A stretch of DNA of 36,795 bases. Origin: Pseudoxanthomonas sp. GTDB taxonomy: Bacteria > Pseudomonadota > Gammaproteobacteria > Xanthomonadales > Xanthomonadaceae. The stretch spans positions 1 through 36,795 of the forward strand of contig JAGHZW010000155.1 of NCBI GenBank assembly GCA_017745195.1, written 5' to 3'. The notes below the pieces were generated by a model that did no database searches, was not told where the DNA came from, and saw nothing but the letters and a program-made list of their open reading frames with translations. The position numbers and the translations under genes are program-made. Shown one piece after another: positions 1-36,795 of this stretch. Numbering within the stretch: the stretch's first letter is position 1; each line of letters starts with the position of its first letter.

Positions 1-54
1 ATCAGGCCGGCGCCGACGACACCGGATAGCAGCAGGAACCACGGCGACACCGTC
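1..54. repeat. Inverted copy of 1571-1624 at the window edge
   Basis: These 54 bases are an exact reverse complement of 1571-1624, which lies inside the membrane segment of the rhodanese gene. Identity stops abruptly after base 54. From about there the sequence encodes the S1 domain of Tex. The last 9-12 bases (ending gacaccgtc) fit both the inverted copy and a plausible Tex reading (Gly-Asp-Thr-Val), so the junction shows microhomology. A perfect short inverted copy of a neighbouring coding segment at the extreme end is most simply an assembly or library chimera. A real inversion scar is possible but less likely. Confidence 0.9.
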
Positions 55-306
55 AAGGTGAAGGTGCTTGAGGTCGACGTGGCGCGCAAGCGCATCGCCC
101 TGACCCGGCGCATGGACGACGAGCCCGGCCACGCGACCTCGCGCCCCGGTGGCGAGCGCGGTGGCGAGCGCGACGCACGCCGCGATGGCGGGCGTCCCGG
201 TGGTGCGCAGCAACGCGACAATCGCGGTGGGGCGCCGCGCCCGCAGCAGGCCGCGCCGTTCAACAGCGCGATGGCCGATGCGCTCAAGGGATTGCGCCGC
301 AGCTGA
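55..306 (+). CDS. tex: Tex transcription accessory protein, C-terminal end (5' partial)
   Basis: This is the 3' end of a longer gene; the true start lies outside the window. The visible protein opens with Val-Lys-Val-Lys-Val-Leu-Glu-Val-Asp and then Arg-Lys-Arg-Ile-Ala-Leu-Thr, the last strands of an S1 RNA-binding domain as found at the C-terminus of Tex. About 55 residues rich in Arg, Gly, Pro and Asp follow, then a short end (Phe-Asn-Ser-Ala-Met-Ala-Asp-Ala-Leu). Tex is a cytoplasmic nucleic-acid-binding protein linked to transcription. The basic Gly-rich tail after S1 is common in proteobacterial Tex. The S1 fragment alone could also come from another S1 protein, but the tail and ending favour Tex. 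Bases before about 43-55 are foreign (see the inverted copy at 1-54), so no upstream codons should be trusted. Confidence 0.7.
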   Translation, partial: KVKVLEVDVARKRIALTRRMDDEPGHATSRPGGERGGERDARRDGGRPGGAQQRDNRGGAPRPQQAAPFNSAMADALKGLRRS

Positions 307-401
307 GCGGCGCAGGGAGCAGGCAAGCCCGCTCCTTCCGGCCATCGCTCCGATACGCGCAGCCACCGGACCAGGTCAGGGGCTGCGCGCATGCGCGCCG
401 G

Positions 402-761
402 TCAGGCCGCAGCCGCGGCCTTGCTGAATTCCTCGTACGCCGCCGTCGCATTGGCGGCATACATCAGCGACGGACCACCGCCCATGTACACGGCCACGCC
501 GAGCATTTCGCGGAACTCTTCCGGCGTGGCGCCAAGCCGCACCAGCGCCTTGGCATGGAAGCCCAGGCAGGCGTCGCAACGGTTGGCGACACCGATCGCC
601 ATCGCGATAAGCTCCTTGGTCTTCTCGTCGAGCGCGCCCGGCGCCAGCGCGGCCTTGCTCAGCGCACCGAAACCCTGCATGACGTCGGGGTTGTGGGTGC
701 GCAAGGCGGTCAGGTTGCGCGACACCTCGCGGGTCAGTTCCTGGTAGGCAGCGGTGCTCAT
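402..761 (-). CDS. Carboxymuconolactone decarboxylase/AhpD-family protein
   Basis: The 119-residue protein is almost entirely a CMD/AhpD-fold domain. The redox signature Cys62-x-x-Cys65-x-x-x-His69 is intact, with Glu50 upstream, the arrangement that gives AhpD-like proteins peroxidase/thiol-disulfide activity. The enzyme is expected in the cytoplasm; its substrate is not evident. The start at 761 has a GGAG Shine-Dalgarno about 10 bases upstream. The gene is divergent from an ArsR-type regulator, with an AT-rich 89-base region between them carrying an inverted repeat, so the regulator plausibly controls both sides. Together with the rhodanese on the other side this suggests thiol or reactive-sulfur stress; that role is inferred from context. 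The family is frequently misannotated as a true decarboxylase. The CxxC motif argues against that here. Confidence 0.85.
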   Translation of the reverse strand: MSTAAYQELTREVSRNLTALRTHNPDVMQGFGALSKAALAPGALDEKTKELIAMAIGVANRCDACLGFHAKALVRLGATPEEFREMLGVAVYMGGGPSLMYAANATAAYEEFSKAAAAA

Positions 762-802
762 ACAGCGGTCTCCATCGATCCGGGCCGATTGCCCATGCCG
801 GC

Positions 803-850
803 TAATATATTAGTTATTTCTAATTTAGCAAGATCTGATATGATGCCGGC
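803..850. promoter_or_regulatory. Divergent promoter with inverted-repeat operator and extended -10 of the arsR-type gene
   Basis: A strikingly AT-rich stretch separates the CMD gene and the regulator. It contains ATTAG (809-813), six bases, and CTAAT (820-824), a perfect 5-bp inverted repeat. On the plus strand TG-a-TATGAT (836-844) is an almost ideal extended -10. It is followed by six bases and then the ATG at 851, so transcription would start at or next to the start codon (leaderless). The -35 position falls on the right half of the repeat, a good place for a repressor. On the minus strand TAATAT elements at about 803-812 could serve the CMD gene. Confidence 0.6.
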
Positions 851-1162
851 ATGAACACGAGACGACAGGACCGCAGGTTCGTGGAGCAGGGCGCCGAACA
901 GGCCGCGGCGATGCTGCGCACGCTCGGCAACGAGCAACGCCTGCTGCTGCTGTGCCTGCTGATCGAGCACGGCGAGATGAATGTCGGCCAGATGCAGGCG
1001 CAGGTCGATCTGGGCCAGTCCGCGCTGTCCCAGCACCTGGCCCGGATGCGCAGCGATGGCCTGGTCACCTGCCGCCGTGAAGGCCAGTCGATGTACTACC
1101 GCATCGACGACCCCCGCGTGGAAACCCTGGTGTTCGCGCTCAAGTCCGTGTTCTGCCCCTGA
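851..1162 (+). CDS. ArsR/SmtB-family regulator, BigR/SqrR/YgaV-like
   Basis: The protein has 103 residues with a winged helix-turn-helix. The recognition helix runs through Leu-Gly-Gln-Ser-Ala-Leu-Ser-Gln-His-Leu (about 54-63) and the wing through Arg-Arg-Glu-Gly-Gln-Ser-Met-Tyr-Tyr-Arg. The metal-binding CxC of classical ArsR is absent. Cys35 (in helix 2) and Cys102 (next to last residue) match the spacing of the dithiol pair that senses persulfide in BigR and SqrR (about 66 residues apart). Cys74 is extra. It likely represses its own operon with the downstream rhodanese and perhaps the divergent CMD gene. The ATG has no Shine-Dalgarno and sits six bases after a strong -10, so the mRNA is probably leaderless. 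The pairing with a YgaP-like rhodanese mirrors E. coli ygaVP. Confidence 0.85.
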   Translation: MNTRRQDRRFVEQGAEQAAAMLRTLGNEQRLLLLCLLIEHGEMNVGQMQAQVDLGQSALSQHLARMRSDGLVTCRREGQSMYYRIDDPRVETLVFALKSVFCP

Positions 1163-1178
1163 ACAATCGAGATCCCGC

Positions 1179-1703
1179 ATGAAGATTCTTGATCCCCGCG
1201 CCGCCCAGGTTCTCGTCGAACAGGGCGCGCTGCTGGTCGACATCCGCGCTGCCGACGAGCATGCGCGCGAGCGCATTCCCGGCGCCTGTTGCATCCCGCT
1301 GGCGCAACTGGCCTCGGCGCCGCAGCTGCACCAGGCGCAGGGCCGGGCGGTCGTGTTCCATTGCCGCTCCGGCATGCGCACCCGCGCCAATGCCGCCGCG
1401 CTTGAAGCCGCCAGTCCCGGCTGCACCGCCTATGTGGTCGAAGGCGGCCTGGACGCATGGAAGCAGGCCGGCCTGCCCGTGGTCCGCGATGCGCGCGCGC
1501 CGCTGGAACTGATGCGCCAGGTGCAGATCGCTGCGGGCGGCCTGGCCCTGCTCGGCGCGGTGCTGGCGGCGACGGTGTCGCCGTGGTTCCTGCTGCTATC
1601 CGGTGTCGTCGGCGCCGGCCTGATGGTGGCCGGCCTGACCGGCTTCTGCGGCATGGCCCGGCTGCTGGCGCAAATGCCCTGGAACCGCGCCCTGCGCGGC
1701 TGA
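1179..1703 (+). CDS. Membrane-anchored rhodanese (YgaP-like)
   Basis: The product is 174 residues, the same length as E. coli YgaP. Residues 1-104 form one rhodanese domain with Asp21 and Arg23 near the start and the active-site loop Cys62-Arg-Ser-Gly-Met-Arg-Thr68. The family moves sulfane sulfur from a donor to thiols or cyanide through a Cys persulfide. Residues about 117-137 and 140-162 are two hydrophobic helices (DUF2892 type), so the enzyme should face the cytoplasm from the inner membrane. The start follows the regulator's stop by 16 bases, indicating one transcript. The chosen ATG gives the canonical N-terminus; a longer in-frame reading upstream overlaps the regulator and is not credible. 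Bases 1571-1624 within this gene are the segment found inverted at the window edge. Confidence 0.88.
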   Translation: MKILDPRAAQVLVEQGALLVDIRAADEHARERIPGACCIPLAQLASAPQLHQAQGRAVVFHCRSGMRTRANAAALEAASPGCTAYVVEGGLDAWKQAGLPVVRDARAPLELMRQVQIAAGGLALLGAVLAATVSPWFLLLSGVVGAGLMVAGLTGFCGMARLLAQMPWNRALRG

Positions 1704-1715
1704 AGCGGCGGCCGG

Positions 1716-2690
1716 CTACTCGGCCCACTCGCGGTCGGTGGTGAAGGCGATGGTCAGCCAGCGGTCCGGCGAATCGTCGCCGATGGCTTCACCGATCTCA
1801 TCGCGCAGCGCGTCCCACTCTTCCAGCGTGCGCGCCGGCCAGCCCGACGGCACGATGAAATAGAGCTCGATCTGGCGACCGCGGCCGACCTTGGCCACGT
1901 AGGCGCGGTACGACAGGAGGCCGTGCTTGTCGACGATCCGCTGCGCGACCGCATCCACGTGCCGCTTCAGTTCCGCCGGCGTCACCAGCAGGATTTCGGC
2001 CAGCGCCTGGCGCACCGCGCCGAGTGGAATCGGGAAGACCACCAGGCACACCAGCGCCAGCACCGCCGGATCGACGTACGGCGACATCCATTCCAGCGCC
2101 GTGCCCTGGATCATCAGGCCAATGCTGAAAGCGACCAGCAGCGCGGCGGTGATCGCCGCCGACATCAGCCAGCCGCGCGCATCCATCGCGACCAGGTCCG
2201 AACGCAGTCGCCGATTGGCGCGATAGCCATACCAGGCCATCGCCAGGCTGATCAGTACCGTGGCCGCGGCGTAGACGATGGCCTGGCCGAACTGGAGCGG
2301 GCGTCCACCGGCGAGGAAGCTGCCGATCGCATTGATGAAGGCGTAGACCGCTGCCCCGGACATCAGCATGCCGGCGGCGCCCACCACCATCGGTTCCAGG
2401 TGCCAGAAGCCCATGGTGAACTTCTCGGCCAGGCGCCGGTTCTGCTGGCCATTGGCGGCGTAGCCGGCGATCAGCCTGACCACCAGCAGCGCCACCATGC
2501 TGGTGGCGCCGTCGGCCAGCGAGTAGATGCCGTCGAACACGATCGCGTACGAGCCCGACAGCAGGCCGAAGACGATGCCCAGCGCGGCGACCACCGCGGT
2601 GGCGGCAATGGAGAAGCGCAGCACGCGCTGTTCGCCGCCGGCACCGGCGCCGGTCGAGACGTCCCGCACGGGGGCCGGGAGATCGCTCAT
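1716..2690 (-). CDS. Cation diffusion facilitator (CDF) family transporter
   Basis: The product is 324 residues with about six hydrophobic segments (27-48, 60-80, 102-125, 135-155, 173-192, 205-225) and a C-terminal cytoplasmic domain of about 100 residues (Tyr-Arg-Ala-Tyr-Val-Ala-Lys-Val), the CDF layout. Such proteins export divalent metal ions in exchange for protons. The metal-site positions are unusual: TM2 reads Tyr56-Ser-Leu-Ala-Asp60 where Asp/His-x-x-x-Asp is typical, and TM5 reads Asp170-Ala-Arg-Gly-Trp174 where His/Asp-x-x-x-Asp is typical. Metal specificity therefore cannot be inferred. The start at 2690 (Met-Ser-Asp-Leu-Pro) is preferred over an upstream in-frame start at 2726. 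It lies 65 bases downstream of mnmG on the same strand and may be cotranscribed. It converges on the rhodanese gene with 12 bases between stops. Confidence 0.8.
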   Translation of the reverse strand: MSDLPAPVRDVSTGAGAGGEQRVLRFSIAATAVVAALGIVFGLLSGSYAIVFDGIYSLADGATSMVALLVVRLIAGYAANGQQNRRLAEKFTMGFWHLEPMVVGAAGMLMSGAAVYAFINAIGSFLAGGRPLQFGQAIVYAAATVLISLAMAWYGYRANRRLRSDLVAMDARGWLMSAAITAALLVAFSIGLMIQGTALEWMSPYVDPAVLALVCLVVFPIPLGAVRQALAEILLVTPAELKRHVDAVAQRIVDKHGLLSYRAYVAKVGRGRQIELYFIVPSGWPARTLEEWDALRDEIGEAIGDDSPDRWLTIAFTTDREWAE

Positions 2691-2755
2691 CGGCGCAGCG
2701 TGCCGCAGGTCGCGGCCGGATGCCACACAACCCGCGCCACCGGCAGCGGCGCCAG

Positions 2756-4645
2756 TCAGGCCACGCGGCTGCGGCGCAGGCGCTCCAGGTGCACCAGCAG
2801 CAGCGAGATCGCCGCCGGGGTCATGCCCGGGATGCGCTGGGCCTGGCCGATGGTCTGCGGCCGCACGCGCTCGAGCTTCTGCTGCACTTCCGCCGACAGG
2901 CCGCGCACGCCGGCGTAGTCGAACGTCGCCGGAATCGCCGTCTCCTCATGGCGCTGCTGGCGCGCGATCTCCTCGCGCTGGCGGTCGAGGTAACCGGCGT
3001 ACTTCACCCCGATCTCGACCTGCTCGGCCACCTGCGCGTCGTCCACGCCCGGACCCAGCGAAGGCACCGTCATCAACAGTGCATAGCCCAGTTCCGGGCG
3101 CTTGATCAGGTCCAGCGCATTCGTCTCCCGGCTGACCGCCAGGCCGAGCGCCGCCTCGACTTCGCGTCCCAGCGCGTTGGCCGGCGTCGCCCACAGCGCG
3201 CGCAGGCGCCGGGTTTCCCGTTCGATCGCCTCGCGCTTGGCCTCGAACCGCGCCCAGCGCGCCTCGTCGACCACGCCCAGTTCGCGGCCCTTCGCGGTCA
3301 GGCGCAGGTCGGCGTTGTCCTCGCGCAGCTGCAGCCGGTATTCGGCGCGACTGGTGAACATGCGGTACGGCTCGGTCGTGCCGTGGGTGATCAGGTCGTC
3401 GACCAACACGCCCAGGTAGGCCTCGTCTCGGCGTGGCGACCAGCCCTCGTGCCCGTGCACGTGGCGCGCGGCGTTGAGGCCCGCCAGCAGGCCCTGCGCT
3501 GCCGCTTCTTCGTAACCGGTGGTGCCATTGATCTGGCCGGCGAAGAACAGCCCCGACACCAGCTTGGTCTCCAGCGTGGCCTTGAGCCCGCGCGGATCGA
3601 AGAAGTCGTACTCGATCGCGTAGCCAGGCCGGGTGATGTGCGCGTTCTCGAAGCCGCGGATCGAACGCACCAGTTCCAGCTGCACGTCGAACGGCAGCGA
3701 GGTGGAGATACCGTTCGGATAGATCTCGACCACGTCCAGCCCCTCGGGCTCGACGAAGATCTGGTGGCTGGCCTTCTCGGCGAAACGCACCACCTTGTCC
3801 TCGATCGAGGGGCAGTAGCGCGGGCCGATGCCCTCGATCTGGCCGGTGTACAGCGGCGAACGGTCGAGCGCGCCGCGGATGATCTCGTGGGTGCGCTCAC
3901 TGGTGTGGGTGATCCAGCACGACACCTGGCGCGGATGTTCGCGCACGTCGCCGAGGAACGACATCACCGGCATCGGATCGTCGCCGGGCTGCTCGTCCAT
4001 CGCCGAATAATCGAGCGTGCGCCCGTCGATGCGCGGCGGCGTGCCGGTCTTGAGCCGGTCGATCGCGAACGGGCGCTCGCGCAGGCGCGCCGCCAGGGTG
4101 GTGGCCGGCGGATCGCCCATGCGCCCGGCGGTGTATTGCGTCTCGCCGATGTGGATCTTGCCGGCAAGGAAGGTGCCGGCCGTCAGCACCACCGCCTGCG
4201 CCTGGAAGCGCAGGCCGGTCTGGGTGATCGCACCACGCACGGCGTCGCCTTCAATGATCAGGTCGTCGACTGCGGCCTGGAACACAGTGAGGTTGGGCTG
4301 GCTTTCGACGATGCGCCGGATGGCGCCGCGGTACAGCGCGCGGTCGGCCTGGCAGCGGGTCGCGCGCACGGCCGGGCCCTTGCTCGCGTTGAGCGTGCGC
4401 CACTGGATGCCGGCCCGGTCGGCCGCGTGCGCCATCGCCCCGCCGAGCGCATCGATCTCCCTGACCAGATGGCCCTTGCCGATGCCGCCGATGGCCGGGT
4501 TGCAGCTCATCGCCCCCACGGTCTCGATGTTGTGGGTCAGCAGCAGGGTGCGGGCACCGGCACGGGCCGAGGCGAGCGCGGCCTCGGTGCCGGCGTGGCC
4601 GCCGCCGATCACGATCACGTCGTAGTGGTGGAAGGACTGGGTCAT
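2756..4645 (-). CDS. mnmG: tRNA uridine-5-carboxymethylaminomethyl modification enzyme MnmG (GidA)
   Basis: The product is 629 residues, identical in length to E. coli MnmG. With MnmE it installs the cmnm5 group on the wobble uridine of certain tRNAs, using FAD, NADH and a folate donor, in the cytoplasm. The N-terminus holds the FAD-binding Gly-Gly-Gly-His-Ala-Gly-Thr-Glu-Ala, followed by [11 protein letters not shown]. The family block [11 protein letters not shown] and the C-terminal helical domain are intact. The ATG at 4645 gives the canonical [10 protein letters not shown] start. TAAAAT at 4697-4692 is a plausible -10. The gene is monocistronic or followed by the CDF transporter. Confidence 0.97.
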
Positions 4646-4691
4646 GGGGAGTCGTGGCCAAACCGGCCATCGCACCGGCCGAAGGGTGGCG

Positions 4692-4697
4692 ATTTTA
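4692..4697 (-). promoter_or_regulatory. Probable -10 element of mnmG
   Basis: TAAAAT on the minus strand lies about 47 bases upstream of the mnmG start, predicting a leader of about 40 bases. No convincing -35 is visible at the right spacing. Confidence 0.4.
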
Positions 4698-4699
4698 GC

Positions 4700-4876
4700 G
4701 CCAGTGCACGGCACGGGACGTGCCGGGTTGGCACGCTTCCTGCTGCAACCATCCCGTGCACCCATCGCGGCAATGCGTTCGGGGGCGCGGGCTGGAATTG
4801 GAACAGGGGCCAGCCACGCGCGCGATGGGGAAGCCGAGGGGCCGGCAGTCGGGGGACTGCCGGCCCCATTTTTTTG
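4700..4876 (+). ncRNA. Candidate small RNA ending at an orphan intrinsic terminator
   Basis: A strong plus-strand intrinsic terminator ends at about 4876, yet both neighbouring genes (mnmG and the lipoprotein gene) run on the minus strand. Some plus-strand transcript must start in the preceding 150-200 bases. The stretch contains a further hairpin (CGGCACG-GGA-CGTGCCG, 4709-4725). Its short reading frames resemble no family. The 5' end is a guess, as I see no good promoter. It does not show 4.5S, 6S or tmRNA signatures that I can recognise. Call it an unassigned RNA gene. Confidence 0.35.
4838..4876 (+). terminator. Rho-independent terminator
   Basis: A perfect 13-bp stem, GGGGCCGGCAGTC (4838-4850) with GACTGCCGGCCCC (4855-4867), closes a four-base loop of G and is followed by A and a run of seven T. 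On the opposite strand no T-run follows the stem, so it acts on plus-strand transcripts only. Confidence 0.9.
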
Positions 4877-4915
4877 TCTGCCCCGGTGGAACGGCGAAGC
4901 CGGTCGCAGAAGCAG

Positions 4916-5006
4916 ACAGCCCGGCCAGGGGCCGGGCTGTCACAGGGGCGTCGACGTCCGACAGGGCCGGAACAGGGGGGATCCAGATTTCCCTGCCGGA
5001 CATCGA
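4916..5006. other. Two further intergenic hairpins between the lipoprotein gene and mnmG
   Basis: The first is ACAGCCCGGCC (4916-4926), three bases, GGCCGGGCTGT (4930-4940), a perfect 11-bp stem. The second pairs 4951-4966 with 4991-5006 over 16 bp with two A-C mismatches. Neither has a T-run on either strand. They lie downstream of the lipoprotein gene (minus strand) and could stabilise its 3' end or belong to a structured RNA. The remaining bases up to 5098 show no gene. Confidence 0.5.
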
Positions 5007-5098
5007 CATAGAACTGGCCGTGCGGGTCACAACATGACGCGCGCGGTCACCTTGCCGCGCTAGCTTGCGACCGAACACCAGCCAGCGCAAGGGCTATT

Positions 5099-5797
5099 TC
5101 AGGGCTCGATCGTGTCCGGCGTCCCACTCCGGCGACGGGTGGAGTCGCGTGATTCCGAGGCCCGTGGCGCGCTGTGCTGCGCGTTCCGTTCGGCACGCGG
5201 CGCCGGCCTCGAGGCGCCCTGATCACCGGCGTCCACGCCGCCGAAACGGGGCCGCTCCGCGCGGTATGACGGAGGCGGCGGCGGCCGCACGCTGCCGCCC
5301 GCCTGCGCGTCCGGTATCGGGCCAATCCCGCCACCCATCGCGCCCGGTCCAGGCTGCCGGTATGACGTGCCCTGGCGCGGGCCGCCCTGGCGCATGCGCT
5401 CCAGGTCGCGCCAGGGCGCCCGGTTCAGCGGCGGCGGATCGTTGTCGGCGACCGGCGGCGGACGGTGGTCCGGGCGCCCGCCATGGTCCGGCCTGCCGTC
5501 GTGGTCCGGACGCGGCGGATGCGACGGGTAGTAGGGACGCGAATAGTGGTACGGCGGCCGGTAGCCCGGGTAATAGGGATAACCGCCATAGCCGTAGCCC
5601 AGGCCGAATGACCAGCCCGGGTTGTAGCGGTAGTAGGGGGTACCGTAGCCGTAGACGCCGTAGGCGTACGGCGGATAGACGTACTCGGTCGAGGCGCCAC
5701 CGGTGTAGTAGCCACCGCCGTCGTCGACGTATCCGTAGCTCGCACAGCCGCCCAGCGCCAGCGCGCACGCCAGGCTGGTAAGCAATCGCTTCTTCAT
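5099..5797 (-). CDS. Tyr/Gly/Pro-rich lipoprotein of unknown function
   Basis: The product is 232 residues and I do not recognise the family. It starts Met-Lys-Lys-Arg, then a hydrophobic stretch and the lipobox Leu-Gly-Gly-Cys18, so it should be lipidated and exported. Residues about 20-95 are dominated by Tyr, Gly and Pro (Tyr-Gly-Tyr-Gly type repeats). Residues 90-115 carry repeated Gly-Arg-Pro-Asp-His units (three tandem versions). The rest is Pro/Arg-rich and probably disordered. A purine run of G stands 7-8 bases before the chosen ATG at 5797; two upstream in-frame starts are less well placed. Similar low-complexity lipoproteins exist in Xanthomonadaceae, but their role is unknown. Downstream lies the structured 450-base region. 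Confidence 0.75.
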   Translation of the reverse strand: MKKRLLTSLACALALGGCASYGYVDDGGGYYTGGASTEYVYPPYAYGVYGYGTPYYRYNPGWSFGLGYGYGGYPYYPGYRPPYHYSRPYYPSHPPRPDHDGRPDHGGRPDHRPPPVADNDPPPLNRAPWRDLERMRQGGPRQGTSYRQPGPGAMGGGIGPIPDAQAGGSVRPPPPPSYRAERPRFGGVDAGDQGASRPAPRAERNAQHSAPRASESRDSTRRRSGTPDTIEP

Positions 5798-5834
5798 GGG
5801 CATTCCCCCCCGTAACATGTGGCCAGCTTCGATG

Positions 5835-5864
5835 CGCCGGATTGAATCCGTGCTTAATCCGGCG
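5835..5864. promoter_or_regulatory. Inverted repeat upstream of the lipoprotein gene
   Basis: CGCCGGATT (5835-5843) and AATCCGGCG (5856-5864) are perfect complements around a 12-base loop. A third half, AATCCG at 5845-5850, makes a second nested palindrome (CGGATT-g-AATCCG). The site is 38 bases upstream of the lipoprotein ATG and 79 bases upstream of the dehydratase gene. It could be an operator or a leader hairpin; no T-run follows. Confidence 0.45.
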
Positions 5865-5942
5865 CGGTTCGCGCGTCGCGCTCAGCCGTCGGACAGCAGG
5901 AGACATGGCGGCCGGACGGGCGCGATGCGCTAACCTTTGCCC

Positions 5943-6896
5943 ATGACCGAACTGCCTGTCGCCGACGACGTCCTCGCCGCCGCCGCCCGCATTGCCGGAC
6001 ACGCCAGCCTGACCCCCGTGCTGCAGTCGCGCGCGCTCGACGCGATGGCCGGATGCGCGCTGTCGTTCAAGGCCGAACACCTGCAGCGTGGCGGCGCGTT
6101 CAAGTTCCGCGGCGCCTGCAACGCGGTGTGGTCGCTGCCGGACGATGTCGCCGCGCGCGGCGTGGTCACCCACTCTTCGGGCAACCACGGCGCGGCGCTG
6201 GCGCTGGCCGCGCGCAGCCGCGGGATCCCGTGCCACGTGGTCGTGCCCGAAGGCGCGCTGGCAGCGAAGCTGGCCAACATCCAGCGCCACGGCGCCACCC
6301 TGTGGCGCTGCGCACCGACCCAGGCCGCCCGCGAGGCGGTCTGCGCCGACGTGCAGGCGAGCACCGGCGCCACCCTGGTCCACCCTTACGCGGACGCGCA
6401 GGTGATCGCCGGGCAGGGCACCGCGACGCTGGAGCTGGTCGGCCAGGCCGGCGCACCGGAGATCATGGTCGTGCCGGTGGGCGGCGGCGGACTGGCAGCG
6501 GGCACCGCCCTGGCCCTGGCGGCGACCGCCCCGGGATGCCGGCTGGTGCTGGCCGAACCGGCTGGCGCAGCCGATACCGCACGCTCCCTCGCCGCCGGCG
6601 AACGCCGCATCGACTTCGTCCCCGACACGGTCTGCGACGGGCTGCGCGGCGCCCTGGGTGCGCCCAACTTCGCCCTGCTGCAGGCGGCCGGCGCGGAGGT
6701 GGTGGTGGTCGACGATGCGGCCACGATCGCGGCGATGCGGCTGGCCTGGCAGGTGCTCAAGCAGGTGGTCGAACCGTCATCGGCGATCGCCCTCGCCGCG
6801 GTGCTGGCGCAACCGCAGCGCTTCGCCGGCCGTCGCGTCGGCGTGATCCTGTCCGGCGGCAACGTCGATCTCGAGGCGTTGCCGTGGCGCGGCTGA
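5943..6896 (+). CDS. PLP-dependent serine/threonine dehydratase (or serine racemase-like)
   Basis: The product is 317 residues, fold-type II. Lys54 in the block Gly-Gly-Ala-Phe-Lys-Phe-Arg-Gly-Ala binds PLP, Ser-Ser-Gly-Asn-His-Gly (78-83) contacts the cofactor, and Gly-Gly-Gly-Gly-Leu-Ala-Ala-Gly holds its phosphate. Enzymes of this group deaminate L-serine or L-threonine to the 2-oxo acid and ammonia, and some racemise serine or act on hydroxyaspartate. There is no C-terminal ACT regulatory domain, so this is the short catabolic form and not biosynthetic IlvA. The ATG at 5943 lacks a Shine-Dalgarno and sits six bases after TAACCT (5931-5936), suggesting a leaderless transcript. The next gene overlaps its end by 13 bases. 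Confidence 0.88.
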   Translation: MTELPVADDVLAAAARIAGHASLTPVLQSRALDAMAGCALSFKAEHLQRGGAFKFRGACNAVWSLPDDVAARGVVTHSSGNHGAALALAARSRGIPCHVVVPEGALAAKLANIQRHGATLWRCAPTQAAREAVCADVQASTGATLVHPYADAQVIAGQGTATLELVGQAGAPEIMVVPVGGGGLAAGTALALAATAPGCRLVLAEPAGAADTARSLAAGERRIDFVPDTVCDGLRGALGAPNFALLQAAGAEVVVVDDAATIAAMRLAWQVLKQVVEPSSAIALAAVLAQPQRFAGRRVGVILSGGNVDLEALPWRG

Positions 6897-7507
6897 GCCG
6901 GACCGGGCGCAGGCGTCGCCGTGGATGGGCCGGCTGGCTCTGGCGGCTACTGCTGTTGCTCTTGCTCTGGCTCGCGGCGGTCGCCGCGTGGATCGTCTGG
7001 GTCGGCCAGCGCGACCAGGCCATACCGGCCGACGCGATCATCGTGCTCGGCGCGGCGGCCTACGACGCGCGGCCTTCGCCCGTGTTCCAGGAGCGCATCC
7101 GCCATGGCCTGGACCTGTATCGCCGCGGCTACGCGCCGGTGCTTCTGTTCACCGGCGGCTACGGCGGCAGCCGCGCCCGCTTCTCCGAGTCCCAGGTGGC
7201 GCGGCGCTACGCGCTGCAGCAGGGCATTCCCGAGTCGGCGATCCTGATCGAGTCGGTGTCGCGCACCACCCGCGAGAACCTGCAGCAGGCGCGCCAGGTG
7301 ATGCAGGAGCACGGACTGCATCGCGCAATCGTGGTCAGCGACCCGCTGCACATGGCCCGGGCGCTGCGCCTGAGCCGCGAACTGGGGATCGACGCGATCG
7401 GCTCGCCGACGCCCAGCACGCGCTTCCGCACGGTGCAGACGCAGTGGCGCTTCCTGTTGCAGGAGGTCTACTTCTTCCACCGCGACCTGGTGCTGCGCGC
7501 GGCGTGA
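6884..7507 (+). CDS. YdcF/DUF218-family membrane protein
   Basis: The product is about 207 residues. An Arg-rich start (residues 2-13) precedes a transmembrane helix (about 18-40), followed by a DUF218 domain beginning Ala-Asp-Ala-Ile-Ile-Val-Leu-Gly-Ala and including Thr-Gly-Gly-Tyr-Gly-Gly and Val-Ser-Asp-Pro-Leu-His-Met-Ala-Arg-Ala. The family includes E. coli YdcF, SanA and ElyC, linked to envelope functions but without a settled reaction. The start is taken as GTG at 6884, overlapping the dehydratase stop by 13 bases and preceded by GAGG, so translation is coupled. The N-terminus is in (basic side cytoplasmic), which places the domain in the periplasm. There is no in-frame ATG that keeps the membrane helix. 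Confidence 0.82.
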   Translation: MARLSRTGRRRRRGWAGWLWRLLLLLLLWLAAVAAWIVWVGQRDQAIPADAIIVLGAAAYDARPSPVFQERIRHGLDLYRRGYAPVLLFTGGYGGSRARFSESQVARRYALQQGIPESAILIESVSRTTRENLQQARQVMQEHGLHRAIVVSDPLHMARALRLSRELGIDAIGSPTPSTRFRTVQTQWRFLLQEVYFFHRDLVLRAA

Positions 7508-7557
7508 CCACGGCGCGGGCGTATGATGGCCGCTCCGACGAAGACCGGTTCCCAGCG

Positions 7558-7986
7558 ATGAAGATCGATGGCACCCGCCGCCAGGACCGCGCCATCGAAC
7601 TGGTGCTGGCCTACTACGCCGCCTTCAACCGCGGCGACCGCGAAGCGATGCTGGCGCTGCTCGGCGATGACGTGGTCCACGACCTCAACCAGGGCGCGCG
7701 CGAGACCGGCAAGGACGCGTTCGCCGCCTTCATGCAGCGGATGGACGCCAGCTACCGCGAGCAGCTGCACGACGTTGTCGTGCTGGCCTCGCAGGATGGC
7801 ACCCGCGCCGCGGCCGAGTACGTGGTCCATGGCCAGTACCTGCGCGACGACGAGGGCCTGCCGCCCGCGCGTGGACAGGCCTACGTGCTGCCGGGCGGCG
7901 CGTTCTTCGACATCCGCGACGACCGCATCACCCGGGTGAGCAACTACTACAACCTGCAGGACTGGATCGCGCAGGTCGGCGGCTGA
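7558..7986 (+). CDS. SnoaL-like/ketosteroid isomerase-related protein (NTF2 fold)
   Basis: The product is 142 residues. It has the NTF2-like pattern: an N-terminal helix (Leu-Ala-Tyr-Tyr-Ala-Ala-Phe-Asn-Arg-Gly-Asp), Leu-Leu-Gly-Asp-Asp-Val-Val-His-Asp, a Gly-Lys-Asp-Ala-Phe helix, and a C-terminal strand with Phe-Asp-Ile-Arg-Asp-Asp-Arg-Ile-Thr-Arg-Val. Members bind small ligands in a cone-shaped pocket. Some are isomerases or hydratases, many have no known activity. No catalytic assignment is safe here. It lies 50 bases after the YdcF gene, with a possible -10 TATGAT at 7522-7527, so it may have its own promoter. The start has only a weak ribosome-binding site (Gly-rich GCG before ATG). Confidence 0.8.
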   Translation: MKIDGTRRQDRAIELVLAYYAAFNRGDREAMLALLGDDVVHDLNQGARETGKDAFAAFMQRMDASYREQLHDVVVLASQDGTRAAAEYVVHGQYLRDDEGLPPARGQAYVLPGGAFFDIRDDRITRVSNYYNLQDWIAQVGG

Positions 7987-8080
7987 GGCGCCGCTCCACC
8001 GTTCCGACAGCTTTCCGACATTCCCCCGGCCCAGACTCCGCAACCCGTCCAAGGCAAGCCGGCTAACCAGGGGAGCAGCA

Positions 8081-9586
8081 ATGCGATCGTCGTGGTGGCG
8101 TTCTCCGTCGTTCCGGCTGGCCGCGGTTGCGCTGCTGCTGGCGTTCGCGTTGCTGGGCGCGCGCGGCATCTGGGACCCGGACGAGGGACGCTACACCAAC
8201 GTCGCGCTGAACATGCTGACCAGCGGCGACTGGATCAATCCGCACCGCCTGCATGAAGTCGGCCACTGGACAAAACCCCCGCTGACCTACTGGGCAATCG
8301 CCGGCAGCGTCGCCGTGTTCGGCTGGCACACCTGGGCCGCGCGCCTGCCCGCGGCGCTGAGCTACCTGCTTTGCGCCTGGCTGGTCCGGCGCATCGCCCG
8401 GCGCCTGCACCCGGGCACCGAGAACCCGGCCACGCTGGCCTACCTGCTCATGCTGTTCACCGCCGGGCCGGCGCAGCTGATCACCACCGATTACGTGCTG
8501 GCGGCGGCTGAAACACTGGCGATGTGGGGCTTCGTCGAAGCGCGCTTCGGCCCACCCGGGCGCGAGTACCGCTGGAACACGCTGGCCTGGGTCGGCCTGG
8601 CGCTGGCGTTCCTGACCAAGGGACCACCGGGGCTCCTGCCACTGCTGCCGATGCTGGCCTACGACCTGTGGGTGCCCGCCAGGCCGCGCCGCCACCTGCT
8701 GACCATGGCCGGCGCGACCGTGTTCGTGCTGATCGCGTTGCCGTGGTACGTGGCGGTGATCACCAACAACCCGGGGCTGCTGGAGTATTTCATCGGCGAC
8801 GAGACCTACAACCGCATCGTCACCGACCGCTTCGGCCGCAACGGCCAGTGGTATGGCTGGCTGCTGATCTACGGGCCGACCCTGCTGCTCGGGACCCTGC
8901 CATGGACGCCGACGCTGCTGCGCTGGGCCAGGACCCTGCCGGCGAGCCTGCGCGGCTGGTGGCGCCGTCCGCAGGCGCGCGAGGCCGACGCCCCGCGGGT
9001 ACTGCTGGTGCTGTGGCTGCTACTGCCGCTGGTGGTGTTCTGCATCTCGCGCTCGCGCCTGCCGCTGTACCTGCTGCCGCTGTTCGCGCCGCTGGCGCTG
9101 CTGGTCGCGCAGCAGTGGCGCGACGAGGGCCGCGGCCCGCCACGGCTGCGGCTGATCGCCGCATGGGTGACGCTGATCCTGCTGCTGCGCGTCGGCATGG
9201 CGTACTGGCCCACGCACAAGGACGCGGCGGTGTGGGCGGCGGAGCTGCGCACGCGGGTCGACTTCCCGGTGAACGAGGTGGTCTTCGTCAACGACATGGC
9301 CCGCTACGGCCTGCACCTGGAACTGGGCGCGCAGGTCGAGAAGATTTCGCTGGACCGGCTGCCGCAGCCGCGTTTCAACCCCGAGTTCGACGACTTCCTG
9401 GCCAACGAGCTGGCCGAGCGCGAACCGGACGTGCTGTGGATCTCCAAGCAGGAGCAGTGGCCGGAACTGCAGGCGCGGATCACCGCGCTCGGCTACCGCC
9501 CGACCGTGCGCGGCGCGCCGCTGTTCGGGCGCACGGTCTTCACCGTGGAACCGTCACTCGCCACGCCGGCGGATGCGGATCGCTGA
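8081..9586 (+). CDS. ArnT-like GT-C glycosyltransferase (GT39/GT83 type)
   Basis: The product is 501 residues with a dozen or so hydrophobic segments. The first periplasmic loop contains the GT-C signature Asp32-Pro-Asp-Glu-Gly-Arg-Tyr38, and Thr-Lys-Pro-Pro-Leu-Thr-Tyr-Trp follows near residue 67, both typical of ArnT/PMT-type enzymes. These take a sugar from a polyprenyl phosphate and place it on lipid A, protein or another acceptor at the periplasmic face of the inner membrane. Donor and acceptor cannot be told from sequence alone, and no arn operon partners are present. A Shine-Dalgarno (GGGGAGCAG) precedes the ATG. The 3' end overlaps the convergent bioC by 33 bases. Confidence 0.85.
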   Translation: MRSSWWRSPSFRLAAVALLLAFALLGARGIWDPDEGRYTNVALNMLTSGDWINPHRLHEVGHWTKPPLTYWAIAGSVAVFGWHTWAARLPAALSYLLCAWLVRRIARRLHPGTENPATLAYLLMLFTAGPAQLITTDYVLAAAETLAMWGFVEARFGPPGREYRWNTLAWVGLALAFLTKGPPGLLPLLPMLAYDLWVPARPRRHLLTMAGATVFVLIALPWYVAVITNNPGLLEYFIGDETYNRIVTDRFGRNGQWYGWLLIYGPTLLLGTLPWTPTLLRWARTLPASLRGWWRRPQAREADAPRVLLVLWLLLPLVVFCISRSRLPLYLLPLFAPLALLVAQQWRDEGRGPPRLRLIAAWVTLILLLRVGMAYWPTHKDAAVWAAELRTRVDFPVNEVVFVNDMARYGLHLELGAQVEKISLDRLPQPRFNPEFDDFLANELAEREPDVLWISKQEQWPELQARITALGYRPTVRGAPLFGRTVFTVEPSLATPADADR

Positions 9587-10438
9587 CAGCGGCACCGCGG
9601 CGACCTCGTGGCCGCCCTCGCGGATCGGCGCGCCGGGCGCTGGCGACCAGGCCTGGGCGTAGATCACTTCCCAGCTGCTGGGCAGGCGCCCGTCTTCGCC
9701 GCGCAGCGGCTCGTACGCGGCCGTCGCCGCGGCGAAACGTGCGCGGCCGGTGAGGCTGCGCCGGCGCGAGGACAGCGCATTGGTCGCACCGATCGCGCGC
9801 AACTCGTGCATCAGCGCGGGTACGTCCGGGTAGGTCAGGGTGAACACGTCGCGATCCAGCACCGGATCGCGGAAACCGGCTGCCACCAGCGCGTCGCCGA
9901 AGCGCGCGATCGAGGCGAACGGGCTGACGTGCGGTTCCGCGTCGACCTGGCCGAAGGCATCGCGCAGTTCCACCAGCGTTTCCGGGCCGAAGCTGGTGCA
10001 CAGCAGCAGCCCGCCCGGCTTGAGCACGCGGCGGAAGCCGGCGAACACCGCCGGCAGGTCCTCGACCCACTGCAGACACAGGTTGCTGAAGATCACGTCG
10101 ACGCTGCCCTCGGCCAGCGGCAGCGCACGCGCATCGGCGCAGACCCGGTTGAACGGCTTCCACCAGCCGGCCTGCTTCTTCGACTCGCGCAGCATCGGCA
10201 GGGCCAGGTCCAGCGCCAGCACCTGCGCCTTGGGCCAGCGCTTCTTCATCGCCGCGGCCGCGTGGCCGGTGCCGCTGCCAACGTCGAGCACCACCGACGG
10301 CACGCGGTCGTCGAGGTACTCCAGCGATTCGAGCAGGCGCGAGCGCACTTCGGCCTGCAGCGCGGCAGCCGCGTCATAGCCGCGCGCGGCGCGCGAGAAG
10401 GCGCGGCGCACCTGGCGGGGATCGAACAGGGAATCCAT
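9554..10438 (-). CDS. bioC: Malonyl-[acyl-carrier protein] O-methyltransferase BioC
   Basis: The product is 294 residues. BioC methylates malonyl-ACP with SAM, disguising it so that fatty-acid synthesis can build the pimeloyl chain of biotin. The SAM-binding motif Val-Leu-Asp-Val-Gly-Ser-Gly-Thr-Gly lies at 50-58. Ser-Asn-Leu-Cys-Leu-Gln-Trp-Val and Leu-Lys-Pro-Gly-Gly-Leu-Leu are the later class I methyltransferase motifs, and the N-terminal Phe-Ser-Arg-Ala-Ala-Arg-Gly-Tyr-Asp is characteristic of BioC. The ATG at 10438 follows bioH by 20 bases with no clear Shine-Dalgarno, consistent with the end of the operon. The 3' end overlaps the convergent glycosyltransferase gene by 33 bases. Confidence 0.93.
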   Translation of the reverse strand: MDSLFDPRQVRRAFSRAARGYDAAAALQAEVRSRLLESLEYLDDRVPSVVLDVGSGTGHAAAAMKKRWPKAQVLALDLALPMLRESKKQAGWWKPFNRVCADARALPLAEGSVDVIFSNLCLQWVEDLPAVFAGFRRVLKPGGLLLCTSFGPETLVELRDAFGQVDAEPHVSPFASIARFGDALVAAGFRDPVLDRDVFTLTYPDVPALMHELRAIGATNALSSRRRSLTGRARFAAATAAYEPLRGEDGRLPSSWEVIYAQAWSPAPGAPIREGGHEVAAVPLSAIRIRRRGE

Positions 10439-10458
10439 GGGGGATGGCGCGGTACGGC

Positions 10459-11238
10459 TCAGGGGACGGTGCTTCCGGAAAGGGCATTGTCGGCGAAAGA
10501 AGTGAGCTCCGTCGCCACCAGCTCGATATGGCCCAGGAATGGCGCGTGCGCGGCGCCGGCCACTTCGACGAAACGCGACTGCGGCGCGCGGGCTGCCGCG
10601 GTGGCCATGCCACGCGGATCGACCAGCCGGTCGCGGCGGCCGCCCAGCCACAGGCTCGGCACGCGCAGGCCGGGCAGGGCGCGGCGCAGGTCGGACGATT
10701 CCAGCAGGGCCAGGCCGGCGCGCAATGCCGCCGGGTCCGGCTCGCCTCGCGCATGCAGCAGCGCGCGAAGGGCCTTCAGTTCGGCGCGGCCGTGCTCCGA
10801 ACCCAGCGTATCGAGGGCGATGAAGCGGTCGAGGGTGCCGGCGTAATCGCGCGCCAGGTCCTCGCCGAAGCGGGTGAACACGTCCGGCTCGACCGCGTGC
10901 GGCCAGTCGGGCGCGCGGACGAAGCGCGGTGTCGCCGCGAGCATGACCAGCCCGCGCACGGTCGGCAGCGTGGCCGCCGCGCGCAGCGCGAACAATCCGC
11001 CCAGCGACCAGCCCAGCCAGATCGCCGGCGGCGTGCGCGAAGCGATTTCGCTGGCCACCGCGGCCAGGTCGAGCGGCTGCTGCGGATCGCGGCTGTAGCC
11101 GTGGCCGGGCAGGTCGACCAGGTGCAGGCGGAAGTCCGCTGCCAGCCGCTGCGCCAGCGGGGCGAATACGCCGCCGTGCAGCGCCCAGCCGTGGATCAGG
11201 ACCAGGTCCGGGCCGCTGCCCAGGGTTTCGATGTGCAT
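10459..11238 (-). CDS. bioH: Pimeloyl-ACP methyl ester esterase BioH
   Basis: The product is 259 residues, an alpha/beta hydrolase. BioH removes the methyl group added by BioC, ending chain extension and releasing pimeloyl-ACP for BioF. His16-Gly-Trp forms the oxyanion region and Gly-Trp-Ser78-Leu-Gly-Gly is the nucleophile elbow. Asp in Gly-Arg-Arg-Asp-Arg-Leu-Val-Asp-Pro and His in Gly-Ala-Ala-His-Ala-Pro-Phe complete the triad. The start at 11238 is chosen because it matches the family N-terminus; a GTG one codon upstream is possible. GACAAT ends five bases before the ATG, so an internal, near-leaderless promoter may exist besides readthrough from bioF 57 bases upstream. Confidence 0.93.
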   Translation of the reverse strand: MHIETLGSGPDLVLIHGWALHGGVFAPLAQRLAADFRLHLVDLPGHGYSRDPQQPLDLAAVASEIASRTPPAIWLGWSLGGLFALRAAATLPTVRGLVMLAATPRFVRAPDWPHAVEPDVFTRFGEDLARDYAGTLDRFIALDTLGSEHGRAELKALRALLHARGEPDPAALRAGLALLESSDLRRALPGLRVPSLWLGGRRDRLVDPRGMATAAARAPQSRFVEVAGAAHAPFLGHIELVATELTSFADNALSGSTVP

Positions 11239-11295
11239 CACCCATTGTCGCCGATGCCAGCCGCAGCCGGGCCCGCCGGAACGGGAGCCGTCCGG

Positions 11296-12486
11296 TCAGG
11301 CGGCGTTGCGGGCGATCCGGTCGCGCGCCTCGGCGATCGCACCGAGCAGCGCGTTCACCTGCTGCGGGGTATGCAGCGAGGTCAGGGTCACGCGCAGGCG
11401 CGAGCGGCCTTCGGCCACGGTCGGCGGCCGGATCGCGGTAACCAGGAACCCGGCCTGCTCCAGCGCGGCCGACATTGCCGTGGCGGTGGCTTCGTCGCCG
11501 CACAGTACCGGCTGGATCGGCGTGCTCGAAGACATCAGCTCCAGGCCGAAGCGGCCGGCGCCGGTGCGGAACTGGCCGACCAGCTCCTGCAGGCGCGCGC
11601 GGCGCCAGTCGTCGCGCCTCGCGAGCCGGACCGCGGCCAGCGAGGCGGCGGCCAGCGCGGGCGGCAGGGCGGTGGTGTAGAGGTAAGGCCGGGCCACGCC
11701 GGCCAGGTGTTCGACCAGGTCGGCGTCGCCGGCGACGATGGCGCCGTAGCCGCCCAGCGCCTTGCCCAGGGTGGCCAGCTGCAACCGCACGTCGGCCACG
11801 CCCAGGCCGGCCTCGGCGACGCTGCCGCGGCCCTGCGGGCCGAGCACGCCGACGCCGTGCGCGTCATCCACATACAGCAGCGCGTCCTGGGTTCGCGCGA
11901 CCAGCGACAGCGCGCGCAGCGGGGCGACGTCGCCATCCATGCTGAACACGCCATCGGTGACCAGCATCGCCGCGCCCCCGGGCGCATTGCGCAGCTGGCG
12001 CATCGCGCCTTCCGGGTCCAGGTGCGGATAGCGGCGCAGGCGCGCGCCGGCCAGGCGGGTGGCGTCGATCAGGCTGGCGTGGTTGAGCCGGTCCTGGACA
12101 CAGACGTCGTCGTCCTCGAGCAATGCCTGCTGCACGGCCAGGTTGGCGGCGAAGCCGCTGCCGAACAGCAGCGCGCGCGGCACGCCGAGCCAGTCGGCCA
12201 TTTCCCGTTCGAGCTGCTCGTGCAGCGTGTGGTGGCCGCAGACCAGGTGCGAGGCGGTCGAGCCGGTGCCCTCGCGCGACACCGCATCCTGCAACGCGGC
12301 GCCGACCTCGAACTGCCCCGCCAGGCCGAGGTAGTCATTGCTGCAGAAGCCGGTCAGCCAATTGCCGTCGACCTCGACCCGCACGCCGTCGCGGCGGGTG
12401 ACGGTGCGGCGCTGGCGCAGCCGGCCCTGGGCGATGCGCTGGCGGCGCTGGGCGAGGATGCGTTCGTGGATGTCGGTGCGGGCCAT
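11296..12486 (-). CDS. bioF: 8-amino-7-oxononanoate synthase BioF
   Basis: The product is 396 residues. It condenses pimeloyl-ACP with L-alanine, releasing CO2, to form 8-amino-7-oxononanoate (KAPA), the first ring-bearing step branch of biotin synthesis. It is a fold-type I PLP enzyme: Asp207-Asp-Ala-His210 contacts PLP and Lys242 in [10 protein letters not shown] forms the Schiff base. Ser-Asn-Asp-Tyr-Leu-Gly-Leu (49-55) and the Gly-Ser-Gly-Phe-Ala-Ala-Asn turn (109-115) are typical of alpha-oxoamine synthases. A strong Shine-Dalgarno (GGAGGGG) precedes the ATG at 12486. It is 37 bases downstream of bioB in the same operon. Confidence 0.96.
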
Positions 12487-12523
12487 CGATGCCCCTCCCC
12501 CCGGAGAGCGTTGCGCGGCGTGG

Positions 12524-13570
12524 TCAGGCCGCGCGTCCGCAGGCGGGCGCCGGCGCGGTGATGTCGGCGTGAACGGTACCGCCGGCGCCAGACCCAATTC
12601 CGTGATCATGGTCACACTGGAGCGGCATCGGCTGCAGTCCCAGCCGGGCGAACAGGGCCTGGTCGCGCGCCACGTCCGGGTTGCCGGTGGTCAGCAGCTT
12701 CTCGCCATAGAAGATCGAGTTCGCGCCTGCGGTAAAGCACAGCGCCTGCAGCTCGTCGCTCATTGCCTCGCGCCCGGCCGACAGGCGCACCATCGAGCGC
12801 GGCATCGCGATCCGGGCCACCGCGATCATCCGCACGAACTCGAACGGATCCAGTTCGGCGGTGCCGGCCAGCGGCGTGCCGGCGACCTGCACCAGCCGGT
12901 TGATCGGTACTGAGTCCGGATGCGCCGGCAGGTTGGCCAGCGCCTGCAGCAGGCCGGCGCGCTGTTCGCGGGTCTCGCCCATGCCGACGATGCCGCCGCA
13001 GCAGGTCTTGAGCCCGGCATCGCGCACGTGTTCCAGCGTGTCGAGGCGGTCCTGGTACTGGCGGGTCTGGATGACGTCGCCGTAGAACTCCGGCGCGGTG
13101 TCCAGGTTGTGGTTGTAGTAGTCCAGGCCGGCATCGCGCAGCGCATGGGCCTGGCCGGGCGAGAGCATGCCCAGCGTGGCGCAGGTCTCCAGGCCCAGCG
13201 CCTTCACCCCGGCGATCATCTCGGCAACCTTGGGGATGTCGCGGTCCTTCGGGCTGCGCCAGGCCGCGCCCATGCAGAACCGCGAGGCGCCGGCCGCCTT
13301 GGCCTGGCGGGCCTTCTCCAGCACGTCGGCCGCGTCCATCAGCTTGGTCGCGTCGACCCCGGTCTGGTAGCGCTGCGCCTGCGGGCAGTAGCCGCAGTCC
13401 TCCGGACAGCCGCCGGTCTTCACCGACAGCAAGGTCGAGACCTGGACCTGGGCCGGGTCGAAATGCGCGCGGTGCACGGCCGCGGCGCGGAACAGCAGTT
13501 CCGGGAACGGCAGGTCGAACAGGGCGAGCAGTTCCTCGCGGCTCCAGTCGTGGCGGATTTCCGAAGACAC
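12524..13570 (-). CDS. bioB: Biotin synthase BioB
   Basis: The product is 348 residues, a radical-SAM enzyme that inserts sulfur into dethiobiotin. Cys55-x3-Cys59-x2-Cys62 (Cys-Pro-Glu-Asp-Cys-Gly-Tyr-Cys) ligates the 4Fe-4S cluster. Further conserved cysteines (Phe-Cys-Met-Gly-Ala-Ala-Trp, Glu-Thr-Cys-Ala-Thr-Leu-Gly, Thr-Cys-Cys-Gly-Gly) fit the 2Fe-2S site. The start is taken as GTG at 13570 (Val-Ser-Ser-Glu-Ile-Arg-His-Asp-Trp), with AGGA about 11 bases upstream and 34 bases after the predicted transcription start. The C-terminal 30 residues are Gly/Ala/His-rich and vary in the family. It is first in bioBFHC; bioA and bioD are not in the window. Confidence 0.95.
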
Positions 13571-13610
13571 GGGGGTGGTTTCCTGACAGCGGCCGGGGCC
13601 GAGGCCGGGC

Positions 13611-13639
13611 AGTCTGGAAAGCCGGCCCCACCCTGTCAA
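13611..13639 (-). promoter_or_regulatory. bioB promoter
   Basis: On the minus strand a perfect -35 TTGACA (13639-13634) is separated by 17 bases from CAGACT (13616-13611), which keeps the A and final T of a -10. Transcription would start near 13604, 34 bases before the GTG of bioB. The -35 lies inside the left half of the BirA operator. Confidence 0.7.
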
Positions 13640-13666
13640 CCCGAGCCACCCAGAAATGGTTTACGA
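13633..13666. promoter_or_regulatory. BirA (biotin repressor) operator
   Basis: CTGTCAACC (13633-13641), 16 bases, GGTTTACGA (13658-13666). The E. coli bio operator is TTGTAAACC-N16-GGTTTACAA. The match is 7 of 9 in the left half and 8 of 9 in the right, with exactly the same spacing. The left half covers the -35 of the bioB promoter and the right half overlaps the comF start codon (13656-13658) and its first codons. Biotin-bound BirA should therefore shut the bio operon when biotin is plentiful and could also affect comF. Confidence 0.8.
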
Positions 13667-14378
13667 CGCCTCGCCATTGCCCCGCGGAACGCTCCTGGAC
13701 ACCGTTGTCCGCCTGGCCCGGCGGGCGCTGCCCTTACGCTGTCTGGCCTGCGGGGAACCCGGCGACGACGGCCTGGACCTGTGCGCCGCCTGCCATGCCG
13801 CGCTGCCGCTCAACCGCAACGCCTGCCTGCGCTGCGCGCTGCCGCTGGCGGCACCCGGCACCTGTGGCCGCTGCCTGAGCCGGCCACCGCCGCTGCACGC
13901 CGTACACGCCGCCTTCGCCTATGCCGCACCGCTGGACCGACTGCTGCCGCGCTACAAATTCCACCAGGACCTGGCGGCCGGGCATCTGCTGGCGCAACTG
14001 ATGGCCCATGCCCTGGCCGGCTGCGAGCGGCCGCAGGGGCTGGTTCCCGTGCCCCTGCACCGTGCCCGCCTGCGCCAACGCGGTTACGACCAGGCGCTGG
14101 AGCTGGCGCGTCCGCTGGCCTCGACCCTGCGCCTGCCACTGCACGTCGACCTGCTGCAGCGGGTCCGCGCCACCCCGGCGCAGTCGCAGCTCGACGCCAC
14201 CGCGCGCCGGCGCAACCTGCGCGGCGCCTTCGGCGTCACCGGCCGCCCATTGCCGGCCCATGTCGCCCTGGTCGACGACGTCATGACCACCGGCGCGACC
14301 CTGCATGCCGCCGCCGCGGCCCTGCGCCGCGCCGGAGTGGCGCGGGTCGATGCCTGGGTCTGCGCACGCACGCCCTGA
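13656..14378 (+). CDS. comF: ComF-family phosphoribosyltransferase-like protein
   Basis: The product is 240 residues. The first 70 carry a double zinc ribbon with eight cysteines in four CxxC pairs (Cys-Leu-Ala-Cys, Cys-Ala-Ala-Cys, Cys-Leu-Arg-Cys, Cys-Gly-Arg-Cys). The C-terminal half is a PRTase domain with the PRPP-binding loop [13 protein letters not shown]. ComF acts in natural transformation, handling incoming single-stranded DNA in the cytoplasm; homologues are also called GntX. The gene is divergent from bioB with an 85-base region between starts, and its start codon sits inside the BirA operator. The ATG has no good Shine-Dalgarno. Confidence 0.92.
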
Positions 14379-14399
14379 GCGCGGCCACGCAACCGTCAT

Positions 14400-14429
14400 T
14401 TGACAGTCGCCGCCGCGCAGGAGTATCCC
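14400..14429 (+). promoter_or_regulatory. Candidate promoter of the hdeD-like pair
   Basis: A perfect -35 TTGACA (14400-14405) is followed after 18 bases by TATCCC (14424-14429), a weak -10. It lies about 45 bases upstream of the first HdeD-like gene. Confidence 0.4.
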
Positions 14430-14473
14430 GGCTGACGGGCCTATCCGGCTCCCGTCATGACGCAGGAGGCAGC

Positions 14474-15028
14474 ATGCAAGCGGGTTCAGTCGACGAAGTG
14501 CGGCGCAGCTGGTGGGTAACGGTGCTGTTCGGCCTGTTCGGTATCGCCTTCGGCCTGATGGCGATGGCCAGGCCGTTCCAGGCGCTGGTGGCGATGGCCT
14601 GGGCATTCGGCATCCTCGCCCTGGCCGACGGCATCGCCAGCCTGCTGGCGATGTTCAACAAGAGCGTGGCCGTCCCCCGGTTCCTGCTCCTGCTGTACGC
14701 GATCGCCTCGATCGCATTCGGCTTCATCGCCGTGTCCAGTCCCGCGATCACCGCGGTCATCCTGTTCCGGATCCTGTCGTTCTGGCTGATCGTGGCCGGC
14801 GTGTTCCGGATCATCTTCGCCATCCGGGTCCGCAAGGAGATCGTCGGCGAGTGGCTGATCGCGCTCAGCGGCGTGCTGGCGATCGTGCTGGGCCTGCTGT
14901 TCCTGCGCGACCCGGTGATGGGCAAGTTCACCACCGCGATCTGGATCGGTGCCGGCGCGCTGGTCTACGGGGTGATGCAGGTGCTGGCCGGGTTCCGCTT
15001 CCGCAAGCACGCACCACTGGAAGCCTGA
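14474..15028 (+). CDS. HdeD-family (DUF308) membrane protein, copy 1
   Basis: The product is 184 residues with six predicted membrane helices arranged as pairs joined by short basic loops, the DUF308/HdeD layout. E. coli HdeD is an acid-resistance-associated inner-membrane protein; the biochemical role of the family is unknown. The start (Met-Gln-Ala-Gly-Ser-Val-Asp-Glu-Val) has a strong AGGAGG Shine-Dalgarno. A paralogue of nearly the same size follows 63 bases downstream on the same strand, with shared segments such as Gly-Ile-Leu/Gly-Leu-Leu-Ala-Leu-Ala-Asp-Gly and Ala-Leu-Val-Tyr-Gly-Val, so the pair arose by tandem duplication and is probably cotranscribed. Confidence 0.85.
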   Translation: MQAGSVDEVRRSWWVTVLFGLFGIAFGLMAMARPFQALVAMAWAFGILALADGIASLLAMFNKSVAVPRFLLLLYAIASIAFGFIAVSSPAITAVILFRILSFWLIVAGVFRIIFAIRVRKEIVGEWLIALSGVLAIVLGLLFLRDPVMGKFTTAIWIGAGALVYGVMQVLAGFRFRKHAPLEA

Positions 15029-15091
15029 ACCGCATCGCTGCACGGGCGGCGCCGGGGGCGCCGCCCTTCCAATCCTTCCTGGGAGTCCGTC

Positions 15092-15625
15092 ATGTCCCGA
15101 GCCTGGTGGGTGTTCCTGCTGTATGGACTGTTCGCGGTCGCGTTCGGCCTGTTCGCGCTGTTCCGGCCGCATGCCACCGTCTGGATGATGATCATGGCCT
15201 TCGGCCTGCTCGCCCTGGCCGATGGCGTGGTCAGCCTGCTCAGCGTGTTCCGCAAGCAGGTCGCGCTGCCCAACTGGCTGCTGCTGCTCTACGCGGTGGC
15301 ATCGATCGGCTTCGGACTGCTGGCGCTGTTCCGGGCGCAGACGGTGGCGACCGCACTGGTCTGGCTGCTGGCGATCTGGCTGATCATCGCCGGCATCGCG
15401 CGCATCATCTTCTCCGTGCAGATGCGGCGGCTGATCCAGGGCAACTGGCTGCTGGCGCTGAGCGGCATCCTCGCCCTGCTGCTGGGCCTGCTGTTCATCG
15501 CCCGGCCGAACATCGGCGTGGCCACCCTGGCGGTGTGGCTGGGCATCGGCGCGCTGGTCTACGGCGTGCTGCAGGTGGCGCTGGCGTTCTACATGCGCCG
15601 CCGCGCAACGCGGGTGGTGCTGTAA
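15092..15625 (+). CDS. HdeD-family (DUF308) membrane protein, copy 2
   Basis: The product is 177 residues and the tandem paralogue of the gene upstream. It has six hydrophobic helices and the shared features Leu-Leu-Ala-Leu-Ala-Asp-Gly, Leu-Leu-Leu-Leu-Tyr-Ala-Val-Ala-Ser-Ile-Gly-Phe-Gly, Leu-Ile-Ile-Ala-Gly-Ile and Ile-Gly-Ala-Leu-Val-Tyr-Gly-Val. It lacks the first ten residues of copy 1 and ends in a basic tail (Met-Arg-Arg-Arg). The Shine-Dalgarno is weak (GGGAG about 8 bases before ATG). The gene converges on ubiA; a hairpin at 15643-15660 lies between their ends. A role in envelope or acid stress is inferred only from the family name. Confidence 0.83.
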   Translation: MSRAWWVFLLYGLFAVAFGLFALFRPHATVWMMIMAFGLLALADGVVSLLSVFRKQVALPNWLLLLYAVASIGFGLLALFRAQTVATALVWLLAIWLIIAGIARIIFSVQMRRLIQGNWLLALSGILALLLGLLFIARPNIGVATLAVWLGIGALVYGVLQVALAFYMRRRATRVVL

Positions 15626-15642
15626 CGGCGATCCAAGGCCCC

Positions 15643-15660
15643 GGCCGGTGTCAGCCGGCC
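15643..15660. terminator. Hairpin between convergent hdeD-like and ubiA genes
   Basis: GGCCGG (15643-15648), six bases, CCGGCC (15655-15660). The ubiA stop codon lies in the loop. There is no T-run, so termination is only suggested by position between convergent ends. Confidence 0.3.
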
Positions 15661-16559
15661 AGGGCGTAGTGCACGGCGATGCCGGCGAACACCGCCGCGC
15701 CCATCCAGTTGTTGTGCAGGAAGGCGCGGAAGCATGCCGCGCGGTCGCGGCCGCGCGCGATCCAGAACTCCCAGGCCACCAGCACCGTGGCCGCGCCCAG
15801 CGCGATCCAGTAGACCCTGCCCAACCCGGCCTGCTGGCCGACCAGCGCCAGGGTGAGCAGGGTCAGCACGTACAGCACGCCCTGTGCGACCAGGTCCAGG
15901 TCGCCGAACAGGATCGCGGTGGATTTCGAACCGGCGCGCAGGTCGTCCTCGCGGTCGACCATTGCGTACCAGGTGTCGTACGCCGTCGCCCACAGGATGT
16001 TGGCGCAATACAGCAGCCAGGCCAGCGCCGGCACCTTGCCCTGCACGGCGGCGAACGCCATCGGGATGCCCCAGCCGAAGGCCATGCCGAGGTAGACCTG
16101 CGGCAGGTAGGTGTGGCGCTTCAGGTACGGATAGGTCGAGGCCAGGAACAGGCCGGCGAAACTCAGCCACACGGTCAGCCGGTTCAGGGTCAGCACCAGC
16201 GCGAACGCCACCAGCATCAGCACCGCGAACACGGCCAGCGCTTCGCGCCCGGAGACCGCGCCGGTCGCCAGCGGCCGGCCCTTCGTGCGCTCGACCTGCG
16301 GGTCCAGCCAGCGGTCGGCGTAGTCGTTGATCACGCAGCCGGCCGAACGGGTCAGCCAGACGCCAGCGGTGAACACGAACAGCGTCCACAACTGCGGTAC
16401 GCCGCCCGCCGCCAGCCACAGCGCCCACCAGGTCGGCCACAGCAGCAGCAGCACGCCGATCGGGCGATCGCCGCGGACCAGTTTCCAGTACTGGTCCAGA
16501 CGTTGGCGCCAGCGGGGCACGGGAGCCCGGATCGGGGTTTCGTAGCGTTCGTAGGACAT
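15651..16559 (-). CDS. ubiA: 4-hydroxybenzoate polyprenyltransferase UbiA
   Basis: The product is 302 residues with eight or nine membrane helices. UbiA attaches the polyprenyl chain to 4-hydroxybenzoate in ubiquinone synthesis at the inner membrane. The first prenyl-diphosphate site reads Asn-Asp-Tyr-Ala-Asp-Arg-Trp-Leu-Asp with the following Glu-Arg-Thr-Lys-Gly-Arg-Pro-Leu. The second reads [12 protein letters not shown]. The length is usual. The start at 16559 has no Shine-Dalgarno but sits six bases after TGaTAACCT (16574-16566), an extended -10, so the transcript is probably leaderless. No ubiC is seen next to it. It is divergent from xanB. Confidence 0.94.
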
Positions 16560-16565
16560 CCGGAG

Positions 16566-16574
16566 AGGTTATCA
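16566..16574 (-). promoter_or_regulatory. Extended -10 of ubiA (leaderless start)
   Basis: TG-a-TAACCT on the minus strand, then six bases, then the ATG at 16559. The same hexamer with the same six-base distance precedes the dehydratase ATG at 5943. Confidence 0.5.
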
Positions 16575-16692
16575 GCCCGACGGTGCGCCTCCATATCCGC
16601 CTGAATGCCGACACGATCTTCGGCAACGTGCCGCTCACCCCGTGAATACAGGCCGGCGTTATCCTGCTGCGGCCATCCTTACGGAACGTTTC

Positions 16693-18090
16693 ATGATCCC
16701 CGTCATCCTGTCCGGCGGCTCGGGTACCCGCCTCTGGCCCCTGTCGCGCGAGGCCTATCCCAAGCAGTTCCTGCCGCTGGCCGGCACCGACACCATGCTC
16801 CAGGCCACCTGGCGCCGGGTGGCGCCGCTGGCCACCGCCGCGCCGATCCTGGTCGCCAACGAAGACCACCGCTTCATGGTCGCCGAGCAACTGCGCGAAG
16901 CCGGCTGCACGCCGGGCGCGATCCTGCTCGAGCCGGTCGGGCGCAATACCGCACCGGCGATCGCGGTGGCGGCCCTGCAGGCCACCGCCGGTGGCGAGGA
17001 TCCGCTGCTGCTGGTGCTGCCCTCGGACCACGTGATCAGCGACCCGGTCGCGTTCCGCGCCGCGGTCGGCCGCGCGGCGGCGGCGGCCGACGCGGGGAAG
17101 CTGGTCACCTTCGGCATCGTTCCCACCGGGCCGGAAACCGGCTACGGCTACATCAAGGCCAGCCCCGGCGACGACGTACGCGCGGTCGAACGCTTCGTCG
17201 AGAAGCCCGACGCGGCCACCGCGCAGGGCTACGTGGACTCGGGCGAGTACTTCTGGAACAGCGGCATGTTCCTGTTCCGCGCCTCGCGCTACCTGGAAGA
17301 ACTGGGCCGGCACCAGCCGCAGATGCTGGCCGCCTGCCGCGCCGCCTTCGACGGCGCGCGCCGCGACGAGGACTTCGTGCGCCTGGACAAGGACGCCTTC
17401 ACCACCAGTCCCTCCGATTCCATCGACTACGCGGTGATGGAGAAGACCGCCGACGCGGCGGTGCTGCCGATCTCGGTCGGCTGGAACGACGTCGGCAGCT
17501 GGTCGGCGCTGTGGGAAGTGGCCGAACAGGACGGCGACGGCAACGCCCACCACGGCGACGTGGTCGCGCTGGACTGCCGCGACACCCTGGCCTGGGCCGA
17601 CGGCCGGCTGGTGGCGATGATCGGCCTGCGCGACGTGGTCGTGGTCGACACCGACGACTCGCTGCTGGTCGCGCACAAGGACCAGGTGCAGGAAGTGAAG
17701 ACGGTGGTCGCGCAGCTGAAGGCCGCCGGGCGCCCCGAGCCGACCTTCCACCGCAAGGTCTACCGGCCGTGGGGCAGCTACGACTCCATCGACATGGGCG
17801 AGCGCTTCCAGGTCAAGCGGATCACGGTCAAGCCGGGCGCCGCGTTGAGCCTGCAGATGCACCACCATCGCGCCGAGCACTGGATCGTGGTCAGTGGCAC
17901 CGCCAAGGTGACCCGCGGGCAGGACACCCTGCTGCTGTCGGAAAACCAGAGCACGTACATCCCGCTCGGCGTGACCCATCGCCTGGAAAACCCGGGCAAG
18001 GTGCCGCTGGAGCTGATCGAGGTGCAGTCGGGCAGCTACCTGGGCGAGGACGACATCGTCCGTTTCGAGGATGTGTACGGGCGCGGCTGA
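16693..18090 (+). CDS. xanB: Bifunctional mannose-1-phosphate guanylyltransferase/mannose-6-phosphate isomerase (XanB/ManC)
   Basis: The product is 465 residues, the usual size of the fused type-II enzyme. Residues 1-300 form the nucleotidyltransferase: [12 protein letters not shown] and Pro-Lys-Gln-Phe-Leu-Pro near the start, and Phe-Val-Glu-Lys-Pro-Asp for sugar binding. The C-terminal 110 residues are a cupin with Gln-Met-His-His-His-Arg-Ala-Glu-His, the metal site of the isomerase. The enzyme links fructose-6-phosphate through mannose-6-phosphate (with a mutase) to GDP-mannose for exopolysaccharide and LPS. The start at 16693 gives the family N-terminus Met-Ile-Pro-Val-Ile-Leu-Ser-Gly-Gly. 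The phosphomannomutase gene xanA is not adjacent. The stop codon lies in a hairpin loop. Confidence 0.94.
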
Positions 18091-18132
18091 GCCGCGGCCG
18101 CAAATAGGGCACGTGGGCGCGGCTGAGCCGCG
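18079..18132 (+). repeat. Two direct copies of an 18-base hairpin after xanB
   Basis: GGGCGCGGCTGAGCCGCG occurs at 18079-18096 and again at 18115-18132, 36 bases apart. Each copy folds as CGCGGC-TGA-GCCGCG. In the first copy the TGA loop is the stop codon of xanB. The copies resemble the small GCGGC-rich palindromes dispersed in Xanthomonadaceae genomes. Confidence 0.7.
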
Positions 18133-18180
18133 TCCATCGGCCAACATACCGGCGCGGCCGGGCCACCGCGCCGCATGCGG

Positions 18181-19075
<895 letters not shown>

Positions 19076-19132
19076 GGGCGCGTCACGGCGGCGACCGAAT
19101 CCCGGATACGGCATCGCGGCACGGGTTTCCGC

Positions 19133-19138
19133 TACAAT
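19133..19138 (+). promoter_or_regulatory. -10 element of tRNA-Arg
   Basis: TACAAT ends ten bases before the first base of the mature tRNA, the expected distance for a tRNA promoter. The -35 is not clear. Confidence 0.5.
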
Positions 19139-19148
19139 GCCCGGCCAC

Positions 19149-19225
19149 GCGCCCGTAGCTCAGCCGGATAGAGTAGTGGCTTCCGAAGCCATTGGTCGGG
19201 GGTTCGAATCCCTCCGGGCGCGCCA
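19149..19225 (+). tRNA. tRNA-Arg, anticodon CCG
   Basis: The 77-base cloverleaf includes an encoded CCA. The acceptor stem pairs GCGCCCG with CGGGCGC, the anticodon stem pairs GTGGC with GCCAT (one G-T) around the loop TTCCGAA, and the T arm has GGTTCGAATCC. The anticodon CCG reads the arginine codon CGG, fitting the G+C-rich codon use of the window. Confidence 0.95.
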
Positions 19226-19342
19226 TCTTCGATGTCACCCCTCGCGATTCCCGGCCCGCCGCAGCGCGGCGGGCGTTCGCCGTCGCCGCGACGCTGCGCT
19301 TCGCAAACGGCGACCACTCACCCCTCCGGGCGCGCCATCTTC
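19210..19342 (+). repeat. 21-base direct repeat of the tRNA 3' end (att-like scar)
   Basis: The last bases of the tRNA gene plus five beyond CCA (19210-19230) recur exactly at 19322-19342, 112 bases downstream. The segment between has a perfect 9-bp hairpin (19254-19274) and no gene. Duplication of a tRNA 3' end is the classic mark of tyrosine-recombinase integration. Here it may be the scar of an excised or deleted element, or the stump of a lost second tRNA. The rest of the stretch to 19518 has one more hairpin (19357-19377) and nothing else I can name. Confidence 0.8.
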
Positions 19343-19518
19343 TTTAGTGATCCGTTCCGGCGCGACCGTTGCGCCGGAGCCGGGCCCGCTTCGCCGGCCA
19401 TCCGTGATCACCCCGGCATAGCCGGTATGCGCATCGACCATAAGCCTGTCGCGCATGCGGCAGGTACGCTTCGCGTGCGCCGGGTGCCGGCGCCCGGCCA
19501 TCCAACGCGAGCACCCGC

Positions 19519-20712
19519 ATGAGTCCTGCCGATCCCGCTGCCGCGCCCGACTTCCGCTCGCGCGGGTTCCTGCTCGGGCACATCCGCGACACGATGGCCT
19601 TCTATCATCCGCGCTGCATCGATCCGGCTGGCGGCTTCTTCCAGTTCTTCAAGGACGACGGCACGGTCTACGACCCGCATACCCGGCACCTGGTCAGCAG
19701 CACGCGCTTCGTCTTCAACTATTCGATGGCCTGGCAGGCGTTCGGCGACGACGCCTATCGCGACGCGGTCCGCCATGGCATCGCCTTCCTGCGCGATGCG
19801 CACCGCAACCCGGATACGGGCGGCTATGCCTGGGTGCTGCACGACGGCCACGTCGCCGACGCGACCAACCACTGCTACGGCCTGGCCTTCGTCGTGCTCG
19901 CGTACGCCAAGGCGCTGGAAGCGGGCATGGAGGAGGCGCGCGGCTGGCTCGAGGAAACCTGGCAGCTGATGGAACGCCATTTCTGGGAGCAGGAACACGG
20001 CCTGTATGCCGACGAAGCCGACGCGAACTGGCAGCTGTCGCCGTATCGTGGCCAGAACGCGAACATGCACGCCTGTGAAGCCTGGCTGGCCGCCTACGAG
20101 GCCAGTGGCGATTCGCGCTACCTGCAACGCGCACAGCTGCTGGCCGCGAACATGAGCGGACGCCAGGCCGCGCTCGCCGACGGCCTGGTATGGGAGCACT
20201 ATCACCGCGACTGGTCGGTGGACTGGGACTACAATCGCGGCGACCGCAGCAACATCTTCCGTCCGTGGGGCTTCCAGCCCGGCCACCAGGTCGAATGGGC
20301 CAAGCTGCTGCTGATCCTCGACCGCCACGCACCGGATGCGGCGCACCTGCCGCGCGCGCGCGAACTGTTCGACCGCGCCGTCGCCATGGCCTGGGACGAA
20401 GCGCATGGCGGCCTGGTCTACGGCAACGACACCGACGGCCGCGTCTACGACACCGACAAGTACTTCTGGGTGCAGGCCGAGGCGCTGGCCACCGCGGCGC
20501 TGCTCGCCGCGCGTACCGGCGACGACGGCTACTGGCGGTGGTACGAGCGGATCTGGGACTACAGCTGGCGCCATTTCGTCGACCACGAGCACGGCGCCTG
20601 GTACCGGATCCTCGGCCCGGACAACGGCAAGCTCACCGACGAGAAGAGTCCGGCCGGCAAGACCGATTACCACACCATGGGTGCGTGCTACGAGGTGCTG
20701 CGGGTCCTGTAG
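19519..20712 (+). CDS. AGE-family epimerase/isomerase, probably D-mannose isomerase
   Basis: The product is 397 residues, an (alpha/alpha)6 barrel of the N-acylglucosamine 2-epimerase superfamily. Conserved blocks are Ser-Ser-Thr-Arg-Phe-Val-Phe, Asn-Ala-Asn-Met-His-Ala-Cys-Glu-Ala, Pro-Gly-His-Gln-Val-Glu-Trp-Ala and Tyr-His-Thr-Met-Gly-Ala-Cys-Tyr-Glu, carrying the Arg, Glu and paired His residues of the active site. The superfamily includes mannose isomerases (mannose to fructose), YihS and cellobiose 2-epimerase. The convergent neighbours, a PfkB kinase and a FucP-type permease, fit mannose to fructose to fructose-6-phosphate. The start at 19519 directly follows a Cys/Arg-rich non-coding stretch with a weak ribosome-binding site. 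The TAG stop is part of a GTAG repeat. Confidence 0.85.
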   Translation: MSPADPAAAPDFRSRGFLLGHIRDTMAFYHPRCIDPAGGFFQFFKDDGTVYDPHTRHLVSSTRFVFNYSMAWQAFGDDAYRDAVRHGIAFLRDAHRNPDTGGYAWVLHDGHVADATNHCYGLAFVVLAYAKALEAGMEEARGWLEETWQLMERHFWEQEHGLYADEADANWQLSPYRGQNANMHACEAWLAAYEASGDSRYLQRAQLLAANMSGRQAALADGLVWEHYHRDWSVDWDYNRGDRSNIFRPWGFQPGHQVEWAKLLLILDRHAPDAAHLPRARELFDRAVAMAWDEAHGGLVYGNDTDGRVYDTDKYFWVQAEALATAALLAARTGDDGYWRWYERIWDYSWRHFVDHEHGAWYRILGPDNGKLTDEKSPAGKTDYHTMGACYEVLRVL

Positions 20713-20856
20713 GAGCCCGTCCTGCGGGCGACGCGAGGTGGTTCAGGCCACGACGCGTTTCGCGTTTGCCTCTATGGAAGTGGGGAATGGAGTTCCGGCA
20801 TACGGACTACATCGCCTGTGCTGGCGTTCGGGGTCGCCCACAGGACGGGCTACTAC
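20709..20856. repeat. Inverted pair of GTAG-type REP-like elements
   Basis: The plus-strand copy starts GTAG at 20709 and folds GCCCG-TCCTG-CGGGC (20715-20729). The minus-strand copy starts GTAG at 20856 and runs to about 20832, folding GCCCG-TCCTG-TGGGC. The two differ at only a few of about 27 positions. They resemble the GTAG-headed REP elements (SMAG) described in Stenotrophomonas. The TAG of each GTAG is the stop codon of its flanking gene: the isomerase at 20710-20712 and the kinase at 20855-20853. The bases between show no gene. Confidence 0.8.
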
Positions 20857-21755
20857 AGGAGCGCGGCGATCTCGGCGGCCGTGGGCGCATGGGCGCCGGC
20901 CCGCGCGCAGGCCGCTGCCGCTGCCGCGGCGGCGAAGCGCACATGCTCGCCGACGCCGGCATCGGCCCGCCGCAACAGGCTGGCGAGGAAACCGCCGATG
21001 CAGGCATCGCCCGCGCCGACGGTATCGACTACTGCTACGGCGAATGCCGGCTGCTCGATGCGGTTGCCATCGGCCAGGTGCGCGGTCATGCCGTCGGCGC
21101 CGCGGGTGTAGAGCACGGTTGCCAGCGGTGCGAGTCGGCGCACGCGCGCCAGCGCATCTTCCGTGGCCAGCACCGGATAGATCTGGCGCAGGTCCTCGTC
21201 GGAGATCTTCAGCACGCTCGCCAGCGCTGCCATGCGTTCGAACAGCAGCGGGTAGTCGGCACCCATCAGGTTGCGGCAGTTCGGATCGAAACTGATCGGC
21301 ACGCCGCTGGCGTGCAGACGTTCGGCGATGGCCACCAGGTGCGCGCCCAGCGGCTGCCGCACCAGGCTGATGCAGCCGAAGTGGGCGAATTCGCATGCAT
21401 CGTCCCAGCCCGCGGGCAGGCGCGCGGGATCGAACGCCAGGTCGGCGCTGCCGAGGAAGAAGTATCGCGGCGGATCGAGCTGCGGAACCATCGCCACAAG
21501 CGGCGGTTCGGCGACGACCTGGGCGAAGCGCAGGTCGAGGCGGGCCGCCCGCGACAGCGCGATGATCTCCTGGCCCAGCACGTCGTCGCCGACCGCGCCG
21601 CCCCAGCCGGTCGGTACGCCGAGCGTGGCCGCCACCCGCGCCACGTTCCAGCACGCGCCACCGGCCACGCTGTGCCAGGTCGCCTCGCCGGTGCGGACGA
21701 AATCGGTCAGTGCCTCGCCGAACACGACAAGGCGGGGCAGGGGAGCGTCGTGCAT
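20853..21755 (-). CDS. PfkB-family sugar kinase, probably fructokinase
   Basis: The product is 300 residues of the ribokinase/PfkB fold. The N-terminus reads Val-Phe-Gly-Glu-Ala-Leu-Thr-Asp and the second glycine-rich motif is Asp-Thr-Val-Gly-Ala-Gly-Asp250-Ala, with Asp250 the catalytic base. The sugar-binding Gly-Gly-Ala-Cys-Trp-Asn-Val-Ala block is present. Fructose phosphorylation is inferred from the neighbours: the permease gene ends eight bases upstream on the same strand and the mannose/fructose isomerase converges. The start is the ATG at 21755. The protein has a run of Ala near the C-terminus and ends with a TAG from the REP-like repeat. Ribokinase or another PfkB specificity cannot be excluded. 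Confidence 0.85.
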   Translation of the reverse strand: MHDAPLPRLVVFGEALTDFVRTGEATWHSVAGGACWNVARVAATLGVPTGWGGAVGDDVLGQEIIALSRAARLDLRFAQVVAEPPLVAMVPQLDPPRYFFLGSADLAFDPARLPAGWDDACEFAHFGCISLVRQPLGAHLVAIAERLHASGVPISFDPNCRNLMGADYPLLFERMAALASVLKISDEDLRQIYPVLATEDALARVRRLAPLATVLYTRGADGMTAHLADGNRIEQPAFAVAVVDTVGAGDACIGGFLASLLRRADAGVGEHVRFAAAAAAAACARAGAHAPTAAEIAALL

Positions 21756-21763
21756 GACCGCTG

Positions 21764-23074
21764 TCACGCCTCGGATGCGGCAGCTTCGGCGGTCGTGGCG
21801 TTGCGGCCGAGCACGCCGGCCTTCACCAGCAGCCCGTAGCAGGCGATCCAGCCGTAGCAGACCGTCGGCACCAGCAGCGCCAGCGCCAGGCCGATCCGGT
21901 CGGCGACCAGGCCGGTGATGAGCGGCACCACTGCGCCGCCAACGATGGCCAGGCAAAGGATGCCCGAGGCACCGGGCGTGTCCTCGCCCAGCCCGTCGAT
22001 CGACAGGGTGAAGATGGTCGGGAACATCACCGAGTTGAACAGGCCGATCGACAGGATCGCCACCGCCGCCGCCGTGCCTTCCAGCGTCGTCGCCGCCAGC
22101 AGTGCCAGGACGCCGGCGCCGATCGCGCAGGCGGCCAGCACCAGGCCGGGGGCGACGAAGCGCAGCACCCACGAGCCGATGAAACGGCCGACCATCGCCA
22201 GGCCCCAGTACACCGCGATCAGGTTGCCGGCGGCGTGCTCGGAGCCGGTCGCGCCGACCATGATCAGGTAGTTGACCAGCGAGCTGCCGATGGCCACTTC
22301 CGCGCCGACGTACAGGAAGATCGACAGCGCGCCGAGGCTGACCCGCGGGATCCCGAGCAGGCGCCGGTAATCGCCGTGGCCGACCGGCCGCACCGCCGGC
22401 ACCGGCGCGCGCCGCACCCACCAGCACAGCGCGGCCAGGCCGAGCAGCACCGCGGCGATGATCATGTAGGGCACGCGCACGTGGCTGGCCTGCTCGACGC
22501 GGAACGCCTCCAGCGCCGCACCGCTGAGGTCGGCGGCGGGCTCGGACACGCCGGAGGCGAGGATCATCGCCGAGCCGAACAGCGGGCCGATCATGGTGCC
22601 GACCGAGTTGAACGCCTGGGCCAGGGTCAGCCGGCTGTGCGCGCGCGCCGGATCGCCCAGGCCGGCGGCCAGCGGATTGGCCGCGACCTGGACCAGGGTG
22701 ATGCCGGCGGCCAGCACGAACAAGGCGGCGAGGAACGCCGGGTACCAGCCCATCGAGGCGGCCGGCGAGAACATCAGGCAGCCGCCGGCCATGACCACCA
22801 GGCCGATCACGATGCCGCGCAGGTAGCCGATCCGGCTGACCAGCAGCCCGGCCGGTACCGACACCACGAAATAGGCGAGGAAGAAGCAGAACTGGGTCAG
22901 CATCGCCTCGGCGTAGTTCAGCGCGAACGTGGCCTTGAGCTTGGGGATCAGCACGTCGACCAGCACCGTGCAGAAACCCCAGGCGAAGAACAGGGTGATC
23001 ACCAGCGGCAGCAGCCGCGAGGAACCGGCGACCGGTGCGCCGGTACCGGAATCGTGTGCGTGGTCGATGTGCAT
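21764..23074 (-). CDS. MFS sugar permease, FucP/GluP family
   Basis: The product is 436 residues with 12 predicted helices. It begins Thr-Leu-Phe-Phe-Ala-Trp-Gly-Phe-Cys-Thr-Val-Leu, followed by Leu-Thr-Gln-Phe-Cys-Phe-Phe-Leu-Ala-Tyr-Phe and Gln-Val-Ala-Ala-Asn-Pro-Leu-Ala-Ala, the pattern of fucose/glucose/galactose:H+ symporters. Ser-Ile-Gly-Leu-Phe-Asn-Ser-Val-Met-Phe-Pro-Thr-Ile-Phe in the second half also fits. In this locus it probably imports mannose and/or fructose across the inner membrane. A strong Shine-Dalgarno (GGGGAGGGG) precedes the ATG at 23074. It is the first gene of a two-gene unit with the kinase. Confidence 0.9.
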   Translation of the reverse strand: MHIDHAHDSGTGAPVAGSSRLLPLVITLFFAWGFCTVLVDVLIPKLKATFALNYAEAMLTQFCFFLAYFVVSVPAGLLVSRIGYLRGIVIGLVVMAGGCLMFSPAASMGWYPAFLAALFVLAAGITLVQVAANPLAAGLGDPARAHSRLTLAQAFNSVGTMIGPLFGSAMILASGVSEPAADLSGAALEAFRVEQASHVRVPYMIIAAVLLGLAALCWWVRRAPVPAVRPVGHGDYRRLLGIPRVSLGALSIFLYVGAEVAIGSSLVNYLIMVGATGSEHAAGNLIAVYWGLAMVGRFIGSWVLRFVAPGLVLAACAIGAGVLALLAATTLEGTAAAVAILSIGLFNSVMFPTIFTLSIDGLGEDTPGASGILCLAIVGGAVVPLITGLVADRIGLALALLVPTVCYGWIACYGLLVKAGVLGRNATTAEAAASEA

Positions 23075-23131
23075 CGCTGCCCCTCCCCGGGCCGGTCGAA
23101 GGCCCCGATCATGGCGCATCCGCGCCGCGTC

Positions 23132-23175
23132 TTCCGCATATGCCGCCGCGCACGACCGCACATGGCGGCGCGGAA
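23132..23175. promoter_or_regulatory. Inverted repeat upstream of the sugar permease
   Basis: TTCCGC and GCCGCC (23132-23137 and 23142-23147) are mirrored by GGCGGC and GCGGAA (23164-23169 and 23170-23175), with a four-base bulge on one side. It lies 58 bases upstream of the permease ATG, in the only intergenic gap that could hold its promoter. It could be an operator; no regulator gene is adjacent. Confidence 0.3.
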
Positions 23176-23243
23176 TACCGCCTTCATCCGCCACCAACGC
23201 CGGGGACGAGACGCTGGGCATCCCGACCTGGAGGCCACCCGCC

Positions 23244-23576
23244 ATGCTCCGCCCGATCCTTCCCAGCCTCGTCCTGGCCAGCGGCCTGCTCACCGCCTGC
23301 GCTGGCCCGCAGATCGCCGGCGTCCAGCCGATCGACGGAGTCATATCCGGCCAGTGCCACACCGACATGGTCCGTGGCGCGGTCGGCCTGTCCGCCTCGG
23401 ACGCGACCGTGCAGCGCGCGCGGATCGACAGCGACAGCACCGAGGTGCAGGTGGTGCGCGGCGACGGGATCCGCACCGGCGGCGCCAGCACGCCGGTGGA
23501 AGCGACCTCCGGCGGTTCGCGGTTGACCATCCAGGCCGGGCGCAACAACGCGATCACCGGCATGTCCTGCAGCTGA
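23244..23576 (+). CDS. Small lipoprotein, I78 peptidase-inhibitor-like
   Basis: The product is 110 residues. A signal peptide ends in the lipobox Leu-Leu-Thr-Ala-Cys19. The mature part has Gly-Gln-Cys-His-Thr-Asp, then Ala-Arg-Ile-Asp-Ser-Asp-Ser-Thr, and ends in Arg-Leu-Thr-Ile-Gln-Ala-Gly-Arg-Asn-Asn-Ala-Ile-Thr-Gly-Met-Ser-Cys. The paired Cys and the Arg-Leu...Ile...Cys ending match the inhibitor I78 pattern, but the fit is weaker than in the second I78-like gene at 24800. The start has GGAGG about 10 bases upstream. Inhibition of secreted proteases in the periplasm is a family-based suggestion only. Confidence 0.68.
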   Translation: MLRPILPSLVLASGLLTACAGPQIAGVQPIDGVISGQCHTDMVRGAVGLSASDATVQRARIDSDSTEVQVVRGDGIRTGGASTPVEATSGGSRLTIQAGRNNAITGMSCS

Positions 23577-23588
23577 GGGCCGCGCCGG

Positions 23589-24656
23589 TCAGCGCACGCG
23601 GCCGGTGCGCGGTGGCCGGTGCGCGCGGCGCAGGAAGGCCAGCGCCGCTCGCTCCCACTGGCGCTGGCCACGGCAGCGGGCGGCGTACCGTTCCAGCCCG
23701 CCCTGGCGCCAGCCTTCGAACACGACCGGATCGATATAGGCGCTGCGACAGACCGCCGGCGTGTTGCCCAGCTCCGCAGCGACCGCACGCACCACCTCGT
23801 TCAGCACGCGGATGCGGCTGCGTTCTGCCGCAGGCGCTGCACCCGATGTGGCCGGGCCGCGCATCGCCGCCAGCGTGGCGCCCCAGGTGCGGAAATCCTT
23901 GGCGGTGAACGCCTCGCCCATTGCCTGGCGCAGGTAGTCGTTGACCTCTTCCGAACGTACCGGCACCAGCGCACCGGCGTCGTCGCGGTACTGGAACAGG
24001 CAATGTCCCGGCAGGTCACGGCAACGGCGCACCAGCCGGACCAGTCGGCTGTCGTCGATCACCGCCTCCTGCATCTGCCCGCTCTTGCCGCGAAACGCGA
24101 AGCGGGCGCGGCCACCGGCGAGGAATTCCACGTGGCGGTTGCGCAACGTGGTCAGGCCGTAGGAATGGTTCTGCCGCCGGTACGCGTCGCCGCCGACGCG
24201 CAGGAGGGTCTCGTCCAGCACCGCGACCACGAGCGCCAGCACCTTCTCGCGCGGATGGCCTTCGCGCGCTAGGTCGCGACGCAGGGCCGTGCGCAGCGCC
24301 GGCAGCGCCTGGCCGAAGGCGACGATCCGTTCGAACTTGCCTTCGCCGCGGCGACTGGACCACTGCGGGTGGTAGCGGTACTGCTTGCGTCCGCGGGCAT
24401 CACGTCCCGTCGCCTGCAGGTGGCCGGCCGGATCGGCGCAGATCCACACATCGCTCCACGCCGGCGGAATCGCCAGCGCCCGGATCCGCGCCAAGGTCGC
24501 CGAATCACGCACCGGGCGACCACGCGGCGAGCGGTAGACGAAGCCGCGGCCTCGGCGCTGCCTGCGCAACCCCGGTTCGCTGTCGACGACATAGACCAGC
24601 CCGGCGCGCCGAGCGTCGTGCGCGTTGCCGGTCATTGCGGGAGAAACCTCGACCAT
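23589..24656 (-). CDS. DNA topoisomerase IB (poxvirus-like)
   Basis: The product is about 355 residues (348 if started at the ATG at 24635, seven codons in). The enzyme relaxes supercoils by a single-strand break through a 3'-phosphotyrosine. The N-terminal block Gly-Leu-Val-Tyr-Val-Val-Asp-Ser-Glu-Pro-Gly-Leu is characteristic. Gln-Asn-His-Ser-Tyr-Gly-Leu-Thr-Thr-Leu, Phe-Arg-Gly-Lys-Ser-Gly and Lys-Asp-Phe-Arg-Thr-Trp-Gly-Ala-Thr supply the catalytic Arg/Lys/His set. The Tyr in Val-Cys-Arg-Ser-Ala-Tyr-Ile-Asp-Pro (near residue 307) is the nucleophile. It lies between two I78-like lipoprotein genes and converges on the first, with 12 bases between stops. The start is not certain: neither ATG has a strong Shine-Dalgarno. 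Confidence 0.92.
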   Translation of the reverse strand: MVEVSPAMTGNAHDARRAGLVYVVDSEPGLRRQRRGRGFVYRSPRGRPVRDSATLARIRALAIPPAWSDVWICADPAGHLQATGRDARGRKQYRYHPQWSSRRGEGKFERIVAFGQALPALRTALRRDLAREGHPREKVLALVVAVLDETLLRVGGDAYRRQNHSYGLTTLRNRHVEFLAGGRARFAFRGKSGQMQEAVIDDSRLVRLVRRCRDLPGHCLFQYRDDAGALVPVRSEEVNDYLRQAMGEAFTAKDFRTWGATLAAMRGPATSGAAPAAERSRIRVLNEVVRAVAAELGNTPAVCRSAYIDPVVFEGWRQGGLERYAARCRGQRQWERAALAFLRRAHRPPRTGRVR

Positions 24657-24799
24657 CCGCCGCCGCCACTTCGAACAGGGAGAACCAGTCTGGCCACGGC
24701 CACGCATGCGCGCCGTCAACCGGCCCCGCGGCCTGCGTGTTAACGCATCGCGAATGTGGCCTGCGGCAAGCTCGCATTCCGTTTCCCCTGGAACCTTCC

Positions 24800-25192
24800 A
24801 TGCGCACCCAACCGATCCGCCTGCTGCTTTCGCTCGCCCTGTTGCCCGCCCTGGCTGCGTGCTCGGCGGGTGGAACGCCGGAAGACGACGGCGCCGAACA
24901 GGAGCAGGCGATGGCCGCCGCCCAGCAGGCCGCCGAATCGGCGGCGACGCCGCCCGCCGCGGGCGCCATCGACGCCGCACCGCCCGTGCAGGCCTGCGAC
25001 GCCAGCCAGGTCCAGGGCCTGGTCGGGCAGAAGGTGGACGACGCGATCGCCGAACAGGCCCGCAGCGATGCCCACGCCAAGCATGTGCGCGTGCTGAAAC
25101 CCGACCAGATGGTGACCATGGAGTTCGACGGCGAACGCCTGAACCTGGAAGTCGACGCCGACGGCCGAATCACCGCCGTGCGCTGCGGCTGA
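24800..25192 (+). CDS. Lipoprotein with I78 peptidase-inhibitor domain
   Basis: The product is 130 residues. The signal peptide ends in Leu-Ala-Ala-Cys21 (lipobox), followed by a Glu/Gln/Ala-rich linker of about 40 residues. The C-terminal 65 residues match inhibitor family I78: Ala-Cys-Asp-Ala-Ser-Gln-Val-Gln-Gly-Leu-Val-Gly, Ala-Lys-His-Val-Arg-Val-Leu-Lys-Pro-Asp-Gln-Met-Val-Thr-Met-Glu-Phe, Glu-Arg-Leu-Asn-Leu-Glu-Val-Asp and Ile-Thr-Ala-Val-Arg-Cys-Gly. The two Cys probably form a disulfide. Such proteins are thought to protect the periplasm from the cell's own or foreign serine proteases. The linker would hold the domain off the membrane. It is followed by the gltB promoter region. Confidence 0.82.
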   Translation: MRTQPIRLLLSLALLPALAACSAGGTPEDDGAEQEQAMAAAQQAAESAATPPAAGAIDAAPPVQACDASQVQGLVGQKVDDAIAEQARSDAHAKHVRVLKPDQMVTMEFDGERLNLEVDADGRITAVRCG

Positions 25193-25300
25193 GCCCCTGC
25201 CGGGGGGCTGCGGCCGCCCGCGCATCGCCGTCCAGGCCATCCAACCACGCGCGCGCGCCGACCGGTTCGCGCGTCTCATGCGCCGTGGCTATTTCACTCA

Positions 25301-25376
25301 GTTGCGGCACCGCAACAACTGTGGTTTAGTCGGAAATCCGGCGGCAATCAGGTTGCGTCAGTTTCCAGGGAAACTG
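25301..25376 (+). promoter_or_regulatory. gltB upstream region with two palindromes
   Basis: GTTGCGG-CA-CCGCAAC (25301-25316) and CAGTTTCC-AG-GGAAACTG (25359-25376) are perfect short palindromes in the 245-base gap before gltB. TTGCGG (25302-25307) and TTTAGT (25325-25330), 17 bases apart, form a modest promoter. The first palindrome covers the -35. The second would lie early in the leader. They may be operators for nitrogen control, which is speculation. Confidence 0.4.
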
Positions 25377-25437
25377 TGCGCGGTGCTGCCTTCGCCCGCA
25401 TCCGGCGCACAGCACGCCGCATGCATGTTCTTTCGAG

Positions 25438-28400
25438 ATGCAGATGGCCGCCCCCAGCAATTGCCACGGGCTTTACGACCCGAACTCCGAACGCGATGCC
25501 TGTGGTTTCGGCATGATCGCGCAGCTCGACGACCAGCCTTCGCGCGCGCTCGTCGACACCGCGATCGCCGCGCTCTCGCGCATGACCCATCGTGGTGGCG
25601 TCGCCGCCGACGGACTGACCGGCGACGGCTGCGGACTGCTGATCCGCAAACCGGCGGCGTTCCTGCGCGCGCTTGCCCAGGAGGCGAACATCGCGCTGGG
25701 CGCGAACGCGCATTTCGCCGCCGGCCTGGTGTTCCTGCCGCACGACGATGCGCAGGCCGCGAAGTGCCGCGAGGTGCTCGAGGACGAACTGCATCGCGTC
25801 GGCGTCGCAGTGAAGGGCTGGCGCGTGGTGCCGACCGACGCCAGCGTCTGCGGCCAGCTGGCGCGCGACACGCTGCCGGCGATCCAGCAGCTGTTCGTCG
25901 AAGCCGGCAGCGGCCAGGACGAAGAGGCGTTCGCGCTGTCGCTGTTCCTGGCCCGTCGTCGCAGCGAGCAGCGCCTGGGCGACATCCGCGACTACTACGT
26001 GGTGACCCTGACGCCGCATTCGATCGGCTACAAGGGCATGGTCCTGCCGGACAAGCTGGCGTGCTTCTACACCGACCTGCAACGCGCGGACCTGGCTTCC
26101 AGCGCGATTGTTTTCCACCAGCGCTTCTCGACCAATACGCTGCCGCGCTGGCCGCTGGCCCATCCGTTCCGGATGCTCGCCCACAACGGCGAGATCAACA
26201 CCATCGAAGGCAACCGACGCTGGGCGCAGGCCCGCGGCAAGGTTTGGAAGACGCCGATGTTCGACATCGCCGAACTCGAGCCGATCGTATCGATGCACGG
26301 CTCCGACTCGCAGAGCCTGGACAACATGCTCGAGCTGCTTGTCTCCGGCGGCATGGAGCTGATCCAGGCACTGCGCATCCTGGTGCCGCCGGCGACCCAG
26401 TCGCTGGAATTCAAGGATCCGGACCTGGCCGCGTTCTACGAGTTCTACGGCCTCAACACCGAGCCGTGGGACGGCCCGGCCGGCATTGTTTCGCTGGATT
26501 CGCGCTACGCGGCGTGCACGCTGGACCGCAACGGCCTGCGTCCGTCGCGCTGGATGCTGACATCCGACCGCCACTTCATCGTCGCCAGCGAAGCGGGCGT
26601 GTGGGAGGTGCCGACCGAGCGCATCGTGCGCAAGGGCAAGCTCGGCCCGGGCGAGATGATCGCCATCGACCTCAAGCGCGGCGACCTGCTCGACAGCGAG
26701 GCGGTGGACCGGATCAACCGCGGCCGCGCCCCGTACAAGCAGTGGCTGCACCAGGGCGTGACCTACCTGCAGACCGAGCTGATCGACCCGTCGCTGGCCG
26801 AAGAACCCTTCGACGAGAAGACCCTGCGCAGCTACCACAAGCTGTTCCAGCTCACCGCCGAGGAAATCGAGCACGTGCTGCGGCCGATGGCCGAGATCGA
26901 GCAGGAAGCCACCGGCTCGATGGGCGACGACACGCCGATGGCGGTACTGAGCCAGCGCAACCGGCCGCTGTACGACTACTTCCGCCAGGCGTTCGCGCAG
27001 GTAACCAACCCGCCGATCGATCCGCTGCGCGAAGACTGCGTGATGTCGCTGGTCACCCAGCTGGGCCGGGAGACCAACATCTTCCACGCCGGCGCCGAGA
27101 CGGTGAACCACATCATCCTCAACTCGCCGGTGCTGTCGCAGCGCAAGCTGCGCCAGCTGGCGCGGATGCCGCAGTACGCCGGCAAGGATCGCCTGATCGA
27201 CCTGTCCTACAGCGTCGAGGAAGGACTGAAGGCCGGCATCGAGCGGATCTGCCGCGAGGCCGAGCAGGCCGTGCGCGACGGCATGATCATGCTGCTGCTG
27301 TCCGACCGCTATCCGACCCCGGAACGGCCGATGGCGCACGCGCTGCTGGCCACCGGCGCGGTCCACCACCACCTGTGCAAGGTCGGGCTGCGCTGCGACG
27401 CCAACCTGATCATCGAGACCGGCACCGCGCGCGATCCGCACCACATGGCCTGCCTGCTGGGCAACGGCGCCACCGCGGTCTATCCGTACCTGTCGTACCA
27501 GACCCTGTTCGACATGGGCCGGCGCGGCATCCTGCAGCTGAAGAAGGGCGAAGTCGTCCAGGTCGGCCGCAGCTACCGCAAGGGCCTGTACAAGGGCCTG
27601 TCCAAGATCATCTCGAAGATGGGCATCGCGACCATCGCCAGCTACCGCGGTGCGCAGCTGTTCGAGATCGTCGGCCTCGACCAGGACGTGGTCGAGCTGT
27701 GCTTCGGCGGCACGCCGTCGCGCGTCGGCGGCGCCGGCTTCGAGCGCCTGGACCGCGATGCCCGCGCGCTGCAGGCCGCGGCATGGAACGACCTGGCCAA
27801 GCCGGAGATCGGCGGCCTGATCAAGTACGTCCACGGCGGCGAGTACCACATGTACAACCCGGACGTGGTCATGACCCTGCAGCGTGCCACGCGCTCGGGC
27901 GAGGCCTCCGACTGGAAGGCCTATACCGAGGCCGTGCACGCGCGCCCGCCGTCGGCGCTGCGCGACCTGCTGGAACTGAAGAAGGCCGACACGCCCACGC
28001 CGCTGGACCAAGTCGCACCGGCCTCGGATCTGCTGCGCCGCTTCGACAGCGCCGCCATCTCGCTCGGTGCGCTGTCGCCCGAGGCGCACGAGGCGCTGGC
28101 CATCGCCATGAACCGCCTCGGTGGCCGCTCCAACTCCGGCGAAGGCGGCGAAGACCCGGTCCGCTATGGCACCGAGAAGCGCTCCAAGATCAAGCAGGTG
28201 GCCTCCGGCCGCTTCGGCGTCACCCCCGAGTACCTGGTCAATGCCGAAGTCCTGCAGATCAAGGTCGCGCAGGGTGCCAAGCCCGGCGAAGGTGGCCAGC
28301 TGCCAGGGCACAAGGTCAACGAGCTGATCGCGCGATTGCGCTATGCGCGCCCGGGCATCGGCCTGATCTCGCCGCCGCCGCACCACGACATCTACTCGAT

Positions 28401-29904
28401 CGAGGACCTCGCCCAGCTGATCTACGACCTCAAGCAGGTCAATCCGCAGGCGCTGGTCTCGGTGAAGCTGGTCTCCCACGCCGGCGTGGGCACCATTGCC
28501 GCAGGCGTGGTCAAGGCCGGCGCCGACCTGATCACCGTGTCTGGCCATGACGGCGGCACCGGTGCCTCGCCGATCAGCTCGATCCGCTATGCCGGCGGGC
28601 CGTGGGAACTGGGCGTGGCCGAGTCGCACCAGGCACTGGTCGCCAATGACCTGCGCGACCGCGCGATCCTGCAGACCGACGGCGGCCTGAAGACCGGCCT
28701 GGACGTGGTCAAGGCCGCGCTGCTGGGCGCCGACAGCTTCGGTTTCGGCACCGCGCCGATGATCGTGCTGGGCTGCAAGTACCTGCGCATCTGCCATCTC
28801 AACAACTGCGCCACCGGCATCGCCACCCAGGACGAGCGGCTGCGCGAGCAGCACTTCACCGGCCTGCCAGAGCGCGTGGAGAACTTCTTCCGGCTGATGT
28901 CGGAGGAGGTGCGGCAGTGGCTGTCGTACCTGGGCGCGCGCTCGCTGGACGAGATCGTCGGCCGCACCGACCTGCTGCGGCAGATCGACACCGCGCCGCG
29001 CGAAGGCGTGCGCGTGGACCTGTCGCGGCTGCTGCACCCGGCCCCGCGCGACGAGGAACGCTGCGCGGCGGCACGCCTGTACGAGGCGCCGGACAGCCTG
29101 GCCACCCAGCTCGACATCCAGCTGGCCGACGCGATCGCCAACAAGTCCGGTGCCGAACACCGCTACCTGATCCACAACACCGACCGCAGCATCGGCGCGC
29201 GCCTGTCCGGCACGATCGCCAAGACGCACGGCAACCACGGCATGGACGGCGCGCCGATCACGCTGCACTTCCGCGGCACCTCGGGGCAGAGCTTCGGTGC
29301 GTTCAACGCCGGCGGCCTGCAGCTGGAGCTGGAAGGCGAGGCCAACGACTACGTCGGCAAGGGCATGGCCGGTGGTCGCCTGGTCGTGCGCCCGCCGCGC
29401 GCGGCGCGCTACGAGGCGCGCAACACGCCGATCATCGGCAACACCTGCCTGTACGGCGCTACCGGTGGTGAGCTGTTCGCCGCCGGCCGCGCCGGCGAGC
29501 GCTTCGCGGTGCGCAACTCCGGCGCGCTGGCGGTGGTCGAGGGCGCGGGTGACCACTGCTGCGAGTACATGACCGGCGGCGTGGTGCTGGTGCTGGGCAA
29601 GGTCGGCCTGAACTTCGGCGCCGGCTTCACCGGTGGCCTGGCCTACGTGCTCGACCAGGACCGCGACTTCGTCGACCGCTACAACCACGAGCTGATCGAC
29701 ATCCACCGGATCAGCCCGGAAGGCTTCGAGAGCTACCGCCAGCACCTGCACCGCCTGGTCAGCCGCCACCGCGAACTGACCGGCAGCATCTGGGCGCAGC
29801 AGATCCTCGACGAGTTCCGCGACTACGTCGGCAAGTTCTGGCTGGTTAAGCCGAAGGCGGCGAGCATCGAGTCGCTGGCCGATACGCTGCGCAGGGCCGC
29901 CTGA
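25438..29904 (+). CDS. gltB: Glutamate synthase, large (alpha) subunit
   Basis: The product is 1488 residues. It transfers the amide of glutamine to 2-oxoglutarate, making two glutamates with NADPH via GltD. The N-terminal class II glutaminase begins at Cys22 (Cys-Gly-Phe-Gly), so a 21-residue propeptide should be removed. His-Asn-Gly-Glu-Ile-Asn-Thr-Ile-Glu-Gly-Asn belongs to this domain. The central and FMN synthase domains follow, with Ser-Gly-His-Asp-Gly-Gly-Thr-Gly-Ala-Ser-Pro. The 3Fe-4S cluster ligands are in Cys-x5-Cys-x4-Cys (Gly-Cys-Lys-Tyr-Leu-Arg-Ile-Cys-His-Leu-Asn-Asn-Cys). The C-terminal beta-helix has Gly-Gly-rich repeats. The ATG at 25438 is used; Met3 is an alternative. gltD follows after a 161-base gap. 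Confidence 0.97.
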   Translation: MQMAAPSNCHGLYDPNSERDACGFGMIAQLDDQPSRALVDTAIAALSRMTHRGGVAADGLTGDGCGLLIRKPAAFLRALAQEANIALGANAHFAAGLVFLPHDDAQAAKCREVLEDELHRVGVAVKGWRVVPTDASVCGQLARDTLPAIQQLFVEAGSGQDEEAFALSLFLARRRSEQRLGDIRDYYVVTLTPHSIGYKGMVLPDKLACFYTDLQRADLASSAIVFHQRFSTNTLPRWPLAHPFRMLAHNGEINTIEGNRRWAQARGKVWKTPMFDIAELEPIVSMHGSDSQSLDNMLELLVSGGMELIQALRILVPPATQSLEFKDPDLAAFYEFYGLNTEPWDGPAGIVSLDSRYAACTLDRNGLRPSRWMLTSDRHFIVASEAGVWEVPTERIVRKGKLGPGEMIAIDLKRGDLLDSEAVDRINRGRAPYKQWLHQGVTYLQTELIDPSLAEEPFDEKTLRSYHKLFQLTAEEIEHVLRPMAEIEQEATGSMGDDTPMAVLSQRNRPLYDYFRQAFAQVTNPPIDPLREDCVMSLVTQLGRETNIFHAGAETVNHIILNSPVLSQRKLRQLARMPQYAGKDRLIDLSYSVEEGLKAGIERICREAEQAVRDGMIMLLLSDRYPTPERPMAHALLATGAVHHHLCKVGLRCDANLIIETGTARDPHHMACLLGNGATAVYPYLSYQTLFDMGRRGILQLKKGEVVQVGRSYRKGLYKGLSKIISKMGIATIASYRGAQLFEIVGLDQDVVELCFGGTPSRVGGAGFERLDRDARALQAAAWNDLAKPEIGGLIKYVHGGEYHMYNPDVVMTLQRATRSGEASDWKAYTEAVHARPPSALRDLLELKKADTPTPLDQVAPASDLLRRFDSAAISLGALSPEAHEALAIAMNRLGGRSNSGEGGEDPVRYGTEKRSKIKQVASGRFGVTPEYLVNAEVLQIKVAQGAKPGEGGQLPGHKVNELIARLRYARPGIGLISPPPHHDIYSIEDLAQLIYDLKQVNPQALVSVKLVSHAGVGTIAAGVVKAGADLITVSGHDGGTGASPISSIRYAGGPWELGVAESHQALVANDLRDRAILQTDGGLKTGLDVVKAALLGADSFGFGTAPMIVLGCKYLRICHLNNCATGIATQDERLREQHFTGLPERVENFFRLMSEEVRQWLSYLGARSLDEIVGRTDLLRQIDTAPREGVRVDLSRLLHPAPRDEERCAAARLYEAPDSLATQLDIQLADAIANKSGAEHRYLIHNTDRSIGARLSGTIAKTHGNHGMDGAPITLHFRGTSGQSFGAFNAGGLQLELEGEANDYVGKGMAGGRLVVRPPRAARYEARNTPIIGNTCLYGATGGELFAAGRAGERFAVRNSGALAVVEGAGDHCCEYMTGGVVLVLGKVGLNFGAGFTGGLAYVLDQDRDFVDRYNHELIDIHRISPEGFESYRQHLHRLVSRHRELTGSIWAQQILDEFRDYVGKFWLVKPKAASIESLADTLRRAA

Positions 29905-29943
29905 TGACGTCCTTTCGTACCGTCCCGGCCTTCTGGCGAATTA

Positions 29944-31541
<1,598 letters not shown>

Positions 31542-31699
31542 GCGGCGTCGGGCCCCCGCATCGGAGCGGCCGGCATCGCCTGGCCGCTCCGGTGATGAGA
31601 CGGAGTGCGGGCCACGCGCATCATTGACCCGGTCCGCGGAACGCAGCGGACGCCGTGCGCGCCTGCGCACTACGCAGATGCCGGGCGACAATGCCCGCC

Positions 31700-32881
31700 A
31701 TGAGTGCCACCTCCGACAGTCGCGGCCTGCGCGACGCCTCGCTCTCGACCCTCGCCGCCGGCTTCGTCACCGTGCTGGTCGGCTTCGCCAGTACGGCGGC
31801 GATCGTGTTCCAGGCCGCGCAGGCGCTCGGCGCCACGCCGGCGCAGACCAGCTCGTGGATGTGGGCGCTGGGACTGGGCATGGGCGCGACCTGCATCGGC
31901 CTGTCGCTGCGCTGGAAGATGCCGGTGGTCACCGCCTGGTCCACGCCCGGCGCGGCGATGCTGGTGGCCAGCGCCGCGGGCGTGCCGATGGCCGAAGCGA
32001 TCGGCGGCTTCCTGCTGTCGGCGCTGCTGATCACCATCGCCGGCTTCTCCGGCGTGTTCGAACGCATGCTCGGGCGGATCCCGCTGTCGCTGGCGTCTGC
32101 AATGCTCGCCGGCGTGCTGCTGCGCTTCGGCATCGACGCCTTCGCCGCGATCGGCGCCGAGCCGGCGCTGGTGCTGGTCATGCTCGGCACCTGGCTGGTC
32201 GCGCGCCGGTTGTGGCCGCGCTATGCGGTGATCCTGACCCTGCTCGCCGGCATTGCCGTGGCCGCAGGCGGCAGCTTGCTTCAGGTCGGGCAGTTGCGCC
32301 TGGAACTGGCACGGCCGGTCTGGACCACGCCGCAGTTCAGCCTGGCCAGCGTGCTGGGCGTGGCCCTGCCGCTGTTCGTGGTGACCATGGCTTCGCAGAA
32401 CGTACCCGGGGTCGCGGTGATCCGCGCCTCCGGCTACGCGGTGCCGGTGTCGCCGGCGATCGGCTGGACCGGCGTGGCCAACCTGCTGCTGGCGCCGTTC
32501 GGCGGCTTCGCGCTGAACCTGGCGGCGATCACCGCGGCCATCTGCATGGGCCCGGAAGCGCATCCCGACCCGGCGCGCCGCTGGCAGGCGGCGGTATGGG
32601 CCGGCGTGTTCTACCTGACTATCGGCCTGTTCGGCGCCACCGTGGCCGGGCTGTTTGCCGCCTTCCCGCATGCACTGGTGGTGGCGATCGCCGGCATCGC
32701 CCTGCTCGGCACGCTCGGCGGCAGCCTGGCCGCCGCTCTGGCCGAGGAAGGCGAGCGTGAAGCGGCGATGGTGACCTTCCTGGTCACCGCCTCGGGGCTG
32801 GCGCTGCTCGGCATCGGCGCCGCGTTCTGGGGCCTGGTCGCCGGCGTGCTCGTGCGCGTGGTGCTGCGGCGCCGGCACTGA
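31700..32881 (+). CDS. BenE-family benzoate/proton symporter
   Basis: The product is 393 residues with about 12 hydrophobic helices. Characteristic segments are Ala-Gly-Phe-Val-Thr-Val-Leu-Val-Gly-Phe-Ala, Ala-Trp-Ser-Thr-Pro-Gly-Ala-Ala-Met-Leu, Phe-Val-Val-Thr-Met-Ala-Ser-Gln-Asn-Val-Pro-Gly and Pro-Phe-Gly-Gly-Phe-Ala-Leu-Asn-Leu-Ala-Ala-Ile-Thr-Ala-Ala-Ile. BenE was named for benzoate uptake, but many homologues have no benzoate genes nearby, and none are seen here, so the substrate is open. GACAAT ends seven bases before this ATG, suggesting a leaderless transcript; an in-frame ATG at 31691 overlaps that element and is less likely to be used. Confidence 0.85.
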   Translation: MSATSDSRGLRDASLSTLAAGFVTVLVGFASTAAIVFQAAQALGATPAQTSSWMWALGLGMGATCIGLSLRWKMPVVTAWSTPGAAMLVASAAGVPMAEAIGGFLLSALLITIAGFSGVFERMLGRIPLSLASAMLAGVLLRFGIDAFAAIGAEPALVLVMLGTWLVARRLWPRYAVILTLLAGIAVAAGGSLLQVGQLRLELARPVWTTPQFSLASVLGVALPLFVVTMASQNVPGVAVIRASGYAVPVSPAIGWTGVANLLLAPFGGFALNLAAITAAICMGPEAHPDPARRWQAAVWAGVFYLTIGLFGATVAGLFAAFPHALVVAIAGIALLGTLGGSLAAALAEEGEREAAMVTFLVTASGLALLGIGAAFWGLVAGVLVRVVLRRRH

Positions 32882-32909
32882 GCGCCGGCGGGCGCAGGCC
32901 GCCGCCGCT

Positions 32910-33926
32910 TCAGGCGGCCATGTCGAGCACGATCCGGCCCTCGATCTCGCCCTTGTGCATGTGCGCGAAAATGTCGTTGATGTTTTCGAGCCGGTCGGAA
33001 GCCACGGTCGCGGCGACCTTGCCCTGCGCGGCGAATTCCAGCGATTCCTGCAGGTCCAGCCGGGTGCCGACGATCGAACCGCGCACGGTGATCCCGTTGA
33101 GAACCATGCCGAAGATGTCCAGCGGGAAGCTGCCCGGCGGCAGGCCGACCAGCGACACCGTGCCGCCGCGCCGCATCATCCCCTGCGCCTGCTCGAACGC
33201 CTTGGGCGACACCGCGGTGACCAGCGCGCCATGGGCGCCGCCGATCTCCTTCTTCAGGAACGCCGCCGGATCGGTCTTTGCCGCGTTGACCGTGACCGTC
33301 GCGCCGAGCCGGCGGGCCAGCGCGAGCTTCTCGTCGTCCACGTCCACCGCGGCCACGTTCAGGCCCATCGCCTTGGCGTACTGCACGGCCATGTGGCCGA
33401 GGCCGCCGATGCCGGAGATCACCACCCATTCGCCCGGGCGGGTGTCGGTCACCTTCAGGCCCTTGTAGACGGTCACCCCGGCGCACAGCACCGGTGCGAT
33501 CTGGATGAAGCCGATCTCCCTGGGCAGGTGGCCGACGTAGGCGGCGTTGGCGAGGGCGTACTGGGCGAAGCCGCCGTTGACCGAATAGCCGGTGTTCTGC
33601 TGCTGCTCGCACAGCGTTTCCCAGCCGCCGAGGCAATGCACGCAATGGCCGCAGGCCGAATACAGCCAGGGAATGCCGACGCGGTCGCCTTCGCTGACAT
33701 GGCTGACGCCGGCGCCGACAGCGACCACGTGACCCACGCCCTCGTGGCCGGGAATGAATGGCGGCGCCGGCTTGACCGGCCAGTCGCCCTCCGCCGCGTG
33801 CAGGTCGGTATGGCACACGCCGCACGCTTCGATCTTCACCAGCAGTTCGCCGGGACCGGGACGGGGTACGACCACCTCCTCGATCACCAACGGTTGCCCG
33901 AAACCACGCACCACCGCCGCCTTCAT
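32910..33926 (-). CDS. adhP: Zinc-dependent alcohol dehydrogenase AdhP
   Basis: The product is 338 residues of the medium-chain family. It oxidises ethanol and other short alcohols, or reduces the aldehydes, with NAD. The catalytic zinc ligands are Cys in Ala-Cys-Gly-Val-Cys-His-Thr-Asp and His-Glu in Pro-Gly-His-Glu-Gly-Val-Gly. The structural zinc is held by Cys-Gly-His-Cys-Val-His-Cys-x6-Cys, and Gly-Ile-Gly-Gly-Leu-Gly-His is the NAD fold. The start is the ATG at 33926, with AGGA just upstream; a GTG at 33938 also has a GAGGA and cannot be excluded. An FNR-type box 68 bases upstream of the ATG suggests induction by low oxygen. Confidence 0.94.
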
Positions 33927-33965
33927 CGTCCTGTCCACGACCGGTCCTCGCGCTGGAATGGCGCC

Positions 33966-34007
33966 ACCTTACACCCGCTCCGTTCCGATTCCGTTGAGCG
34001 AGATCAA
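33966..34007 (-). promoter_or_regulatory. FNR/ANR-type box and -10 of adhP
   Basis: TTGAG-CGAG-ATCAA (33994-34007) differs by one base from the FNR/ANR consensus TTGAT-N4-ATCAA. On the adhP strand TAAGGT (33971-33966) is a possible -10. Taking the start seven bases further (33959) places the box centre (34000.5) at -41.5, the class II FNR position. Confidence 0.65.
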
Positions 34008-34101
34008 GCCGCGGGTGGGACCGGAACGGGCCGGCGGTGCGGGTCATCGCCGTGTCATTGACCGTGATCACACTCCCCGGGCTTCGTGACAGGGGAATGG
34101 C

Positions 34102-35445
34102 ATGACCGGTTCGATCGTCCGCATCGCGCTCGCGTTGCTTGTCCTGGTGCTGGGCGCCGCGCCTGCGCGCGCGCAGGACGACGTGGAGCGGATGCGCATC
34201 CACGGTTCCAACTCGATCGGTGCCACGTTGATGCCGGCGCTGGTCGAAGACTGGCTGGCGTCGATGGACTACCAGCAGGTCAGGCGCGTGCCGCGCTCGC
34301 CGGCGCTGATGGAGATCCACGCGGTGCGCGATGGCCTGCCGCTGGTGGTGGAGATCGACAAGCACGGCGCCGCGCCCGGGTTCGCCGCGCTGGTCCGCGG
34401 CGACGCCGAGCTGGCGATGCTGGCCCGGCAGCCGGATCCGCGCGAACGCGACGACGGCTGGCAGCTGGGCGACCTGTCCTCGCCCGAACAGGAATACGTG
34501 CTGGCGCTCAACGGCGCCGCCGTGGTCGTCAACAAGGACAACCCGCTGCGCCGCATCGACGTGGCCCAGCTGCGCGCGCTGCTGGCGGGCGAAGTGCGCG
34601 ACTGGTCGCAGCTCGGCGGTCGCGGCGGCCCGGTGCGCGTGCAGCTGGGCCCCGAACGCGGTGGCCTGGAGGATTTCGTCCGCGAGCGGATCACCGCCGG
34701 GCGCACGCCGCACCCGGCGACGCTGGTGCGCAACGGTGACCTGCGTGCCGCCGCGCGCGCGGTGGCCCACGATCCTTCCGCCCTGGCCATCGTCGAACTG
34801 ACCACGCCGCTGCCGGCCGGCGTGCGCGCCGTGGCCGTGGCCGACGGCGGCGTCGCGGTCGCCCCCGACGCGGCCGGCGTACGCAGCCGCGATTATCCGC
34901 TGGTGCGTCCGTACACGCTCTATGGCGGGCAGATGATGTCGGCGCTCGGCCGCAGCTTCGCCATGTACACGATCACCGCGCGGGCGCAGGACGTGGTCCG
35001 CGCCCAGGGCCTGGTCGCGCTCGATGTCGCTGCGCCGCCCGCGGTGGCGGCCGACGCCACCGTGCGCCTGCCGGAGGAATACCGCCACGCGGTCGATGGC
35101 GCCGTTCGCCTGCCGCTGGCGCTGCGCTTCAACCTCAAGTCGTTGACCACGATCTACGACGGCTACTCGGCACAGCAGCTGGAGCGCGTGGTGGCATGGA
35201 TGAAGCGCCCGGAGAACCGCGGCCGCAGCCTCAGCGTGGTCGGCTTCGCCAGCGAAGACCCCGGCAACCGCCTGTTCGCGACCACGACCAGCAACAACCG
35301 CGCCGACATCGTCGTTGCCTACCTGGTCGGGAACGGGATCGCCGTGCAACGCAGCCGCGGCCTCGGTTCGCTGCAGCCGCTGGCAGCCGGCGACGACGAG
35401 AACGCGCGCCGGCGCAACGAGCGCGTGGAGCTGTGGCTGCTGTAA
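34102..35445 (+). CDS. Fusion of PstS-like substrate-binding domain with OmpA C-terminal domain
   Basis: The product is 447 residues. A signal peptide ends at Ala24 (Ala-Arg-Ala before Gln-Asp-Asp). Residues about 30-300 resemble the periplasmic phosphate-binding (PBP-like) fold: Ile-His-Gly-Ser-Asn-Ser-Ile-Gly-Ala, Val-Val-Asn-Lys-Asp-Asn-Pro-Leu, Ser-Gln-Leu-Gly-Gly-Arg-Gly-Gly-Pro and Gly-Leu-Glu-Asp-Phe-Val. Residues about 335-447 are an OmpA-type peptidoglycan-binding domain: Leu-Arg-Phe-Asn-Leu-Lys-Ser, then Val-Val-Gly-Phe-Ala-Ser-Glu-Asp, Asn-Asn-Arg-Ala-Asp-Ile-Val and a final Arg-Arg-Asn-Glu-Arg-Val-Glu-Leu-Trp. The Asp and Arg that contact peptidoglycan are present. It would anchor a ligand-binding domain to the cell wall. 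No pst or other transport genes are nearby, so the ligand is unknown. The start has GGGG at the usual distance. Confidence 0.82.
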   Translation: MTGSIVRIALALLVLVLGAAPARAQDDVERMRIHGSNSIGATLMPALVEDWLASMDYQQVRRVPRSPALMEIHAVRDGLPLVVEIDKHGAAPGFAALVRGDAELAMLARQPDPRERDDGWQLGDLSSPEQEYVLALNGAAVVVNKDNPLRRIDVAQLRALLAGEVRDWSQLGGRGGPVRVQLGPERGGLEDFVRERITAGRTPHPATLVRNGDLRAAARAVAHDPSALAIVELTTPLPAGVRAVAVADGGVAVAPDAAGVRSRDYPLVRPYTLYGGQMMSALGRSFAMYTITARAQDVVRAQGLVALDVAAPPAVAADATVRLPEEYRHAVDGAVRLPLALRFNLKSLTTIYDGYSAQQLERVVAWMKRPENRGRSLSVVGFASEDPGNRLFATTTSNNRADIVVAYLVGNGIAVQRSRGLGSLQPLAAGDDENARRRNERVELWLL

Positions 35446-35559
35446 CCGCGCCAGAACATCTGCTCGACCCGGAAACGATGCCGCGCTAACACGTGGCCGC
35501 CTACGGTGGCCGCTCGAATCGAGCACCGCGCCCATCCACGGCCGCCGACGAGCAACCGC

Positions 35560-36594
35560 ATGCGATCGTTCCGTTTTCCACTCCTGCTGCTGGCCGCTAT
35601 CCTGGCCATGCCTCCGGCCCACGCCCAGTCGCGCGTGCTGCGCTACGCGGGGGTGAACCTGGCCGGCGCCGAGTTCAATTCCGGCAAGCGCCCGGGCGTG
35701 CTCAACAAGGACTACACCTATCCGGCCGCGTCGGACTTCGGCTACTTCGCCGGCAAGGGCATGAACATCGTGCGCCTGCCGGTGCTGTGGGAGCGCCTGC
35801 AGCCCGCGGCGAAGGGTGAACTCGACGCCACCCAGCTCGCCCTGGTGAAGAAGGCGATCGGCCAGGCCGAGGCGCAGGGCCAGCACGTGATCCTCGACGT
35901 GCACAACTACGCCAAATACCAGGGCGCACGCATCGGCAGCGAAGGCGTTCCGGTCGATGTTCTCGTCGACCTGTGGCAACGCCTGGCCACCGAGTTCAAG
36001 GACGACGATGCGGTGATGTTCGGGCTGATGAACGAGCCCAATGCCATTGGCGCCGGCGAGTGGGCCGGCGCCGCGCAGGCGGCGATCGAGGCGATCCGCG
36101 CCGCCGGCGCGAACAACCTCATCCTCGCGCCCGGCACCGCCTGGACCGGCGCGCACAGCTGGGCCAGCAGCGGCTACGGCGGCACCTCCAACGCGACCGC
36201 CTTGCAGGGCCTGCGCGATCCGGCCAACCGCACCGTGGTCGAGGTCCACCAGTACCTGGACGCCGACTACAGCGGCACCAGCGCCGACTGCGCCAGTCCC
36301 ACCATCGGCGTGGACAAGCTGCGCGGCTTCACCGAGTGGCTGCGCCAGCAGGGCCGGCAGGGCTTCCTCGCCGAGTTCGGCGCCGGCCCCGGCGAGGTCT
36401 GCCAGCAGGCGGTGGACAACATGCTCGGCTTCATCGAGCAGAACGGCGACGTCTGGCTGGGCTGGACCTGGTGGGCGGCCGGCGGATGGTGGAAGCCGGA
36501 CTACCCGTTCAACGTGCAGCCCGGCAAGGACGGCAGCGAGAAGCCGTCGATCGCCCTGCTGGAACGGCACGCACGGGCGGCGACGCAACCCTGA
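35560..36594 (+). CDS. Secreted GH5 endoglucanase (cellulase)
   Basis: The product is 344 residues. The signal peptide is 22 residues (cleavage after Ala-His-Ala). The rest is one GH5 (beta/alpha)8 domain. Asn158-Glu159 in Gly-Leu-Met-Asn-Glu-Pro is the acid/base, and Glu272 in Leu-Ala-Glu-Phe-Gly-Ala is the nucleophile. His in Asp-Val-His-Asn-Tyr and in Glu-Val-His-Gln-Tyr, and Trp in Gly-Trp-Thr-Trp-Trp-Ala, line the substrate cleft. It should hydrolyse beta-1,4-glucan internally after export by Sec and probably type II secretion. There is no carbohydrate-binding module. The start at 35560 is chosen for the signal peptide; a start further upstream would add a hydrophilic lead and is unlikely. 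Confidence 0.93.
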   Translation: MRSFRFPLLLLAAILAMPPAHAQSRVLRYAGVNLAGAEFNSGKRPGVLNKDYTYPAASDFGYFAGKGMNIVRLPVLWERLQPAAKGELDATQLALVKKAIGQAEAQGQHVILDVHNYAKYQGARIGSEGVPVDVLVDLWQRLATEFKDDDAVMFGLMNEPNAIGAGEWAGAAQAAIEAIRAAGANNLILAPGTAWTGAHSWASSGYGGTSNATALQGLRDPANRTVVEVHQYLDADYSGTSADCASPTIGVDKLRGFTEWLRQQGRQGFLAEFGAGPGEVCQQAVDNMLGFIEQNGDVWLGWTWWAAGGWWKPDYPFNVQPGKDGSEKPSIALLERHARAATQP

Positions 36595-36669
36595 TCGCGC
36601 CCGCGCGCCGGTGTGCATGCGGCGGACGAACACTTAGACTCCTTGCGACACTTTCGCGAGGAGACATGC

Positions 36670-36750
36670 ATGCGCCTGGGCCTGGCCGCCAACCGGTTGC
36701 ACCACGCCACCGAGGACGCCGCACTGTTCCGCTGGCTGCGTGCCTGCCGT
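36670..36750 (+). CDS. mgsA: Start of a gene resembling methylglyoxal synthase (3' partial, chimeric)
   Basis: GAGGAG (36659-36664) precedes the ATG at 36670. The protein begins Met-Arg-Leu-Gly-Leu-Ala-Ala-Asn-Arg-Leu-His-His and continues Asp-Ala-Ala-Leu-Phe-Arg-Trp-Leu-Arg-Ala-Cys, which from memory matches the start of Xanthomonadaceae methylglyoxal synthase (dihydroxyacetone phosphate to methylglyoxal). After about 36745 the frame reads only Arg/Cys-rich noise, because the last 50 or so bases appear to belong to a different gene. The match is short and the call is tentative. Confidence 0.4.
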
Positions 36751-36795
36751 CGCCGCCGCACTGGCTGCGCCAGGTGCACGGCACCGGCGTGCTGC
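36742..36795 (+). other. Foreign tail resembling an internal pgeF/yfiH fragment
   Basis: In a frame different from the preceding gene the last bases encode Leu-Pro-Ser-Pro-Pro-His-Trp-Leu-Arg-Gln-Val-His-Gly-Thr-Gly-Val-Leu. Trp-Leu-Arg-Gln-Val-His-Gly is the family motif near residue 70 of PgeF/YfiH (peptidoglycan-editing factor, laccase-domain protein), but the 70 residues that should precede it are absent. The tail is about as long as the 54-base foreign head of the window. Confidence 0.5.

Follow-up and report, generated by a model that had tools for sequence, protein, structure and literature searches.

A pair of inverted GTAG-headed, REP-like repeats contains the stop codons of two convergent genes in Pseudoxanthomonas sp.

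Two convergent genes and the doublet between them

We analyzed a stretch of 36,795 nucleotides from Pseudoxanthomonas sp. (contig JAGHZW010000155.1 of assembly GCA_017745195.1), called the window below. It corresponds to contig C155 in a draft genome (3.61 Mb, 246 contigs, 87.6% complete). In this window a sugar epimerase gene and a sugar kinase gene converge on a pair of short inverted repeats (Table 1), and the 140 nt that separate their stop codons lie entirely within the 148-bp doublet. The left repeat reads GTAGGAGCCCGTCCTGCGGGCGAC, and the right repeat, GTAGTAGCCCGTCCTGTGGGCGAC, differs from it by 2 mismatches. A scan of the window for sequences within 3 mismatches of the left repeat returned only these two places. 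The arms lengthen to an inverted repeat of 28 nt, 93% complementary, with 100 nt between them. Inverted GTAG copies at the ends of both genes had been proposed from a first reading of the letters, and this was borne out, the TAG in each head being the stop codon of a gene. No match within 3 mismatches of the GTAG repeat appeared in 100 shuffles of the window, so the observed stop-supplying doublet is not due to chance.

Table 1. Position of the doublet and of the two genes in the window
Feature	Positions	Strand	Evidence
N-acylglucosamine 2-epimerase-family gene, 397 aa	19519..20712	+	Pfam PF07221 GlcNAc_2-epim, E 6.8e-118
Epimerase TAG stop, within left REP head	20710..20712	+	ORF reading
REPIN-like unit: inverted REPs with outward GTAG heads, 100-nt interior between 24-nt repeats	20709..20856		Repeat scan and RNA fold; outward-head pairs common in G011
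Left REP: GTAG head and hairpin around GCCCG-TCCTG-CGGGC	20709..20732	+	Repeat scan, RNA fold
Right REP: GTAGTAG head, weaker hairpin	20833..20856	-	Repeat scan, RNA fold
Kinase TAG stop, within right REP head	20853..20855	-	ORF reading
PfkB-family sugar kinase gene, 300 aa	20853..21755	-	Pfam PF00294, E 2.5e-39; start inferred (plausible ATG at 21755)

The form of the doublet resembles that of several described repeats. Like the GTAG-tagged REPs (Di Nocera et al. 2013, PMC3733652), most of which sit between genes that converge or run in the same direction, it is extragenic and each copy joins a GTAG head to a short palindromic stem, that of the second copy being weak. Like REPINs (Bertels and Rainey 2011, PMC3116915), it consists of two inverted REPs and a spacer that can form one hairpin, outside genes. 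It differs from them in its length of 148 nt (against 90-99 nt for 186 of 187 pairs in the congener G011), in its few copies in its own genome and in having both heads as stops. Xanthomonas REPs beginning GTAGGAGCGC (Nunvar et al. 2010, PMC2817692) share the GTAGGAGC head, as well as a tail of GCGAC or GCGA, but differ in stem sequence. In our automatic search, a REP head had to be close to a perfect stem of 5 that enclosed a loop of 3-8; in the window this search recovered the left REP only. By eye, another copy in the same genome (L004) likewise joins a GTAGGAG head with a GTAGTAG head.

The complementary outer flanks (TCCT/AGGA) were considered as a further part of the element and rejected. 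Overall, 13 pairs of G003 had paired flanks no more alike than shuffled ones; among 184 pairs of G011, agreement at several positions was lower than after shuffling.

Copy number of the repeat family and search for a RAYT gene

The repeat is rare in its own genome, where five places match it with no more than 3 mismatches, two of them the doublet arms. The pattern GTAGGAGCN{6,14}GCGAC has 4 matches against 19 for a reversed control pattern. The many copies typical of GTAG REPs are thus missing from this 87.6% complete draft but present in congeners, with 1228 in G011, 352 in G003 and 338 in G007 (G005 has 1). The pattern occurs in 14 of the 17 genomes of the genus, with 1 to 1228 copies; in seven of these 14 it has 1-22 copies, and in five of the seven, our own included, the count is below that of the reversed control (for G004 and G016 it is 22 against 19 and 22 against 8). 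Since the family is small in its own genome, the name REP for the window repeat rests on form and on the congener copies, not on copy number. Across the 17 genomes, copy numbers of the GTAGGAGC REP pattern extend from 0 to 1228 (L085-L104 are examples from G011), a very uneven expansion. In 1.2 Mb of G011 we found 187 outward-head REP pairs, 186 of which span 90-99 nt.

A RAYT gene would have been accepted at a score above the NF047646 cut-off (80 bits) with REPs beside it. The search listed 25 places with Y1 transposases, 13 loci of which were examined. The search for a RAYT gene that the sequence-only reading had advised succeeded in part: the genome has a RAYT-like Y1 transposase gene, but at 71.3 bits against the cut-off of 80, and the head-and-stem search detected no GTAGGAGC REP at its locus (L010), so that a RAYT gene with adjoining REPs was not found in this genome. 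A GTAGGAGC REP lay within the scanned region at 4 of the 13 loci (L211 in G011, L213 in G001, L214 in G013 and L215 in G010).

The same locus in congeners

The closest named relatives, as judged by the epimerase, are Pseudoxanthomonas species with 80-89% protein identity. In the DNA of this gene, congeners are 13-17% divergent from the window, and a near-identical strain with the site empty is not among them. The epimerase is present in 12 of the 17 genus genomes, our own included; named loci from one genome were counted once. Nine of the 11 congeners share the window's stop position, which is TGA in seven (G001, G003, G004, G005, G012, G013 and G014), TAA in one (G015) and TAG in one (G011); in G002 and G008 the gene is one codon longer and ends in TAG. 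Because 9 of 11 congeners share this end, the epimerase is, by comparison with its relatives, untrimmed, its stop codon having been changed in place.

The kinase adjoins the epimerase in 10 of the 11 congeners, the G003 locus being without it. Taking a conserved Ala-Pro as the starting point and counting by eye, we found a tail of 11 residues in the window and of 12, 13, 14, 14, 14, 14, 15 and 18 residues in the eight congeners without a REP head at the stop; the window kinase is therefore 1-4 (once 7) residues shorter. Where the stop is a REP head, the tail has 16 (G011) or 14 (G012) residues, also by eye. An insertion that trimmed both genes, as originally suggested, can accordingly be maintained at most for the kinase, since nothing was lost from the epimerase. 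In 3 of 11 species, counting the window, the kinase stop coincides with a REP head, and the three heads belong to different REP types (L036, L038 and L043).

The intergenic gap without a detected REP measures 6 nt in G013, 7 nt in G015, 9 nt in G005, 13 nt in G008 and 55 nt in G004. Wider gaps were found in G012 (109 nt), G011 (208 nt), G002 (224 nt), G001 (232 nt) and G014 (275 nt). The automatic head search returned no REP in the gaps of G001, G002 and G014; by eye, the first two hold REP-like sequence, and the gap of G014 seems to hold sequence of another kind. In G014 (L048/L054), a genome 57% complete, the epimerase and the kinase are each in pieces, possibly through sequencing errors.

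REP heads and gene stops in a REP-rich congener

The distance between REP heads and stop codons was followed in 1.2 Mb of G011, which was compared with the corresponding 1.2 Mb of G005, syntenic and in inverted order. Genes were called by codon composition (803 genes). Among 489 REP heads, 31 coincided with a same-strand stop (distance 0), 34 lay at 12-60 nt and none lay at 1-11 nt or from -150 to -1; none of the 489 REPs lay mostly within a called gene. TAG ends 200 of the 803 genes, and 31 of these 200 stops are supplied by REP heads. When copies were compared with stops in our own genome, as the first reading had advised, the four further places inspected by eye had no head seen as a gene stop.

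A stricter set was built from ortholog-backed genes. Of 371 G011 genes with a homologue of at least 50% identity, 329 were syntenic and kept, and 42 were dropped. Sixteen of the 329 end in the TAG of a REP head; no head lay at 1-11 nt, 19 lay at 12-60 nt and one read-through was found at -79. REP tails faced a gene end within 60 nt in two cases. A looser first pass over 400 kb had given 13 REP-ended genes with an ortholog, three of which are absent from the stricter list. Within the first 30 loci each of G003 and G007, distance 0 was found for 4 of the 30 distinct REPs in G003 and for 4 of the 28 in G007; one head was at 11 nt and none at 1-10.

The idea that a REP met two TAG stops by chance is scarcely credible. 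TAG stops are not rare, as the 200 in the G011 stretch attest, but neither the shuffles of the window nor the distribution of distances in G011, with its 31 heads at exactly zero and its empty interval beyond, can be reconciled with it.

The locus in the window has one unusual detail. In G011, 28 of 187 doublets supply one stop and none supplies both, about one being expected if the two ends were independent (an estimate from 28 of 374 heads). A doublet supplying both stops is thus rarer than the single-stop outcome and, because no G011 doublet is of this kind, it does not stand as a general outcome. Insertion accompanied by deletion was considered for the convergent pairs of G011: 24 of 47 hold REPs, but the far sides often carry further sequence and repeats, which obscure the residual gaps.

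Donated or native stops

The 16 REP-ended genes differ from the others in their last codon, which is TTG in 9 of 16 against 1 of 313 (Fisher p 1e-12). This fits donation because the heads nearly always have a T before them, and it suggests that the repeat also writes the last codon. The orthologs of the 16 genes end in TGA (9), TAG (4) or TAA (3), and those of 53 ordinary TAG genes in TGA (29), TAG (17) or TAA (7). With TAG in 4 of 16 against 17 of 53, stop type by itself is not decisive between genomes this far apart. Among the four TAG orthologs, one resembles, by eye, the head of another REP family.

Loss of a native stop followed by capture of a REP 12-60 nt downstream predicts proteins longer by 4-20 codons. 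Compared with G005, 13 of the 16 REP-ended proteins are 0-3 codons longer or one shorter, and three are six codons shorter. As no lengthening of 4-20 codons is seen, this candidate was rejected as the main route.

IS200/IS605-type elements insert beside their target sequence. The two genes may have ended in GTAG already, the element having inserted beside this tetranucleotide in the same manner and the stops being native. A target preference is conceivable from the pyrimidine-rich stretch and the nearly invariant T before REP heads (30 of 30 in G003), and the repeat-free kinase of G013 ends in CTG TAG. However, TAG occupies the epimerase codon in just 1 of 11 congeners, and not as GTAG; the orthologs of REP-ended genes end in YTGTAG in 0 of 16 cases and in GTAG in 2 of 16, against controls of 0 of 5 (a set without power) and 9 of 33; and for the nine TTG-ended genes no ortholog ending in TTG was seen by eye. 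We regard native GTAG ends as improbable. The sequence-only reading had named, as evidence against itself, a relative lacking the repeat whose gene stops at that codon through a different TAG. For the epimerase this occurs once in 11, in G011, where a C precedes the TAG; for the kinase the nearest case is that of G013, whose TAG lies two residues later.

The pyrimidine-rich stretch, whose T precedes GTAG in all 30 of the G003 heads (L061, L074, L229-L256), may reflect an insertion preference or be part of the element.

Excess of heads at distance zero

Neutral insertion was simulated on G005 with no motif, with T before GTAG or with a YYYYYT left flank. When at most 3 codons could be lost, there were 0.13, 0.12 and 0.04 heads at 0, respectively, for each head at 12-60 nt; with up to 10 lost codons this ratio was 0.35, 0.52 and 0.15. 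Of the ortholog-backed REP-ended genes, 13 had lost at most one codon and all 16 at most six, which with 19 heads at 12-60 nt gives observed ratios of 0.68 and 0.84. The excess over simulation is about 5-17-fold for at most 3 lost codons and 1.6-5.6-fold for up to 10; its size thus depends on the number of lost codons tolerated. The missing read-throughs may be attributed to selection against out-of-frame landings, whereas the excess at zero is not explained by such selection alone. The empty zone after stops was discarded as a sign of a functional effect: stop codons contain purines, so a pyrimidine-rich left flank leaves distances 4-9 empty, as the YYYYYT simulation did by itself.

The earlier interpretation of the doublet is sustained in one part: donation of stops by the repeat is supported by sequence comparison, namely by the TGA or TAA of the epimerase in most relatives and by G011 heads at stops above the neutral simulation. 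The same pile-up at zero could also come from selection for this position, a hairpin right after the stop helping the mRNA through 3' protection or damped translation, and this is compatible with donation. In E. coli, REPs at most 15 nt from a stop are reported to reduce translation (PMC12306157, citing its reference 17), and the occurrence of three REP types at the kinase stop in 3 of 11 species points in the same direction. Against such selection, the right hairpin is weak (z -0.37) and the excess shrinks under the looser codon limit. We consider it possible but rather doubtful.

A proposed route to the doublet-ended genes

The reading we favour, and hold to be probable, is that a REPIN-like doublet with outward GTAG heads was inserted into a short convergent gap and replaced both native stops. 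A head with its preceding T (T-GTAG) would bring a stop and part of the last codon, an in-frame landing giving a clean NTG-TAG end; out-of-frame landings would cause translation through the hairpin and then be lost by selection. An original gap of 6-55 nt, as in repeat-free congeners, would have placed both heads within reach of both genes. As the element has nothing outside its heads, a small deletion (estimated at about 16-30 nt for gaps of 6-13 nt) would have to accompany the insertion, or two events would be needed.

More tentatively, the doublet may be viewed as a portable gene ending: T-GTAG heads following a pyrimidine tract would be preferentially inserted or retained at native stops, rewriting the last codon and the stop (mostly to NTG-TAG) at one or both ends, so that C-termini and stop usage would be remodelled without damage to the protein.

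That GTAG REPs often provide TAG stops has already been published (Di Nocera et al. 2013, PMC3733652), and in two species most of the REPs found between convergent genes are no more than 20 bp from both 3' ends (PMC3733652). Section 15 of that paper neither counts REP stops nor compares them among orthologs, and it contains no frame test; in its available text the full words Lysobacter and Xanthomonas are absent, while X. campestris and X. oryzae are discussed. No statement on REP-provided stops was found in the available text of PMC2817692, PMC12306157, PMC3686654 or PMC3116915, and among the papers listed for Pseudoxanthomonas with REP none is titled on the subject. The published remark is now quantified, with 31 of 200 TAG stops in 1.2 Mb of G011, whose heads either coincide with the stop or follow it by 12 nt or more (one head in another species lies at 11). 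These counts bear on how REPINs avoid harm to the host, on how TAG usage can increase in a genome and on whether RAYT insertion favours gene ends.

Folding of the doublet and other features of the window

The whole unit (20709-20856) folds at -80.8 kcal/mol (z -5.48). The left hairpin is moderate (20706-20740, -16 kcal/mol, z -1.85) and the right one weak (-7.8 kcal/mol, z -0.37). Termination of both mRNAs by the two hairpins, which the first reading had also envisaged, was not upheld: a search for intrinsic terminators (a GC-rich stem followed by a T run) returned no terminator-like site in 20500-21100. The hairpins could possibly protect mRNA 3' ends or, since the left stem begins 2 nt past the stop, slow termination.

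Elsewhere in the window, positions 1-54 and 1571-1624 form a perfect 54-nt inverted repeat, one arm of which is at the contig start, and this may be an assembly fold-back. Positions 4759-4873 (+) match the Rfam family asX1, a small RNA of Xanthomonadaceae, with 109.8 bits.
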